This document shows, piece after piece, positions 1-64,000 of a stretch of 64,000 nucleotides of DNA. A program made the position numbers and the translations under genes. Origin of the DNA: Burkholderia stagnalis (GTDB taxonomy: Bacteria; Pseudomonadota; Gammaproteobacteria; Burkholderiales; Burkholderiaceae). The notes beneath the pieces are model-generated. The model was not told the origin of the DNA, did not search any database, and saw only the letters and a program-made list of their open reading frames with translations. The stretch's first letter is position 1. Each line of letters opens with the position of its first letter. The stretch covers positions 682,001-746,000 of the forward strand of contig NZ_CADESW010000001.1 in the NCBI RefSeq assembly GCF_902830275.1. The letters are read 5' to 3'.

Positions 1-137
1 GCCGGATCCTGTTCGGCGCGCGGCACGGCGATGCCCGGCGGAATCCCGCCCGCGAGCTGCGCATGCGCGTGCAGCGACGCCGCGCCTGCCGTCAGCAGGA
101 GCGCGCGGGCCAGCGCGAGCGGCACGCGGGCCGTCAC
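1..137 (-). CDS. Two-partner secretion transporter TpsB (ShlB/FhaC family), N-terminal fragment
   Basis: Outer-membrane transporter that would export the adjacent TpsA protein; only about 45 codons lie in the window and the gene continues past base 1. The reading begins with GTG, whose GTGA overlaps the TGA stop of the upstream gene, so the two are translationally coupled. The visible protein starts VTARVPLALARALLLTAGAA, a signal peptide, followed by AQLAGGIPPGIAVPRAEQDP, which resembles the mature N-terminus of many ShlB-type transporters. Identification rests on this short stretch plus the TpsA neighbour. No strong ribosome binding site is visible, which fits coupling. Confidence 0.6.
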   Translation of the reverse strand, partial: MTARVPLALARALLLTAGAASLHAHAQLAGGIPPGIAVPRAEQDP

Positions 138-2290
138 AGGCCGAACCAAGACACGAGCCCCAGATGATTGCCGTTGCCGATCGTCATCGGTTCGCGACGC
201 GGCGGACGAATCGTCACCACGCCGCCCGCCGCCGACACGCCGCCGGGCGCGTTGAACGCGCCGCCCTCGATGTCGGCCTCGCCGGTCAGCCGCACCTTGC
301 CGGACCCGCCGGTGAAGATGCCGCCCGTATCGGCCGCGTAGATCGCCGCCCAGCGATTGCCGAACCACGCCTTCAGGTCGTGGTCGCGGTTGATCGCGGT
401 GTAACCCGCCACGCCCTGCGCGAGCGTCTTCGGCGCGTCGAGCGTCAGGTTGCCGAGCGCGAGCACCGTCCCGCCCGTATTAGTGATCTGCGTGCCGGCC
501 TTCAGCGTGATGTCGGTGTTGGCCTCGATCACGCCACCGAACGCCCGCACGTTCGACGACGCGCTCGCACGGCAGAACACGAAGCACGTGCGCCGGTACG
601 ACGCCTGCCCCGTGAAGACGGCCTGCGTCAGCAGCCGGTCGCGCGCGGCGATGTCGATCGCGCCGCCGTTCGACAGGATCGAGCCGCCGATGTTGGTCAC
701 GTTCGTGGCGCGGATCGTCACGTTGCCCGCATCCGCGGTGATGTACGCGAGCTTCGACGCATCCGCGAGCGCGCCGTAATCGACGGTGAAGCCGTCGCTG
801 CGATGCTGCAGGAACAGGAAGCGCCCGCCGCGCTCCGAGAATCCGACCACCGCGCCGTTCTGCTCGCCGGTGCTGTGATCGACGACGTTGTTCACGTCGC
901 CGCCGGCGACGACGGACACGTTCCGGTTCGACAGGATCCGCGCATTCTGGTTGACGATGTCCGCGCCCGCGGTCAGCGACACGTCGCCCTGCACGCCGAA
1001 CAGGATGCCGAGCGCCGTCTGCGGCAGCGACTGGTTCAGGATGCGGCCGGCCGCGTTCAGCGTCACCGCGCCGGCCGAATCGGCATCCGCGGCGATCGCG
1101 GCCTGGCCCTGCACGAGCGAGCCGACGTTCGCGATGTCCGCGCTGCTCTTCAGTACGACGCCGCTCTGCGACGACGCGATGGTCGAGCGCGCCTGCGCTG
1201 CGTCGGGCGCGAGCGCGATCCCGGCGCCGTTCAGCTTCACGCCGCCGGACGCGAGCAGGCTGCTGCCGGCGAACGTGATCGCGCCGGCCGACGCGACGTT
1301 CGCGCTGCCGTTGTCGACCTTGATTTGCGTCTCCGACAGCGCGATGCCGCCCTGCGCGGTCACGCTGAAGTCGCGCGCGACGTCGATCTTCGTGTTCGAC
1401 AGCTCGACGCTGCCGTTCGACGTCAGCGTGAAATCGCCGAGCGATGCGTTCAGCGGGCCGGCGCTGCGCACGCCGGGGCCGCGGTCCGTGACGATCAGCT
1501 GCACGCGCCCGCTCGTCAGGCTGCCGGCGGCCGTGATGTCGATCGCATACGACGATGCCGTGTCGGGGTTCATCGTCGCTTTGCGAGAAAGCCAGTCGTT
1601 CGCGTTGTCGTCCGGCGATAGCCCGGTGTTCAGCTCGACACTGCTGCGGCCGGCGAGCAGTCGCACGCCGGCTGTCGGCGACGAGAACGTGTTGTGCACC
1701 GGCCCGTCGATGCGAATGTTCTTCGCGATCAGGTCGAGCCCGATCAGCGCGCCCGCGAGGCCGCCGGGGCCGACGACGATCGTGCCGGTCGCGGTGTCGA
1801 GCAGCACGTTGCGCTGGTACAGCCCGGGTGCGATCTGCAGGTCGTGGAAACTCACGTTGCCGGTGGACAGCGCGACGTGCCCGGTATTGACGAACGACCC
1901 GCCGTTGACCGTGATGCCGTTCGGATTGGCGAGCACGACGTTCGCGCGCGCCCCCGCAACGTCGATCTGGCCTTCGATCAGGCTCGGGTTCGTGCTCGTC
2001 ACCTGGTTGACGATCGTGCGCGCATTGATGCCGACGTTGTTCAGCGTCGCGCCGGCCGTCGTCACGTTGAACGACGAATAGGTGTTGCTCGACACGCCGC
2101 CCACGGCCGGCGCCAGATCGACGAGCTGCCGGCCGTTCGGCCCGATCGACACATGCGTGGACGTGCCGCCGTCCGGCACGATGCCGGCGGCCGACGCTGC
2201 GCGCGGCAGCGCACCTGCCGCGGCCAGGCAAAAAAAGATCACGCGCAGGCCCCCGGTGCCCGCGCGCCGTATCGAATCTCGGCGTGCCAT
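134..2290 (-). CDS. Secreted filamentous-haemagglutinin-like protein (TpsA), short form
   Basis: Exoprotein of a two-partner secretion system, exported to the cell surface by the TpsB gene that follows. A signal peptide (residues 1 to about 34, ending AASA) is followed by a TPS domain. The TPS signature is visible as NPNG at residues 122-125 and a degenerate NPNL-type motif, NPSL, at 101-104. The rest is beta-helix-like repeat sequence rich in G, N, T and A. At 718 residues it is short for the family, whose adhesins often exceed 1500 residues, and no toxin tip is recognised; it ends GNGNHLGLVSWFGL. Function as an adhesin is inferred from the family. About 210 bp of AT-richer DNA separates it from the divergent kinase-like gene and must hold both promoters. 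Confidence 0.85.
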   Translation of the reverse strand: MARRDSIRRAGTGGLRVIFFCLAAAGALPRAASAAGIVPDGGTSTHVSIGPNGRQLVDLAPAVGGVSSNTYSSFNVTTAGATLNNVGINARTIVNQVTSTNPSLIEGQIDVAGARANVVLANPNGITVNGGSFVNTGHVALSTGNVSFHDLQIAPGLYQRNVLLDTATGTIVVGPGGLAGALIGLDLIAKNIRIDGPVHNTFSSPTAGVRLLAGRSSVELNTGLSPDDNANDWLSRKATMNPDTASSYAIDITAAGSLTSGRVQLIVTDRGPGVRSAGPLNASLGDFTLTSNGSVELSNTKIDVARDFSVTAQGGIALSETQIKVDNGSANVASAGAITFAGSSLLASGGVKLNGAGIALAPDAAQARSTIASSQSGVVLKSSADIANVGSLVQGQAAIAADADSAGAVTLNAAGRILNQSLPQTALGILFGVQGDVSLTAGADIVNQNARILSNRNVSVVAGGDVNNVVDHSTGEQNGAVVGFSERGGRFLFLQHRSDGFTVDYGALADASKLAYITADAGNVTIRATNVTNIGGSILSNGGAIDIAARDRLLTQAVFTGQASYRRTCFVFCRASASSNVRAFGGVIEANTDITLKAGTQITNTGGTVLALGNLTLDAPKTLAQGVAGYTAINRDHDLKAWFGNRWAAIYAADTGGIFTGGSGKVRLTGEADIEGGAFNAPGGVSAAGGVVTIRPPRREPMTIGNGNHLGLVSWFGL

Positions 2291-2504
2291 TCTTGGTCAT
2301 CCGCACGGCTTGGCCAGCCGTGCGGTCCTCGGTTGTTTGGTCGTGTGGTTTTCTGTCTGTATTGCTTTTTAAGCTTCTGCTGAACGCTAACGGCAGCTGC
2401 CGGGCTTTCTTTAGAGAGACGGAGGGAAAAATTTCCTTTCCCAACCCTTACGGTTAAAATTACCGCCCCATCACACCCGCCTTCAGCCCATTCCGCGCGC
2501 GACC

Positions 2505-3011
2505 ATGCCCCCACTCACCGTCATCCACCTCAACGGCCCGATCAACAGCGGCAAATCGGCGATCGGCGCCGCGCTCGCGCGCACGCTGCCCGACGCACGC
2601 TTCATCGACGGCGACGATCACGACGCGCCCGAAGACGCCCCGTTCGACGTGCAATGGGCGATCGCGCTGGAGCGCCTCGTTCGCTGCATCGCCGACGAGC
2701 GCAAACGTTTTCTGGTCGTTGCCTATCCGATCGGCGAGACGGAATACGAGCGGCTGCGCGCGGCATGCAATGCGCGTTCGGCGCGCCTGTTCATCGTGAC
2801 GCTGGCGCCGCCGGAAGCGGTCGCGCGGTCCGACCGTGGCGAGCGCGTGCTGACGGATTGGGAGCGGGAAAGAATCGCGCAGATGTATCGCGAAGGCTAT
2901 GCATCGCGGGATTTCAGCGATTGTCTCGTCGATACGTCGCGGTTGCCGGTGGACGCATGTGCGGCGGAGATCGCACGTTTCGTGGAATCGCATTTGCGTG
3001 CCACCGGTTGA
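2505..3011 (+). CDS. P-loop NTPase of the shikimate-kinase-like/AAA type
   Basis: Small (168 residues) nucleotide-binding protein, probably a kinase of unknown substrate. A clear Walker A loop, GPINSGKS, lies at residues 11-18, and an acidic IDGDDHD segment at about 34-40 is placed like a substrate-binding or magnesium site. The C-terminal half is helical with a WERERIAQMYREGY segment that could act as a lid. It resembles shikimate- or gluconate-kinase-like proteins in size and order, but no family-specific substrate motif was recognised. It is monocistronic and divergent from the TpsA gene. Confidence 0.65.
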   Translation: MPPLTVIHLNGPINSGKSAIGAALARTLPDARFIDGDDHDAPEDAPFDVQWAIALERLVRCIADERKRFLVVAYPIGETEYERLRAACNARSARLFIVTLAPPEAVARSDRGERVLTDWERERIAQMYREGYASRDFSDCLVDTSRLPVDACAAEIARFVESHLRATG

Positions 3012-3284
3012 AGCGGCCTGCGTCCGGGGGGCCGCATCGCCTGCGCCCGCGTGCTCGACAAAATGAGCGGTGGACTTCCGCCGATATGCGGGTATGATGG
3101 GCCGTATCAGCGTGGCTGCTTCTCCTCCCGCCTGCCCACCTGACTGCTCGTCGCATGGCACTCGCTAGCCACGCGCCACGCCCTCCTACTTCATTCCCCC
3201 GGCCTTATCGATCTCCCCCGCGACTGGCGTGCGCAGGAAAGATTGTCTTCGCGCGGCGATCCCGTGGATCGCGAGGAGTTCGTC

Positions 3285-3560
3285 ATGAGCATGCATGCAT
3301 ATCGCGGGTTCGAGATCTACCCGCTGATCTACCCCCATTCCCCGACCACGCTGGCGGCCGGGCACGATTACGACGACGGCTTCGACGCCGCGGTGAAAAT
3401 CTGCCTTCGCGGCACGGATTCCACGCTGACGCGCAGCCTGACGTTCCGCGTGGCGGATGCCGCCCCATTCTCCTGCTCAGGCGCCGCGCGCAGGGCATCG
3501 ATCCGCTATGCGGAGAATCTCATCGACACGAACGACGGCGAACGCTGGACCCTTGCGTGA
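3285..3560 (+). CDS. Small conserved-looking hypothetical protein
   Basis: A 91-residue protein of unknown function beginning MSMHAYRGFEIYPLIYPHSP. The start at 3285 is preferred over the upstream 3243 codon because GAGGAG sits 6 bases before it. The protein has a Y-rich N-terminal strand-like region, an acidic DYDDGFDAAVKI segment and a basic centre; there is no signal peptide or membrane segment. It lies just upstream of a second small gene and rpsU on the same strand, so the three may be co-transcribed. I recognise no domain. Confidence 0.5.
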   Translation: MSMHAYRGFEIYPLIYPHSPTTLAAGHDYDDGFDAAVKICLRGTDSTLTRSLTFRVADAAPFSCSGAARRASIRYAENLIDTNDGERWTLA

Positions 3561-3609
3561 CACGTCGCAATCCGCACTGCGCCAGGGCCATGAACGAGGT
3601 AACCAGAAT

Positions 3610-3846
3610 ATGACCGTCGACGAAATTCTTGCGTTGATCCAGCGCCACGAAGTCAAGCACGTCGCTGCCTCCCTCTCGGACGAGATCGCTCGCCAACAAC
3701 CCGAGTTCCAGATCTTCGCGGCTGTTCGCGCGCTGCTTCTCGATACGGGTTGCGCCGAATTCGAAGCCATTACGAAGGCCGAAGCGGTGATGGAAAAGCT
3801 TCGTTATCCATCCCATCCATCCAACCTCCAACCGAATCACGCATGA
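3610..3846 (+). CDS. Small helical hypothetical protein preceding rpsU
   Basis: A 78-residue soluble, mostly helical protein starting [20 protein letters not shown]. An in-frame ORF extends further upstream but lacks methionine-like sequence of this quality; the 3610 ATG is preferred from the protein pattern. Its stop overlaps the rpsU start in an ATGA arrangement, so it is translationally coupled to ribosomal protein S21. That coupling is the best clue to its role, which is otherwise unknown. Confidence 0.55.
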
Positions 3847-4055
3847 CGACAATTCTTCCCAAGCTCAACGAACCACTCGAAGTCACGCTGCGACGATTTC
3901 GCCGGGAGATCGAAAGAACCGGCCTGATCAAGGAACTGCGCAGCCGCACCAGCTATGAAAAGCCGACGGCCGAGCGCAAGCGAAAGAAGGCCAGCGCCGT
4001 GGCCAGACAACGCAAACTGACGAAGCGCCTGCTGCCGCCGCGCAAGATGTACTAA
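3843..4055 (+). CDS. rpsU: 30S ribosomal protein S21 (probable paralogue)
   Basis: Small-subunit protein acting in translation initiation. The 70-residue product begins [20 protein letters not shown] and ends with the very basic [20 protein letters not shown] tail that marks S21. ATG at 3843 overlaps the stop of the preceding gene; the longer in-frame ORF upstream is an artefact of an open frame. Burkholderia genomes usually hold several rpsU copies, and this one is not next to dnaG/rpoD, so it is probably an accessory paralogue. That is inference from context. Confidence 0.92.
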
Positions 4056-4123
4056 GCGCGGCGACGGAACATCGGCACCCGGCGGGTCGCGACGATGCGC
4101 TCACGGCGATCGCCGCAATCCGT

Positions 4124-5434
4124 TCAATGATGGTGCCGCACCCCCGACACGATCGCCTGCTGCGACGCCTTCCGGCTCAGCAGCAGCGTGACCACCGCCG
4201 ACACCGCGAGCGTCCCCGCGACCACGTACAGCCCGGCCGCATAGCCGCCCGTCACGTTCTTCAGCCAGCCGATCGCGAACGGCCCGACGAACCCGCCGAG
4301 GTTGCCGATCGAATTGATCATCGCGATCCCGGCGGCGGCGCCGGCGCCCGACAGGAACATGCTCGGCATCGCCCACAGCGGCGCCTTCGCCGCGCTGATG
4401 CCGATGTTGACGACCACCAGCGCCAGCACCGTCAGCAGCGCGGTGCTCGCCTGCCCCGCGAACACGAAGCCCACGCAGGCCAGCACGCACGGAATCACGA
4501 CGTGCCACGTGCGCTCGTCCGTGCGGTCCGAATGCCGCGCCCACAGGATCATCGCAGCGACGGCCGCGATGCTCGGAATGCCGGTGAGCAGGCCCGTCTG
4601 CAGCGCGCTGAAGCCGAACTGCTTGACCATCAGCGGCGCCCACAGCCCGAGCGTATACAGCCCCGCCGACGTGCCGAAGTAAATCAGCGCGAGCGCGAGC
4701 ACGCGCGGGTCGCGCAGCGCCTGCCATGCGCCGGCCGTATGCCCCGCGTGCGTGTGGCGCGCGTCGGCTTCGGCCTTCAGCTTCGCGATCAGCCAGTCGC
4801 GCTCGTCCGGCGCGAGCCACGCCGCCTGCGACGGCGCATCGGTCATCCGCTTCAGCACCACGAAGCCGAGCACGATCGCCGGCAGCGCCTCGATGATGTA
4901 CAGCATCTGCCAGTCCGCGAGCCCGAACATCGGCGGCAACTGCATGATCGCGCCCGACAGCGGCGAGCCGATCGCGGTCGAGATCGGCGCGGCCGCCATG
5001 AACCACGCGGCGGCCACCGCGCGCTGCTTCGCCGGAAACCACAGGCTCAGGTACAGGATGATGCCGGGAAAAAAGCCCGCCTCGGCCACGCCGAGCAGGA
5101 AGCGCAGCACGTAGAAGCTGGTCGGGCCCGCCGCGAACGCGGACACGGCCGACACGAGGCCCCACGTGATCATCACGCGCGCGATCCAGATGCGCGCGCC
5201 GACGCGGTGCAGGATCAGGTTGGACGGCACCTCGAACAGGAAGTAGCCGATGAAGAACAGCCCGCCGCCGAACCCGAACGCGGTCGGCGACAGGCCGATC
5301 GCCTTGTTCATCGTCATCGCGGCGAAACCGACGTTGACCCGGTCGAGGAAGCTGATGAAATAAAGCAGCATCACGAACGGAATGATGCGCCACATCAGCT
5401 TGCGGGCGACGCGGGATTCCAGGTTGGCTTGCAT
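4124..5434 (-). CDS. MFS transporter, anion:cation symporter type (tartrate-like)
   Basis: Inner-membrane secondary transporter of about 12 transmembrane helices (436 residues), probably importing tartrate or a related dicarboxylate. The N-terminus (residues 10-45) carries the typical ACS-family opening, with LLYFISFLDRVNVGFAA containing the conserved D-R-N-G cluster, followed by a glycine-rich helix pair and an EVPSNLI motif. It lies 126 bp downstream of a tartrate/D-malate dehydrogenase on the same strand, and substrate assignment rests on that pairing. A GGAGGAG ribosome binding site lies just before the ATG at 5434. Confidence 0.85.
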   Translation of the reverse strand: MQANLESRVARKLMWRIIPFVMLLYFISFLDRVNVGFAAMTMNKAIGLSPTAFGFGGGLFFIGYFLFEVPSNLILHRVGARIWIARVMITWGLVSAVSAFAAGPTSFYVLRFLLGVAEAGFFPGIILYLSLWFPAKQRAVAAAWFMAAAPISTAIGSPLSGAIMQLPPMFGLADWQMLYIIEALPAIVLGFVVLKRMTDAPSQAAWLAPDERDWLIAKLKAEADARHTHAGHTAGAWQALRDPRVLALALIYFGTSAGLYTLGLWAPLMVKQFGFSALQTGLLTGIPSIAAVAAMILWARHSDRTDERTWHVVIPCVLACVGFVFAGQASTALLTVLALVVVNIGISAAKAPLWAMPSMFLSGAGAAAGIAMINSIGNLGGFVGPFAIGWLKNVTGGYAAGLYVVAGTLAVSAVVTLLLSRKASQQAIVSGVRHHH

Positions 5435-5560
5435 ATGTCTCCTCCTTCGAGGTCGAGCCGTGCTCTGTAGGGTGAAGCCGTTCGGCGCCCGCCGATGGCG
5501 CAGGCGCCGCTGCCCGGCTCGCGTCGCATGCGCGAGTCGCGGGCGGAAGATCGCCGGCGC

Positions 5561-6643
5561 TTACGCCGCGACCTCGACTTTCTCGATGCGTTCGCAGACG
5601 GCCGCCGTCACCTGCGCGGTGGTCGCACGGCCGCCGAGATCGCCGGTGTGCAGCAGCGGATCGGCGGTCACGGCTTCGATCGCGTGCATCACGCGCGCGG
5701 CGCTGTCCGCTTCGCCGAGATGCTCGAGCAGCATCACGACCGACCAGAACGTGCCGATCGGATTCGCGAGCCCCTTGCCCATGATGTCGAACGCTGAGCC
5801 GTGGATCGGCTCGAACATCGACGGATAGCGGCGCTCGGGATCGATGTTGCCGGTCGGCGCGATGCCGAGGCTGCCCGCGAGCGCGGCGGCGAGATCGCTC
5901 AGGATGTCCGCGTGCAGGTTGGTCGCGACGATCGTGTCGAGCGTCGCCGGGCGGTTGACCATCCGCGCGGTGGCCGCGTCGACGAGTTCCTTGTCCCATG
6001 CCACGTCGGGAAATTCCTGCGCGACCTGCTTCGCGATCTCGTCCCACATCACCATCGCGTGGCGCTGCGCATTGCTCTTCGTGATCACCGTCAGCAGCTT
6101 GCGCGGCCGCGATTGCGCGAGCCGGAACGCGAAGCGCATGATGCGTTCGACGCCCGCGCGCGTGAGGATCGACACGTCGGTCGCGGCCTCGATCGGGTGC
6201 CCCTGGTGCACGCGGCCGCCGACGCCCGAATACTCGCCTTCCGAGTTCTCGCGCACGATCACCCAGTTCAGGTCTTCCGGCTTGCAGCGCTTCAGCGGCG
6301 CGTCGATGCCGGGCAGGATGCGCGTCGGGCGCACGTTCGCGTACTGGTCGAGCCCCTGGCAGATCTTCAGGCGCAGGCCCCACAGCGTCACGTGGTCGGG
6401 CACGTCGGGGTCGCCCGCCGAGCCGAACAGGATCGCGTCCTTGCCGCGCAGCGCGTCCAGCCCGTCGGCGGGCATCATCACGCCGTGCGCGCGGTAATAG
6501 TCTGCACCCCAATCGAAATTCTCGAACTCGAACGCGAAGCGCCGGCTGCCGCGCGCGAGCGCCTCCAGCACCTGCTTGCCGGCCGGCACCACCTCCTTGC
6601 CGATGCCGTCGCCGGGAATCGTTGCGATACGGTACGTCTTCAT
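5561..6643 (-). CDS. Tartrate dehydrogenase / D-malate dehydrogenase (decarboxylating)
   Basis: NAD-dependent beta-hydroxyacid oxidative decarboxylase converting tartrate or D-malate, acting in the cytoplasm. The 360-residue length fits TtuC/DmlA. Visible family features are the N-terminal ATIPGDGIGKEV, the arginine-bearing substrate loop around KICQGLDQYANVRP (about residue 95-110), the metal-binding aspartates in the ATNLHADILSDLAA stretch and the HGSAFDIMGKGLANPIGTFW cofactor region near the C-terminus. Tartrate versus D-malate preference cannot be read from sequence. It is transcribed with the downstream transporter and diverges from a LysR gene. Confidence 0.9.
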   Translation of the reverse strand: MKTYRIATIPGDGIGKEVVPAGKQVLEALARGSRRFAFEFENFDWGADYYRAHGVMMPADGLDALRGKDAILFGSAGDPDVPDHVTLWGLRLKICQGLDQYANVRPTRILPGIDAPLKRCKPEDLNWVIVRENSEGEYSGVGGRVHQGHPIEAATDVSILTRAGVERIMRFAFRLAQSRPRKLLTVITKSNAQRHAMVMWDEIAKQVAQEFPDVAWDKELVDAATARMVNRPATLDTIVATNLHADILSDLAAALAGSLGIAPTGNIDPERRYPSMFEPIHGSAFDIMGKGLANPIGTFWSVVMLLEHLGEADSAARVMHAIEAVTADPLLHTGDLGGRATTAQVTAAVCERIEKVEVAA

Positions 6644-6690
6644 TGTCTCCGTCCTCTGTTGATCGTGATCGTGAACGCACTGTACTCAAC

Positions 6691-6720
6691 TTGAAGCGCA
6701 GCAACCGGTGCTACACTCAA
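6691..6720. promoter_or_regulatory. Dyad in the tartrate gene/LysR divergent intergenic region
   Basis: The 109-bp divergent intergenic region contains nested inverted repeats: TTGA (6691) with TCAA (6717) outside, and AGCA (6700) with TGCT (6709) around ACCGGT inside. Such a dyad between a LysR gene and its divergent target is the usual position of a LysR operator. The assignment is inferred from position and symmetry only. Confidence 0.4.
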
Positions 6721-6752
6721 AGCATCTTTAACTTTAATTCACAAGTGACGCG

Positions 6753-7673
6753 ATGGCGGACGCCGTCCAGCCGGCCGATCTCGGCTTCTTTTCCACGCTT
6801 GCCGCGTCGGGCAGCCTGAGCGCCGCCGCGCGCGAGCTCGGCCTTACGGCGGCGGCCGTCAGCAAGCGGCTCACGCTGATGGAGCAACGCGCGGGCGTCA
6901 CGCTCGTGAACCGCACGACGCGGCGGATGATGCTGACGCCCGAAGGCGAGGTTTACCTGGAATACGCGCGCCGGATCCTCGACCAGATGGACGAACTCGG
7001 TGAACTGCTCGGCAGCGCGAAGCAAAACCCGAAGGGGCTGCTGCGCGTGAACGCAACGCTTGGCTTCGGGCGCAGCCATGTCGGGCCGGCGATCTCGCGC
7101 TTCGTCGCGCGCTATCCGGCAGTCGCGGTGCAATTGCAGTTGTCGGTGATGCCGCCGCCGCTCACCGACGACGCATTCGACGTCTGCATCCGTTTCGGCG
7201 AGCCGCCCGACACGCGCGTGGTCGCGCGGCGGCTCGCGCCGAACCGCCGGCTGCTGTGCGCGGCGCCCGCGTACCTCGCGAAGCACGGCGTGCCCGCCAC
7301 GCCGCACGATCTCGCGAAACACAACTGCATCGGCATCCGCCAGGGCGACGAAAGCTATGGCGTGTGGCGGCTGACGAGCGGCCGCGGCGCGGCGCGCAAG
7401 ACCGACGCGGTGCGGATCAACGGCAACCTGACCACCAACGACGGCGAGATCGCCGTCAAATGGGCGCTGGACGGGCACGGCATCCTGATGCGCGCCGAAT
7501 GGGACATCAACGAATATCTGGCCGACGGCCGCCTCGTCGTCGTGCTGCCCGATCACGAGACGCCGAGCGCGGACATCTACGCGGTGTACGCGCAGCGCCA
7601 CCAGATGTCCGCGCGGATTCGTGCGTTCGTCGAGTTCCTGGCGGCGGAGCTGGGGCGCTCGCAGAAGGCCTAA
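6753..7673 (+). CDS. LysR-family regulator of the divergent tartrate/D-malate genes
   Basis: Transcription factor (306 residues) with an N-terminal winged helix-turn-helix at about residues 10-65, where ASGSLSAAARELGLTAAAVS is the recognition region, followed by a LysR substrate-binding domain (about 90-295). It diverges from the tartrate dehydrogenase and transporter genes and, like DmlR of other proteobacteria, probably activates them in response to their substrate. Regulatory target and ligand are inferred from the divergent layout. A perfect 8-bp GC-rich dyad without a T-run follows its stop at 7674-7692 and could end transcription. Confidence 0.88.
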   Translation: MADAVQPADLGFFSTLAASGSLSAAARELGLTAAAVSKRLTLMEQRAGVTLVNRTTRRMMLTPEGEVYLEYARRILDQMDELGELLGSAKQNPKGLLRVNATLGFGRSHVGPAISRFVARYPAVAVQLQLSVMPPPLTDDAFDVCIRFGEPPDTRVVARRLAPNRRLLCAAPAYLAKHGVPATPHDLAKHNCIGIRQGDESYGVWRLTSGRGAARKTDAVRINGNLTTNDGEIAVKWALDGHGILMRAEWDINEYLADGRLVVVLPDHETPSADIYAVYAQRHQMSARIRAFVEFLAAELGRSQKA

Positions 7674-7756
7674 TTGCCGGCACCGCCGGCAACGCGGCGG
7701 CGAACGGACTACAATGCCCCGATCCCTCGCCCCGTCGCATTGCCACCGGAGCCGCC

Positions 7757-8383
7757 ATGTTCGACCTCACCACGCTGACCACCTTCGTCGCCGTCGTGCT
7801 CGGCCTGTTCCTGATTCCCGGCCCGGCCGTGCTGCTCGTGCTGAGCCGCACCGTGCAGGCCGGGCGCAAGACCGGCATCCTGACCGGCCTCGGCGTCGCG
7901 AGCGGCGATTTCGTCCATACGCTGTTCGCGGCCGTCGGACTGTCCGCGCTGCTGATGACGTCGGCACTTGCGTTCAACGTCGTCAAGCTGGCCGGCGCCG
8001 CGTACCTGATCTACCTCGGCGTGCGCGCGCTGCTCGAGAAGCCCTCCGATCCGTCGCTGCCGAAGATGTCGCCCGTCACGCCGCTCAACGCGTATCTGCA
8101 GGCGATCCCCGCCGAAGTGCTGAACCCGAAGACCGCGCTGTTCTTCCTCGCGTTCATGCCGCAGTTCGTGCACCCGGAGCGCGGCTCGACGTTCGTGCAG
8201 TTCGCGGTGCTCGGGCTGATCTTCGTCGCGCTCAGCTCGCTCTACACGACGCTGATCGCGTGCTCGGTCCGCCCGCTCGGCCGGCTCGTGAAGCGGCTCA
8301 CGTGGCTCACGCGCTGGCAGGGCAAGATCATCGGCACGATCTTCATCTCGCTCGGGCTGAAGGTCGCCGCGCAGCAGCGATGA
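7757..8383 (+). CDS. LysE/RhtB-family amino-acid exporter
   Basis: Inner-membrane exporter of 208 residues with about six hydrophobic segments. The N-terminus FVAVVLGLFLIPGPAVLLVL carries the family's P-G-P motif, followed by the LTGLGVASGDFVHTLFAA region. The conserved NPKTALFFLAFMPQF motif is at about residue 120. Substrate is not predictable. The start at 7757 is chosen because the family's N-terminus begins there; the ORF upstream is a shadow of the LysR gene. Its stop overlaps the next start (ATGA), so it is co-translated with the methyltransferase. Confidence 0.85.
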   Translation: MFDLTTLTTFVAVVLGLFLIPGPAVLLVLSRTVQAGRKTGILTGLGVASGDFVHTLFAAVGLSALLMTSALAFNVVKLAGAAYLIYLGVRALLEKPSDPSLPKMSPVTPLNAYLQAIPAEVLNPKTALFFLAFMPQFVHPERGSTFVQFAVLGLIFVALSSLYTTLIACSVRPLGRLVKRLTWLTRWQGKIIGTIFISLGLKVAAQQR

Positions 8384-9129
8384 GGTCGACCGGCGACACG
8401 CTCTACACCGATTCGCGCCTCGTCGCGATCTACGACCTGCTGAACGCGGGCGATCACGACTTCGCGTTCTACGCGTCGCGCATCGGCGCGGCGCGCCAGC
8501 GCATCCTCGATCTCGGCTGCGGCACCGGCACGTTCGCGCGGCGGCTCGCGGCCGCGGGCCATCAGGTGGTCGCGATCGATCCCGCGCACGCCATGCTCGA
8601 CTATGCGCGCCGCCAGCCCGGCGCGGACGCCGTGCAGTGGCTCGGCGGCGACAGCACGCATGCGGCGGCGCTGCCGCCGTTCGATGCCGTCGTGATGACG
8701 GGGCATGCGTTCCAGTGCCTGCTGACCGACGACGCCATCGACGCCACGTTACGCGACGTGCGCGGCGCGCTGACCGAGCACGGCCGCTTCCTGTTCGAAA
8801 CGCGCAATCCGAAGATCGAACCGTGGCGCACGTGGACGCCCGAACGCACCGCGCGCACCGTGCACTCGCCCGTGTCCGGCGCGGTGGACGTGCATCACGA
8901 TGCGTGCCGCGCCGAGGGGCAGATCGTCTCATTCGACACGCACTATCGCTTCGCGCGCGACGGCGCGCTGCTGAAAAATGCGAGCCGGCTGCGCTTCATT
9001 GCGCAGTCCGCATTGCACGAGCGGCTCCGCGCAGCCGGGTTCGCCGACATCGACTGGTTCGGCGACTGGCGCGGCGCGCCGTTCGACGCCGCATCCAGCG
9101 TGGAGATCATCGCGATCTGCCGCGCGTGA
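8380..9129 (+). CDS. Class I SAM-dependent methyltransferase
   Basis: Soluble methyltransferase (249 residues) with the SAM-binding motif I ILDLGCGTGTFARRLA at about residues 40-55, an acidic AIDPAHAML motif II and the FDAVVMTGHAFQ strand. The C-terminal segment (about 150-249) is beta-rich, as in small-molecule methyltransferases. Substrate unknown. It overlaps the exporter gene by four bases, which suggests a shared function, perhaps modification and export of the same compound; that is inference. Confidence 0.8.
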   Translation: MRSTGDTLYTDSRLVAIYDLLNAGDHDFAFYASRIGAARQRILDLGCGTGTFARRLAAAGHQVVAIDPAHAMLDYARRQPGADAVQWLGGDSTHAAALPPFDAVVMTGHAFQCLLTDDAIDATLRDVRGALTEHGRFLFETRNPKIEPWRTWTPERTARTVHSPVSGAVDVHHDACRAEGQIVSFDTHYRFARDGALLKNASRLRFIAQSALHERLRAAGFADIDWFGDWRGAPFDAASSVEIIAICRA

Positions 9130-9325
9130 CGCACGCGCGCTTGTCGTCACATGGTTCTCCCCCTCTCGCAAACATCAGTCCCGGGTTCAAAGCGCTGTTT
9201 GAAAGCGCCCCTACTCGCGGGATGGATGTTGCGCGCGCGGGTGAAGGCTGCACTTACACTTCGGCTTCCGCATCCCGGTGCCTGCCGCCCGACGCGCACG
9301 GCACCGCCACAAGGAGCCACGCCCC

Positions 9326-10549
9326 ATGCATGACAAGCAGACGAAGCGTCCGATCTACATGGACTACAGCGCGACGACGCCGGTCGATCCACGCGTGGTC
9401 GACAAGATGGTGCCGTTCCTGCACGAGCAGTTCGGCAACCCCGCGTCGCGCAGCCACAGCTACGGCTGGGAGACGGAGCAGGCGGTCGAGGAAGCGCGCG
9501 CGCACGTTGCCGCGCTGATCGGCGCCGATCCGCGCGAGATCGTGTGGACGTCGGGCGCGACCGAAGGCGACAACCTCGCGATCAAGGGCGCGGCGAACTT
9601 CTACAAGGGCCGGGGCAAGCACATCATCACGGTGAAGACCGAGCACAAGGCCGTGCTCGACACCTGCCGCGACCTCGAGCGGCAAGGCTTCGACGTGACG
9701 TATCTGGACGTGCAGGAAAACGGCCTGGTCGATCTCGACGTGTTCAAGGCCGCGCTGCGCGCGGACACGATCCTCGTGTCGGTGATGTTCGCGAACAACG
9801 AGATCGGCGTCGTGCAGCCGGTCGCCGAGATCGGCGCGCTGTGCCGCGCACGCGGCATCGTGTTTCATTGCGACGCGGTGCAGGCGATCGGCAAGATCCC
9901 GGTCGACGTGAATGCGCTGAATGCGGACCTGCTGACGATGACCGCGCACAAGGTCTACGGCCCGAAAGGCATCGGCGCGCTGTACGTGCGGCGCAAGCCG
10001 CGCGTGCGCATCGAGGCGCAGATGCACGGCGGCGGCCACGAGCGCGGCATGCGTTCGGGCACGCTGCCGACGCATCAGATCGTCGGGATGGGCGAAGCGT
10101 TCCGGCTCGCGAAGCGGGAAATGATGGAGGAGAGCCGCCGGGTCCGCGTGCTGCGCGACCGGCTGCTGGCCGGCCTGTCGGAACTCGACGAGGCATACGT
10201 GAACGGCGACATGGCGCAGCGCATTCCGCACAACCTGAACATCAGCTTCAACTTCGTCGAAGGCGAATCGCTGATCATGGGGATCAAGGGCGTGGCGGTG
10301 TCGTCAGGCTCCGCATGCACGTCGGCGTCGCTGGAGCCGTCGTACGTGCTGCGTGCGCTCGGCCGCAACGACGAACTCGCGCACAGCTCGATCCGCTTCA
10401 CGCTCGGCCGCTTCACGACCGAGGCGGAAGTCGACGACGTGATTGCGCAGGTGCGCGACACCGTCGTCAGGCTGCGCGAGCTGAGCCCGCTGTGGGACAT
10501 GCATCTCGATGGCGTCGACATGAACGCGATCGAGTGGGCGGCGCACTGA
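9326..10549 (+). CDS. IscS-type cysteine desulfurase, stand-alone paralogue
   Basis: PLP-dependent enzyme releasing sulfur from cysteine for Fe-S clusters or thio-modification. The 407-residue length and the whole sequence match group I Isc[18 protein letters not shown] at the N-terminus, [10 protein letters not shown], the PLP lysine in [12 protein letters not shown], and the full-length mobile loop [20 protein letters not shown] with the catalytic cysteine. It also ends like IscS (NAIEWAAH). No iscR, iscU, iscA or hsc genes are beside it, so this is a second copy outside the isc operon. The start at 9326 has AAGGAG at a good distance. What acceptor it serves is unknown. Confidence 0.9.
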
Positions 10550-10584
10550 ACGCGTACGTCAGCTTTTTTCTGAAGGGCGATCAT

Positions 10585-10760
10585 GAGCGCGAGATCGAGC
10601 GTCGCGCGGTCGCCGTTGGCGATGGTTTCGATCGTGACGAACGCGCCGCTCAGGTGCAGGTGATCCGCGAGGCGGCTGACAGTGATGACGTCGTCGCGGG
10701 ACAGATGCGCGACCGACACGAGCAGCGAGTACTGGATGCCGGAGGAATGCCCATGTTTTC
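10585..10760 (-). pseudogene. Remnant of a MarR-family regulator
   Basis: Between the cysteine desulfurase and the next gene, the minus strand encodes an uninterrupted segment reading QYSLLVSVAHLSRDD then VITVSRLADHLHLSGAFVTIE. This is the winged-helix core of a MarR regulator (helix 2, recognition helix and start of the wing). It has neither a proper start nor the dimerisation helices, and after the ETI the similarity ends and the frame runs antisense into the desulfurase gene. It is therefore read as a decayed fragment. Family identification is by pattern recognition of the HTH core. Confidence 0.5.
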
Positions 10761-11343
10761 ATCGCCCGATCGGGCCACCGTCCGCGCGCTGCTCGAAGGC
10801 TATCTGCGCGCCAAGGACCTGAACCGCCCCGAACTCATCGCGGCCTGCTTCGCCGCCGACGCCGAACTGAGCTTCTCGCTCGCCAGCAACGACATCGATT
10901 TTCCGGCGCGCGTCGACGGCGCGCCGGCGATCGCGAAAACGCTCGTCGGCGATTTCGGCGCGCGTTTCGAGCGGTGCCGCACCTATTACGTGTGCGTCGA
11001 ACCGCACGTGAATGGCGACGGCGCGTGCGAGATGCCGTGGCTCGTCGTGATGCGGCAGAAGGACAGCGGCGCGCTGCGGATCGGCAACGGCACGTATCGC
11101 TGGCAGTTCGCGCGCGAACACGACGGCGCGGAGCGGATCGCGCGGCTGCACATTCACATCGTGCGGATGGATACGATCGACGATCCGCGCGCCGACAGGC
11201 TCGATGCGCTGCACGGTGCGCTCGGCTATCCGTGGCTGCCGCCGCACGCGCTGGCGCGCGGGCTGGGCGAAGTCGCCGCCGCCCATCTGGGCTGGACCTT
11301 CGTGCAGCCGTTCCTGCAACCCGCAATGCACGCGGGCGCCTGA
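10753..11343 (+). CDS. NTF2-like (SnoaL-type) protein
   Basis: A 196-residue protein with the opening typical of NTF2-fold proteins (RATVRALLEGYLRAKD, then ELIAACFAADAELSFSL at about 20-40), then beta-strand-rich sequence with WLVVMRQKDSG and RLHIHIVRMDTID. Such folds serve as small-molecule enzymes or binding domains; no catalytic residues can be assigned. ATG at 10753 is preferred over 10747 because GGAGG at 10741-10745 is one base from the earlier ATG but seven from the later one. It converges with rtcR, with only 13 bases between stops. Confidence 0.65.
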   Translation: MFSSPDRATVRALLEGYLRAKDLNRPELIAACFAADAELSFSLASNDIDFPARVDGAPAIAKTLVGDFGARFERCRTYYVCVEPHVNGDGACEMPWLVVMRQKDSGALRIGNGTYRWQFAREHDGAERIARLHIHIVRMDTIDDPRADRLDALHGALGYPWLPPHALARGLGEVAAAHLGWTFVQPFLQPAMHAGA

Positions 11344-11356
11344 CGCACGCCGCCGC

Positions 11357-12967
11357 TCAGCGCAGCGCGTCGAGCGCCTGTCGGACCCCGTCCCAATCCA
11401 GCCCGAACCGCGCGAGATACTTGCGCAGCCGGTCCGCGTCGTTCGGCTGCTTCTTGCTCTGCCGCGACACCGCGAACAGCGTGCGCCCGGCCTCTGACAG
11501 GCTCGCCGCCACACGACATACGGCGAGCACACGCTCGAGCTGCACGCGGTCGAACAGGTCGAGTTCCGCCGCGCGCGCGCCGAACACCGCGTCGACGAGA
11601 TCGTCGGCGCTATCCGTCGCCGACCACGTTTGCGTCAACCGTTCGACCTCCTGATCGGCGATGGCCTCGGTGATACGCCCCGCATCGGCGAGCGTCGCCA
11701 TCCGCGTGACCGACGCCGACAGCTCGCGGAAGTTGCCGGCCCACGCCGCTCGCGGCGACGCCGCGAATGCGAGATAGCGCCGCTTCGCCTCGACGTTGAA
11801 GCGCACCTGCTCGCCCTGCTCGCGGCCGAAGCGGTCGAGCTCGAAATCGAGGTTCGGCTCGATGTCCTCGCGGCGCGCCGCGAGGCCCGGCAATTCATAG
11901 GTCCACAGGTTGATCCGCGCGTACAGGTCTTCGCGGAACGTGCCGGCCGCCACCATCTGCCGCAGGTCGCGGTGCGTGCCCGCGATCAGCTCGAAATCGC
12001 TCGCCGTCTCGACGTCCGCGCCGACCGGCAGGAAGCGCTTCTCCTCGATCGCCTTCAGCAGCATCGCCTGCTCGTCGAGCCCCAGTTCGCCGATCTCGTC
12101 GAGAAACAGCAGGCCGCCGTCCGCCGCGCGCAGCAGCCCCGCGCGCGCATTCTGCGCGCCGGTGAACGCGCCTTTCACGTGGCCGAACAGCGTGGACATC
12201 GCCGCGTCGCCGCGCAGCGTCGCGCAGTTGATCTCGATGAACGGCCCGGCGAGCCGATGCCGGCCGCGCTTCAGCTCGTACACCCGCTTCGCGAGGAACG
12301 ACTTGCCCGCGCCGGTCGGCCCGACCAGCAGCATCGGCGCGCGCGAGCGCACGGCCACGCGTTCGAGCTGCTCGATCAGCGCGTTGAAGCGCGCATTCCG
12401 GGTCGCGATGCCGGCCTTCAGGAACGACACCGTCTCGTCGCGTTCGCGCGTGAAGCGCTGCGCGATCCGGTTGTAGCGCGACAGGTCGAGATCGATCACC
12501 GACACCGTGCCGGGCCCGCTCGGCCCCTCGTCGGTCCGCTCCGGCGGCCCGGTCTGCACGAGCCGCGCGGGCAGGTAGCGCGCCTCGGCGAGCAGGAACC
12601 AGCAGATCTGCGCGACGTGCGTGCCGGTCGTGATGTGGATCAGGTAATCCTCGCGATCGAGATCGAACGGATACGCGCGCGCATAGTCGTGCAGCGTCGC
12701 GTAGACCTCCTCGAAATCCCACGGGTCGTGGATCGTGATGGGCGTGAGCCGCACGTCGGTGTGCGGCGACACGCGCGCGAGATCGTCCTTCAAGCGGTTC
12801 GCGAGGCGTGCGTGGCTCGGCGGATGCAGCAGTTCGAGCCGGTCGATCGGCTGATCCGGCTGCTGGCACAGCGAGACCGTCGGCCGCCACTTTTGCCAGC
12901 GGCGGTGTGCGCGGCCGCCCTGGTCGAGCACGGTGCCGAGAAAACCGATTACGACGGTCTTGCGCAT
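11357..12967 (-). CDS. rtcR: RtcR, sigma54-dependent activator of the RNA-repair operon
   Basis: Bacterial enhancer-binding protein that switches on rtcB operons. The 536 residues divide into an N-terminal CARF-like sensor (about 1-185, beginning MRKTVVIGFLGTVLDQG and including ITTGTHVAQICWFLLAEARY at 112-131), an AAA+ domain and a C-terminal helix-turn-helix. In the AAA+ domain I see Walker A GPTGAGKS at 216-223, the sigma54-contacting GAFTGA at 266-271 and Walker B LLFLDE at 286-291. In Salmonella, RtcR is activated by tRNA fragments bearing 2',3'-cyclic phosphate; the same may apply here. It diverges from the tRNA-like/slipin/rtcB/nucleotidyltransferase operon. Confidence 0.95.
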   Translation of the reverse strand: MRKTVVIGFLGTVLDQGGRAHRRWQKWRPTVSLCQQPDQPIDRLELLHPPSHARLANRLKDDLARVSPHTDVRLTPITIHDPWDFEEVYATLHDYARAYPFDLDREDYLIHITTGTHVAQICWFLLAEARYLPARLVQTGPPERTDEGPSGPGTVSVIDLDLSRYNRIAQRFTRERDETVSFLKAGIATRNARFNALIEQLERVAVRSRAPMLLVGPTGAGKSFLAKRVYELKRGRHRLAGPFIEINCATLRGDAAMSTLFGHVKGAFTGAQNARAGLLRAADGGLLFLDEIGELGLDEQAMLLKAIEEKRFLPVGADVETASDFELIAGTHRDLRQMVAAGTFREDLYARINLWTYELPGLAARREDIEPNLDFELDRFGREQGEQVRFNVEAKRRYLAFAASPRAAWAGNFRELSASVTRMATLADAGRITEAIADQEVERLTQTWSATDSADDLVDAVFGARAAELDLFDRVQLERVLAVCRVAASLSEAGRTLFAVSRQSKKQPNDADRLRKYLARFGLDWDGVRQALDALR

Positions 12968-12968
12968 G

Positions 12969-13016
12969 TTTATCCAGATTTATAAATGACGATCGGATCG
13001 TATCAGATTTTCCTGA
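12969..13016. promoter_or_regulatory. Candidate RtcR upstream activating sites
   Basis: Two short inverted repeats lie 100-150 bp upstream of the sigma54 promoter: TTTAT (12969) with ATAAA (12982), and ATCAG (13002) with CTGAT (13012). Enhancer-binding proteins usually bind dyads at this distance, and the first overlaps the rtcR start, which would allow autoregulation. RtcR binding is inferred from position only. Confidence 0.35.
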
Positions 13017-13074
13017 TCCCGCGATCGACGGCGAACCGGCCCGATCCTGCCCACCAAAAAAATTTCCCTTTTCA

Positions 13075-13087
13075 ATTCAATACGTTG
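13075..13087 (+). promoter_or_regulatory. Candidate IHF site
   Basis: ATTCAATACGTTG matches the IHF consensus WATCAANNNNTTR at all but one specified position and follows an A/T-rich tract (13054-13080). It sits between the candidate activator sites and the sigma54 promoter, exactly where IHF normally bends DNA to bring a sigma54 activator to the polymerase. Confidence 0.45.
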
Positions 13088-13117
13088 CCAAGCACATTCG
13101 ATCGACATCCGCCCTGC

Positions 13118-13134
13118 TGGCACGCTCCTCGCTA
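13118..13134 (+). promoter_or_regulatory. Sigma54 promoter of the RNA-repair operon
   Basis: TGGCACGCTCCTCGCTA fits the sigma54 consensus TGGCACGN4TTGCW with one change in the -12 element. The invariant GG (13119-13120) and GC (13131-13132) are exactly ten bases apart. Transcription should start near 13143-13146, immediately before the tRNA-like leader. With divergent rtcR this is the expected RtcR-dependent promoter. Confidence 0.85.
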
Positions 13135-13142
13135 TATAAAAA

Positions 13143-13229
13143 GCGCCGGATGTCCCGCTGGCCCGCGAGCCGGGGTTCACAAGCCCTGCTGGTGCGCCGC
13201 CGCCGAACCTTGACCGGTTCGTCGCGGTC
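13143..13229 (+). ncRNA. Leader segment with two T-arm-like hairpins
   Basis: The first part of the predicted operon transcript holds two stem-loops resembling tRNA T arms. One is CGGGG/CCCTG around TTCACAAG (13171-13188), flanked by an acceptor-like pairing of GCGCC (13143) with GGTGC (13191). The other is GACCG/CGGTC around GTTCGTCG (13212-13229). Both loops are eight bases rather than seven, so they are looser matches than the elements downstream. They may be diverged copies of the same tRNA-like module or simply structured leader RNA. Confidence 0.35.
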
Positions 13230-13261
13230 GCGCATGCCGCCATGGACGGACGAAGGCAAAC

Positions 13262-13309
13262 GGGCGCGCTGGATGCGTGAGCCTGGGTTCGAATCCCGGG
13301 GCGCCCACC
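13262..13309 (+). ncRNA. tRNA-like minihelix (acceptor plus T arm)
   Basis: GGGCGC (13262-13267) pairs with GCGCCC (13301-13306) to form an acceptor-like stem. It encloses a canonical T arm, CTGGG-TTCGAAT-CCCGG (13283-13299), with the invariant TTC and A of the T loop. Only 15 bases join the 5' acceptor strand to the T arm, so the D and anticodon arms are absent. The 3' side reads ACCT rather than NCCA. It abuts a complete cloverleaf and lies inside the sigma54-driven leader. It looks like a truncated tRNA or a designed minihelix; processing and function are unknown. Confidence 0.6.
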
Positions 13310-13397
13310 TGTTCGGTAGCTCATTCGGGTAGAGCAGTCGGTGAAAACCGATGTGTAGCGGGTTCAAATCCCGCTCGAACGCTGTCCGCGAGGACAG
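13310..13397 (+). ncRNA. tRNA-like cloverleaf with aberrant anticodon loop and fused 3' hairpin
   Basis: A complete cloverleaf can be drawn. Acceptor is TGTTCGG (13310) with TCGAACG (13375), seven pairs including two G-U. D arm is GCTC/GAGC (13319-13335) with loop ATTCGGGTA retaining GG. Anticodon arm is GTCGG/CCGAT (13337-13352), variable loop is GTGTA, and T arm is GCGGG-TTCAAAT-CCCGC (13358-13374). The anticodon loop TGAAAA has six bases, one fewer than in any decoding tRNA; the stem can add a T-A pair leaving a GAAA tetraloop. It resembles tRNA-Phe with a lost U. No CCA follows; instead CTGTCC-GCGA-GGACAG (13382-13397) forms a GNRA-capped hairpin. Best read as a tRNA mimic co-expressed with RtcB, not a translating tRNA. 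Confidence 0.75.
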
Positions 13398-13643
13398 TCT
13401 CGTAGATGAAAAGCAGTACCCGCCGGCGCGGGCCGCAAGGCCCGCCGCGCGTCGGACCGGTCGCGGTTCCGCGCGAACGGCCGGGCGGCCCGACGGCCCG
13501 CGCGAACGCGCACGACGACGCCATGCAGCACGCGTCGCCGCGCGCACCAGTGCGGCGCCCGAAGCCCCGCCCGCCCGTTCGCGCCGCACCCCGATCCGTG
13601 CGATGCGCGTCCGCCGGCGGACCAAGAAGAAAAGGACAAGAAT
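13398..13643 (+). other. GC-rich untranslated leader before the slipin gene
   Basis: No coding feature is convincing here. The RNA would be strongly structured: GCGGGCC-GCAA-GGCCCGC (13428-13445) is a perfect seven-pair stem with another GNRA tetraloop, followed by further G/C-rich self-complementary sequence and a repeated GCGCGAACG (around 13471 and 13499). It ends with AAAAGGACAAGAAT, the ribosome binding site of the slipin. Confidence 0.5.
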
Positions 13644-15236
13644 ATGTGGAAGCGTCATGTTGTGAAAAAGAACGAACGCGCGCTGCTGATGAGCGAGGGC
13701 GATTTCGTGAAGGTGCTCGAACCGGGTGTGTTCAAGGCTTTCGATCCGTTCAATCGTCTGACGGTGCAGACCGCGCATCTCGACGCGCCGCTCGCCGACG
13801 AGGCGCTCGCCGATTACCTGCGCCACGATGCGCAGGACGTGCTCGCGCGCTATTTCATCGCGATGGATCTCGCGGACGACGAGGCAGGCCTGCGCTACGA
13901 GAACGACGTGCTCGTCGAGATCCTGCCGCCGGGCACGCGCCGGCTTTACTGGCGCGGCCAGCTCGAGCATCGTCTCGAACGCGTCGATCTTGCGCAGGGC
14001 GGCACGCTGCCGGCCGAGCTGGCGAAGCGCCTGACGCAGCCGGCGCTGCGCGCACGCGGCGTCGCGGGGCTTGCGGGCGTGCTGCTGGCCCAGGTGCCGG
14101 CCTACCATGTCGGCATGCTGAAGATCGACGGCAAGATCGAGCGCCTGCTGGACGCCGGCCTGTCCGCGTTCTGGCGCTTCAACCGCGACGTGGCCGTCGA
14201 GCTCGTCGACCTGCGCCAGCAGGCGCTCGAGGTCGGCGGGAAGGAAAGCCAGGCGCTCGCCGACTACCTGCGCCACGACGCGCAGGACGTGCTGGCGCGC
14301 GACTTCGTCGCGATGGATCTGGCCGACGACGAGACGGGCCTGCGCTACGAGGACGACGTGCTCGTCGAGATCGTGCCGCCGGGCACGCGCCGGCTGTACT
14401 GGCGCGGCCTGATCGAGCACCGCCTCGAGCGGATCGATCTCGCGCAGGGCGGCACGCTGCCGGCCGAACTGGCGAAGCGCCTGACGCAGCCGGCGCTGCG
14501 CGCGCGCGGCGTCGCGGGGCTCGAAGGCGTGCTGCTGGCCCAGGTGCCGGCCTACCATGTCGGCGTGCTGAAGATCGACGGCAAGATCGAGCGCTTGCTG
14601 GATGCCGGCCTGTCCGCATTCTGGCGCTTCAATCGCGACGTGACGGTCGAGCTCGTCGACCTGCGACTGCAGGCGCTCGAGGTCGGCGGGCAGGAAATCC
14701 TGACGCGCGACAAGGTCGCGCTGCGGCTGAACCTGTCGGCGACCTGGCGCTACGCGGACGTGCTGCGCGCATACGGGCAGTTGCAGAAGCCGGTCGAGCA
14801 CCTGTATCGCGAGCTGCAGTTCGCGCTGCGCGCCGCCGTCGGCACGCGCACGCTGGACGAGCTGCTCGAGGACAAGCAGGCGATCGACGAGGTCGTGATG
14901 GCGCAGGTGCTCCCGCGGCTCGCCGATTCGGGGGTCGATGTGCGCAGCGTCGGCGTGAAGGATATCGTGCTGCCGGGCGACATGAAGACGATCCTCGCGC
15001 AGGTGGTCGAGGCCGAGAAGGCCGCGCAGGCGAACGTGATCCGCCGCCGCGAGGAAACCGCGGCGACCCGTTCGCTGCTGAACACCGCGAAGGTGATGGA
15101 AGAGAACCCGACCGCGCTGCGGCTCAAGGAGCTGGAAACGCTCGAGCGGATCGCGGAACGGATCGACCGCATCTCGGTGTTCGGCGGTCTCGACCAGGTG
15201 CTGAACGGGCTGGTCAACATCAAGGCCGCGCAATGA
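13644..15236 (+). CDS. Slipin (SPFH/Band 7) protein with internally duplicated N-terminal region
   Basis: Membrane-associated scaffold-type protein encoded in many rtc operons. The 530 residues begin with a short MWKRHVVKKNERALLMSEGD segment, then two nearly identical 150-residue units (54-203 and 204-353), then the Band 7 domain (about 335-480, including LEVGGQEILTRDKVALRLNL) and a helical, charged C-terminus (VVEAEKAAQANVIRRREE) typical of oligomerising slipins. Without one unit the protein would be about 380 residues, a usual length for this group. It is first in the operon after the tRNA-like leader and 57 bp before rtcB. Its role in RNA repair is unknown; membrane anchoring of the repair machinery is a guess. 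Confidence 0.85.
   Translation: MWKRHVVKKNERALLMSEGDFVKVLEPGVFKAFDPFNRLTVQTAHLDAPLADEALADYLRHDAQDVLARYFIAMDLADDEAGLRYENDVLVEILPPGTRRLYWRGQLEHRLERVDLAQGGTLPAELAKRLTQPALRARGVAGLAGVLLAQVPAYHVGMLKIDGKIERLLDAGLSAFWRFNRDVAVELVDLRQQALEVGGKESQALADYLRHDAQDVLARDFVAMDLADDETGLRYEDDVLVEIVPPGTRRLYWRGLIEHRLERIDLAQGGTLPAELAKRLTQPALRARGVAGLEGVLLAQVPAYHVGVLKIDGKIERLLDAGLSAFWRFNRDVTVELVDLRLQALEVGGQEILTRDKVALRLNLSATWRYADVLRAYGQLQKPVEHLYRELQFALRAAVGTRTLDELLEDKQAIDEVVMAQVLPRLADSGVDVRSVGVKDIVLPGDMKTILAQVVEAEKAAQANVIRRREETAATRSLLNTAKVMEENPTALRLKELETLERIAERIDRISVFGGLDQVLNGLVNIKAAQ
13803..14702 (+). repeat. 450-bp in-frame tandem duplication inside the slipin gene
   Basis: Bases 13803-14252 and 14253-14702 are direct tandem copies with a period of exactly 450 bp. 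The encoded units start ALADYLRHDAQDVLAR and differ at 13 of the first 148 residues. Many of the DNA differences are silent third-position changes, so both copies appear to have been kept under coding constraint since duplication. Confidence 0.95.
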
Positions 15237-15293
15237 ACGCGGCGGCGCGGCGCACGAGCGCCGCGCGATAGATAACGAATGCAGGTGAAGGCA

Positions 15294-16517
15294 ATGAATG
15301 AACTGGATTATCAAGTGATGGAACTGGCGCACGGCAAGCCGGTGAAGATGTGGACCCAAGGCGTCGCCGTCGAGGAAGATGCGCGCGCGCAACTGCGCAA
15401 CACCGCGCAGATGCCGTTCATCTTCAAGCACGTCGCCGTGATGCCGGACGTGCACCTCGGCAAGGGCTCGACGATCGGCAGCGTGATTCCGACGAAAGGC
15501 GCGATCATTCCGGCCGCGGTGGGCGTCGACATCGGCTGCGGGATGATGGCCGCGCGCACGACGCTCGCCGCGTCGGACCTGCCGGATTCGCTGGCCGGGC
15601 TGCGCAGCGCGATCGAACGCGCGGTGCCGCACGGCCGCGCGCCGGGCCGGCGCGATCCCGGCGCATGGGGCAACCGTGCGCCGCAGCAGGTCGACGAGAT
15701 GTGGAAGGTGCTGGCGCCGGGGTTCCGCCGGATCGTCGACAAGTATCCGAAGCTGGAGAAGACCAACCACTACGTGCATCTCGGCACGCTCGGCACCGGC
15801 AACCACTTCATCGAAGTGTGCGTCGACGAGAACGACAGCGTGTGGTTCATGCTGCACAGCGGCTCGCGCGGCGTCGGCAACGCGATCGGCAGCCTGTTCA
15901 TCGAACTCGCGCAGGCCGACATGCGGCAGCACATCGCGAACCTGCCGGATCGCAACCTCGCGTATTTCACCGAGGGCAGCCGGCACTTCGACGACTACGT
16001 CGAAGCGGTGGGCTGGGCGCAGGACTACGCGCGACGCAACCGCCAGGTGATGATGGACGCGGTGATCGAGGCGGCGCGCAGCGTGATCGGCAAGCCGTTC
16101 GGCATCGACGAGCACGCGGTGAACTGCCACCACAACTACGTGCAGCGGGAGCGCCACTTCGGCGAGGACGTGCTCGTGACCCGCAAGGGTGCGGTGTCCG
16201 CGCAGAAGGGGCAGCTCGGGATCATTCCGGGCTCGATGGGCGCGAAGAGCTTCATCGTGCGCGGGCTCGGCAATCCGGAGAGCTTCTGTTCGTGCAGCCA
16301 CGGCGCGGGGCGCTCGATGAGCCGTACCGAGGCGAAACGCCGCTTCACGGTCGAGGACCAGGTGAAGGCGACGCAGGGCGTCGAATGCCGGAAGGACGCG
16401 GGCGTGGTCGACGAGATCCCGATGGCCTACAAGGACATCGACGCGGTGATGGCCGCGCAGCGCAGCCTCGTCGAGGTCGTGCATACGCTGCGGCAGGTGG
16501 TGTGCGTGAAGGGATAG
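15294..16517 (+). CDS. rtcB: RNA-splicing ligase RtcB
   Basis: GTP- and Mn-dependent ligase joining 2',3'-cyclic-phosphate or 3'-phosphate ends to 5'-hydroxyl RNA ends. It aligns over its whole length with E. coli RtcB (407 versus 408 residues). Metal and active-site motifs are present: VMPDVHLGKGSTIGSVIPTK, the metal-binding cysteine in GVDIGCGM, HLGTLGTGNHFIE, HSGSRGVGN, NCHHNYVQ and the guanylated histidine in CSCSHGAGRSMSR. ATG at 15294 is preferred over 15279 because AGGTGAAGG precedes it and it restores the family length. It lies between the slipin and the RlaP-like gene; no rtcA cyclase follows. Confidence 0.96.
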   Translation: MNELDYQVMELAHGKPVKMWTQGVAVEEDARAQLRNTAQMPFIFKHVAVMPDVHLGKGSTIGSVIPTKGAIIPAAVGVDIGCGMMAARTTLAASDLPDSLAGLRSAIERAVPHGRAPGRRDPGAWGNRAPQQVDEMWKVLAPGFRRIVDKYPKLEKTNHYVHLGTLGTGNHFIEVCVDENDSVWFMLHSGSRGVGNAIGSLFIELAQADMRQHIANLPDRNLAYFTEGSRHFDDYVEAVGWAQDYARRNRQVMMDAVIEAARSVIGKPFGIDEHAVNCHHNYVQRERHFGEDVLVTRKGAVSAQKGQLGIIPGSMGAKSFIVRGLGNPESFCSCSHGAGRSMSRTEAKRRFTVEDQVKATQGVECRKDAGVVDEIPMAYKDIDAVMAAQRSLVEVVHTLRQVVCVKG

Positions 16518-16568
16518 CGCGGGGCGCGGCCGAAGGCCGGGCGGCCGCGCGCAATACGAGAGAACAAG

Positions 16569-17384
16569 ATGAAACGAGAAGAAGACATGAAAACCGTGCG
16601 CAGCGCACATCCGGTCGACCCGGCCGTGCGCGAGCGCGTGCTCGCGGAACTCGACGATGTCGAACGACGCAACGACGTGAAGGTGCTGTTCGCGTGCGAA
16701 TCGGGCAGCCGCGGCTGGGGGTTTGCATCGCCGGACAGCGACTACGACGTGCGCTTCGTCTACGTGCACCGACGCGACTGGTATCTGCGCGTCGAGCCGC
16801 AACGCGACGTGATCGAGCGGCCGCTCGACGACGAGCTCGATGTGAGCGGCTGGGAACTGTGCAAGGCGCTGCAACTGCTGCATCGCTCGAACCCGACGCT
16901 GCTCGAATGGCTCGATTCGCCGGTCGTGTATCGCGAGGACGCGCTGCTGGCGTTGCGGCTCAGAGCGCTCGCCAACGCGTTCTTTTCACCGATGCGCGGG
17001 CGGCATCATTACCTGTCGATGGCGAAGAAGAACTTTCGCGGGTATCTGCAAGGCGAGACGGTACGCTACAAGAAGTACCTGTATGTGCTGCGGCCGCTGC
17101 TCGCGGTGCGCTGGATCGACATGGGGCTCGGGATGCCGCCGATGCGGTTCGCGGATCTCGTGGCGGGCACCGTGCACGAACCGGCGGTGCTCGCGGAGCT
17201 CGATGCATTGCTCGAGCTGAAGATGCGGGCGGGCGAAGGGGAGTATGGGCCGCGGCGGCCCGCTATCCACACGCTCGTCGAGTCGATGCTCGCCGATGCC
17301 GAGCATGATCGCGAATACAAGCGGCCGTGGGGGGATGTCGCCATGCTCGATGCGTTCATGCTGGATGCGCTCGAAGGCCGGTGA
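16569..17384 (+). CDS. RtcB-associated nucleotidyltransferase (RlaP-type)
   Basis: Predicted polymerase-beta-superfamily nucleotidyltransferase (271 residues), a family noted for linkage to RNA-ligase operons. The catalytic signature is visible: GSRG at 46-49 and the metal-binding pair in DYD at 58-60, within ESGSRGWGFASPDSDYDVRF. The remainder is helical and includes an ELCKALQLLHRSNPTLLEWL segment. It may add or restore nucleotides at damaged RNA ends before RtcB sealing; that is inference from fold and context. It begins 51 bp after rtcB and is the last gene before a strong terminator. Confidence 0.85.
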   Translation: MKREEDMKTVRSAHPVDPAVRERVLAELDDVERRNDVKVLFACESGSRGWGFASPDSDYDVRFVYVHRRDWYLRVEPQRDVIERPLDDELDVSGWELCKALQLLHRSNPTLLEWLDSPVVYREDALLALRLRALANAFFSPMRGRHHYLSMAKKNFRGYLQGETVRYKKYLYVLRPLLAVRWIDMGLGMPPMRFADLVAGTVHEPAVLAELDALLELKMRAGEGEYGPRRPAIHTLVESMLADAEHDREYKRPWGDVAMLDAFMLDALEGR

Positions 17385-17391
17385 TGCGTGA

Positions 17392-17427
17392 GCGGCGCGA
17401 TGCTTCAGGGCATCGCGCCGCTTTTTT
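17392..17427 (+). terminator. Intrinsic terminator of the RNA-repair operon
   Basis: A perfect 12-bp stem, GCGGCGCGATGC with GCATCGCGCCGC, encloses a six-base loop and is followed at once by six T residues. It starts eight bases after the nucleotidyltransferase stop. Confidence 0.93.
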
Positions 17428-17778
17428 GGTTCATCGCGGATTTCCGTCGAGGTCGCTTACCGACCCGTTGCTGCCGGTCGAGCGGTTGCACCAACGAGGT
17501 GCAGGCGTCAGCGCACAACGGTCACTTGTTCCGAAGATCCGAAAGCTTGTCCTCCTTTAGCGGATCGGTTGCAGCAACCGAGAGTCCGGCGTACCACGTG
17601 ACCGACCTGCCTCTAGCCCCGCATCCAGCACGACTTGAGACCCCAATGGCAGGCAATGGTCAGAGATCTCCGCGCACTTCACCGGTTCCCAGCGCGCTCC
17701 GCTGCCGGTTGGCTTCCGCCCAAAGCGCATCGCTGTCGTCATTGCGCAGCATCGATGTCGAAACATATCAATTTCCCG
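17428..17778. other. Lower-GC intergenic stretch without a recognisable gene
   Basis: About 350 bp of visibly lower GC than the flanking rtc genes. Short open frames exist on both strands but none has a ribosome binding site, family-like composition or a recognised domain. It marks the left edge of the lower-GC AraC/ketosynthase segment and may contain decayed foreign DNA. Confidence 0.4.
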
Positions 17779-18810
17779 TCACTCACCTTGACGGCTGCCC
17801 TTGCGATAGTCGGAAGGACTGCTGCCGGTCCAATGCTTGAATGCGCGGCAAAAGCCGGTGGCATCGGAAAAGCCGAGATCAAATGCCAGCACCGCCACGC
17901 TCGTATTTGAGTTTGTCAGCCGATGAACTGCAATATCCCGTCGCAGCCCGTCTTTCACCAGCTGGAAATGCGTGCCCTCCTCTGCAAACCGACGGTTGAG
18001 CGTGCGTACGGAGGTGTGCAATGCTTCTGCAAGATCCTGTATCGTCACCGCCCGCGCGATGTTCTGTTCAAGATATTCCCGCGTCTTGGCCACAATGGAG
18101 CCGTGATGAAATGCACTGAACGTCCAGTCTCCCGGAGCACGTTTCAGGAATGCCCATAGCTCGTGCTTCTCGCGTTTGAACGGTTCCGCGCAGTCCTGGT
18201 ACAAGAAATAAATACTCGTCACCCGTGTATCGAAATGCACTGCGCCAGGGAACAGGAACGCGTAGTCGTCCACATGCCTCGGCCTCGCGAAACTGAACTC
18301 GACACGGTGCAGGATGATCTCCCTGCCGAGCAACCATGAGGCTATGCCATGAACCAGCTTCATCATCAACTCATGTCCGAGTGGCGTGACCTGCGTGCAG
18401 GACATCCTTTCCACCAGAGCTAATCGCACCAGATTGTTCTTCGTAGAAATCAGCAGCCGGTAGTCATCGAGCAGCAGATTCCAGAAGCGCACAAATCGAT
18501 TGAACGCGACCAGCACGGTAGGCGCGTCCAGCAAGCTGAGCATGAGGTACTTTAACGTGCCGCCCCGGATTGGCCTGGACCAAAGTCCCAGCATCTCGTC
18601 ATCGAGTCTCGCCGCAACCGCCCGGTACAACGCGACATATTGCTCGCGTGTCATTCGTGCATCAGGCTGATCGAGCAGGGACCGGGGGATGGCGGCGCTT
18701 GCGAGTGCCTTCGCCGCCACGTCTTCTCCGTGACGGGTGCGAATGACGCGCAGCATCCCGTGCAAGAAGTGAGCGGAAAGCGTGAGCGGGCTTTGGCGGG
18801 ACAGGTTCAT
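17779..18810 (-). CDS. AraC-family regulator with arabinose-binding-like N-terminal domain (OruR type)
   Basis: Transcription factor of about 343 residues. The N-terminal two thirds (ending near residue 225) resembles the AraC subgroup with an OruR/Arabinose_bd sensor (ARLDDEMLGLWSRPIRGGTL at about 70-90). The C-terminal domain carries two helix-turn-helices, IQDLAEALHTSVRTLNRRF and SVAVLAFDLGFSDATGFCRA, ending with a WTGSSPSDYRK motif. ATG at 18810 is preferred over 18831 because the family-like sequence starts at MNLSRQSPLTLSAH. It diverges from a FabF-like gene across an intergenic region with matching dyads, and is the probable regulator of that gene. GC is lower than in neighbouring genes. 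Confidence 0.85.
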   Translation of the reverse strand: MNLSRQSPLTLSAHFLHGMLRVIRTRHGEDVAAKALASAAIPRSLLDQPDARMTREQYVALYRAVAARLDDEMLGLWSRPIRGGTLKYLMLSLLDAPTVLVAFNRFVRFWNLLLDDYRLLISTKNNLVRLALVERMSCTQVTPLGHELMMKLVHGIASWLLGREIILHRVEFSFARPRHVDDYAFLFPGAVHFDTRVTSIYFLYQDCAEPFKREKHELWAFLKRAPGDWTFSAFHHGSIVAKTREYLEQNIARAVTIQDLAEALHTSVRTLNRRFAEEGTHFQLVKDGLRRDIAVHRLTNSNTSVAVLAFDLGFSDATGFCRAFKHWTGSSPSDYRKGSRQGE

Positions 18811-18842
18811 GGTCCGCGCATTATGGCGCACTTCGCATATCG

Positions 18843-18946
18843 ATTGGCGCGATGCGCCAATTTTTTGCTTCCAGTCTACCTATACTGCACGCGAGTTCCG
18901 GAATTCCTCAAGCCCCCTGTAATTGCCAGATGGCGCATTGTGCCAA
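18843..18946. promoter_or_regulatory. Paired dyads between the AraC and ketosynthase genes
   Basis: Two related palindromes lie 88 bp apart in the divergent intergenic region: ATTGGCGCGATGCGCCAAT at 18843-18861 and TGGCGCATTGTGCCAAT at 18931-18947. The first is a perfect 8-bp dyad and the second an imperfect version of the same sequence. They are good candidates for regulator operators. The first is followed by a T run, so it could also stop leftward-entering transcription. Confidence 0.5.
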
Positions 18947-18989
18947 TAACTGGCTGCATTTCTTCGTCTATCGAAATAGGAGTTTTGGT

Positions 18990-20258
18990 TTGAATTCGAG
19001 ACGCATTGTCGTGACCGGAATGGGTATCGTGTCGCCGTTGGGATGTGAGATTGAATCCGTATGGAGCCGTCTCTTGAAGGGTCATTCAGGCTTGGCCGGT
19101 TTGCCTGACGACATCACGGAAGGCATCGCAACAAAGGTCGGGGGCGTCGTGCCCATGTTGACGTCCGGCTGCCCGTGGGGATTCGATCCGGGCCTCGCAG
19201 TTGAACCCAAGGACCAGAAGAAGATGGACCGCTTCAGTCTGTTTGCGCTGAGCGCGGCGCAAGAGGCATTGAAGGACGCCGGATGGCAACCTGAGACTGA
19301 AGGCGCTCGTCAAAGGACGGCAACCATTGTGGCATCTGGCGTAGGCGGGTTCGGGGCGATCGTGGAAGCGGTCAGGATCACGGATAACCGCGGGCCGAGG
19401 CGCCTGTCTCCTTTCACCGTTCCCAGTTTCCTGGCCAATATGGCAGCTGGCCACATCTCCATCCGCCACGGCTTCAGTGGTCCCCTCGGCGCGCCGGTGA
19501 CGGCCTGTGCCGCGAGCGCACAGGCCATCGGCGACGCTGCGCGCCTCATTCGTGCCGGTGAAGCCGATATTGCGGTGTGTGGCGGAGCCGAGGCCTGCAT
19601 CGATCGCGTCAGCCTGGGGTCATTCGCCGCTGCGAGAACCATGTCCACGGGCTTTAATGACCGTCCAACGCAGGCATCCCGCCCGTTCGATGCTGGACGA
19701 GATGGCTTTGTCATGGGAGAAGGTGCCGGCATGCTCGTTATCGAAGACCTTGAGCACGCATTGCGGCGCGGCGCCACTCCGATTGCAGAAGTGCTCGGTT
19801 ATGGCACCAGCGCCGACGCACACCATATGACGTCGCCGCCCGAAGACGGCGCCGGCGGAAAGCGAGCGATGGAACTGGCAATCCGGCAGGCGAATCTCGA
19901 ACCCGGGCTGATCGGGCATTTGAACGCCCATGCGACGTCCACGCCGGTCGGCGACATCAGTGAACTGGCTGCCATCAAGGCGATATTCGGGACGGGTCGA
20001 GGTCCGGCCGTATCAGCCACCAAGTCCTCGACGGGACACTTGCTCGGGGCGGCGGGCGGTGTGGAGGCGATTTTCACCGTGCTTGCTCTGCGCGATCAGC
20101 TTGCGCCGCCCACGCTGAACTTGACAGAGCCCGATTCGGCCGCGGAAGGCATCGACATTGTCAGCGGTACGGCCCGCAAGATATCGACGGAATATGCGAT
20201 CTCCAATGGCTTTGGTTTTGGGGGCGTCAATGCCAGCTTGGTATTCGGCCGACTTTGA
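18990..20258 (+). CDS. Beta-ketoacyl-ACP synthase II (FabF-like), accessory copy
   Basis: Condensing enzyme adding malonyl-ACP units to acyl chains. The 422-residue protein has all three catalytic residues in context: the cysteine in VTACAASAQAI, and the histidines in HATSTPVGD and KSSTGHLLGAAGG (with the conserved lysine). It starts with TTG at 18990, seven bases after TAGGAG, reading LNSRRIVVTGMGIVSPLG; the longer upstream frame runs through the promoter region. No acyl carrier protein or other fatty-acid gene is adjacent, so it is an accessory paralogue, perhaps making a special lipid. Codon usage is less GC-biased than in the flanks, suggesting transfer together with its AraC regulator. 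Confidence 0.88.
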   Translation: MNSRRIVVTGMGIVSPLGCEIESVWSRLLKGHSGLAGLPDDITEGIATKVGGVVPMLTSGCPWGFDPGLAVEPKDQKKMDRFSLFALSAAQEALKDAGWQPETEGARQRTATIVASGVGGFGAIVEAVRITDNRGPRRLSPFTVPSFLANMAAGHISIRHGFSGPLGAPVTACAASAQAIGDAARLIRAGEADIAVCGGAEACIDRVSLGSFAAARTMSTGFNDRPTQASRPFDAGRDGFVMGEGAGMLVIEDLEHALRRGATPIAEVLGYGTSADAHHMTSPPEDGAGGKRAMELAIRQANLEPGLIGHLNAHATSTPVGDISELAAIKAIFGTGRGPAVSATKSSTGHLLGAAGGVEAIFTVLALRDQLAPPTLNLTEPDSAAEGIDIVSGTARKISTEYAISNGFGFGGVNASLVFGRL

Positions 20259-20925
20259 TCGTGGCTGCGAGCTAAAGGAAGAGCTCGATCGCAGGCCATG
20301 GCGCCATTGGCCGATTCAGAATAGGTATATCGCCTGACCGTACACGCTCGCCGATGAAATCTGATGCCACTTGGTCTCATTTCCAATCAAGGGCAATGCG
20401 AAGTAAGTTGATGATTTTTCCGGAGGCCAATGTCTGCGCGAGCCTGCTATGTTGGAAGACTCGGCTGCGAGGAGAAGAGATCAGCCTGGCGCAAGGGAGT
20501 CCTCTTATCCTTGACGATGCTCGAACGGCGTGGTGGGTAAACGTTGGCTATCTCCGATCACGTTGCGAGCGTTACCGTCGGGAGATGGTCCGTTGTCTGG
20601 GCGAGAGCCGACGCCCGAATGCCCGTCTGAGAGTTCGATCGGGCGGCCGTTCATGGCCGATCGCCGATGCTCTCCCCCCCACGTTCGCCGGTAATCCACA
20701 ACGAACTTTTTTGGTCGCAGTACGTCTCCCGTGCACCTCGGCGGCCTGTTCACCTCGGCGCCACAACGCTCGCCGAAGGCCGCAGTTCGACCGACACCAA
20801 TACGGGCATCCCCTCGTACACCTGACACGCAACGCGCGCTGACGTTACATTGCGGATCGCCAGTCCAATGGCAAACTGCCCGCTTCACCGACCGCGCAAA
20901 CAACAACATCGAGAGAAATCGCTAC
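20259..20925. other. Intergenic region, apparently non-coding
   Basis: About 670 bp between the ketosynthase and a secreted-protein gene. Open frames are present on both strands (for example 20354-20842 plus, 20505-20909 minus) but show no start signals, family motifs or consistent coding composition. The minus-strand frame contains stretches such as GGRASAIGHERPPDRTLRR, of a kind I associate with dispersed non-coding sequence in Burkholderia genomes; that memory could not be checked. The promoter of the next gene must lie at its right end. Confidence 0.4.
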
Positions 20926-22233
20926 ATGCACCACCCGGCATCCGACCAATCGCCGCCAAGATCGGCATCTTTCCGCCTCAACCGCTGGCGCACCATCCTG
21001 TCCCGCGCCATCGCGGCCACGTGCGCCCTCACCGGCCTGCATGCGGCCGCGGCGGCCTCCGCAACGCCGCAACCCGCCGACACCGTCGAACTTCCGTTCT
21101 GGATCCGCGAGTGGTCCGGCACGGTCGGCACGAAGCGCGTCGAGGTGGCGTTGACGCGCACCGGCGACGCCGTGTCCGGCACGTACTGCTATCTGCCGTG
21201 CACGCTCGACAAGCGCAATCGCCTGACGCTCGAAGGCAAATTCGACGCGCGGCGCGCCCAGCTGGCCGAGCGCGACATCGGCGCACGTTCGAATCCCGAT
21301 CGCGCCACCGGCAGCTGGGACATGAGCGCGCTCGATGAAACAGCTGCCGGCACCTGGCACTCTCCCGACGGCAAGCGAATGCTTCCTGTCGCGCTATCTC
21401 AAACGCGTACCGGCAAGCCGTTTCCATACGAGATCCGGCTCGTCGCGCACGGCGTGCCCAGCGACGGCCGCTGTAGCGATTCCGCAAGCGTCTCGGCCAT
21501 CCGCCTGTACGACAAGGGCCGGCTCGTGCAAACGCTGGCGACTGCTTCCGTCGGCCCATGCGGCCTGTTCACGCCGGAGATCGTCGACGCGAATTTCGAT
21601 GGCTGGCCCGACCTGATGCTTGCGCAGTCGTTGGGCGCCAGCCCGAACATTCCGTACCAGACCTGGCTCTTCGATCCGAAGACGCGGCGCTTCGTCGACG
21701 CGCCGCCGAAGCTGCAGGACATCACGTCGCCGGGCTACGACCCGGTGCACCGGATCATCTGGACGAGCTGGCGGGCGAGCTGCTGCGACCACGGCGTCAC
21801 GACCTACCGGTGGCAAGGCAACGACGTGACGGAGATCGACACGCAAAGCAGCCATATCCTGCCCGTTCTCGACGGCGATACGCGCCGCTACTGCTACGTC
21901 ATTCCCGAGTACGGCGACGGCTACATCGACTATCCGCAACGCATCGAACAGACCGCCACCGGGTTGAAGTCGACGATCCGCGATCTCAAGGGATGCGACA
22001 TCGGCGAACCATCCTTTCTGGCGCGCACGCATGTCGATATCTGGAAGCCCGGTGCGGCGGGCCATGCACCCACGATCGTGCGCACCGAGGCAGTCAAGTG
22101 GAAGCGCACACAGACCGCTGGCGGGCCGCGCTTCTGTCCCGAAGTGCCCTTCTACGACCGTGGGCGGATTCGCCGGATCGTGCTGCGTGACGACCAGGAA
22201 CAATGCAGCGAGACGGACCCGGGGCGACCATGA
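20926..22233 (+). CDS. Secreted protein of unknown function, possibly XAC2610-like
   Basis: A 435-residue exported protein. After an arginine-rich N-terminus there is a hydrophobic signal segment (AIAATCALTGLHAAAAASA, about residues 29-47). The mature part is beta-rich with several cysteine pairs (YCYLPC, SCCDH, CYVIPEYGDG). A central VDANFDGWPDLMLAQSLGAS stretch resembles the D-x-N-x-D-G calcium loops of VCBS/FG-GAP or XAC2610-related proteins, some of which inhibit secreted toxins. That relation is tentative. GAGAGA precedes the ATG. No partner gene is obvious; the O-methyltransferase converges on it. Confidence 0.6.
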   Translation: MHHPASDQSPPRSASFRLNRWRTILSRAIAATCALTGLHAAAAASATPQPADTVELPFWIREWSGTVGTKRVEVALTRTGDAVSGTYCYLPCTLDKRNRLTLEGKFDARRAQLAERDIGARSNPDRATGSWDMSALDETAAGTWHSPDGKRMLPVALSQTRTGKPFPYEIRLVAHGVPSDGRCSDSASVSAIRLYDKGRLVQTLATASVGPCGLFTPEIVDANFDGWPDLMLAQSLGASPNIPYQTWLFDPKTRRFVDAPPKLQDITSPGYDPVHRIIWTSWRASCCDHGVTTYRWQGNDVTEIDTQSSHILPVLDGDTRRYCYVIPEYGDGYIDYPQRIEQTATGLKSTIRDLKGCDIGEPSFLARTHVDIWKPGAAGHAPTIVRTEAVKWKRTQTAGGPRFCPEVPFYDRGRIRRIVLRDDQEQCSETDPGRP

Positions 22234-22260
22234 CCGGTGGGCGCGCCCGACGCCCGCTCA

Positions 22261-22929
22261 CTACTCCCCGACGATCGAAATCGCGAACCCGTCCCACCCT
22301 TTCAGCCCGACGGTCTGCACGGCCGTCGTCGTGAGGCGCGGTTGCGCCGCGGTGAACCTGAACCCTTCGCGCACGCCGGCGACGTCCGGATCGTGGTTGT
22401 CCGGATCCGCCACGCGCCCCTGCCGCACGACGTTGTCGACGACGATCACCGTGCCCGGGCGCGACAGCTTCAGCGCCGCGTCCAGATACACCGCGTTGTT
22501 TTCCTTGTCCGCGTCGATGAAGATGAAGTCGAACGGCTCCGCGCCCGCTTCGACGAGCTGCGCGAGACTGTCCTTCGCGCTGCCGACGACGACCGACACG
22601 ACCTCCGCGAACCCGGCGCGCGCGATGTTCTGCGTCGCGACCTTCGCGTGCTCGGGGTTCAGCTCCAGCGTCACGAGCCTTCCGCCCGGCGGCAGCGCAC
22701 GCGCGAGCCAGATCGTGCTGTAGCCGCCAAGCGTGCCGACTTCGAGAATCCGCCGCGCGCCGCGAATCGTCGCGAGCAGCTGCAGCAGCTTGCCCTGGTT
22801 CGGCGCGACGTTGATCGCCGGCAGCCCGGCCGCGTCGCTTGCGGCCAGCGCGGCATCGAGCGCGTCGTCCGACGGCACGAGCGTCGCGGAGAAATACGCG
22901 TCCATCTGCGTCCACAGATCCTGATTCAT
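22261..22929 (-). CDS. SAM-dependent O-methyltransferase (class I, catechol OMT-like)
   Basis: Methyltransferase of 222 residues related to the caffeoyl-CoA/catechol O-methyltransferase group. Visible are the SAM-binding ILEVGTLGGYSTIWLARALP (about 63-82), the acidic TLELNPEHAK, the metal-binding FIFIDADKENN and VVDNVVRQGRVAD. The start at 22929 has AAGGAAGG just upstream; the ORF extends 20 codons further without a signal. Substrate is unknown. It diverges from metY. Confidence 0.88.
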   Translation of the reverse strand: MNQDLWTQMDAYFSATLVPSDDALDAALAASDAAGLPAINVAPNQGKLLQLLATIRGARRILEVGTLGGYSTIWLARALPPGGRLVTLELNPEHAKVATQNIARAGFAEVVSVVVGSAKDSLAQLVEAGAEPFDFIFIDADKENNAVYLDAALKLSRPGTVIVVDNVVRQGRVADPDNHDPDVAGVREGFRFTAAQPRLTTTAVQTVGLKGWDGFAISIVGE

Positions 22930-23085
22930 CGCGCACCTTCCTTTCGTCTGAGGAAAAAGGCATTCTATGCCGCGCGCGCCGACACGCAACGAATATGCAA
23001 CGAACCAATCGTTCTAAGGTCCGCACCCGGCCGCTCCTATAATCGGCCGGACCTCGAACCATCACAACAACAGACGGAGCACACC

Positions 23086-24378
23086 ATGACCGAACGGGCC
23101 TCTTCCTGGCGCCTCGAAACCATCGCCGTGCACGGCGGCTATCGCCCGGACCCGACCACGCGCGCGGCCGCGGTGCCGATCTACCAGACCGTCGCCTACG
23201 CGTTCGACGACACGCAGCACGGCGCCGACCTGTTCGACCTGAAGGTGCAGGGCAACATCTACACGCGGATCATGAACCCGACGACGGACGTGCTCGAGCA
23301 GCGCATCGCCGCGCTCGAGGGCGGCGTCGGCGCGCTGGCGCTCGCGTCGGGCCAGTCGGCCGTCACCAACGCGATCCTGACGATCGCCGAAGCCGGCGAC
23401 AACATCGTGTCGGCGAGCACGCTGTACGGCGGCACCTACAACCTGCTCGCGCACACGCTGCCGCAATACGGGATCACGACGCGCTTCGCCGATCCGCGCG
23501 AGCCGGCGTCGTTCGCGCCGCTGATCGACGCGCGCACGAAGGCGATCTTCGCGGAATCGGTCGGCAATCCGCTCGGCAACGTAACCGACATCGCGGCGCT
23601 CGCCGACATCGCGCATCGGCACGGCATCCCGCTGATCGTCGACAACACCGTGCCGTCGCCATACCTGCTGCGACCGTTCGAGCACGGCGCGGACATCGTC
23701 GTGCATTCGCTGACGAAGTATCTCGGCGGGCACGGCACGAGCCTCGGCGGCGCGATCGTCGATTCCGGCAAGTTCCCGTGGGCCGAGCATGCGGATCGCT
23801 TCAAGCGGCTCAACGAACCGGACGTCAGCTATCACGGCGTCGTCTACACCGAAGCATTCGGCCCGGCCGCGTATATCGGCCGCGCGCGCGTGGTGCCGCT
23901 GCGCAACATGGGCGCGGCGATCTCGCCGTTCAACGCGTTCCAGATCCTGCAGGGCATCGAGACGCTCGCGCTGCGCGTCGAGCGCATCAGCGACAACGCG
24001 CTGAAGATCGCGCAGCACCTCGCGCGTCACGAGCAGGTCGAGTGGGTGAATTACGCGGGGCTGCCCGATCATCCGGATCATGCGCTGGTCGCGCGCTACC
24101 TGTCCGGCCGCGCGCCGGGGATCCTGACCTTCGGCGTGCGCGGCGGCCGCGCGGCCGGCGCGAAGTTCCAGGATGCGCTGAAGCTGTTCACGCGGCTCGT
24201 CAACATCGGCGACACGAAATCGCTCGCGACGCATCCGGCGTCGACCACGCATCGGCAGCTGTCGCCGGCGGAACTCGCGAAGGCGGGCGTGAAGGAAGAA
24301 ACCGTGCGGCTGTCGATCGGGATCGAGCATATCGACGACCTGATCGCGGATCTCGGCCAGGCGCTCGCGCAGCTTTGA
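23086..24378 (+). CDS. metY: O-acetylhomoserine sulfhydrylase (Cys/Met metabolism PLP enzyme)
   Basis: PLP enzyme forming homocysteine from O-acetylhomoserine and sulfide in methionine synthesis. Length (430 residues) and motifs fit MetY: AVPIYQTVAYAFDDTQHGAD, YTRIMNPTTDVLEQRIAALE, SGQSAVTNAIL, STLYGGTYNLL, the PLP-binding lysine in VVHSLTKYLGGHGTSLGG and the C-terminal GDTKSLATHPASTTHRQL. It starts at 23086 after CGGAG and is monocistronic, converging with the phosphotransferase gene. Confidence 0.92.
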   Translation: MTERASSWRLETIAVHGGYRPDPTTRAAAVPIYQTVAYAFDDTQHGADLFDLKVQGNIYTRIMNPTTDVLEQRIAALEGGVGALALASGQSAVTNAILTIAEAGDNIVSASTLYGGTYNLLAHTLPQYGITTRFADPREPASFAPLIDARTKAIFAESVGNPLGNVTDIAALADIAHRHGIPLIVDNTVPSPYLLRPFEHGADIVVHSLTKYLGGHGTSLGGAIVDSGKFPWAEHADRFKRLNEPDVSYHGVVYTEAFGPAAYIGRARVVPLRNMGAAISPFNAFQILQGIETLALRVERISDNALKIAQHLARHEQVEWVNYAGLPDHPDHALVARYLSGRAPGILTFGVRGGRAAGAKFQDALKLFTRLVNIGDTKSLATHPASTTHRQLSPAELAKAGVKEETVRLSIGIEHIDDLIADLGQALAQL

Positions 24379-24429
24379 CGACGCAGGCGTGCGCCGGCGG
24401 CGGGCAGCGCGCCGCCGCTCGCGCGCGGC

Positions 24430-25632
24430 TTATGCCCGCGCGTTGCGCGCCCGCCGGCGATTCGCCAGCCACGCGAGCAACTGCCGCCCGTCCTGCTCGC
24501 CGAACCAGCGCGCATGCCCGATCAGGTAGCCGTCGTACGCGACATCGACCGTCTCCGGCGAGCCGACGATGCCGTCGAAATACGCGACCTCCGACAACGC
24601 GAACTCGGTGTGCACGATCGGCAGCAGCGCCACCAATGCCGCGTACGCGTCATCGCTGAGCGGCGTGATCGATTCGTAACCGTCGAGCAGCGCATCGATC
24701 TGCGCGTACTCGATCCGGCGCGCATCCGCCGGCGCCATCCAGTCGATTGCATTGCGCTCGATCGCGACCGCGATGTCGTACACCGCGCAGGTGCGGTCCG
24801 ACAGCCCGAAATCGAGCACCGTGCGCACCTGCGCGCCGGGCTCGCCATGGCTCCACAGCAGATTCGACGCATGCCAGTCGCCATGCGTCCACAGCGGCGG
24901 CAGCGCGGGCAGCAGCGGTGCGAAGCGCGCGTGGTACGGGCCGATCGCGGCCGCGATGTCGTCGCGCCAGTTGCGCGCGGCCAGCGCGCGCGCCAGCAGC
25001 GGCTGCGCGTCGACCCAGCGTTCGAGCGCGCCGGGCAGATCGTCCGACGACAGCACCCTGAAGCTCGACAGCAGCAGCCGCACCGGCCGCGCCGGCGCGT
25101 CGAATCCGGCCGCCGCGCGATGCAGCCGCGCGAGCGCGCCGCCGGCCTCGTATGCATGCGACACATGCATGAACGGCTTCCACGACATCACGCCGCGATA
25201 CGCGTCGACGCCCGGCGCGACCGCATGCACTTCGTAGGTCCAGTCGCCGAGCGTCACGGCCGTCGCGCCGTCGCGGTCCGCCAGGATGTCGGGCACCGGA
25301 ATGCCGTGCCCGCGCAGGTGCGCGATGAACCGATGCTCTTCCTCGAGGCCCGCGACGTCGCGGATCCGCACGTGGTGGCGTTTCACGAACAGCGCGCGGC
25401 CGCTGGAGGTATGCACCAGCACCGCCGCCGAAAACGGCCGCGGGCTGTGCCACGCGAGCCGCGCCGGCGCGCCGGCGCCGTCGATCCGCGCGAGGATCGC
25501 GGCGGCCTCGTCGCGCGTGATCAGCGGCCAGTCGCGTTCGGCCTGCTCGCCGTCGACGCCGAACTGCGGCGGCGCGACCGCGTCGGCCGCGGCATGGGCC
25601 GCCAGCGCGGTCGGCTCGGTCGGATTGGACAT
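24430..25632 (-). CDS. APH-family phosphotransferase (small-molecule kinase)
   Basis: Aminoglycoside-phosphotransferase-fold kinase of about 400 residues. The catalytic loop reads WTHGDWHASNLLW (HGDxHxxN) and the metal-binding aspartate is in TVLDFGLSD; the N-lobe lysine is in RALFVKRHHVR. The group includes choline, homoserine and thiamine kinases. Its neighbours, a PnuC transporter and a TonB receptor, suggest it phosphorylates an imported vitamin-like compound. ATG at 25632 is preferred over 25641, since GGAGG is ten bases from it but abuts the earlier ATG. It lies 24 bp after pnuC. Confidence 0.75.
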   Translation of the reverse strand: MSNPTEPTALAAHAAADAVAPPQFGVDGEQAERDWPLITRDEAAAILARIDGAGAPARLAWHSPRPFSAAVLVHTSSGRALFVKRHHVRIRDVAGLEEEHRFIAHLRGHGIPVPDILADRDGATAVTLGDWTYEVHAVAPGVDAYRGVMSWKPFMHVSHAYEAGGALARLHRAAAGFDAPARPVRLLLSSFRVLSSDDLPGALERWVDAQPLLARALAARNWRDDIAAAIGPYHARFAPLLPALPPLWTHGDWHASNLLWSHGEPGAQVRTVLDFGLSDRTCAVYDIAVAIERNAIDWMAPADARRIEYAQIDALLDGYESITPLSDDAYAALVALLPIVHTEFALSEVAYFDGIVGSPETVDVAYDGYLIGHARWFGEQDGRQLLAWLANRRRARNARA

Positions 25633-25656
25633 CGGCGACATTCCTCCGGAAACGAA

Positions 25657-26292
25657 TCAGAGCCCGCGTTCGCGCGGCGCGAGCACCGCGGCGCCCGCCG
25701 CCGCCCGAACCGCCGCGGCCGCGTTGCGCCAGTCGCGCCAGCCGACGACGGCAAGCCCGATGAACAGCGCATACAGCCCCGCGGTGAGGTACAGCTCCTT
25801 GACGATGAACATCCCGACGTAGACCACGTTGACGACGATCCAAAGGCCCCACGACGCGATGTAGCGGCGCGCGGTCCAGTACTGCGCGACGAGGCTGAAC
25901 GCCGTCAGCGACGCGTCGACGAACGGCAGCGCGGCATCGGTCCAGCGCGCCATGATGCCGCCGAGCAGCGCGCTGCCCACCACCGCCGCGAGCAGGTCCG
26001 GCAACACCTTCGTCGCGGTGACGCCGCTGACCGGCACCACCGCGCCGTGCGCTGCGTGATCGCCGGCCACCGCGCCGTCGCGCTGCGCGAGCCAGCGCCG
26101 CCAGCCATACACCTGCAGCACCGCGAATGCGCCCTGCAGCAGCATGTCCGAATACAGCTTCGCGTCGAAGAAGATCCAGCCGTACAGCGCGACCGACGCG
26201 AGCCCCACGGGCCAGCACAGCATGCGCCGCTTCGCGGTCAGCCAGATCGCGAGCGCGCTGACGATCACGCCGGCGATTTCAAGGGTGGACAT
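25657..26292 (-). CDS. pnuC: PnuC-family vitamin transporter
   Basis: Inner-membrane facilitator (211 residues, about seven helices) for nicotinamide riboside or, in the PnuT branch, thiamine. The N-terminus MSTLEIAGVIVSALAIWLT, the KLYSDMLLQGAFAVLQVYGW helix and the WxxW motif in SWGLWIVVN are characteristic. It ends with the usual GWRDWR tail. GGAGAG precedes the chosen ATG. It is sandwiched between a TonB receptor upstream and an APH-type kinase downstream, an outer membrane/inner membrane/trapping-kinase set. The ligand cannot be read from sequence. Confidence 0.85.
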   Translation of the reverse strand: MSTLEIAGVIVSALAIWLTAKRRMLCWPVGLASVALYGWIFFDAKLYSDMLLQGAFAVLQVYGWRRWLAQRDGAVAGDHAAHGAVVPVSGVTATKVLPDLLAAVVGSALLGGIMARWTDAALPFVDASLTAFSLVAQYWTARRYIASWGLWIVVNVVYVGMFIVKELYLTAGLYALFIGLAVVGWRDWRNAAAAVRAAAGAAVLAPRERGL

Positions 26293-26325
26293 CGTTCGTA
26301 CTCTCCAGTGTAGTCGGCGCGGCAC

Positions 26326-28560
26326 TCAGAAATCGACCGTCAACGACATGCGCGCGGTGCGCGGCGCGCCGGCGAACAGGTACGCGTCGCCCTGCTGCTC
26401 GCCCGCGTCGCGCCAGTAGAACTTGTTGAACAGGTTGTCGACCGACACGCGCAGCACGGTGCGGTGCCCGTCGATCTTCGTCGCATAGCGCGCGCCGAGG
26501 TTGAACACGAACCACGACGGCACCCGCGCGGAGCCCTCCTCGTTCGCGTTGCGGCTCGCGCTGTAGTCGACGCCGCCGAGCACGTCGAGCCCCGCGACGC
26601 CCGGCACGGCATAGTCCGCATACAGCGACGCGCGCAGTGCCGGCACGTTGATGACCTGATGCCCCTCGTAGGCCGGCGAGCCCGAATCGTACGCCCGCGC
26701 GCGAATCGCCGCGACGGACGCGGTCAGCGACAGCCGCCGCGTGAGCTGCCCCGCCGCGCCGAGCTCGATCCCCTGGTGCCGCTGCGTGCCGCGCTGCACG
26801 AACGTGTAGCTGCTGTTCGACGCGTCGGGCTGCGCGAACTGGAACGGCTTGCTGATCGAGAACACGGCGGCCGTGAGGCTCAAGCGATCGAGCCAGTCGT
26901 ACTTCGCGCCGACTTCGACCTGATGCGATTCGACCGGCGGCAGGAACGCGTACGCGTTGCTCGCGCGCACCGGCGCCTGATCACCGAGCGACAGCGCCTT
27001 GCTGTACGACGCATAGAGCGACAGCGCGCTCACCGGCTTGTAGACCAGCGCAACCTGCGGCAGGAACACGGAGCGGTCGGTGCGGGTCTGCGGGCCGTCG
27101 AGGCTGCTCCAGCTCCGCTGCCGCAGCAGCACTTCCTTGCCGCCCGCGAGCACTTGCCAGTGATCGCCGATGCTGACCCGGTCGACGCCGAACACCGCGT
27201 ACTGCCACGCGTCGAGCCGCGGATACGACGGCCCCGCGACGTTCGAGGACGGCGCGAACGTGGTGTCCGGGCCGTAGATGTTCTCGCTGCCGACATAGTC
27301 GTACACGGCGTCGGCCATGTGCACCACGCGCCGCTGCACGCTCGTGCCGACGGTCAGCTCGTGGCGCAGCGGCCCGGTCGCGAACTTGCCGGTCGCCACC
27401 GCGCGCACGTCGTCGTTGCGGCGGTATTCGCCCGGGCTGCGGAAATCGTACACGTCGTAATCGCCGTTCGCGCCGAAGAAGAACGGCGACGTGTTGCCGG
27501 CCGCGCAGCTCGCCGCGTACGAACACCCGTACGCGAACGCGCTGTTGTCGTCGATCATCGTGCGGCTGCGGCCCGCGGCGACATAGGCTTTCCAGTCGTC
27601 GTTGAACTGGTAGTCGAAGCGCGCGTTGAGATTCAGCGCATCGGTCGTCAGCGGTTTCGCCCACGGCTGCGTGCCGAGCGCCTTCGACGTCGTCTTGACC
27701 GACGGCACGACGGTGCCGCCGAGCAACTGGTAGCCGGGCGCGGAACGCTGGATCCACTGCTGGAACTCGGCATTGAGCTGCAGGCTCGCGCGCGGGCTGA
27801 TGTCCCAGTCCGCGGCGATCGACCCGAACGTGCGGCGGCCGTTTGCCCCGTCGACGTACGAGTGCATGTTCTCCTTCGCCGCGTTGATCCGGATGCCGAA
27901 CTGGTTGTCGACGCCGAAGCGCCGGCCGAGATCCACCGCGGCCGACGTCGAGCCGCGGCTGTCGACGCCCGTGGTCACGCTCGCGACGTTCGCTGAGCGC
28001 TTGGTCACGAAGTTGATCACGCCGCCCGGCGCGACGACGCCGCTGTCGATGCCCGCCAGCCCCTTCAGGATCTCGACGCGCTCCTTGTTCTCGAGCGGCA
28101 CGTTCTGCTCGCCCGACACGGTCAGGCCGTCGATCCGGATCGCGCTGGCGAGGTCGACCGGGAAGCCGCGGATCGCAAACCCTTCGAAATAGCCGACCGG
28201 CGCGTATGCGTTGTTGACCGACGCATCGTTCTTCACCACGTCGCTGAGCCGCTTCGTCTGCTGGTCGTCCATCTGCGCGCGGGTCACGACGCTGACCGAC
28301 GCGGGCGTGTCGTGCAGCGGCGCGTCGTCGTACCCGGCAACCGAGGCCGTGCGCGCGCGCAGCGCAGTGCCGCGCGCACCGCTCACCGTGATGGCCGGCA
28401 GCGTGGCGGCGCCGGCCGGCGCGTCCGCATTCGAGGCCGCGCCCGGCACGTCGCCGGTGGCCGCGCCCGCCTGCACGGCGAAAAGCGTCATGCCGAGCCC
28501 CATGCCGACGCACGCGCGCCGCCGCCGTGCGGGCGACGCAGTTGTTCTGTTCACTTTCAT
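26326..28560 (-). CDS. TonB-dependent outer-membrane receptor
   Basis: Outer-membrane gated porin of 744 residues with signal peptide (to about residue 34), a TonB box-like ITVSGA near residue 58, a plug domain (about 75-185; ERVEILKGLAGIDSGVVAPG is the usual plug motif) and a beta-barrel closing with an aromatic C-terminus (RMSLTVDF). It is closest to siderophore-receptor-type proteins, but the pnuC and kinase genes downstream argue for import of a vitamin or its precursor. It is the first gene of that three-gene run; 33 bp separate it from pnuC. Confidence 0.88.
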   Translation of the reverse strand: MKVNRTTASPARRRRACVGMGLGMTLFAVQAGAATGDVPGAASNADAPAGAATLPAITVSGARGTALRARTASVAGYDDAPLHDTPASVSVVTRAQMDDQQTKRLSDVVKNDASVNNAYAPVGYFEGFAIRGFPVDLASAIRIDGLTVSGEQNVPLENKERVEILKGLAGIDSGVVAPGGVINFVTKRSANVASVTTGVDSRGSTSAAVDLGRRFGVDNQFGIRINAAKENMHSYVDGANGRRTFGSIAADWDISPRASLQLNAEFQQWIQRSAPGYQLLGGTVVPSVKTTSKALGTQPWAKPLTTDALNLNARFDYQFNDDWKAYVAAGRSRTMIDDNSAFAYGCSYAASCAAGNTSPFFFGANGDYDVYDFRSPGEYRRNDDVRAVATGKFATGPLRHELTVGTSVQRRVVHMADAVYDYVGSENIYGPDTTFAPSSNVAGPSYPRLDAWQYAVFGVDRVSIGDHWQVLAGGKEVLLRQRSWSSLDGPQTRTDRSVFLPQVALVYKPVSALSLYASYSKALSLGDQAPVRASNAYAFLPPVESHQVEVGAKYDWLDRLSLTAAVFSISKPFQFAQPDASNSSYTFVQRGTQRHQGIELGAAGQLTRRLSLTASVAAIRARAYDSGSPAYEGHQVINVPALRASLYADYAVPGVAGLDVLGGVDYSASRNANEEGSARVPSWFVFNLGARYATKIDGHRTVLRVSVDNLFNKFYWRDAGEQQGDAYLFAGAPRTARMSLTVDF

Positions 28561-28983
28561 CTTTCCGGATCTGAAACTCGCCGCTCAATCTGTCGAAGCC
28601 GCCTGCCGATGCGCGCCGGCCGGCGACGAGGCCATGGGCCTGCCGATCGGTCCGGAATACGCATCAGGGGAAGTCGGATCGGTGCCGCGCCGGGCGGCAC
28701 GCGGGCGCGCGTCGCCGGTTCGTCGCATGCGCGACGGGCATCCGCCGGCATGTCGCGCGGCGGGCGGCGGCAGCGCCGTGGCCCGATCGCGACGCCCGGG
28801 CGCGCAACGCGTTGCGGCGCGCATTTTACCCCGTGCGGGGGTGGCGGCCGGGGAATCGGGCCGGAGCGGGAAAAGGAGGGGGAACGGCGGGAGGGGTTGG
28901 CGGAGTCGATTGCGTGGCGCGGTGGCCGGGCGGCGCGACCGCCGGTTCCGGGCGCGCGTGGCGCCCCGGGGACGGTGGCGCGC
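28561..28983. other. Long GC-rich leader upstream of the TonB receptor gene
   Basis: No gene is seen. On the minus strand, a CCCCGCACGGGG palindrome followed directly by TAAAAT (around 28822-28840) could be a promoter and operator. That would leave a transcribed leader of more than 250 bases before the receptor ATG. I looked for thiamine and cobalamin riboswitch motifs in it and found neither. Confidence 0.4.
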
Positions 28984-29187
28984 TCAGAAACCCTGCATCG
29001 TCGACGTCGGCTCGGCGACCAGATGCACGACGCCGTAGATCACCGCCCCGACGAGCACGGCGAGAATGATGGCCACGAACGGCAGCATCGTGAAGTTGAC
29101 GTTCGCGAGATCCTTCGCGTGCGCCTTGCTGTTGCGCACGCCGAAGAAACTCCACAGGACCAGGCGGATCATGCCGAGCAGTTTCAT
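28984..29187 (-). CDS. Small DUF2970-type membrane protein
   Basis: A 67-residue protein MKLLGMIRLVLWSFFGVRNS followed by a KAHAKDLANVN linker and one transmembrane helix (FVAIILAVLVGAVIYGVVHL, about 36-55). The N-terminal WSFFGVR motif and the single following helix fit DUF2970, a small family common in beta-proteobacteria with no known function. AGGAG precedes the ATG at 29187; the ORF upstream of it is not supported. Confidence 0.8.
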   Translation of the reverse strand: MKLLGMIRLVLWSFFGVRNSKAHAKDLANVNFTMLPFVAIILAVLVGAVIYGVVHLVAEPTSTMQGF

Positions 29188-29369
29188 GGTTTTGCTCCTT
29201 TCTACGTATCGGTTGACGTGATGGTCGATCCGATCGGCACGTGAAAAAAGAAGCAGTTGCGAACGCTTTTCGGGCAGCACATCGCGTGCCGCCCGTCGAC
29301 GCCTGAATCCGCGGGTTCGGGCGCGTTCGGCCACGCCGCGCGGCACCGCGGCATGGTGCCGCAGGCGGG

Positions 29370-31430
29370 TCAGAGATCGAGCACCAGCGGCTCTTCGGCG
29401 CCGGCAGCCGGGTGTGCGACGCAGAGCAATGCACAGCCCGGCTCGACAGGGGCATCCGGCGCGTGCACGTAATCGACCTGCCCGGACAGCACGCGCGTCG
29501 CGCACGTGCCGCATGCGCCCGAGCGGCATTCGAACGGTGCCGCGATGCCGTGCGTTTCTGCCAGCTCGAGCAACGTACCGCTGCCGGGCGCCCATGCGGC
29601 TTCGCGCCCCGCACGGCGAAACGCGACCTGTTTGACGTCGCCGGTCGCCACACCGGCCGCGCGGGCCGGCCGGCGCGTCACGCTCGACGGCCCGAACGCC
29701 TCGAAGCGGATGCGTTCGTCCGCCACGTTGAGCGCGCGCAAGCCTTCATACAAATCGCGCATGAATGTGGACGGCCCGCACAGGTAGAAGTCGTAGTCGT
29801 CGAACGGCAGGATGCGCTTCAGTTGCGCGACATCGAGTCGGCCCGGCTGCGCGATCCCGCTCTGATCGTCACCCGGCCGGCTGTCGAACCAGTGCAGCGA
29901 CAAGCGCGCATCGGCGGCGGCCCGGCGCATCAGTTCCGCCGCGAACGGCCGGTCGGCCGCCGTGCGCGCGCCATGCACGAAATACACGCGCCGCGCCGGG
30001 TGGTCGCCGGCCAGCGCCTGGCCGAGCATCGCGATCATCGGCGTGATGCCGATGCCGGCCGAGATCAGCACGGCCGGGCGCGGGCTCGCCGCGTCGAACG
30101 TGAACAGGCCGCGCGGCGCTTGCGCGTCGACGGTCGCGCCGATCCGCGCATGGTGTTGCAGCCATGCCGACACCACGCCCTCGCGCTTGACGGTGATCCG
30201 GTAGCGGCGGCCATCGGGCGCGGCGGACAGCGTGTAGCTGCGCATCGCCGGCGTATCGCGCCCCGGAATCGCGACGCGGATCGGCATGTGCTGTCCGGCT
30301 TCGTACGACGGCAATGCGCCGCCGTCTGCCGCTTCGAAGTGGAACGAGCGGATCGCGTGCGCTTCGTCGACGATGCCGGTGACGCGCAGCGGCCGCCATG
30401 CCTGTCCTGCTACGGTCGATGCCGGCACAGGCGACGAAGCCGCATCCCCCGCACCGCCCTGCCCCACGCGCGCCGCGAACTGCGGCGCCCATTCGACCGG
30501 CGACCAGCGCAACGGCAGCGCCGCCGGGCTGCGCCGCACTTCCTGCACGCGATACCGCACGACCCGCTGCGCGCCGTCGAACGACGCGACGAGCGGCCCG
30601 TCCCAGACGATCTCGGCCAGCGCGGCGACATACACCAGATCGCCGCGCTCGAAATCGATGAACAGCAGCCCCGCGCGCGGATCGTGATGCAGGTTGCCGA
30701 GCGTATTGAACAGGCGGTTGCCGCTGAAGTCCGGCGTGGTCAGCGTCGCATCGTCGACGCGCACGAAGCCCGGCATCCCGCCGCGATGCGACACGTCCAC
30801 GCCGCGCGCCGCGCCCGCATCCGCCGACGTGTTCGCGCTCGCGACGAAGAACGTATCCGCGCGCGACATCAGCGCACGTTCGGCGTCGCTCAGGCGGGCC
30901 GACCGTTCGATCGCATGCGGCGCGCCAGCCGCGCGCGGCGCGACCGTCGGCACGCGCCCCTGGATGTACTTCGCGCAGTTGCCGAAACTCTGCTCGACGG
31001 CGATCGTCAGCGCATTGCCGTCGACGGCCTGCACGACGCCGTTGACGCGATTGCGCCGCCGCGTGTCGAACTCGATGCCGAGCCCGCCGAGCGGCGCGCC
31101 GGGCCGCCACGTATCGGCGAGCGGATCGCCGGGCGGCGTGTCGCCCGCGATCCGCAGCGTGCGCGCGTCGGGCGAGCGCACGAAGCCCGGCGCGCCGACG
31201 CGCAGCGTCGCCCACGGCTGGCCGCTCGCATCCACGCCGCCGAGCACGAACAGCGGCAATTGCGCGAAGAACGTGCGGTGCTGGTCGGGCATGAAGCGCC
31301 GGATGCCGCGCTGGCCGACGGCGGCCGCCGCATCGGCGACGCCCGCCTGCCGCTGCACGGCGAGCTCGCCCGCATGAAACGGCGAAACGTCCAGCTCCCA
31401 GCCCGGTATCACGGCAGTCGGCGCGGTCAT
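29370..31430 (-). CDS. Fusion of PNPOx-like flavin domain, FAD/NAD reductase and 2Fe-2S ferredoxin
   Basis: A 686-residue redox protein. The N-terminal third (to about 340) is a pyridoxamine-5-phosphate-oxidase-like FMN-binding domain, with RTFFAQLPLFVLGGVDASGQ and a second half containing ADTFFVASAN. Then comes a ferredoxin-reductase FAD/NAD module (about 350-580, with RSYTLSAAPDGR and SAGIGITPMIAMLG). It ends in a 2Fe-2S domain with CRSGACGTC and a final cysteine in CALLCVAHP. Such three-part proteins probably pass electrons from NAD(P)H to a bound substrate; the substrate is unknown. ATG at 31430 has AGGAG at eight bases. It is followed upstream by a GST gene. Confidence 0.85.
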   Translation of the reverse strand: MTAPTAVIPGWELDVSPFHAGELAVQRQAGVADAAAAVGQRGIRRFMPDQHRTFFAQLPLFVLGGVDASGQPWATLRVGAPGFVRSPDARTLRIAGDTPPGDPLADTWRPGAPLGGLGIEFDTRRRNRVNGVVQAVDGNALTIAVEQSFGNCAKYIQGRVPTVAPRAAGAPHAIERSARLSDAERALMSRADTFFVASANTSADAGAARGVDVSHRGGMPGFVRVDDATLTTPDFSGNRLFNTLGNLHHDPRAGLLFIDFERGDLVYVAALAEIVWDGPLVASFDGAQRVVRYRVQEVRRSPAALPLRWSPVEWAPQFAARVGQGGAGDAASSPVPASTVAGQAWRPLRVTGIVDEAHAIRSFHFEAADGGALPSYEAGQHMPIRVAIPGRDTPAMRSYTLSAAPDGRRYRITVKREGVVSAWLQHHARIGATVDAQAPRGLFTFDAASPRPAVLISAGIGITPMIAMLGQALAGDHPARRVYFVHGARTAADRPFAAELMRRAAADARLSLHWFDSRPGDDQSGIAQPGRLDVAQLKRILPFDDYDFYLCGPSTFMRDLYEGLRALNVADERIRFEAFGPSSVTRRPARAAGVATGDVKQVAFRRAGREAAWAPGSGTLLELAETHGIAAPFECRSGACGTCATRVLSGQVDYVHAPDAPVEPGCALLCVAHPAAGAEEPLVLDL

Positions 31431-31463
31431 CGCTTGCACTCCTGAGGAAATTGACCCGGCGCG

Positions 31464-32108
31464 CTACGCGGCCAGCAAGCCGGCGCGAGTCGCGGGCATC
31501 GCGACGAAGCCGGGCAGCGCCTCCACGCGCGCCAGCCATGCGCGCAGGTGCGGATACGGGTCGAGCGACACGCCGCCTTCCGGCGCATGCGCGATGTACG
31601 AATACGCGGCGACGTCGCCAATGGTCGGGCGCGTGCCGGCCACGAACGGCTTGTGCGCCAGCTCGGCGTCGATCGCGTCGAACAGCCTGAGCGCGGTGCG
31701 CTTCGCCGCATCGTGATCGAGCGGCGCGCCGAATACGGTGACGAGCCGCGCCGCGGCCGGGCCCGATGCGATCGGCCCCGCCGCGAGCGACAGCCAGCGC
31801 TGCACGGCCGCCGCGCCGGCCGGATCGTCGGGCAGCCAGTGCGCGTCGCCGTAGCGCTTCGCGAGATAGACGAGGATCGCGTTCGAATCGCACAGCACGG
31901 TGCCGCCGTCGTCGATCACCGGCACCTGCCCGAACGGATTCAGCGCGAGGAACGCCGGCTGGCGCTGCTCGCCGCCGCGCAGGTCGACGTCGATGGTTTC
32001 GAACGGCACGTCGAGCAGCGACAGGAACAGGCGCACGCGATGCGCGTGGCCGGACAGCGGAAACGACCACACGCGGATCGGCGCGGACGGCTTGTCGGCA
32101 GCAGGCAT
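31464..32108 (-). CDS. Glutathione S-transferase
   Basis: GST-fold protein of 214 residues. The N-terminal thioredoxin-like domain has IRVWSFPLSGHAHRVRLFLS, the cis-proline in NPFGQVPVIDDG and the glutathione-binding LCDSNAILVYLAKRY. The C-terminal helical domain includes VAGTRPTIGDVAAYSYIAHA, the usual N-capping motif. It is read in the same direction as the flavo-iron-sulfur gene 33 bp on and is divergent from a LysR gene, the likely regulator of both. Confidence 0.88.
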   Translation of the reverse strand: MPAADKPSAPIRVWSFPLSGHAHRVRLFLSLLDVPFETIDVDLRGGEQRQPAFLALNPFGQVPVIDDGGTVLCDSNAILVYLAKRYGDAHWLPDDPAGAAAVQRWLSLAAGPIASGPAAARLVTVFGAPLDHDAAKRTALRLFDAIDAELAHKPFVAGTRPTIGDVAAYSYIAHAPEGGVSLDPYPHLRAWLARVEALPGFVAMPATRAGLLAA

Positions 32109-32233
32109 TGAAACACTCCAGAAACGGGCGCCGCCGGGAATCGGCGACGCACGGCCCAGCGTAACGCGCGCCGTGCGTCGCCAGAAGACGGATAATCGTG
32201 GAAACATCTTCCTCTTTGACAGGACAATCGACG

Positions 32234-33184
32234 ATGGCGGATCTGCGCGACGTGAACCTGAACCGGCTCGCGGTTTTCGTGGCGGTGGTCGAAGCGGGCT
32301 CGCTGACGGCCGCGGCGGAACGGCTCGGCCTCGCGAAGACGGTGGTCAGCACGCACATGCAGCGGCTCGAATCGGAAGTCGGCGCGAACCTGCTGGTGCG
32401 CACCACGCGGCGGCTGGCCGTGACCGACGCGGGGCGCGCGTTCTACGACGCGTGCCGCGACATCGTGCGCGCGGCGGAAAGCGCGCTCGACGCGGTGTCG
32501 TCGGAAACGGGGCCGCTGCGCGGCACGCTGCGCGTGAGCGCGCCGATCGACTACGGCGCGCAAGTGGTCGCGCCGGCGATCGTCGCATTGCGCGACGCGC
32601 ATCCGGCGCTCGACGTCGAGCTCATCGCGAACGACCGGCTCGTCGACCTCGTCGCGGACAACATCGACGTTGCGATCCGCATCGGCCGGCTCGCGGATTC
32701 GAACTACCGCGCGGTGCGGCTGGGCGACTACGAGAAATGGCCGGTCGCGAGCCCGGCGTTCGTCGCGCGCTGGGGGCTGCCGCGCGACCCGGCGGCGCTG
32801 GCCGCGCTGCCGTTCGTGATGCTGTCGACGCTGCCGCGCCCGCAGACGCTCGAGCTGGAGAATGCGCGCGGCGGCAAGGCGTCGGTGCGCTGCACCGCGC
32901 ACGTCGTGTCGAACACCGCGACCGCGTGCCGCGCGATCGCGCTGGCGGGCGGCGGCTTCGGGCTGCTGACCGATTTCTCGATCGCGGACGACGTCGCCGC
33001 GGGCCGGCTCGTGCGCCTGCTGCCCGCGTGGCGCTCGCCGCCGGCGGGGATTCACGCGGTGTTCCCGTCGACGCGGCTGCCGTCACCGAAGGTGCACGCG
33101 TTGATCGATGCGATGCGGGAGAAGATCGGCGAAGCGCCGGCGCGGGGGGCGCGGGCATCGAAAACGAAGCGCGCGGCCGGCTGA
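32234..33184 (+). CDS. LysR-family regulator, divergent from GST and flavoprotein genes
   Basis: Regulator of 316 residues with the HTH in VVEAGSLTAAAERLGLAKTV (about 16-35) and a LysR substrate-binding domain of the type often found next to GST or oxidoreductase genes. ATG at 32234 (MADLRDVNLNRLAVF) is the family-like start; AGGACAATCG lies before it. The short divergent spacing to the GST gene points to that pair as its targets. Confidence 0.85.
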   Translation: MADLRDVNLNRLAVFVAVVEAGSLTAAAERLGLAKTVVSTHMQRLESEVGANLLVRTTRRLAVTDAGRAFYDACRDIVRAAESALDAVSSETGPLRGTLRVSAPIDYGAQVVAPAIVALRDAHPALDVELIANDRLVDLVADNIDVAIRIGRLADSNYRAVRLGDYEKWPVASPAFVARWGLPRDPAALAALPFVMLSTLPRPQTLELENARGGKASVRCTAHVVSNTATACRAIALAGGGFGLLTDFSIADDVAAGRLVRLLPAWRSPPAGIHAVFPSTRLPSPKVHALIDAMREKIGEAPARGARASKTKRAAG

Positions 33185-33532
33185 ATCGCGCCGTGCGCGG
33201 CCGACATTCGATCGGCGCGCAGCAGCACGCGCATGCGAATGAATTTTCGGTTTGCTTGCGCTGAAACGAAGCATCGCGATATCGAGCGTCGCGTCGTTTT
33301 CCTCACATCAATCGAGGCGCCCGCCTCCCAGGCCGCGCACCGGCATCCACTTGCGCTTACCCGGCCGACCGCTTCCCCGCCCCTTCACGCCCCACCCCCA
33401 CCATGCGCAAAGCTCATGCGCACCATGAGAACTAATCGATTGTTGGCGGCCCGGATCGACGACGACAATCGGCTCCATGCCCCTCCGTTGCGCGTGGGGC
33501 GCTTCCCACTCCTAACCGGCACGTCACGACCC
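33185..33532. other. Promoter region of the decarboxylase/dehydrogenase block
   Basis: About 350 bp without a gene. It contains ATGCGCA repeated at 33403 and 33415; since TGCGCA is self-complementary the pair is both a direct and an inverted repeat, and may be an operator. A further dyad-like CGCGATATCGAGCGTCGCG lies at about 33275-33293. No ribosome binding site of note precedes the next ATG. Confidence 0.4.
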
Positions 33533-35223
33533 ATGAACCATCCGGAACCGCTTGTCCGCGTCGCCGAGGCCCGCGCGGCCACGGCCGAACCGCCCAAGGC
33601 CCGCCACCGCACCTGTGGCGAAGCCCTCGTCGGCCTGCTCGAACGCCACGGCGTCGAATGTGTGTTCGGCATTCCCGGCGTGCATACCGTCGAGCTCTAC
33701 CGCGGCCTCGCCGCGTCGTCGATCCGCCACGTCACGCCGCGCCACGAACAGGGCGCCGGCTTCATGGCCGACGGCTATGCGCGCGTCACGGGCCGGCCCG
33801 GCGTCTGCTTCATCATCACGGGGCCCGGCATGACCAACATCGCGACCGCGATGGCGCAGGCCTACGCGGATTCGATTCCGATGCTGGTGATCTCGAGCGT
33901 CAACGCGCGACGCGAGCTCGGCAGCGGCGACGGCCGCCTCCACGAGCTGCCGTCGCAGCGCGACGTCTTCGCGGGGCTCACGGCGTTCTCGCACACGCTG
34001 CTCGACGCGGCCGACCTGCCGCAAGTCCTCGCGCGCGCGTTCGCGGTGTTCGAGAGCGCGCGCCCGCGGCCGGTGCACATCGAGATTCCGCTCGACGTGA
34101 TCGTCATGCCGGCGCACGACATGCAGGCCATCCCGGCCGCACGGCCCGCGAAACCCGCGCCGGACGCGCATGCGCTCGCGACGGCCGCCGAGCTGCTCGC
34201 GCACGCGCGCCGGCCGCTGATCCTCGCGGGCGGCGGCGCGGTACACGCGGCGGCCGAGTTGAGCGAACTCGCCGAGCGCCTGCACGCGCCGGTCGCGCTG
34301 ACGATCAACGCGAAGGGTTTGCTGCCGGCCGGCCATCCGCTGCTGATCGGCTCGACGCAGTCGCTGCCGGCCACGCGCGCGATGATCCGCGACGCCGACG
34401 TGGTGCTCGCCGTCGGCACCGAGCTCGGCGAAACGGATTACGACGTCGCGTTCGACGGCGGCTTCGCGATCGACGGCCGCCTGATCCGCATCGACATCGA
34501 CGCGCAACAGCTGATGCGCAACCTGCGCGCGGACCTCGCGATCGCCGCGGACGCCCGGCTGGCGCTCGGCGCGTTGTCGACACGGCTGCACGAGCTGCCG
34601 GCGCCCGCGCCCGAGGCCGGCTGGGGCGCCGCGCGCGTGGCGGCGGTGCGCGCCGCGGTCGCCGCCGGCTACGACGGCCCGGCGCGCGCGCAGGCGCGGC
34701 TGATCGACACGATCGTCGCGGCACTCCCCGGCGCGATCGTCGCGGGCGATTCGACGAGCCCCGTCTACGTGGGCAACTTCACGCACGATGCGCCGGCGCC
34801 GCGCAGCTGGTTCAATTCGTCGACCGGCTACGGCACGCTCGGCTACGGGCTGCCCGCCGCGATCGGCGCGAAGCTCGCGGCGCCCGCGCGCCCCGTCGTC
34901 TGCCTGATCGGCGACGGCGGCCTGCAGTTCACGCTGCCGGAACTCGCGAGCGCGGTCGAGGCGGGCCTGCCGGTGATCGTGATCGTGTGGAACAACCGCG
35001 GCTACGGCGAGATCCGCAAATACATGGTGGCGCGCGACATCACGCCGGTCGGCGTCGATCCGTACACGCCGGATTTCCTCGCGCTCGCGCGCGGCTTCGG
35101 CTGCGCCGCGCACGCTGCCGCGACGCCCGACGCGCTGGCGCGCGAGCTGCACGACGCAGCGGCGCGCACGATCCCGACCGTGATCGAAATCGACGAAGCC
35201 GCATGGTTCGAGCAGGTGCAGCG

Positions 35224-35227
<4 letters not shown>
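33533..35227 (+). CDS. ThDP-dependent decarboxylase, 2-ketoarginine decarboxylase (AruI)-like
   Basis: Thiamine-diphosphate enzyme of 564 residues. The ThDP-activating glutamate is in TPRHEQGAGFMADGYAR and the ThDP-binding motif GDGG runs from about residue 460 to the closing NN of IVIVWNN. The opening CGEALVGLLERHGVECVFGI then PGVHTVELYRGL resembles AruI (5-guanidino-2-oxopentanoate decarboxylase) of the arginine transaminase pathway more than acetolactate synthase. No small subunit follows. The gene overlaps the aldehyde dehydrogenase by four bases, which supports an aldehyde product such as 4-guanidinobutyraldehyde. Substrate is inferred. Confidence 0.78.
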
Positions 35228-36696
<1,469 letters not shown>

Positions 36697-36858
36697 GGCC
36701 GGCCGCCGGGCCACCGGTGCATGAGTTTATGTCATGCCGCGCATGCAGAGATTTCGTTTGTTGCGGAAATTTGACCTCCCTACAGTGCATTCACCCCTCC
36801 GCACCGCCGATCGGCGAGCGGCATCGAACCACCCGGCATCGTTCATCAGGAGACGGCC

Positions 36859-37956
36859 ATGCAACACTTCAAGGCGGGAAGACGGCAGGTGATCAAAACG
36901 CTCGGCACGGCGCTCGCCGCATCCGCCCTTCCGATGCCGTTCATCAGGACTGCGAATGCCCAGGAGCGCAGCTTCGCGGGCAAGACGCTGCGCCTGCTGA
37001 CGTGGTCCGACGATACCGGCGCGGCCGCGCTGCGCAACATCGCTGAGACCTTCAGCAAGAAGACCGGCGCACGCGTGATCGCCGATCGCGCGGACGGCAC
37101 GTCGGGGATGGTCGCGAAGGTCAAGGCCGCGGGCGAGCGGCCGACCTACGACGTGATCACGCTGGCCGGGGTCGGCGCGGCCGGCCTCGCCGACGCGGGC
37201 CTGCTCGCGAAGCCCGACCTCGACCGGCTGCCGAACCTGAAGGACGTCGCGCCGCAGTACCGCACGGGCGCGAACGGCTTCGGCATCGGCTACCTGCTGT
37301 GGTCGGACGGCCTGATCTACAACACGTCCACCGTGAAGACCGCGCCGTCGAGCTACGAGGCGCTGTGGGATCCGAAATATGCGGGCCGCCTGTTCCTGCC
37401 GCCGCCCGAGTGGGCGGAAGCCGTCGATCTCGCGATCATCGCCGCGAAGCTCGCGGGCGGCTCGCAGCAGAACATCGAGCCGGGCTTCAGGAAGCTCGCG
37501 CAGCTCAAGGACCGCGTGATGACGCTCGGCGAAAACCCGAACCAGGTGGCCGACCTGTTCCGCACCGGCTCGCTCGACATCGGCGGCCTCTACTCGCCCG
37601 CGTTCCTGCCGGCCCAGATCCGCAAGCCGGAGTACCGGATGGGCATCACGTACGGGATGAAGGAAGGTTTTGCGACGCAACTGATGTTCACGGTGATTCC
37701 GAAGGCGCATCCGGGCGATCTCGACCTGATCCACGCGTTCATCAATCATTCGCTCGACGCGGGCGTGCAAGGCCGGATGGCGGCCGACGTGCTGAACGGC
37801 CCGGTCAACGCGAAGGCCGTGATTCCCGCCGAGAGCCGCGCGTTCGTGCCGTCGCCGCAGCAGATCGCCGAGAAGGCCGTGCTGCACGACGACAAGGCGC
37901 TCGCCGTCGTCCAGCCGGCCTGGATCAAGCGCTATACCGACCTGTTCTCGGCCTGA
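36859..37956 (+). CDS. ABC transporter substrate-binding protein, polyamine (PotD/F) type
   Basis: Periplasmic binding protein of 365 residues. The signal peptide contains a twin arginine (GRRQVIKTLGTALAASALPM) and ends near residue 34, so export by Tat is possible. The mature protein starts LRLLTWSDDTGAAALRNIAE and has the NGFGIGYLLWSDGLIYNT strand typical of the spermidine/putrescine and iron-type binding-protein group. AGGAG precedes the ATG. The gene heads a four-gene ABC set (binding protein, two permeases, ATPase) just downstream of the decarboxylase and dehydrogenase genes. Confidence 0.85.
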   Translation: MQHFKAGRRQVIKTLGTALAASALPMPFIRTANAQERSFAGKTLRLLTWSDDTGAAALRNIAETFSKKTGARVIADRADGTSGMVAKVKAAGERPTYDVITLAGVGAAGLADAGLLAKPDLDRLPNLKDVAPQYRTGANGFGIGYLLWSDGLIYNTSTVKTAPSSYEALWDPKYAGRLFLPPPEWAEAVDLAIIAAKLAGGSQQNIEPGFRKLAQLKDRVMTLGENPNQVADLFRTGSLDIGGLYSPAFLPAQIRKPEYRMGITYGMKEGFATQLMFTVIPKAHPGDLDLIHAFINHSLDAGVQGRMAADVLNGPVNAKAVIPAESRAFVPSPQQIAEKAVLHDDKALAVVQPAWIKRYTDLFSA

Positions 37957-37960
37957 CGCC

Positions 37961-38881
37961 ATGTCCTCGCTTCCCTCCCGCGATGCGGGCGCCCTCGCCG
38001 CCGGCGGCGGCGCCGGCCCCGCCGGCGCGCCCGCACTGCCCGGCGTGCCGCCGTGGCTGCTGCTCGCGCCGATCCTCGCGTTTCTCGCCGTGCTCGTCGC
38101 CGCGTCGCTCGCGGTGCTGCGGATGAGCGTCGGCGTATCCGGCAACGAATGGCGCGCGTTCACGCTGCAGAACTACGCGGATCTCGCCGATGCGTATTTC
38201 CTGAAATCGCTGTGGCTGACGCTGCGGCTCGCATTCACGAGCATGGTCTGCGCGGTGCTGCTGGCGATCCCCGTCGCGCTCGCGATGGCGCGCGCCGAAT
38301 CGCGGCTCGCGCGCCGCCTGCTGCTCGCCGGCGTGCTGCTGCCGCTGCTCGTCAACCTGCTGCTGCAAGGCTATGGCTGGCTGATCATGCTCGGCCCGGC
38401 CGGCCTGCTCAATCACGCGCTGCTCGCGGCCGGCGTGATCGGGCGGCCGCTGCAGCTGCTGTACCGCGAACAGGGCGTGCTGCTCGGCCTGATCCAGACC
38501 GCGTTCCCGCTCGCCGTGCTGCCGCTGTCGAGCGCGCTGCGCGCGGTGTCGCGCAGCTACGACGAGGCGGCCGCGACGCTCGGCGCGTCGCGCTGGCAAA
38601 CGCTGCGCCACGTGACGCTGCCGCTCGCGATGCCGGGGCTCGTGTCGGGCGCGCTGCTCGTGTTCGCGTACAACGCGAGCGCGTTCGCGGTGCCGCTGCT
38701 GCTCGGCGGCCGGCGCGTGCCGATGCTGGCGGTGCTCGTCCACGACCAGGTGGCGCCGCTCCTGAACTGGCCGGCCGCGTCGGCGTCGGGCGTCGTGCTG
38801 ATGGCGGCGACCCTCGTCGTGATGGCCGTCTCGCAGCGCCTCGCGCGCAACCTGCAACGCATCGACGAGGTGACCCGATGA
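37961..38881 (+). CDS. ABC transporter permease, PotB-like
   Basis: Inner-membrane permease of 306 residues with an alanine/glycine-rich cytoplasmic N-terminus and about six membrane helices. The EAA loop that contacts the ATPase is visible as SYDEAAATLGASRWQTLRHV at about residue 190-215. It starts four bases after the binding-protein stop and overlaps the second permease by four bases. Confidence 0.9.
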   Translation: MSSLPSRDAGALAAGGGAGPAGAPALPGVPPWLLLAPILAFLAVLVAASLAVLRMSVGVSGNEWRAFTLQNYADLADAYFLKSLWLTLRLAFTSMVCAVLLAIPVALAMARAESRLARRLLLAGVLLPLLVNLLLQGYGWLIMLGPAGLLNHALLAAGVIGRPLQLLYREQGVLLGLIQTAFPLAVLPLSSALRAVSRSYDEAAATLGASRWQTLRHVTLPLAMPGLVSGALLVFAYNASAFAVPLLLGGRRVPMLAVLVHDQVAPLLNWPAASASGVVLMAATLVVMAVSQRLARNLQRIDEVTR

Positions 38882-39720
38882 ATGCCCTGCCGCTGCACGC
38901 GCCGATGCCCGGCCGCCTGGGACGCGCGACGAGCCTGTGCGCGACGATCGTGCTGTTTCTCGCCGCGCTGCCGATCCTGACGATGGTGACGATGTCGTTC
39001 GGCACGTCCGACACCCTCGAATTTCCGCCGCGCCAGTTCGGCCTGCACTGGTATCGCGCCGCGTGGCAGACCTTCGTGTCGAACGACGCGGGCGGCTCGC
39101 TGTCGATGGGCGCCGCGCTGACGACCAGCCTCGTCGTCGCGCTCGCGACGATGCTGATCGCAACCGCCGTATCGGTGCCCGCGGCCTACGCGCTGTCGCG
39201 CTACCGGTTCCGCGGCAAGGCGCTCGTCGAGCAGCTCGTCGCGCTGCCGATCGTCTATCCGCTGGTGATGCTGGGCCTCGCGCTGCTGCTCGTGTTCAAC
39301 CTGCTGCCGGTGGAGCTCGGCACGCTGCGGCTCGTCGTCGCGCACGTGATCCTCACGCTGCCGTTCACCGTGAAGAACTGCGCGGCGTCCGTCGCGTCGA
39401 TCGGCCCCGAGTTCGAGGAAGCCGCGTGCCTGATGGGCGCAAGCCCGGGCCGCGCGCTCGTCGACGTCGTGCTGCCGCTGATGCGGCCGGGCATCCTCGC
39501 CGGCATGCTGTTCGCGTTCATCGTGTCGTTCAACGAATTCACGGTGACGTTCTTCCTGTACAGCATCGACACGATGACGCTGCCCGTGTGGCTCTACAGC
39601 CGCACCGTGTCGTCGCTCGACCCGACCGTGTTCTGCTTCGCGGTGTTCACGGTCGCGATCGACTTCGCGCTGATCTGGCTGCTCGAAAAACTCGTCGGCG
39701 ACAAGGGCATCGCGCTCTGA
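38878..39720 (+). CDS. ABC transporter permease, PotC-like
   Basis: Second permease (280 residues, about six helices). Its EAA loop, EFEEAACLMGASPGRALVDV, lies at about 178-200. It is coupled to the first permease through an ATGA overlap and precedes the ATPase gene. Together they form the heterodimeric channel of the polyamine-type importer. Confidence 0.9.
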   Translation: MNALPLHAPMPGRLGRATSLCATIVLFLAALPILTMVTMSFGTSDTLEFPPRQFGLHWYRAAWQTFVSNDAGGSLSMGAALTTSLVVALATMLIATAVSVPAAYALSRYRFRGKALVEQLVALPIVYPLVMLGLALLLVFNLLPVELGTLRLVVAHVILTLPFTVKNCAASVASIGPEFEEAACLMGASPGRALVDVVLPLMRPGILAGMLFAFIVSFNEFTVTFFLYSIDTMTLPVWLYSRTVSSLDPTVFCFAVFTVAIDFALIWLLEKLVGDKGIAL

Positions 39721-39759
39721 GCGCGCGCCGCCCCGCCCTCGCCCGTGCAAGGAACCCTC

Positions 39760-40830
39760 ATGACCCAGCTCATCCTCCAGAACGTGACGAAACGCTTCCA
39801 GCACACGCATGCGGTCGACCACGTCGACCTGTCGGTGCCGGACGGCAAGCTCGTCTGTTTTCTCGGCCCGTCGGGCTGCGGCAAGACCACGCTGATGCGG
39901 ATCATCGCCGGCCTCGAGAGGCCGACCTCCGGCACCATCACGTTCGCCGGCCGCGACGTCACGCACGTGCCGGCCAACCGGCGCGACTTCGGGATGGTGT
40001 TCCAGTCGCTCGCGCTGTTTCCGCACATGAGCGTCGCGCAGAACATCGCGTACCCGCTGCGGCTGCGCAAGACGGCCAAGGCCGCGCAGGCCCGGCGCGT
40101 GGCCGAGCTGCTCGAGCTGATCCAGCTGCCGCACATGGCCGATCGGCTCGTCACGCAGCTGTCGGGCGGACAGCGCCAGCGTGTCGCGATCGCGCGCGCG
40201 ATCGCATCGTCGCCGCGCCTGCTGCTGCTCGACGAGCCGCTGTCCGCGCTCGACGCGAAGCTGCGCGAGGCGATGCAGGTCGAGATCCGGCTGCTCCAGC
40301 AGCGGCTCGGCATCACGACCATCATGGTCACGCACGACCAGCGCGAGGCGATGACGATGGCCGACGAGATCGTCGTGATGGAGAAAGGCCGCATCCAGCA
40401 GGTCGGCCGCCCGCTCGACATCTATCGCGATCCCGTCAACGAATTCGTCGCCGATTTCATCGGCCTCGGCAACATCCTGCCGGTTGCCTGCGACGGCGAC
40501 GACGCGATCGTCCTGCCGGGCGGGCAGCGGCTCGCCATCCGGCCCGGGTCGCCCGCGCGCCGTGCGGCGCATGACGTGCGCCTGCTGATCCGCCCCGAGG
40601 ACGTCTGCGTGCGCCCGACGTCGTCGCCCGCCGCGCCGAATGCGCTCGCCGGCACGATCACGTTCGTCCGCGACGTCGGCGCGTCGATCGAGGCGACGAT
40701 CGATTGCCGGGGCTTCACGCTGACGGCCGCGACGACGCCGCGCGAGACGCCCGACCTGCACGTCGGCATGCCCGTGTTCGCCGAACTGCCCGCGCACGCG
40801 TGCAAGCTGATCGCCGCACGCGGCGCCTGA
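39760..40830 (+). CDS. ABC transporter ATPase, PotA-like
   Basis: ATPase of 356 residues powering the preceding permeases. Walker A GPSGCGKT, Q-loop GMVFQSLALFPHM, signature LSGGQRQR, Walker B LLLLDEPLSALD and the switch histidine in MVTHDQREAM are all present in the first 230 residues. A C-terminal TOBE regulatory domain (about 260-356) is typical of polyamine and sugar importers. AAGGA precedes the ATG at 39760. Confidence 0.92.
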   Translation: MTQLILQNVTKRFQHTHAVDHVDLSVPDGKLVCFLGPSGCGKTTLMRIIAGLERPTSGTITFAGRDVTHVPANRRDFGMVFQSLALFPHMSVAQNIAYPLRLRKTAKAAQARRVAELLELIQLPHMADRLVTQLSGGQRQRVAIARAIASSPRLLLLDEPLSALDAKLREAMQVEIRLLQQRLGITTIMVTHDQREAMTMADEIVVMEKGRIQQVGRPLDIYRDPVNEFVADFIGLGNILPVACDGDDAIVLPGGQRLAIRPGSPARRAAHDVRLLIRPEDVCVRPTSSPAAPNALAGTITFVRDVGASIEATIDCRGFTLTAATTPRETPDLHVGMPVFAELPAHACKLIAARGA

Positions 40831-40870
40831 CGCCCCTTCTTTCCCCCAGCGCAGCAACAAGGACCTCACC

Positions 40871-41695
40871 ATGAACGCATCGACCCAAGCCGCCCGCCTC
40901 GTGCGGCGCCTCATCGCCCGTACCGCGCTCGTCGCCGCCTGCACCGGCGCGGCGAGCCTTGCCGCCTTCGCGCCGCCCGCGCACGCCGACGCGCTCGACA
41001 CGATCGCGAAATCCGGCGTCGTGCGCATCGGCGTGTTCGAGGACTACCCGCCGTTCGGCTCGATCGGCCCCGACATGAAGCCGCAGGGCTACGACATCGA
41101 CATGGCGAACCTGATCGGCAAGGCGCTCAACGCGAAGGTCGAACTCGTGCAGGTGACCGGCGACAACCGGATGGCCTACCTCGCCGACCGCAAGACCGAC
41201 ATGCTGCTGTCGGTCGGCCAGACGCCGGAGCGCGCGAAGGTGATCGATTTCTCGAACGCGTACGCGCCGTACTATCTCGCGGTGTTCGGCCCGAAAACGC
41301 TCGCCGTGAAGGGCACCGCCGATCTCGCCGGCAAATCGGTCGCGGTCGCGCGCGGCACGCTCGAGGATCTGAGCGTGAGCAAGGTCGCGCCGCCGTCCGC
41401 GACGATCAAGCGCTTCGACGATCCGAACGGCGCGATTGCCGCCTTCCTGTCGGGGCAGGCGCAGTTGCTCGTCGTCGGCAACGACGTGGGCGCGACGATC
41501 ATCGCGCGCCACCCGTCGATCGATCCGGAGCAGAAGTTCTCGCTGTTCAGCTCGCCCGATCACGTCGGCCTGAACAAGAACGAGCCGCGCCTGATGCAGA
41601 AGGTCAACGACGCGATCGCCGGCGCGAAGAAGAACGGCACGCTCAACGCGCTGGCGCAGAAGTGGCTGCACGCGGCACTGCCGGCGGACCTGTGA
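40871..41695 (+). CDS. Polar amino-acid ABC transporter binding protein
   Basis: Periplasmic binding protein of 274 residues, signal peptide to about residue 40 (ending AHADA). The mature part has LDTIAKSGVVRIGVFEDYPP and KPQGYDIDMANLIGKALNAK, characteristic of the family that binds glutamine, arginine and related amino acids. Binding specificity is not readable; arginine or a guanidino compound would suit the neighbours. AAGGA precedes the ATG. It begins a second ABC set behind the first. Confidence 0.88.
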   Translation: MNASTQAARLVRRLIARTALVAACTGAASLAAFAPPAHADALDTIAKSGVVRIGVFEDYPPFGSIGPDMKPQGYDIDMANLIGKALNAKVELVQVTGDNRMAYLADRKTDMLLSVGQTPERAKVIDFSNAYAPYYLAVFGPKTLAVKGTADLAGKSVAVARGTLEDLSVSKVAPPSATIKRFDDPNGAIAAFLSGQAQLLVVGNDVGATIIARHPSIDPEQKFSLFSSPDHVGLNKNEPRLMQKVNDAIAGAKKNGTLNALAQKWLHAALPADL

Positions 41696-41738
41696 TGCGC
41701 GCCGCGCCCGCCCCGCACGCCCGACGAGAGGCACTGCG

Positions 41739-42503
41739 ATGAGTTACGTGTTCGATTTCAGCGATTTCGGCCTGTATGCGGGCATGCTCGCGCGCGGAAT
41801 CGGCGTGACGCTCGGCCTCACCGCGGCCTCCACCGTGCTCGGCGCGCTGGTCGGCACGGCCGGCGCATGGGCCGCGCTCGCCGGCCCGCGGTGGGCGCGC
41901 GCGCTCGTCGCGGCCTACGTCGAGCTGATCCGCAATACGCCGTTCCTGGTGCAGCTGTTCTTCATCTTCTTCGGCCTGCCCGGCATCGGCGTGCACATCG
42001 ACGAAGGACAGGCGGCCGTGCTGGCGATGACGGTCAACCTCGGTGCATACGCGGTGGAGATCCTGCGCGCGGGCATCGAATCGGTGCCGCGCGGCCAGAC
42101 CCAGGCCGCGATGGCGCTCGGGCTGCACGGGCGGCAGGTGTTCGGCCACGTCGTGCTGCCGCAGGCGCTCGCGAACGTCTACCCCGCGCTGCTCGGGCAG
42201 GTGCTGATCGTGATGCTCGGCTCGGCCGTCGTCTCGCAGATCTCGGTGCCCGACCTGACCTACGCGGCGAACTTCATCCAGTCGCGCAATTTCCGCGCGT
42301 TCGAGATCTACATCGTCGTGACGGTGATCTACCTGCTGCTGTCGATCGCATTGCGCGTGCTGCTCAATCGCGCCGGCCGCCGGCTGTTCGCGGGCCGCAC
42401 GCCGCACGGCGCGGCCGCCGCGCCGCCGCGCACGCGCCTCGCCCGCTTCACGTGGCGCGCCCGCGCCCCCGAAACCGCGCTGCCGACGGAGCGTGCCCGA
42501 TGA
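41739..42503 (+). CDS. Polar amino-acid ABC transporter permease (first)
   Basis: HisM/GltJ-type permease of 254 residues with about five helices. Family motifs are YVELIRNTPFLVQLFFIFFG near residue 60 and the EAA-type loop VPRGQTQAAMALGLHGRQVF at about 110-130. The C-terminal 35 residues are a basic extension. It overlaps the second permease by four bases. Confidence 0.9.
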   Translation: MSYVFDFSDFGLYAGMLARGIGVTLGLTAASTVLGALVGTAGAWAALAGPRWARALVAAYVELIRNTPFLVQLFFIFFGLPGIGVHIDEGQAAVLAMTVNLGAYAVEILRAGIESVPRGQTQAAMALGLHGRQVFGHVVLPQALANVYPALLGQVLIVMLGSAVVSQISVPDLTYAANFIQSRNFRAFEIYIVVTVIYLLLSIALRVLLNRAGRRLFAGRTPHGAAAAPPRTRLARFTWRARAPETALPTERAR

Positions 42504-43156
42504 TCGAATTCACCACCTGGGATATCGCATGGAACCTGCTGCTCGCCGCGCGCTGGACCGTGCTGCTGTCGCTGGTCACATTCGTGGGCGGCAGCCTCGC
42601 CGGGTTCGCGCTGCTCGCGATGCGCGTGTCGCCGGCGCCGGCGCTGCGCCGCTTCGTGAACCTGTATGTCGAGCTGTTCCAGGGCACGCCGCTGCTGATG
42701 CAGCTGTTCCTCGGCTTCTTCGGGCTGCCGCTCGTCGGCATCGACGTGACCCCGTGGGTCGCCGCGTCGGTCACGCTGACGCTGCATGCGAGCGCGTATC
42801 TCGCCGATATCTGGCGCGGCTGCGTCGACGCGGTGCCGCGCGGCCAGTGGAGCGCGGCGGCGAGCCTCGGCATGACGTGGACGCAGCAGCTGCGCTACGT
42901 GATCTGGCCGCAGGCATGGAAGATCGCGCTGCCGCCGACCGTCGGTTTTCTCGTGCAGGCCGTGAAAAGCACCGCGCTCACGTCGATCATCGGGCTCACC
43001 GAGCTGACCAAGACCGGCAACATCATCACCAATGCGGTGTTCAAGCCGTTTCCGATCTACGCGATGGTCGCGCTGCTCTACTTCGCGATGTGCTTCCCGC
43101 TGACCTGGTATGCGCGCATGCTCGAACGCCGCTATCGCGTCGCGCGGCCGCGCTGA
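42500..43156 (+). CDS. Polar amino-acid ABC transporter permease (second)
   Basis: Permease of 218 residues paired with the preceding gene through an ATGA overlap. It has [19 protein letters not shown], the EAA loop [20 protein letters not shown] and a C-terminal [16 protein letters not shown] segment, all typical of HisQ/GltK-type subunits. Confidence 0.9.
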
Positions 43157-43196
43157 CCCGGCGCCGCGTGCGCCTCATTACGATGCAGGTTCAGAC

Positions 43197-43922
43197 ATGA
43201 TTTCCATCAGCAACGTTTCGAAGTGGTATGGCCCGTTCCAGGTCCTCGCCGATTGCACGACCGAGGTGAAGAAGGGCGAGGTGGTGGTGGTGTGCGGGCC
43301 GTCGGGCTCGGGCAAGTCGACGCTGATCAAGACCGTGAACGGCCTCGAGCCGTTCCAGCAGGGCGAGATCCTCGTCAACGGCCAGTCGGTGGGCGACAGG
43401 AAGACGAACCTGTCGAAGCTGCGTTCGAAGGTCGGCATGGTGTTCCAGCACTTCGAGCTGTTCCCGCACCTGTCGATCACCGAGAACCTGACGCTCGCGC
43501 AGATCAAGGTGCTCGGCCGCGGCAAGGACGAGGCGAACGAGAAGGGGCTGAAGCTGCTCGATCGCGTCGGCCTGAAGGCGCACGCGCACAAGTATCCGGG
43601 CCAGTTGTCGGGCGGCCAGCAGCAGCGGGTCGCGATCGCGCGCGCGCTGTCGATGGATCCGATCGCGATGCTGTTCGACGAGCCGACCTCGGCGCTCGAT
43701 CCGGAGATGATCAACGAAGTGCTCGACGTGATGGTCGAACTCGCGCAGGAAGGGATGACGATGATGGTCGTTACGCACGAGATGGGCTTCGCGAAGAAGG
43801 TCGCGCATCGCGTGATCTTCATGGACAAGGGCGCGATCGTCGAGGACGACCGCAAGGAAGCGTTCTTCGCGAACCCGAAGTCGGATCGCGCGAAAGACTT
43901 CCTCGCGAAGATCCTGCACTGA
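43197..43922 (+). CDS. Polar amino-acid ABC transporter ATPase
   Basis: ATPase of 241 residues, GlnQ/GltL type. Walker [11 protein letters not shown]-loop [13 protein letters not shown], signature LSGGQQQR, Walker [15 protein letters not shown] and the TSAxD/His switch [10 protein letters not shown] are complete. It closes the second transporter set, 40 bp after the permease, and is followed 20 bp on by a LysR gene. Confidence 0.93.
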
Positions 43923-43942
43923 GCGGGCGCGCCGGACCCACC

Positions 43943-44842
43943 ATGATGAGACGCCTGCCTTCCCTCAACGCGCTGCAGATCTTCGACATCGTCGCCCGAC
44001 ACGGCAGCTTCACGCGCGCCGCCGAGGTGCTGTGCCTGACGCAGGGCGCCGTGAGCCGGCAGATCCTCGCGCTCGAGGGGTTCTATCAGTTTCCGCTGTT
44101 CAAGCGCACGCCGAAGGGCCTGACGCTGACGGCGGAAGGCGAACTGCTGCTGCCGACCGTGCGCGAGAGCTTCGCGCGCATCGAGGAAGTGTCGATGCGC
44201 CTGTCGCGCCGGCGCACCGAACTCGCGCTGAAGGTGCCGACGTGCGTGATGCAGTGGATGCTGCCGCGGATCATGCGGTTCCAGGCCGAGCATCCCGAAC
44301 TCCAGGTGCAGATCACGACGACGTGGGAGCATCACGTCGATTTCCGCATGGAGCCGTTCGACGCCGCGGTGATCTACGCGGCCGGCGCCGGCCCCGACAC
44401 GCATGCGATCCCGCTGTTCGACGAGCAGCTCACGCCCGTGTGCGCGCCGGGCCTGCTGGCGCGGCAGCCGCTCGCGGGCCTCGACGACCTCGCCGGCCAG
44501 ACGCTGCTGCATCCGACCCGCGATCATCGGGACTGGAAACGGTGGCTCGAACACGCCGGCGCGCCGCACGTCGACGCGACGCGCGGGCTGAGCTTCGACA
44601 CGCTCGACCTCGCGACGCACGCGGCGATCGACGGCTACGGCATCGCGATCGGCGACCGGACGCTCGTCGACGAGAACGTCGCATCGAACCGGCTCGTGAT
44701 GCCGTTCGACGTGTCGATGCCGACCGGGATGGGCTACTACTTCGTCTATCCGGCCGGCGTCGAGCAGCACCAGAAGCTCCTGCTGTTCGGCGCGTGGATC
44801 ACGGACGAACGCGAGCGCTCGATGGGCAATGCGGCGCGTTGA
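43943..44842 (+). CDS. LysR-family regulator (GcvA type) of the catabolic/transport block
   Basis: Regulator of 299 residues beginning MMRRLPSLNALQIFDIVARH, the typical GcvA-subgroup opening, with the recognition region GSFTRAAEVLCLTQGAVSRQ at about residues 21-40 and a LysR binding domain (about 92-295). It sits at the end of the co-directional run of decarboxylase, dehydrogenase and two transporters, so it may regulate them and be expressed with them. Confidence 0.88.
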   Translation: MMRRLPSLNALQIFDIVARHGSFTRAAEVLCLTQGAVSRQILALEGFYQFPLFKRTPKGLTLTAEGELLLPTVRESFARIEEVSMRLSRRRTELALKVPTCVMQWMLPRIMRFQAEHPELQVQITTTWEHHVDFRMEPFDAAVIYAAGAGPDTHAIPLFDEQLTPVCAPGLLARQPLAGLDDLAGQTLLHPTRDHRDWKRWLEHAGAPHVDATRGLSFDTLDLATHAAIDGYGIAIGDRTLVDENVASNRLVMPFDVSMPTGMGYYFVYPAGVEQHQKLLLFGAWITDERERSMGNAAR

Positions 44843-44855
44843 GGCGGGCGCGCCG

Positions 44856-45512
44856 CTACCCCGCCTCCCTCAACGTCCCCATCAACACCTTCCGGCAGCT
44901 CGCGATCACCTGCGCCTCCGGATCGCGATAGTCGGTCAGCAGCCACGCCGCGCCGACGTTCGTCATCGCGCCGACCAGCGCGATTCCGATCAGCCGCTGC
45001 TCGGCGCGCGCCGCGGCCGTGGCCGCCTCGCCCGGCGCGCCGATCGCCATGATCAGCTTGCCGAAGTCGACGAGCACGCGCTGGTAGGTCGCGTCGGTGT
45101 CCAGGCTCACGCCCATCACCTCGAGCAGCAGCACGCGCGCCGCATGGCGGTCGCGCAGGAACCCGAAGAACGCCGCGAGCCCCGCGTCGATGCGCGCGCC
45201 GAGCTCGCCGCCGCGCGCGGCGACCGCCTGCGCGACCGCGTCGCGCAACTGCTCCGCGTGATGCAGGTAGGTGCGGCGCAGCAAATCCTCGGTGCTGTCG
45301 AACGCCGCATAGAAATAGCGGTCGTTCAGCTTCGCTTCCTGGCAGATCGACCGCACGGTCGCCTTCCGGAAACCGACCGTGCCGAACACGCGCGTCGCCG
45401 CGCGGATCAGCGCGTCGCGCCGCTCCGCCGCGCGTACCTCGGGCGCCACGCCGCCGTACGACCGGCCCCGTTTATCCGTTTCGAGTGCTTTCTCCATTCC
45501 GCTATTTGACAT
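44856..45512 (-). CDS. TetR-family regulator of the divergent monooxygenase operon
   Basis: Regulator of 218 residues. The N-terminal HTH (about 30-80) reads ALIRAATRVFGTVGFRKATV then RSICQEAKLNDRYFYAAFDS, and the helical C-terminal ligand domain ends ASCRKVLMGTLREAG. Its start codon overlaps the -35 box of the divergent promoter, so it is well placed to repress that operon and itself. Confidence 0.88.
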   Translation of the reverse strand: MSNSGMEKALETDKRGRSYGGVAPEVRAAERRDALIRAATRVFGTVGFRKATVRSICQEAKLNDRYFYAAFDSTEDLLRRTYLHHAEQLRDAVAQAVAARGGELGARIDAGLAAFFGFLRDRHAARVLLLEVMGVSLDTDATYQRVLVDFGKLIMAIGAPGEAATAAARAEQRLIGIALVGAMTNVGAAWLLTDYRDPEAQVIASCRKVLMGTLREAG

Positions 45513-45552
45513 CAGGACACCCGAAAACTAAAGTGGTGACGACCAACACCAC
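45506..45552 (+). promoter_or_regulatory. Sigma70 promoter and TetR-type operator for the monooxygenase operon
   Basis: TTGACA at 45506-45511 and TAAAGT at 45529-45534 are separated by 17 bases, a good sigma70 promoter for the SDR gene. An inverted repeat, GTGGTG (45533) with CACCAC (45547), overlaps the -10 box and the expected start site, ideal for repression by the adjacent TetR protein. Binding is inferred. Confidence 0.6.
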
Positions 45553-45601
45553 AATTAGACGCGCCGCCGCGCAGCGCCAGCGGACACAGGAGGAACGACG
45601 C

Positions 45602-46498
45602 ATGAAGGGGTTTTCCGGCAAGGTCGCCGCGATCACCGGCGCCGGCTCGGGCATGGGCCGCAGCCTCGCGGTCGAGCTCGCGAAGCGCGGCTGCGAGGTC
45701 GCGCTCGCCGACGTCAACGAGGCCGGGCTCGCCGGCACGGCGGCCGCCTGCACACGCTACGGCGTGCGCGTGAGCTCGCAGCGGCTCGACGTCGCCGACC
45801 GCGACGCGGTGTTCGCATGGGCCGCGTTCGTGCGCGCGTCGCACGGCAAGGTCAACCTGATCTTCAACAACGCGGGCGTGTCGCTCGCGGCGAGCGCCGA
45901 GACCGCGCGCATCGAGGATCTCGAGTGGATCGTCGGCATCAACTTCTGGGGCGTCGTGCACGGCACGCAGGCGTTCCTGCCGCACCTGCGCGCGTCCGGC
46001 GACGGCCACGTGGTCAACACGTCGAGCCTGTTCGGGCTGATCGCGATGCCCACCCAAAGCGCGTACAACGCGACCAAGTTCGCGGTGCGCGGCTTCACCG
46101 AGGCGCTGCGGATGGAGCTCGAACTCGACGGCGCGCCCGTCAGCGCGACCTGCGTGCATCCGGGCGGCGTCGCGACGAACATCGTCGACGCGTCGCGCGT
46201 CGACACCAGCATCCATGCGCTGACCGGCCAGGATGAAGCCACGCACCGCCGCCAGGCGAACCGCCTGATCAACGCGACGACGGCCGACGCCGCCGCGCGG
46301 CAGATCCTCGCCGGCGTCGAGCGCAACGCGCGCCGCGTGCTGGTGGGCGCCGACGCGCGCCGCCTCGACCGGCTCGCGCGCCTGCTGGGCGCCGCCTACC
46401 AGACGCTGATGCTGCGCCACGTGCGCCGCGCCCGCGCCCGCAACCTCGAGCGCGCACCCGGCGCACTCCCGACCACGCCGACCAAGGACCTCGCATGA
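45602..46498 (+). CDS. Short-chain dehydrogenase/reductase
   Basis: NAD(P)-dependent oxidoreductase of 298 residues. The Rossmann motif is TGAGSGMGRS (about 11-20), followed by LIFNNAGVSL, the catalytic serine in NTSSLFG and the YxxxK pair in AYNATKFAVRGF. It is slightly long, with an arginine-rich C-terminal tail. AGGAGG-type sequence precedes the ATG. First gene of a three-gene operon in which an alcohol/ketone step fits next to a Baeyer-Villiger enzyme and a hydrolase. Confidence 0.9.
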   Translation: MKGFSGKVAAITGAGSGMGRSLAVELAKRGCEVALADVNEAGLAGTAAACTRYGVRVSSQRLDVADRDAVFAWAAFVRASHGKVNLIFNNAGVSLAASAETARIEDLEWIVGINFWGVVHGTQAFLPHLRASGDGHVVNTSSLFGLIAMPTQSAYNATKFAVRGFTEALRMELELDGAPVSATCVHPGGVATNIVDASRVDTSIHALTGQDEATHRRQANRLINATTADAAARQILAGVERNARRVLVGADARRLDRLARLLGAAYQTLMLRHVRRARARNLERAPGALPTTPTKDLA

Positions 46499-48096
46499 CC
46501 CCGACGACGACCGACCGGCGCGCCGCGCCGCCCGCCTTCGACCGCCCCGCGCCCGCCGGCGGCGCGCACCGCGACGCGACCGACCTCGACGTGCTGATCG
46601 TCGGCGCGGGCCTGTCCGGCATCGGCGCGGCCTATCACCTGCAGCAGCGCTGCCCGTTCGCGAGCGTCGCGATCCTCGAAGCCCGCGACGCGATCGGCGG
46701 CACCTGGGACCTGTTTCGCTATCCGGGCGTCCGTTCGGATTCCGACATGTTCACGCTCGGCTACAGCTTCCGGCCGTGGCACAGCGACAAGGCAATCTCG
46801 GACGGCCAGACGATCCTCGACTACATCCGCGACACCGCGCGCGCGTACGGCATCGACCGGTCGATCCGCTACGGCCACAAGGTGGTCGGCGCGGACTGGG
46901 ATTCGAACCGCGCACGCTGGACGGTGCGCGTCGAGCGCACCGCCGGCGAGACGGCCGAAACGGCCGAGACGCTGGTGCTGACCTGCCGCTTCCTGTACAT
47001 GTGCAGCGGCTACTACGACTACGACGCGGGCTACCTGCCCGACTGGCCCGGCATGGACGCGTTCACCGGCGATCTCGTGCATCCGCAGCGCTGGCCGAAG
47101 GACCTGTCGTATGCGGACCGGCGCGTGGTCGTGATCGGCAGCGGCGCGACCGCGGTGACGCTGGTGCCGTCGATGGCCGGCGAAGCGCGGCACGTGACGA
47201 TGCTGCAGCGCTCGCCCACCTACATCGTGTCGCTGCCCGCGCGCGACAAGATCGCGAACGCGCTGCGCCGCGTGCTGCCGTCGCGGCTCGCACACCGGCT
47301 CGTGCGCATGAAGAACGTGCTGCTGACGATGTACCTGTACAACGTCTCGCGCCGCAAGCCCGACCGGACGAAGCAGTTCATCATCCGCGCGGCCGGCAAG
47401 CAGCTCGGCCCCGGCTTCGACGTCGCGAAGCACCTGACGCCACGCTACCAGCCGTGGGACCAGCGCCTGTGCCTCGTGCCGAACGGCGACCTGTTCAAGG
47501 CGATCCGCTCGGGCCGCGCGTCGATCGTCACCGACGAGATCGCGCGCTTCACGCCCACCGGCCTGCTGCTGAAAAGCGGCCAGCGGCTCGAGGCGGACGT
47601 GATCGTCACCGCGACCGGGCTGAAGGTGAAGATGCTCGGCGGCGCGCAGATCACCGTCGACGGCCGCGCGGTCGACCTGTCGGAAACGGTGTCGTATAAA
47701 GGAATGATGTACAGCGACGTGCCGAACCTGGCGTCGTCGTTCGGCTACACGAACGCGTCCTGGACGCTGAAGGCCGAGCTGATCTCGCGCTACGTGTGCC
47801 GCCTGCTCAACCACATGCGCGCGCACGACTACGACACCTGCGTGCCGCGCCTCGCGCCGGGCGATCTCGGCAACGTGCCGGCGGTGAACCTCAGCTCGGG
47901 CTACATCCAGCGCGCGGCCGGCATCCTGCCGAAACAGGGGGAGAAGAAGCCGTGGAAGTTCCACCAGAACTACGTGCTCGACCTCGCGTCGCTGAAGTTC
48001 AGCGCGCTCGCCGATTCGGCGATGCGCTTCGAACGCCGCGCGCAGCCCGGCGCGGCGGCCGCGCCCGTCCCGCAACCCGCATTCGAAACCCGGTGA
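46495..48096 (+). CDS. Flavin-dependent monooxygenase, Baeyer-Villiger type
   Basis: FAD/NADPH monooxygenase of 533 residues. The first dinucleotide motif is VLIVGAGLSGIGAAYHLQ (about 32-49). The Baeyer-Villiger fingerprint FxGxxxHxxxWP is present as FTGDLVHPQRWP, followed by a second glycine motif, VVVIGSGATAVTL. It resembles the group of proteins found with SDR and lipase-like genes in actinobacterial and Burkholderia degradative operons. Likely reaction: ketone to ester. ATGA overlap with the SDR gene. Confidence 0.9.
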   Translation: MTPTTTDRRAAPPAFDRPAPAGGAHRDATDLDVLIVGAGLSGIGAAYHLQQRCPFASVAILEARDAIGGTWDLFRYPGVRSDSDMFTLGYSFRPWHSDKAISDGQTILDYIRDTARAYGIDRSIRYGHKVVGADWDSNRARWTVRVERTAGETAETAETLVLTCRFLYMCSGYYDYDAGYLPDWPGMDAFTGDLVHPQRWPKDLSYADRRVVVIGSGATAVTLVPSMAGEARHVTMLQRSPTYIVSLPARDKIANALRRVLPSRLAHRLVRMKNVLLTMYLYNVSRRKPDRTKQFIIRAAGKQLGPGFDVAKHLTPRYQPWDQRLCLVPNGDLFKAIRSGRASIVTDEIARFTPTGLLLKSGQRLEADVIVTATGLKVKMLGGAQITVDGRAVDLSETVSYKGMMYSDVPNLASSFGYTNASWTLKAELISRYVCRLLNHMRAHDYDTCVPRLAPGDLGNVPAVNLSSGYIQRAAGILPKQGEKKPWKFHQNYVLDLASLKFSALADSAMRFERRAQPGAAAAPVPQPAFETR

Positions 48097-48103
48097 GGCC
48101 GAC

Positions 48104-49090
48104 ATGAGCCCTACGCTCCATCTTATCCAGCAGGCGCTGATCGCCGTCGTGGCCGTGTGCGCGGCGCTCGCGGTGTTGACCTGGTACATCGCGCGCCGCG
48201 TGACGCGCGCGTTCCGGCCCGAAGGCCGCTTCGTCGACGTCAACGGCGACCGCATCCATTACGTCGAGTACGGCAGCGGCCCGCCGATCGTGTTCGTGCA
48301 CGGTCTCGCGGGGCAGTTGCGCAATTTCGCGTACCTGCCGCTGCAGCGGCTCGCGGAACGGCATCGCGTGATCCTGATCGACCGGCCGGGCGCCGGGCAT
48401 TCGATCCGCGGCGCGCGCTCGCAGGCGAACATCTTCGCGCAGGCGCGCATGGTCGCCGGCTTCATCGACGCGCTGCAGCTCGACAAGCCGGTGCTCGTCG
48501 GGCACTCGCTCGGCGGCGCGATCTCGCTCGCGGTCGGCCTCAACCATCCGCAGCACGTGAGCCGCCTCGCGCTGATCGCGCCGCTCACGCACCAGGAAGC
48601 CGCGCCGCCGGCGCCGTTCCGCCCGCTGCTGATTCCGTCGCGGCTCGTGCGCCGCTTCGTGTCGTGGACGTTCGCGATTCCGCTGACGATCCTCACCGGC
48701 CGCAAGGCGGTCGACGCGGTGTTCGCGCCGGAGGCGGTGCCGAAGGATTTCCCGGTGAAGGGCGGCGGGCTGCTCGGGCTGCGGCCGAGCAGTTTCTATG
48801 CAACGGCGTCGGACCTGATCGCGGTGCCCGAGGACATGCCCGCGCTGGAGCGCCGCTACGCGGAACTCGCGCTGCCGGTGGACGTGCTGTACGGCCGCGG
48901 CGACCGCATCCTGAACTGGCGCAGCCACGGCGAGGCGCTTGCGCAGAAGTCGCCGCGCGTGCGGCTGCGGGTGGTCGAGGGCGGCCACATGCTGCCGGTG
49001 ACGATTCCGGGCCCGACCGCGCAATGGCTGGCCGAAGTGGCGGCGGAACCGGTTGCCGCGGATGCGCCGGCGGCACAGGCCGGGCGCTGA
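48104..49090 (+). CDS. Membrane-anchored alpha/beta hydrolase
   Basis: Hydrolase of 328 residues. An N-terminal hydrophobic helix (about 8-26, ALIAVVAVCAALAVLTWYIA) anchors it. The oxyanion stretch is VFVHGLAGQLRNF, the nucleophile elbow is VGHSLGGAIS, and the terminal histidine is in VVEGGHMLPVT. Eight bases separate it from the monooxygenase gene. In the pathway suggested by the operon it would cleave the ester made by the Baeyer-Villiger enzyme; substrate unknown. Confidence 0.87.
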   Translation: MSPTLHLIQQALIAVVAVCAALAVLTWYIARRVTRAFRPEGRFVDVNGDRIHYVEYGSGPPIVFVHGLAGQLRNFAYLPLQRLAERHRVILIDRPGAGHSIRGARSQANIFAQARMVAGFIDALQLDKPVLVGHSLGGAISLAVGLNHPQHVSRLALIAPLTHQEAAPPAPFRPLLIPSRLVRRFVSWTFAIPLTILTGRKAVDAVFAPEAVPKDFPVKGGGLLGLRPSSFYATASDLIAVPEDMPALERRYAELALPVDVLYGRGDRILNWRSHGEALAQKSPRVRLRVVEGGHMLPVTIPGPTAQWLAEVAAEPVAADAPAAQAGR

Positions 49091-49132
49091 CGTCTCGCCC
49101 CGGCGCGGCGGCCGGCCACGGCGCCGCCGCGC

Positions 49133-49531
49133 TCAGCCTTCGTCGTCGGGCAGCGTCAGGCCGAGCTCCGCCAGCACCTCGCGCGCGTTGCGGAACGCCT
49201 CGACCGCCGCCGGCGCGCCCGCGTACAGCGCGCTGTGCAGCAGCACCTCGCGAATCTCGACGAGGCTCGCGCCATTGTTGAGCGCGCCGCGCACATGGCC
49301 CTTCAGTTCGTTGCCGCGGCCGAGCGCGGCCAGCATCGCGCACGTGCAAAGGCTGCGCGTCTTCAGGTCGATCCCGCCGCGCTGCCAGGTGCTGCCCCAT
49401 GCGTGCTCGTTCAGCCAGTCCTGCAGCGGCCGCGAGAATCCGTCGAGATCGCGCATCGCCCGTTCGACGAACGCCTCGCCCATCACGTCGATGCGGCGCG
49501 CCTTGCCCTGCTCCCTGTCGTGTTCGCTCAT
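49133..49531 (-). CDS. Carboxymuconolactone-decarboxylase-family protein
   Basis: A 132-residue helical protein of the CMD/AhpD-like family. ETRSLCTCAMLAALGRGN, with the C-x-C pair, then LKGHVRGALNNGASLVEIRE and a C-terminal LYAGAPAAVEAF match the gamma-carboxymuconolactone decarboxylase branch. No other protocatechuate genes are present, so the actual substrate is uncertain. It converges on the monooxygenase operon. Confidence 0.88.
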   Translation of the reverse strand: MSEHDREQGKARRIDVMGEAFVERAMRDLDGFSRPLQDWLNEHAWGSTWQRGGIDLKTRSLCTCAMLAALGRGNELKGHVRGALNNGASLVEIREVLLHSALYAGAPAAVEAFRNAREVLAELGLTLPDDEG

Positions 49532-49902
49532 GTCCCTGTCCTGTCGGTTCGATTGCCGCCACGGGGCCGGCCCGCGCGTTCACGTGATGTTCGCGGCGCG
49601 CGGGCGATTCGTCAAAGACGCGGGACTCGGTCCGGCCGGCGCGGCATGCTCGCCAGTAAGGTTGTGAACGCGCGCACGGGGCGGCGCGCCGGCGCTACGT
49701 AACGTTTTCCGTGCGCGTTACGGGCCTGACGGGAACATCTCGCCGTATATCGTGCCGTCGTCGAGCAAAAACACAATTACTCAGAACAAAACGCAGCGAA
49801 CGTCGCACATTCTGCAACGCTAAATGGCGACGCTCCGCGCCGGCGCGGGTGGCGCGGAAATTGCAGTTCTGGCCCGGACAAACATCAATTGTCGAGGCCA
49901 AT
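49532..49902. other. Promoter region of the repeat lipoprotein gene
   Basis: About 370 bp with no convincing gene. It contains an inverted repeat CGTAACG (49698) with CGTTACG (49716), eleven bases apart, and AT-richer sequence from 49740 to 49800 that probably holds the promoter. The right end carries GAGG before the lipoprotein ATG. Confidence 0.4.
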
Positions 49903-51870
49903 ATGCAGAATTACTTCACAAAAACGACGCTCTCACTCGCCATCACGTCACTGCTCGCGCTGTACGGCTGCAGTTCGGTCGACGGACCGTCCACGCCGAG
50001 CACGCTCAAGCCGACGACGTCGGGGACATCGGGGGCATCAGGCACATCGGGGTCGTCGGGGAGTTCGGGGAGTTCGGGGAGTTCGGGGAGTTCGGGGAGT
50101 TCGGGGAGTTCGGGGAGTTCGGGGAGTTCGGGGAATTCGGGGTCGTCGGGGTCGTCGGGGTCGTCCGGTACGTCTTCGGGTACCTCGTCGGGCACGTCCT
50201 CCGGTACTTCTTCGGGTACCTCGTCGGGCACGTCCTCCGGTACTTCTTCGGGTACCTCGTCGGGTACGTCCTCCGGTACTTCTTCGGGTACCTCGTCGGG
50301 CACGTCCTCCGGTACGTCTTCGGGTACTTCGTCCGGCGCGTCCTCGGGTACTTCGTCCGGTACGTCTTCAGGTACCTCGTCCGGTACGTCTTCCGGTACT
50401 TCCTCGGGCACTTCGTCGGGCACGTCTTCCGGTACTTCCTCGGGCACCTCCGGCGCCACCCCGCTCGGCAACATCCTCCAGCAGACCGGCAACCTCGTCA
50501 CGTCGCTCGGCACGACGGTCGCGAACGGCGGCGCACAAGTCGGCGGCGTATCCAGCAACCCGGCGGCCACCAGCGTCGGCAATGCGGTCACGAGCCTCGG
50601 CAACGGCGTCCAGTCGCTCGGCAACGGCATCGCGGCCGGCCTCGGCTCGATCGGCGTGTCGGCCAACCCGCTCGGCCCGACGGTCACGTCGACCACCGGC
50701 CTGCTGAGCGGCACCGGGGCCGCCGTCAACAACCTCGGCAACGCGGTGACGAGCCTCGGCAGCGGCCCGCTGTCGCCGCTCGCACCGGTGACGACGACCG
50801 CCGGTAGCCTCGTGAACACGGTCGGCAGCGTGATCAACACCGCCGCGTCCGGCCTGAACACGACGCTGAACACCACGCCGATCCAGCAGCTCGAGACGCA
50901 GGCCGGCAGCCTGATCAACCCGATCACGAACACGCTGACCGGCGGCGTGCAGACGCCCGGCACGACGCAGAACGCCGGCTCGGCCACCGGCCTCGGCACG
51001 CCGGTCGGCAACCTGCTGACCACGGTCGGCAACGGCCTCGGCACCGCCGGCTCGCAGATCGGCGGCGCAACCGGCAATCCGGCCGGCGCCGATCTCGGCA
51101 GCGTCGTGACGCAGCTCGGCAACACGGTCACGAGCGTCGGCGGCCTGCTCGGCGGCACGACCGGCAGTTCCAGCAGCGGTTCCGGCGGCACCAGCGGGAC
51201 CAGCGGCAGCACCAGCGGCGGCCCGCTCGCACCGGTCACGAACCTGCTCGGCTCGCTCGGTTCGATCGGCGGCAGCAGCAGCGGCTCGGGCGGAACGAGC
51301 GGCACCAGCAGCAGCGGCAGCGGCCCGCTCGCCCCCGTCACGAACCTGCTCGGTTCGCTCGGTTCGATCGGCAGCAGCAGCGGCTCGGGCGGAACGAGCG
51401 GCACCAGCAGCAGCGGCAGCGGCCCGCTCGCCCCCGTCACGAACCTGCTCGGCTCGCTCGGCGGCGCAACGGGCGGCACCAGCGGCACCGGTGCAGGCGC
51501 AGGCGGCCTGCTCACGCCCGTGACGAACCTCGTCAATTCGCTGACGCCGCTCGGCGCGAGCCTTACCGGCACGGTCACGACACCGGGCGGCAGCACGACG
51601 GGCACCCTCGGCGGCGCATTGACGAGCGGCCCGGTCGGCACGCTCGCCGGCGCGCTGACGTCGCCGCTCGGCACCACGGGCGCAGCCGTCACGGGCAGCC
51701 CGAGCGGCGTGACCGGCGGCACGGTGACGACGCCGGGCAGCAGCGGCGGCGGCACCGTCACGAGCGGCCTGACCGGCAGCTCGAGCGGCGGCACGGCAGG
51801 GGCGGCCAACCTGCTCGCGCCGGTGACGAACCTGGTCGGCGGCCTGCTCGGCGGCACCGTCAAGAAGTAA
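49903..51870 (+). CDS. Ser/Gly/Thr-repeat lipoprotein (collagen-like annotation family)
   Basis: Predicted outer-membrane or surface lipoprotein of 655 residues. The signal peptide ends in a lipobox, LLALYGC, with cysteine at about residue 24. Residues about 45-185 are low complexity: GSS triplets, then SGTS tetrads. Beyond that, less regular repeats rich in G, S, T, L and N alternate APVTNLLGSL blocks, several times separated by GSSSGSGGTSGT linkers. The protein has few charged residues and ends GGLLGGTVKK. Similar Burkholderia proteins are often labelled collagen-like, but there is no proline pattern of collagen. Role probably structural at the surface. GAGG precedes ATG at 49903. Confidence 0.75.
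   Translation: MQNYFTKTTLSLAITSLLALYGCSSVDGPSTPSTLKPTTSGTSGASGTSGSSGSSGSSGSSGSSGSSGSSGSSGSSGNSGSSGSSGSSGTSSGTSSGTSSGTSSGTSSGTSSGTSSGTSSGTSSGTSSGTSSGTSSGTSSGTSSGASSGTSSGTSSGTSSGTSSGTSSGTSSGTSSGTSSGTSGATPLGNILQQTGNLVTSLGTTVANGGAQVGGVSSNPAATSVGNAVTSLGNGVQSLGNGIAAGLGSIGVSANPLGPTVTSTTGLLSGTGAAVNNLGNAVTSLGSGPLSPLAPVTTTAGSLVNTVGSVINTAASGLNTTLNTTPIQQLETQAGSLINPITNTLTGGVQTPGTTQNAGSATGLGTPVGNLLTTVGNGLGTAGSQIGGATGNPAGADLGSVVTQLGNTVTSVGGLLGGTTGSSSSGSGGTSGTSGSTSGGPLAPVTNLLGSLGSIGGSSSGSGGTSGTSSSGSGPLAPVTNLLGSLGSIGSSSGSGGTSGTSSSGSGPLAPVTNLLGSLGGATGGTSGTGAGAGGLLTPVTNLVNSLTPLGASLTGTVTTPGGSTTGTLGGALTSGPVGTLAGALTSPLGTTGAAVTGSPSGVTGGTVTTPGSSGGGTVTSGLTGSSSGGTAGAANLLAPVTNLVGGLLGGTVKK
50059..50450 (+). repeat. 9-bp and 12-bp tandem repeats inside the lipoprotein gene
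   Basis: Eight tandem copies of GGGGAGTTC plus a GGGGAATTC variant and related units encode GSS repeats. They are followed to about 50450 by some two dozen 12-bp units based on GGTACSTCNTCG that encode SGTS repeats. Both units are multiples of three, so copy-number changes lengthen or shorten the protein without breaking the frame. Confidence 0.9.
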
Positions 51871-51973
51871 TCGACCCGCAGCGCAAGGCGGCCGGGCACA
51901 CAACAACTCCACGCCCGGCCGCCCGCCGGCGCCGCCGCCACGGCGACGCCGGCCTCATCCATACGAGGATCAC

Positions 51974-53257
51974 ATGAACTCGACGCTCGAAGGCATCGCA
52001 GCCGTCCAAGACCGGCCGCCCCGCTCGGCCACCCCGTTCCGCGCCGGCCTGCTCGGCATCGCGGCCGGCCTGTTCGCGCTGTGGATCACGCGCGACCAGC
52101 CCGCGCTCGACGGCGCCACGCGCGCGGTGATCGCGAGCCTCGCGATCATCGGCACGATCGCGCTGCACGAACTCCTCATCTCGCGCGTCTACCTGCGCCC
52201 GAGCGCCGGGCTGTCGCGACAGGCCGTGCGGCCGCTCGGCATCGCCCGCGTCGCGGTGCGGCTCGGCGCGCTCGCGTCGGTCTACGCGGGCATCGGCATG
52301 CTGTACTGGCTGCTGCCCGAGTATCACGGCGCGTTCTACCAGCCGTTCTGGTCGCTGCTGCGCTCGCTCGCGCCGTACGTGATCGCCGCCGCGCCGTTCT
52401 ACTTCGCGTGGATGGATCGCCATCAGCGCGAAACCGACGACGCATACCTGCTGTGGGGGCGTTTCCTGTTCCGCGGCGAACGGCCCGCGAGCTGGCAGCC
52501 GGTGCGCGAGATGCTCGCCGGATGGATGGTGAAGGCGTTCTTCCTGCCGCTGATGACGGTCTACCTGTCGAAGGACGCCGATCACCTGAGCGCGTCGCTC
52601 GCGAACGCAATGCACGCGCCGATGTCGCTCGCGCTGTTCGTGTTCATGTACGACCTGTCGTTCACGATGGACCTGATGTTCGGCACCGTCGGCTACCTGT
52701 GCACGTTCCGCCTCCTCGACAGCCACGTGCGCACCGTCGAGCCGACCACGCTCGGCTGGCTCGCCGCGCTGATCTGCTATCAACCGTTCTGGTCGCTGAT
52801 CTCGAGCAACTACATCCGCTACGAAGGCTCGCTGTTCTGGGACAACTGGCTGCTCTCCGCGCCGGTGATCCGCGTAATCTGGGGCGCGACGATCATCGCG
52901 CTGCTGCTGTGCTACGCGCTGTCGACGATCTCGTTCGGCCTGCGCTTCTCGAACCTGACCAACCGCGGGATCATCACGTCCGGCCCGTACCGCTTCACGA
53001 AGCATCCGGCGTACATCACGAAGAACCTGTCGTACTGGATGGTCTCGGTGCCGTTCGTCGAGCCGCTCGGCTGGCAGATCGCGCTCGCGCATTGCTCGGC
53101 GCTCGCCGCAGTGAACCTGATCTACTACCTGCGCGCGAAAACCGAGGAGCGCCACCTGATGCGCGACCCGGACTATCGCGCGTATGCCGCGTGGATCGCC
53201 GAGCACGGGTTGTTCGCACGGGTGCGGCGGGTGTTCGGGCAGCCGCGGGCGGCCTGA
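51974..53257 (+). CDS. Polytopic membrane protein with isoprenylcysteine-methyltransferase-like C-terminus
   Basis: Inner-membrane protein of 427 residues with roughly nine to ten hydrophobic segments. The C-terminal part has the ICMT/PEMT-like signature: GPYRFTKHPAYITKNLSYW at about 335-353, then the charged KTEERHLMRDPDYRAYAAW motif at about 391-409. These parts bind SAM in the family. Substrate is unknown; prenylcysteine is not expected in bacteria. It follows the repeat lipoprotein by 103 bp with GAGG before the ATG, so the two may be co-expressed. Confidence 0.75.
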   Translation: MNSTLEGIAAVQDRPPRSATPFRAGLLGIAAGLFALWITRDQPALDGATRAVIASLAIIGTIALHELLISRVYLRPSAGLSRQAVRPLGIARVAVRLGALASVYAGIGMLYWLLPEYHGAFYQPFWSLLRSLAPYVIAAAPFYFAWMDRHQRETDDAYLLWGRFLFRGERPASWQPVREMLAGWMVKAFFLPLMTVYLSKDADHLSASLANAMHAPMSLALFVFMYDLSFTMDLMFGTVGYLCTFRLLDSHVRTVEPTTLGWLAALICYQPFWSLISSNYIRYEGSLFWDNWLLSAPVIRVIWGATIIALLLCYALSTISFGLRFSNLTNRGIITSGPYRFTKHPAYITKNLSYWMVSVPFVEPLGWQIALAHCSALAAVNLIYYLRAKTEERHLMRDPDYRAYAAWIAEHGLFARVRRVFGQPRAA

Positions 53258-53535
53258 TGGGTCGCCAGTTATCTCTAAATTATCCAAACTTGCGGCCTAT
53301 TGTCGCGAAACGAAGCGAATTGACGCCTTTCCCGCCCGATCGGATTGCCGACTCGGCCGCAACCGCGTATGGTGCGTTCCGTCCGCAAGCGCGGCGGCTC
53401 GCCGGGCCACCTGACGCCAGCCCCGCCACGGACACCCGACCGTCGTCCACGACGACGGCCGCGCGGGCTTCGGCCCGCCGTTCACCGTCTCCGCGACGCC
53501 GCCCGTCGGCGCCGCGCATTCATGAGGGAAGAGGC

Positions 53536-53622
53536 GTGATACACAAAGTCCTGATCCTGATCGCTCTCTGCATCGCGGGCCTCGCCGCGATCGCCGCCGG
53601 TTTCCAGCACATCCCCAGCTGA
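53536..53622 (+). CDS. Possible 28-residue single-helix membrane protein
   Basis: GTG at 53536, preceded by GAGGGAAGAGG, opens a frame reading VIHKVLILIALCIAGLAAIA then AGFQHIPS, one transmembrane helix with a short tail. A hairpin follows the stop closely. Similar very small membrane proteins occur in many bacteria, but no family is recognised and the short length makes chance possible. Confidence 0.4.
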   Translation: MIHKVLILIALCIAGLAAIAAGFQHIPS

Positions 53623-53625
53623 TTG

Positions 53626-53668
53626 GCGGCCCCGGCTCGCGCGTCGAGCCACGGGGCCGCGTTCTCCA
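53626..53668 (+). terminator. GC-rich hairpin, possible terminator
   Basis: GCGGCCCCG (53626-53634) pairs perfectly with CGGGGCCGC (53652-53660), followed by a pyrimidine-rich GTTCTCCATTTCCCC. It lies just after the small ORF. The T-run is weak. Confidence 0.35.
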
Positions 53669-53723
53669 TTTCCCCTCGCCATGACCCATTCATTCGACTC
53701 GCCCGACACGGCCTTCCTTTGCC

Positions 53724-54377
53724 ATGCGTATCGACGTACAGCACTGCCAGCACACCATCGACGATGAACTCGACACGCTCCACGCGCGTCTCCATCAACC
53801 GGGCCACCGCCTGTACGGCCTGCCCGCCGTCACGCTCGGCGCGTCCGGGCTGATCGTCCGCCACCGCGAGGCGGACGGCGAATACTTTCTTTACGTCGAG
53901 GATCCGGCGGCCCGGCAGCTCGCCGGGTACACGGTGTTCAACCGGCTGCCCGAAATCCCTCGCCGCGCGGATCGCTACCTGCGCGCGCCGCATTCCAAGT
54001 TTCGTATCGCGTACCAAAGGCGCGGCCTCGCGAGCACGCTCTACCGCTGGGGGCTCGACGCGGGCCTGTGCCTGATCAGCGGTGCGCGGCAATCGCACGG
54101 CGCGGCGCGGTTGTGGACGATGCTGGCGCACGATTATCTGCACGGGTTCGTCGATGTCGAAGGGCGGGCGCTGCGGTATCTGGGCGAGTGCGTGCCCGAT
54201 GACGTGCACGGTGCGCTGCATACGCGGCGTCTGTTGCTCGGCACCGGGTGGACGGTGGCGGACTTCGCGGCCGTGGCGGGGATGAGCGATGCGCCTGCGC
54301 CGGCCGAGGATCGGGATGCGCACGCGCGCAAGCGCTGGCCGGCGTGGCCCGTGGATGACGCGCGTGAATCGATATGA
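53724..54377 (+). CDS. GNAT-like N-acetyltransferase domain protein
   Basis: A 217-residue protein with GNAT features: a strand pair around YFLYVEDPAARQLAGYTVFN (about 54-73), the acetyl-CoA-binding region RIAYQRRGLASTLYRWGLDA (about 94-113) and the following LCLISGARQSHGAARLW helix. The usual R/Q-x-x-G-x-G/A loop appears as QRRGLA. Substrate is unknown. It is the last high-GC gene before the low-GC remnants of the Rhs island. Confidence 0.6.
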   Translation: MRIDVQHCQHTIDDELDTLHARLHQPGHRLYGLPAVTLGASGLIVRHREADGEYFLYVEDPAARQLAGYTVFNRLPEIPRRADRYLRAPHSKFRIAYQRRGLASTLYRWGLDAGLCLISGARQSHGAARLWTMLAHDYLHGFVDVEGRALRYLGECVPDDVHGALHTRRLLLGTGWTVADFAAVAGMSDAPAPAEDRDAHARKRWPAWPVDDARESI

Positions 54378-54461
54378 CCCTGCGTGTACCGGCTTTGGGC
54401 GCACACGTATCACTTCACCCCGCCGGCAAAAACGCGGAAAGTTTCGGACAGGCGCCGTTTA

Positions 54462-54677
54462 TCGAAACTTAACTTATATCCATATTTGCCTGAAAATCAC
54501 TTATAGGGCTGCTCTAACTCCACTCTCAACGGAAATCACCCTTCCCACATTCAAAAAGTGACGCCCCTCGCTCCCAAGCAAACCCATAAGCCGATCTGAT
54601 GCATTACCGAACCGGCAAGTAGCCGGCAAACAGCATGTCAGGCTTACCCGATACTTTTCGATCCAGCCTGACACGGT
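54462..54677 (-). pseudogene. Decayed second copy of the Rhs immunity gene
   Basis: This 215-bp stretch is nearly identical at DNA level to 55262-55475, the middle of the intact immunity gene, including CATGTCRGGCTTACCCGATA, the AGTAGCCGGCAAACAGC block and the CCTTCCCACATTCAAAAAG block. Reading the minus strand, [20 protein letters not shown] shifts frame and continues as [20 protein letters not shown] before shifting again near VESG. The 5' and 3' ends of the gene are missing. It is an orphan remnant of an older toxin/immunity module or of a duplication. Confidence 0.88.
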
Positions 54678-55018
54678 GCACTGCATACGCGCCGCCTACT
54701 GCCGGGAAGCGGGTGAACAGTGGAAGATTTCGCCGCGGCGACATGGAGGACAGCCAGGACAACGCCAGCGTGCGATTGAAATCGCCTATATGAACACATG
54801 CTGGCCGGCCTTGCCGGAGGGAGAAATGCAATCGGGATCGAAACGGGACGTACGGGCGGATGGTCGTTGATGTGTCACGCCAACGGCGTTGTCACAATCC
54901 CGGGAGAAGAATGAAATGCAAGGCCGCCATCCCGGCTCGCCTGTCACGGCACATCAATTCGAACCCACCGGAAAAATCTTCAATTTGGCCATCAGCATGA
55001 TCAAATACCGGATTTTCC
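54678..55018. other. Rhs-island remnant DNA without an intact gene
   Basis: Mixed-composition sequence between the decayed and the intact immunity genes. The minus strand keeps an open frame (54831 to 54604) fusing a foreign segment, HIGDFNRTLALSWLSSMSPR, to the truncated immunity sequence. No start signal or domain supports it. It is probably debris left by module replacement. Confidence 0.4.
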
Positions 55019-55615
55019 TCACAGTATCTCCACACTCTGGACCAGAACATCCTTCAGCTTCACCCCTTCAACTTCCTTATAGATATCCTCGTCGATCAAA
55101 ATCCCCAAGCCGGTACAAGAAATTGGCGCATCGGGGCATTCCGATTCCAGCAAAAACCATGGCGCCCTCTCACGCCTTGACTCAAAACCACATTCATTGC
55201 AAACAACAAGCCGCTCATTTTCAGGGAAAGGAACACCTTTGAAAATACTTGGCTTTTTCCCTCTCAACGTTACATATCCATACTTTCCTGAAAACGACTT
55301 ATAGGGCTGCTCGAACTCCACCCCACCCTCAACGGAAATCACCCTTCCCACATTCAAAAAGCGACGCCCCTCGCTCCCAAGCAAACCTATAAGCCGATCT
55401 GACGCAATACCCGGAACCGGCAAGTAGCCGGCAAACAGCATGTCGGGCTTACCCGATATTTTTCGATCCAGCCTGACATCAATCTCACGATCAAATATCT
55501 TTAACCTACGACAACTCCCGCAAAAAATTTCAGCATTGCGATTCAGCCAGTCCTGATCGAAATCATATCGATCCATTCCAGAATAATAAAGGTGATATAA
55601 CTCTCGCTTCCTCAT
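55019..55615 (-). CDS. Probable immunity protein of the Rhs toxin
   Basis: A 198-residue soluble protein immediately downstream of the Rhs gene, coupled by an ATGA overlap. That is the standard position of an Rhs immunity gene, and low GC matches that of the toxin tip. Two cysteine pairs, CGSC (about 32-35) and CNEC (about 139-142), suggest a zinc-binding knuckle, an uncommon feature for an immunity protein. I recognise no named immunity family. It should bind and block the 110-residue C-terminal toxin of the neighbouring Rhs protein in the cytoplasm, as no signal peptide is present. Confidence 0.7.
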
Positions 55616-58600
55616 GGGTAAACCTTGAAATTTCCGTTAACAATATTTTCCCACACCGCACTCGTCAAATTCGTACCATGCGTGGCATCAACCGAACGAG
55701 CCGCATCAAGCACCGCATCCAATGCTTCCTTTTGCATTCCCGGCGTGTTGGCCATTTCAACCGCCCAATCTGCGGCTCCCCCTCCTCGACCTCCGCCTCG
55801 CATCCCGAACAAATCCATAAGACGCTTGTTCAAGGCTCCATGAAAGTCGACGTGCGGATCTTTCGCGAGAGCGATGAGGTTTTGCTTTTCGTTACCACCC
55901 AGGAACTTGGGAATAGGATGGTGTTTTTGGGATGCACCGCAAAACCACCCGACCGGATCGGACCACCGCACTGAATTGGGCGCATACGAGTAAAGATTCT
56001 CGCCCCCCAGCACCCCAATCGGATCCTGATTGACGAACCGCCCCACGTCCGGATCGTAAAACCGGAACGTGTTGTAATGCAGCCCGGTACTGTCGTCCGC
56101 ATACTGCCCCGCATACCTCAGCGGCTGCTCGGTGCGCGGCGCCACCAGTTCCCGATCGCCTGCCTCGACCTTCCCCCACGCCGCATACCGCCCGGCCCAC
56201 GCAACCTGTCCCGCCTCGTCCGTCACCTCCAGCGGCGCCCCCACCAGATCCGTATGGAAGTGGTAAATCCGCGCCGCATGCCTCGCCTGCTCGATCGCGA
56301 CCGCCGCCACCGCATCCGCGATCACCGCGTCGACGCGCGCAACCGGCGAATACGGCGCATTCGGGCTATACGCATAGCTGCTGACGCCCGTCTCGCGAAT
56401 CTCCTGCGCGAGCCGCAGCCCCTCCCACACGAAGCGCTTGCGCGCCTTGCGGAGTTCGACGCCCCGGACATCGAAATACGTCTCGCTCTTCGCCGTCCGC
56501 CTTCCGAGCGGGTCGTACTCGAACCGCGCCTCGACCGCGCCACGCGCATCTTCCGTGCGGACGGCGATCAACCGGTCCTGCCCGTCGTAGCTGAAGCGCT
56601 GCGTCCGGTTCGGCCCCTGCTGCTTCGTCGCCAGGTTGCCGAACGCGTCATAGGCGAACCGCAAGTCCTGCCACATCCGCAGCCGGTTGCCTTCCACATA
56701 GCCGCGGCTGAGGCGTTGCCGGTCATCCAGCAGGTTGCCGGCCGCGTCCCACGCAAATTCCTCGAGATGCCGGTCCGCCGCGCGGTACTGACGCACCAGT
56801 TGCCCCGCCGCATCGTAGCCATACTGCGTGCTGCCCCGCAGGCTATCGTGCATCTCCGTCAGTTCGCCGGCCGCGTCGTAGCCGTAGTTGCGCCACAACT
56901 GCCCGCGCATCCGCCCGGTCGTTTCCGGCGACATGCCCGCCGCCTGCCACAGCTTGCGCCCCAGCAAGTCATAACCCGACCGTTCCATCAGGCGCCCTTG
57001 CGTCCGCGAGATCTCGCGATGCAGGTCGTCCCGTTCGAAATCGCTGACCACCTGGTCGCCGCAGCGAATCTGATGCACGTGCCCGGAACCGTAGCGCAGC
57101 ATCTGCAGCGTCTGCGCATGCGGCAGCGACAGCGTCGACACGTTGTCCAGCTCGTCGAGCCCATACCCGACCGCGCCGTTCACGCCATGCTCGGCAATCA
57201 GCCGGCCGCCCTTGTCGTATTCGAACCGGACCACATCCGGCCCGATGCCGAGCGCCGCACCCGCGTCCGTCGGCGCCCGCTCGACCGCCAGCAGCCGGTC
57301 TCCCGCATCGCGCTCATAGCGGGTCACGTCGGTCGGCGTGTGCTGCGCCGTCAGGTTCCCCATCGGATCGCGCTCGAAGCGGATCACCCGCACCGGGCCT
57401 GCGTCGCGACGATTCGCCGGGTCGGCCGCGCCGACGATCGTCAATTCCCGCAGCCCGCCCGCGTCGTCGTACGCGAAGCGCCGCGTCACGCCGTCCGGCC
57501 GCGTTTCGGACGCGAGTCGCCCGCCCGCGTCATGAGCGAACGCATAGCGGGCATGCTCGTTCAGCAACTCGAACAGGCGCCCTTCCGCATCGTAGCGATA
57601 CTGCAACCTGCGCCCGGCCGGGTCGATCGCTTCGCACAACTGGCCACGCGCATTGCGACGCCACTGCCGGATGCGTCCGCCCGGCCCGACCTGCCGCACG
57701 AGGAGCCCCGCCGCATCGTATTCGAAGGATTCCTCGCTGCCGTCGGGATAGGCGATACGCACCGGCTCGCCGGTCGGGCGCATCGCATACGCGACGCGCT
57801 GCCCCAGTGCGTTGACCGTCTCGACCGGCAATCCGAATGCATCGAATGCGTAACGCGTCGTCTTCCCCGAGCAATCCGTATATGCAATCAACTGGCCCAG
57901 CCGGTTCCACGCCAGCACCTTCCGCCCGCCGCGCGCATCGACATGCGCGTCGGGCTGCGACGTCAGTCCGTCGGGATACGTGTACCGGTTGGTCCGGCCG
58001 AGCGGATCGCGGCCGAGCACGAGACGCCCCTGGCGATCGTATTCCGCCTGCCAGACGCCGCCGTCCGGCGCGGTGACTTCCACCGGCCGCAGGCTGTTGC
58101 CGTCATACCGCGTGCGCGTCGTGCGCCCGAGCGGATCGGTCTCGGCGACGATGCGTCCCGCTTCGTCATATTCCAGCGTCACCTTGCGTTCGCCCGGCAG
58201 CAGGAACGCGGTCGGCATCCCGGCATCGTCGTATTCGACCCGGTACTGCGCGCCATCCAGGTCCGTGCATTCGACGATCTGGAAGCGCGCGTCGTAACGC
58301 CAGCGCGCCGAGCGTCCGTCGGCATGGCGAACCCGGCTCTCGCGCGCGTCGAGGTCGTATTCGAAGGTCCAGCGCTCGCCCTCGCTGGTCTGGGTCGCGA
58401 CGACCCGCGGCTGCCCGCCGATCGTCGCCCACGTGTAGCTCGACACGAAGCCGAGCGCATTCGCGTGGCTCGTCATCAAGCCGTCGGCATACGTGAAACG
58501 CCGCACGACGGCGCCGTTGGCGTCTGTCACCGACGCCATCTGCCCGTGGTCGTCGTAGCCATAGGCCACCGCGAGACGGCGTTCGTCGCCATGCACGAGC

Positions 58601-59811
58601 GTGATCGTCCCGAGCCGCCCGTGGACGGCCTCGTAGTCGAGCACCGCCTGAATGCCGCCGCAGGTGAGGATCTCGCGCACGCGCCCCTGACTGTCGCGCT
58701 CGAACTGCATCCACTGCCCGGCCTGATCCTCGATGCGGCGCACCCATGCGATCCGGTCCGTATCGGGATCGAGCCGCCCGAAATCGCAGTATGTTTCGCC
58801 GACGTCGTGCAGCACATAACGGCCATCGGGCGTGCAGGTGAGGTAACGCTGCTCGCTGTCGCTGAACGACGACTGCCCGCTGCGAACCAGCGGAAACCCG
58901 CTTTCGCGCCCTTGCGCGTCCGTGTACCAGAGCCGCCCGTCGCGCGCCTGCAGCCGCAGGTCCCACGGCAGCACCCAGCCGCGGCCGAGCGTCCCGACCT
59001 GGTCGAGGTGGCTCGAGTAGAAGCGCTTGATCGGGACCGGCAGCGGGCTCGGAATCACGTAATCGGTTTCCGCGTCGGCCAGCAGGACCTTGCGCCCCGT
59101 CGTCACGTCGACCGGGTTGCCGAACAGGCCGCCGATCGCGCGGTTGATCGCGGGCCCGGCCACGTAGCGGCTGACGACTTCGCCGAGCACGAAGCCGCCG
59201 ATGAACTTCGCGGCGCACGGCAGCACCGCGCGCGACAGTCCGCCCGCGGCCTTGACGAGCCCCGCGAGCCCGCCGACGAGCCCCGCCAGCGCGAAGGCCC
59301 AATCGACCGCGGTGCGCAGCCACGGCGGCACCTCGTCGTCCACCGGCAGGTAGGTCTGCGTGCCGCCGTGAACGAACGTGTCGTGCGAGCCGTCGCCGAT
59401 CGCCGCGCCGCACGTGATCTTGTCATCCTTGCGCGCGGCGGGCCGCCCGTTGATGAAGACGTTGGTCGAGCCCTGCGCGACGAGCGGCACCGGATTGTGC
59501 TTGTCGCACATGACGCCGCTCAGCGTCGCATACGCGGCGGGCCGGCCGTTGATGAAGACGTTCGGCGAGCCCGACACGATCGCGCCGGACGTCGACGTGA
59601 ACATCTTGCCGATCGCCTCCCCCAGGGACAGGATCCCGCTGGCGCCGACGCCGGCCGCGAGGCCCGCCAGCAGCGCGACGCCGAAGCCGCACGTGAAGGT
59701 CGCGAACGCGACGGCGGCGATCAGCGCAATGCCGATCACGGCGCCGATCAGGAACCCCGTCAGCGCGCTCGTATGCTCGATCGGATCGGTAACGCGTGCG
59801 GCCTCGAACAT
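55612..59811 (-). CDS. T6SS Rhs effector: prePAAR/PAAR - Rhs cage - HNH-like nuclease tip
   Basis: Antibacterial effector of 1399 residues loaded on the T6SS spike. It opens with a prePAAR-like motif ([16 protein letters not shown]), a transmembrane segment (about 20-57), the PAAR domain ([18 protein letters not shown] at about 80-97 and a second such hairpin) and a second hydrophobic region (about 168-215). About 30 YD repeats of the Rhs cage follow. The core ends [20 protein letters not shown], then [12 protein letters not shown], the usual self-cleavage site. The tip (about 1290-1399) has [20 protein letters not shown] then [12 protein letters not shown], a His-rich HNH/endonuclease-VII-like pattern, and is of lower GC than the core. 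Upstream is its Eag chaperone, downstream its immunity gene. Confidence 0.9.
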
Positions 59812-59826
59812 GATGTGCTGCCCTCG

Positions 59827-60342
59827 TCAGGCCGGCCTGGGTTCGCCGGTCTCGCCGGTCTCGCCGGTCTCGCCGGTCTCGCCGGTCTCGTCCGCCGGCC
59901 GGTAGTCGTCAAGCCAGCCGCGCCATAGCGCGTCCATCTCGTCGTTGAAGGTGCGCGTGCCCGAGGCCGTGAAGATCAGCACGCGCCCGGGCGCCACGAT
60001 GAAAGCCGCCTGCCGCTGGTACACGAGCCGTGCGCCGTTGCGGTAGCTCGCGTCGATGCGTTCGCCGGCGAGCGCCCGGTCGTCCGGGCCGAGCCGTTCG
60101 GCCTGCCGTGCGATCAGCTTGTGCCCCTGCAGGCGCGACTTGAGCAGCGCGAGCTGCCGGTCGACATACGGCGCGAGCGTCTCGCCGTCCTTCAGCCAGT
60201 CGCGCGCGACGCTCAGGTTCGGCTGGTTCGCCGGATCGGCCGGCACGAACACGTTGGTGGTGCGGTCCTCGAAGCCGGCGGGCAGCGTGATGCTGCCTTC
60301 GTGAATCCGGATGCGGTTGTCTGGATCGGTCATGCGGGTCAT
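59827..60342 (-). CDS. Eag-type (DUF1795/DcrB-like) chaperone for the Rhs effector
   Basis: A 171-residue protein beginning MTRMTDPDNRIRIHEGSITL, with PAGFEDRTTNVFVP and a C-terminal LIFTASGTRTFNDEMDALW that match the DUF1795 fold of EagR/EagT chaperones. Such chaperones hold the transmembrane segments of PAAR-Rhs effectors until secretion, which fits the gene lying 15 bp before the rhs gene. An alternative ATG is at 60333. The C-terminus ends with five ETG repeats not typical of the family. Confidence 0.85.
   Translation of the reverse strand: MTRMTDPDNRIRIHEGSITLPAGFEDRTTNVFVPADPANQPNLSVARDWLKDGETLAPYVDRQLALLKSRLQGHKLIARQAERLGPDDRALAGERIDASYRNGARLVYQRQAAFIVAPGRVLIFTASGTRTFNDEMDALWRGWLDDYRPADETGETGETGETGETGEPRPA
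59845..59890. repeat. 9-bp microsatellite encoding the ETG tail of the Eag chaperone
   Basis: Five copies of a 9-bp unit (GCCGGTCTC on the plus strand) encode the E-T-G repeats just before the chaperone stop. The unit length keeps the frame, so copy-number slippage would only change the tail length. Confidence 0.85.
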
Positions 60343-60419
60343 CGGACGAATCTTGAGGAATGGATCGGTGTTGCCGGCAGGCGCATCGGATCATTGGTAC
60401 GGAAACGCCCTCGCCCGGC

Positions 60420-60983
60420 TTACTCCCCCTGCTTGGGCTTGAACGCCACGGACGCGAGACAGCCTGGATTGCGCTCCGTGAAACTGAACGACAATTGCCC
60501 CCACGGCAGGCGCGCAGAATGCGTCGTGGCCTCGTCGAGCGAGCGCCCGCGCGGCACGTCGGTGATCTCGAGCCCGCCGTAGTGCCCGCGCACCGCATCC
60601 AGTCCGACACACGGGCCGCCGAGACGCAGCACCATGAAACCGGGGTGCGCGCCCTGGCGCTTGATGCGCAGGTCCACGTTCTCGATGACCACGCCGTCCG
60701 TCAGCTTGACGGGCGTGCCCTTGAAGAACTGGAACACGTCGCTGCCTTCGTCGTCGGTCTCGCTCAGGCGCGTCGACAGCGTGTTTTCGATCCCGGACTT
60801 CGAGAACGGGACTTGCCGTGCCAGCGCGTCGATCGCTTGCCACAGCGTCATCTTCGGTTGCGTCATGTGTGAATCCTGTACGTTTTTTCCATCGGCCTGG
60901 CCGCATCCGGCCAGCCAGGCCGCGACGCCGAGCGTCATCAGAACCCGTCGCAAGTTACTTCTTGGGCGGGAAATTCTTGTCAT
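60420..60983 (-). CDS. Lipoprotein, probable immunity partner of the VgrG metallopeptidase
   Basis: A 187-residue lipoprotein: RRVLMTLGVAAWLAGC gives an n-region, hydrophobic core and lipobox cysteine near residue 28. The mature part is soluble, with VPFSKSGIENTLSTRLSETD and a GGPCVGLDAVRGHYGGLEIT stretch containing a cysteine; another lies near the C-terminus, so a disulfide is possible. The ATG at 60983 is chosen because GGAGG precedes it; it overlaps the vgrG stop by about 29 bases. Position directly after an effector-bearing VgrG, and a periplasmic location, point to immunity against a periplasm-acting toxin. No family recognised. Confidence 0.65.
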   Translation of the reverse strand: MTRISRPRSNLRRVLMTLGVAAWLAGCGQADGKNVQDSHMTQPKMTLWQAIDALARQVPFSKSGIENTLSTRLSETDDEGSDVFQFFKGTPVKLTDGVVIENVDLRIKRQGAHPGFMVLRLGGPCVGLDAVRGHYGGLEITDVPRGRSLDEATTHSARLPWGQLSFSFTERNPGCLASVAFKPKQGE

Positions 60984-63780
60984 ACCAGCCTCCGTAATAC
61001 TCCGCATAGGGTTGTTTCGTGGTTGACGTGATTTCCCCCTTGCCGAATTGCGCGCCGATCGCACGTCTCGCCGCGTCGGCGTTGCCGTCCTTCAGGAACT
61101 GGTCGTAGGCCTTGTTGTACGCCGCGTGATTGGCGCTGTTGCCGGCAATGCCGATGTCCTGGCCGCCGTTGGCGAGGATTTCGCGTTGCGCCTTGATGTT
61201 GTTCAGCGTCGCCGCGCCCTCGTCCGCCAGTGTGCCATCGACGTACGCGGCTTTCGACGAATAGTCGGGCTTGAACGGATAGGTCGCGTGCCCGGCCTCG
61301 TGCGCGAGCGCCTGGGTCGTTGCCGCCGTGTTGCCCTTGAGGTTGCCGTCCAGCGTGACGGTCTGCTCCCCGCGATTCGCGAACGAGCCGCCGCCGGGCG
61401 CACCGTACTTGAACTTCCAGCCGTCGTCCTTGAGCTTCTTCAGGTCGCCTTGCAGCCCCGGCGATTTCGCCGCGAGCTTGTCGACGTCGTCGCCCAGGCC
61501 GGTCTGCTGCGGCGCGGCGGCGGCGCCTGCCGCACCCGCGCCTGCACCCGCGCCTGCACCGGCGGCTCCGGCCGCCGCTGCCGCATCGCCGCCGGCCGCG
61601 CCGGTCCCGCCCGGCGGCGCCGACGCGCCCCCTTGGTTCAGGTGGATGACCGGCCCGTCGATATAGATGCCGCTCGCGTCGATGAGGATGGTGGACGCGC
61701 CATGCGTCAGCTTGATGCTGCCCTTCGTCATCGTCACGACGCTGTCGCCGACCCGGTGCTCGATGCCGTCGCTCGCTTCGTGACTTTGCGTGCCGGGGCC
61801 GGCCGCGTTCGCCACCGCCTGGGTGTTGATCACGTTGGCGGTCGACGAGCGCGTCAGCGCGATCGTCTCGGTCAGGCTGCCCTGCGCGACGTGTTTCGTT
61901 TCATCGCCCTTCAGCACCGACACCTTCCGCGCACCGCCCTCGACCGTATGCGATTCGTTATCCTTGACGACCGTGTTCATGTCCTTCTGCGCGTGCATGA
62001 AGAACTCTTGCGCGCCGTTCGCATCCGAGAAGCGCAGCTCGTTCGAGCCGGCGCCCTTGTGCGTCTGGCTCTTGATCCCCATCGTCTGGCCGCCGCTGCC
62101 GTGATACGGGTTGCCCGAATCACCGTTGAACACGCGCCCGACCACGACCGGGTTGTCCGGATCGCCCTCGTTGAACGCGACGATCACTTCCTGCCCGATC
62201 CGCGGAATCGCCGCGCCGCCCCAGCCCTTGCCGGCCCACGGCTGCGACACGCGCACCCACATCGAATCCGAACCGTCACGCTTGCCGCGCCGATCCCACG
62301 GGAAATGCAGCTTCACGCGGCTGCCGTCGGTATGGATCTCCTCGCCCTTCGGCCCGACCACCATCGCCGACTGCGTGCCGTGCATGGACGGCTTGCGCGT
62401 ACGCCGCTCCGGCCGGAACGGAATGTCGAACGGCAGGCACGTGAACGTGTTGTGGTACGGCAGCTCGGCACCCTGGCGCGTGTAATCGTTCACCGCCTGG
62501 TGGCGCACGCGCAGGATCACGAATTCCTTGTCGTTGTAGCTGGACGAAGCGTGATTGACGAGCGTGAACCGGCCGTTCGTCGTCATCCCGCGCGCATACC
62601 CGGCACCGTTGAAGCGCCGCGCCTGCGCTTCTTCGGCTTCCATCGCGTAACGCGCATAGCGTTCGCCGTCCTCGCCGTGGTCGTACAGCGAGTGGTACTG
62701 ATAGCGTTCGGTGCCCTGAATGTTGTCGTGCTTGAGGCTGACGGTCGGCACCTCGACATGCATCAGGCTCGACGACGGCTGGTTGTAGTTGAAGTCGCGG
62801 AACGTGATCTTGCCGACCCGGAAGCTGAACGCCTCGTCCCACCGGTCGATGCCGTTCAGTTCGCTGGCGGCGCTGTCCGCGTAGTACGGGATCGTCTCGA
62901 GATTCGGGATCGGCCGGAACAGCGAATTGCTGTCGCCGATCACCAGCACGTGCCTGTCCTTCTCGAAGCGGAACGTCCAGACGAGCCCCTCCTGCTCCAT
63001 CAATCGCGTGCAGAAGTGGTAGTACGACTCGTCGTACATCACGATGTATTCGAGCGGCGGCCGCTCGCTGCGGATGTCGAATTCGAAATCCGCGAACCCC
63101 ATCTCCTGGAAAATCTCGCGCAGGATGTCCTGCGGCGCCAGGTTCTGGAAGATCCGGCAGTCCGTCGAGCGCGTGAGGAACCAGAACCACGGCACGACCG
63201 ACATCTCGTAGCGCGTGACCGTGCCGGAATTGCCGACCCGGCCGAACGACGCGACGTAGCCGTCGAAATAGCGACGCTCGTCAGTCTCGGCCGACGCGGC
63301 CACGATCTTCGTCAGGCTGAAAGTCTTGCCCTGCGGATCCAGCGCGATCTTCACGCGCTGGCCGACGATCTGCTCGGGCCCGATATTGTTCCGGTGAGAC
63401 AGCAGGTCGAGGTGAATCTCCGGCAACTGGTTGACGTGCTCGTCGATCACGGCGGCGTTGACGAGCAGCACGTCCTGGCCCAGCGGCGTGTCGAGCGTGA
63501 CGTAGCGGTTGTCCTGGGTCAGTTGCGGGCGCCCGCCCGTCACGCTGTTGAGTGCGTCGGCGATCGATTCGGGGGTCTTGCCGAGCATCGCCATGCCGGT
63601 TTGTGCGAGCTGGACGGCGCTTGCCGCGCCGCCGAGCAGCCCCGCGCCCGGCATGCCGGTCAGTGCGCCGAGCTGCCCCGCCATGCCGGCGATCGAGCCC
63701 AGGCTCGCCAGGCCGCCCGCCGTCGCGGGGACGGCGCCACCGGCCAGCCCGCTGGCGCCCCTGTCTTCCACGAAACTCAT
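60955..63780 (-). CDS. vgrG: Evolved VgrG spike with C-terminal HExxH metallopeptidase effector
   Basis: T6SS tip protein of 941 residues. Residues about 60-600 form the gp27/gp5-like VgrG core (TRYEMSVVPWFWFLTRSTDC, the TQSAMVVGPKGEEIHTDGSR region and FNEGDPDNPVVVGRVFNGD). A DUF2345-type shaft follows to about 715. Then comes an alanine/glycine linker (61510-61620) and a roughly 170-residue C-terminal domain. That domain contains HEAGH at 827-831 and a glutamate at 854 in DGTLADEGAATLNN, the arrangement of a gluzincin-type zinc peptidase. P. aeruginosa VgrG2b carries a comparable periplasm-acting peptidase. AAAGAGG precedes the ATG at 63780; a lipoprotein gene overlaps its end. Confidence 0.92.
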   Translation of the reverse strand: MSFVEDRGASGLAGGAVPATAGGLASLGSIAGMAGQLGALTGMPGAGLLGGAASAVQLAQTGMAMLGKTPESIADALNSVTGGRPQLTQDNRYVTLDTPLGQDVLLVNAAVIDEHVNQLPEIHLDLLSHRNNIGPEQIVGQRVKIALDPQGKTFSLTKIVAASAETDERRYFDGYVASFGRVGNSGTVTRYEMSVVPWFWFLTRSTDCRIFQNLAPQDILREIFQEMGFADFEFDIRSERPPLEYIVMYDESYYHFCTRLMEQEGLVWTFRFEKDRHVLVIGDSNSLFRPIPNLETIPYYADSAASELNGIDRWDEAFSFRVGKITFRDFNYNQPSSSLMHVEVPTVSLKHDNIQGTERYQYHSLYDHGEDGERYARYAMEAEEAQARRFNGAGYARGMTTNGRFTLVNHASSSYNDKEFVILRVRHQAVNDYTRQGAELPYHNTFTCLPFDIPFRPERRTRKPSMHGTQSAMVVGPKGEEIHTDGSRVKLHFPWDRRGKRDGSDSMWVRVSQPWAGKGWGGAAIPRIGQEVIVAFNEGDPDNPVVVGRVFNGDSGNPYHGSGGQTMGIKSQTHKGAGSNELRFSDANGAQEFFMHAQKDMNTVVKDNESHTVEGGARKVSVLKGDETKHVAQGSLTETIALTRSSTANVINTQAVANAAGPGTQSHEASDGIEHRVGDSVVTMTKGSIKLTHGASTILIDASGIYIDGPVIHLNQGGASAPPGGTGAAGGDAAAAAGAAGAGAGAGAGAAGAAAAPQQTGLGDDVDKLAAKSPGLQGDLKKLKDDGWKFKYGAPGGGSFANRGEQTVTLDGNLKGNTAATTQALAHEAGHATYPFKPDYSSKAAYVDGTLADEGAATLNNIKAQREILANGGQDIGIAGNSANHAAYNKAYDQFLKDGNADAARRAIGAQFGKGEITSTTKQPYAEYYGGWYDKNFPPKK

Positions 63781-64000
63781 GATTAACCTCTTTCTTCTAT
63801 TCGGGCGGGCCGATTGCCGAATTCGCAATGCGCCCGGCTGCGAGGGTCTCTCAGTTCCTCGCGCGTCGCCAAATATAACAAATTGGAGGAAAATTCATAA
63901 GCATTTCGGAGTATGTAACGCTCGTTTAAATCACCGTGGCGCTCGGCGGTTCAGCCTCCTCCGTCAAACAGCGCCAGTGATCGGCCGTGCACTGGCTACA
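63781..64000. other. Upstream region of vgrG, lower GC
   Basis: About 220 bp to the window edge with AT-rich stretches (around 63870-63940) that probably hold the leftward vgrG promoter. No gene or T6SS component is visible within it. Confidence 0.4.

Follow-up and report, generated by a model that had tools for sequence, protein, structure and literature searches.

In the window (the whole 64,000-nucleotide stretch of Burkholderia stagnalis DNA that was analysed), we found a predicted conserved RNA of ~255 nt, preceded by a sigma54-type promoter and lying in the interval that separates rtcR from the genes slipin, rtcB, and rlaP. Our preferred reading, to which we give a probability of about 45%, is that this RNA (13145-13398) would be a Y-RNA-like, non-decoding mimic of the tRNA elbow, induced by RtcR and holding tRNA-handling enzymes that bind elbows. 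Everything beyond a conserved structured RNA in this operon is inferred.

The locus has the composition of an RNA-repair operon: a divergent RtcR gene, a sigma54-type promoter, and rtcB are all present, with rtcR on the minus strand and slipin, rtcB, and rlaP, named by Pfam, on the plus strand (13644-17384 altogether; Table 1). The view that a tRNA mimic is built into a sigma54/RtcR operon, put forward in the original prediction, agrees with this layout. The element in front of the RNA is presumably a sigma54 −24/−12 promoter, as judged from its consensus. Its pattern was matched in all 40 leaders of the genus. Of the 102 slipin-first leaders with a T-arm, 100 showed a looser sigma54-like pattern, which was counted without a chance control. 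The leader of the window shares 98.9% identity with a B. stagnalis leader. From the promoter spacing, the transcript would be expected to start at the foot of the three-way junction that opens the RNA. The slipin of the window is 530 aa long, including an internal duplication (13801-14100 and 14251-14550, 300 nt, 91% identical, with a 450-bp spacing), versus 379 aa at the loci L033 and L041. No rtcA match was found in the 11 loci of the genus that were searched, with 2.2 to 8 kb in view in each; in Salmonella, RtcA is described as needed for activation in the part of PMC7790460 considered here.

Table 1. Features of the RNA-repair locus and of the predicted RNA in the window
Feature	Position	Strand	Basis
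rtcR (CARF-type RtcR domain and sigma54-activator AAA+)	11357..12967	-	Pfam PF06956 (280.7 bits) and PF00158
Predicted sigma54 −24/−12 promoter, TGGCAC-N7-GC	13118..13132	+	From sequence
Domain 1, three-way junction, core C[CT]GGUGC ... GCAUGCCGC	13145..13261	+	Covariance models R1/R2, covariation
M2, acceptor/T-arm minihelix	13262..13306	+	Pairing in the sequence and in the 41-leader consensus fold
M3, tRNA-like cloverleaf with GAAA-capped anticodon arm and no CCA	13310..13381	+	ARAGORN, RF00005, fold, covariation
H4, 7-bp hairpin with a GCGA cap, adjoining the acceptor end of M3	13381..13398	+	Fold; double changes in the 41-leader alignment
Conserved GC-rich hairpins 3' of the mimic	13413..13490	+	Consensus fold of 41 leaders
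slipin (SPFH/Band 7)	13644..15236	+	Pfam PF01145
rtcB RNA ligase	15279..16517	+	Pfam PF01139 (439.4 bits)
rlaP (RNA-repair polymerase-beta family)	16569..17384	+	Pfam PF10127 (314.5 bits)

The original prediction had placed a minihelix and, one base further on, a cloverleaf at 13262..13397. Both modules are present, separated by three bases (13307-13309) rather than one, and the interval turned out to be part of a longer feature, since the conserved domain at 13145-13261 precedes it. M2 is closed by the pairing of GGGCGC (13262-13267) with GCGCCC (13301-13306), which encloses the T-arm. In M3, the anticodon arm is a six-pair stem closed by GAAA (GTCGGT-GAAA-ACCGAT, 13337-13352), the D-loop contains GGG, and the T-loop reads TTCAAAT. 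Thus, the details claimed for the cloverleaf (GAAA closure, missing CCA, D-loop GG, T-loop TTC, and a hairpin of GNRA type, here GCGA) can all be read in the sequence. The consensus fold of 41 leaders, 40 from the genus and one from another genus, consists of a multi-branched domain at 13145-13261 followed by M2, M3, H4, and more GC-rich hairpins; these last hairpins (Table 1) have no T-run and are therefore not a plain terminator. A third tRNA-like module at 13145-13200, formed by a GCCGG...CTGGTGC pairing and a T-like hairpin, was considered and rejected: the pairing is broken in L041 and L066, and the consensus fold of this part is multi-branched.

The cloverleaf itself was recovered by several tools. 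At 13310-13382, ARAGORN called a tRNA whose anticodon could not be read, and the Rfam tRNA model (RF00005) matched M3 at 42.3 bits (gathering cutoff 29), with all four stems fitting. M3 together with its hairpin folds at −38.5 kcal/mol (z −3.77), an energy reached by one of 200 shuffles. The M3 match is the lowest of the 55 RF00005 matches in its own genome, the other 54 scoring 50.1-74.8, and a DNA search of the genome found no second copy of it (next match at E 1.78). Across the genus, ARAGORN found the cloverleaf in 28 of the 40 leaders, that of the window included. The fold energy of the whole 13240-13420 stretch has a z of −1.39 only, and the junction by itself (z −0.62) folds no better than its shuffles; the argument for the junction is therefore one of conservation and covariation rather than of stability.

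Compensatory changes across homologous loci had been set beforehand as a test of the predicted structure, and they are present in the alignments of both the junction and M3. In the junction alignment (38 sequences), 91.8% of the cells are paired, 32 of the 37 pairs show changes on both sides, and the covariation score is 0.53, versus 0.18 in shuffled and at most 0.086 in slid alignments; this alignment was fitted to the covariance model, so that these figures are favoured by the fit. RNAalifold, run on the same 38 sequences, gave 25 pairs, with double changes in 19. For M3 (44 sequences aligned with MAFFT), 90.3% of the cells are paired, 14 of the 21 pairs covary, and the score is 0.434, versus 0.143 shuffled and at most 0.106 slid. 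All five pairs of the anticodon stem covary; in the acceptor stem the inner pairs are kept and the outermost pairs are often open. The strict rule by which M3 units were selected required the D-stem, the T-stem, the D-loop GG, and the T-loop pattern, and made no demand on acceptor or anticodon-stem pairing; none of these four required features is thus independent evidence. This D-arm plus T-arm rule was used instead of an earlier cloverleaf extraction, which needed five acceptor pairs and lost 31 of 102 loci.

Units that follow the strict rule occur in 82 of the 105 slipin-first leaders, and the other 23 fail it. In 77 of the 82, a T-arm stands upstream of M3, with the acceptor strands −3 to +3 nt apart. 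Two complete tRNA-like units by the same rule were found in nine leaders, seven of them from named Pseudomonas, and the M2 minihelix of the window looks like a cut-down first unit of such two-unit leaders.

The claim that the RNA cannot decode holds in a graded form, short of certainty. The window has a cloverleaf with D- and T-arms; it has neither a 7-nt loop with U33 and a conserved anticodon nor an encoded CCA. Of the 82 strict units, 47 have the anticodon arm capped by a GNRA or UNCG tetraloop and 8 carry a 7-nt loop with T33 there, and the anticodons named by ARAGORN vary from locus to locus. A CCA lies within 5 nt of the M3 acceptor in 2/82 units, and within 5 nt after M2 in 19/77, where M3 starts within −3 to +3 nt. 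With no conservation of the anticodon, the loop size, the acceptor end, or CCA, decoding is very unlikely. A standard gene finder calls such units tRNA-Arg, -Ser, -Leu, and so on; thus, genome annotations may list them as tRNAs.

As judged by sequence searches, the predicted RNA is widespread, extending to many genera of beta- and gamma-proteobacteria. In the genus, RtcR was found in 40 of 65 genomes, and the 40 leaders could all be aligned. A junction model trained on 14 leaders of the genus and one other (R1) matched the same 40 genomes, in single copy each, and none of the 25 genomes without RtcR (Fisher 1.5e-18, with shared ancestry uncorrected). The wider RtcR searches found the gene in 37/299 sampled genomes of the family, 44/399 of the order, 15/369 of the class, and 28/398 of the phylum. 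A slipin-based scan contributed the best 80 named loci of a longer list, and the two sources together gave 166 distinct RtcR leaders.

Applied to 34 other slipin loci, R1 placed the junction at the leader position in 27 with E ≤ 0.011, and in L180 with 0.13. A second model (R2) matched, at E ≤ 0.005, 62 of the 65 slipin-first loci outside the genus: 31/31 of the loci in its training set and 31/34 of those outside it. The model missed L075 and L161 and gave a weak match (0.095) in L159. Among the 61 RtcR loci of other layouts, the only R2 match was L071, in which rtcB comes first and the RNA is kept, although no slipin was found there. A regular expression for the junction matched 96 of the 105 slipin-first leaders and 2 of the 61 others; its matches in L168 and L169, both inside rsr, were rejected as chance. 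R2 also matched the minus strand away from the leader in L206 (E 0.0003) and L213 (E 0.043).

A similar count came from the family of G741, the members of which cluster with named Pseudomonas in the RtcR tree: RtcR was found in 33 of 188 genomes, and the RNA in 18 of these 33 and in none of the 155 genomes without RtcR. All 18 RNAs lie upstream of RtcR on the opposite strand, 17 within ~0.2 kb and one ~0.8 kb from the RtcR domain. Under strict filters, the remaining 15 genomes with RtcR had no R2 match, and at least one of them (G862) has an rsr operon.

The junction was also present at slipin loci without RtcR in the stretch examined, with matches in 20/20 at E ≤ 0.035 and in 19 at E ≤ 1e-4. 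RtcR was found in two of the 20 genomes that carry these loci, several of which are metagenome bins and may be incomplete. Thus, RtcR alone does not account for where the RNA occurs; its link is to repair operons of the slipin type. At 15 of these 20 loci (L203, L205-L208, L210, L213-L215, L218, L222, L225, L232, L234, and L265), tRNA genes called by ARAGORN stand upstream of the RNA on the same strand, up to 19 in L234 and 12 in L265; in L234, an HNH gene (3567-4142) lies between the tRNA genes and the RNA.

Then, we compared slipin-first operons with those of other layouts. In RtcR leaders outside the genus, collected with no bias toward slipin, a T-arm was found in 15/15 slipin-first leaders versus 9/61 others (Fisher 4.6e-10); the loci share ancestry, and Fisher values of this kind therefore overstate independence. 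With the genus and the loci found through slipin included, the T-arm is present in 102 of 105 slipin-first leaders, 60 of which hold a full cloverleaf by a strict test, and in 70 of 2100 mononucleotide-shuffled leaders. Three slipin-first loci without a T-arm (L219, L257, and L261) keep the junction. The nine leaders with a T-arm that are not slipin-first comprise four rsr-first leaders with YrlA-like units, L071, L115, L177, and two (L103 and L163) in which the match is probably due to chance. The L177 leader contains a tRNA-like 3' half with CCA. L115 (L093), an rtcB-first locus from another class of the phylum, has a normal-looking tRNA-Pro(UGG) with CCA between promoter and rtcB.

Rsr was found in none of the 105 slipin-first loci, 73 of which have at least 4.5 kb in view, and slipin in none of the 24 rsr-first loci, 23 of which have at least 4.5 kb in view. 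Five rtcB-first loci carry slipin and have no R2 match; taken together with L071, they indicate that slipin is neither necessary nor sufficient for the RNA. The Rfam model of YrlA matched five of the nine rsr-type loci given to it.

A quick tree of RtcR was obtained from 120 rows, with long branches flagged, 11 loci with a short RtcR stretch left out, and 5 of the 40 rows of the genus included. On this tree, the label "slipin plus mimic" changes 15 times, and at least five of these changes are forced by well-supported (starred) branches. For example, L102, which has rsr and YrlA, is sister to L255, which has slipin and the mimic, with a support of 99; the contrasts between L167 and L173 and between L168-L169 and L176 are similar and have weaker support. 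Since close relatives of RtcR carry different cassettes, these appear to have been exchanged behind the same regulator. In summary of its fate, the original prediction was confirmed in its core observation, was partly supported in its interpretation, and was incomplete as a description: it had not recognised the junction, how widely the RNA occurs, its association with slipin-first operons, or M2 as a second elbow unit.

Some leaders have arrangements of their own. In the rsr-first loci L076 (L042), L182, L183, and L188, the order of the leader is T-arm, acceptor strands, and D-arm, as in YrlA; the leaders of L182, L183, and L188 contain three T-arms each, and L183 has one stretch that scores high enough for the gathering cutoff of YrlA. 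These leaders may hint at an origin of YrlA from tandem tRNA-like units, L042/L076 suggesting a fusion of the 3' part of an M2 to the 5' part of an M3. The AT-rich, slipin-first locus L075 (L046) has three tandem tRNA-like units behind its promoter, 240-460 nt from the RtcR start, which were called Ser AGA, no anticodon, and Thr AGT. At L057-L060 and L063 (genus g295, same family), the sigma54-type promoter and rtcB are separated by a small ORF that has CxxC pairs.

The mechanism that we propose would begin with RtcR sensing broken tRNAs, upon which the predicted RNA would be made and would accumulate as a discrete RNA. The junction would dock a partner encoded by the operon, slipin being the first candidate, and the elbows could hold PNPase, TruB/Dus, a tRNA nuclease, or other enzymes of this kind. 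Such binding may then direct damaged tRNAs into repair or decay, or to a shelter at the slipin scaffold. Because this would be the logic of YrlA in another build, with a docking domain, elbows, and slipin in the place of rsr, we take the RNA to be a Y-RNA-like mimic that probably serves the quality control of tRNAs when these are damaged. A bolder proposal, which we hold more loosely, is that of a second, Ro60-free Y-RNA-like particle, in which junction RNA and tandem elbows might work with the membrane SPFH scaffold slipin, the cassettes being swapped behind RtcR.

Two rivals are serious, each being unlikely rather than negligible. The RNA could be a pure decoy, that is, a free mimic that competes through its elbow for anticodon nucleases or toxins, with no loop to be cut and no partner in the operon. 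This would suit an anticodon arm that is kept as a covarying stem, yet is capped by GNRA or UNCG in 47/82 units, and would recall the competitive inhibition that Hughes et al. propose for the uncleaved YrlA (PMC7790460, in the part considered here). A decoy leaves unexplained both the junction, which is kept in L257 and L261 where the elbow units are gone or broken, and the tie to slipin-first operons. With a comparable chance of being right, the RNA could be a cis-acting leader that controls or stabilises the operon mRNA, as a processing signal of RNase P type or through feedback by RtcB, RlaP, or slipin. The position of the RNA at the front of the operon, in sense orientation in the leaders examined, points this way, as do the conserved hairpins downstream of it in the genus. 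However, the slipin match starts anywhere from 150 to 493 nt after the last T-arm, the operon can open with another gene (rtcB in L071), and the RNA is still present in genomes that yielded no RtcR and have tRNA genes upstream of it.

The other explanations are far less probable. If the units were degenerate tRNA genes, functionless relics of the tRNA arrays of related operons, the upstream tRNA genes at 15/20 slipin operons without RtcR in the stretch examined and the frayed acceptor ends would be accounted for; strong covariation, the near-fixed M2-M3 spacing, and occurrence in many genera make this highly improbable. Slightly more doubtful still is the feed-forward idea of the original prediction, in which the cleaved mimic would be a source of 5' halves that keep RtcR active. 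In the part of PMC7790460 considered here, Salmonella RtcR is described as bound and activated by 5' tRNA halves that are cut in the anticodon loop and bear a cyclic-phosphate end, and M3 does have a tRNA-like 5' half. The idea is very unlikely because the normal cleavage site, at which the halves that bind RtcR are produced, is missing from the tetraloop-capped arms of 47/82 units. Moreover, in the same part of that article, fragments of the operon's YrlA were undetected and YrlA was uncleaved, and 18 genomes that yielded no RtcR, incomplete bins among them, carry the mimic RNA. We give the least credit to working, specialised tRNAs induced by stress: 7-nt loops with T33 exist in 8/82 units, ARAGORN names anticodons for many, and L115 has its tRNA-Pro with CCA, but the anticodons vary by locus, 80/82 units have no CCA within 5 nt of the M3 acceptor, and in the window a hairpin abuts the acceptor end.

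If the elbow-mimic reading is right, it would bear on a wider question, since the role of bacterial tRNA mimics in RNA-repair operons is approached mainly through Ro60/YrlA in the work considered here. A second, differently built mimic would show the elbow to be the essential part and Ro60 and the permuted order to be replaceable, would give slipin a testable partner, and would make the contribution of tRNA mimicry to tRNA repair testable in Pseudomonas, Delftia, and Acidovorax.

Finally, we compared the RNA with known systems. No Rfam family matched the junction, even at E 1. Among the matches listed in a search of the openly licensed literature, limited to titles and the starts of abstracts, none describes this RNA, and it is not mentioned in the parts considered of a study of the P. 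aeruginosa rtc operon (PMC8619066) or of PMC7790460 and PMC9650030.

Like the mimic, YrlA (RF02553, from rsr-yrlBA-rtcBA operons) belongs to an RtcR-controlled operon, combines mimicry of the D, T, and acceptor parts with absence of decoding, and alternates with the slipin-plus-mimic cassette on the RtcR tree. According to the part of PMC8394870 considered here, the tRNA parts imitated by YrlA are the D, T, and acceptor arms; YrlA is a substrate of DusA and TruB, its basal stem binds Rsr, and its tRNA-like part binds PNPase. The window RNA was nevertheless rejected as a YrlA, in keeping with the distinction drawn in the original prediction: the D- and T-arms of M3 mimic the tRNA elbow, but the RF02553 score is 18.7 bits versus a cutoff of 69 (E 0.27), no rsr is linked in view, and the order is not permuted. 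Indeed, the T-arm precedes the D-arm in the YrlA model, whereas M3 follows the order of a tRNA. The two also differ in build, YrlA having a basal stem that binds Ro60 (PMC8394870, same part) and the mimic having tandem elbow units behind a three-way junction, with no rsr in view.

With tRNA genes (RF00005), M3 shares a fit to the model with all four stems; unlike them, it has no usable anticodon loop, no CCA, and a hairpin fused to its end. As in tmRNA (RF00023), the tRNA-like part lies within a longer RNA, and neither ARAGORN nor Rfam gave a tmRNA match in the window. The Anabaena trn operon/TrcR regulon, as described in part of PMC10272220, places a tRNA array, rtcB, slipin, and HNH genes under one repressor that is relieved under translation stress. 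There, tRNA genes stand under the repressor and no mimic RNA is described in that part of the article; the gene set is the same as that adjoining the mimic RNA in L234, and the TrcR regulon is an independent parallel.
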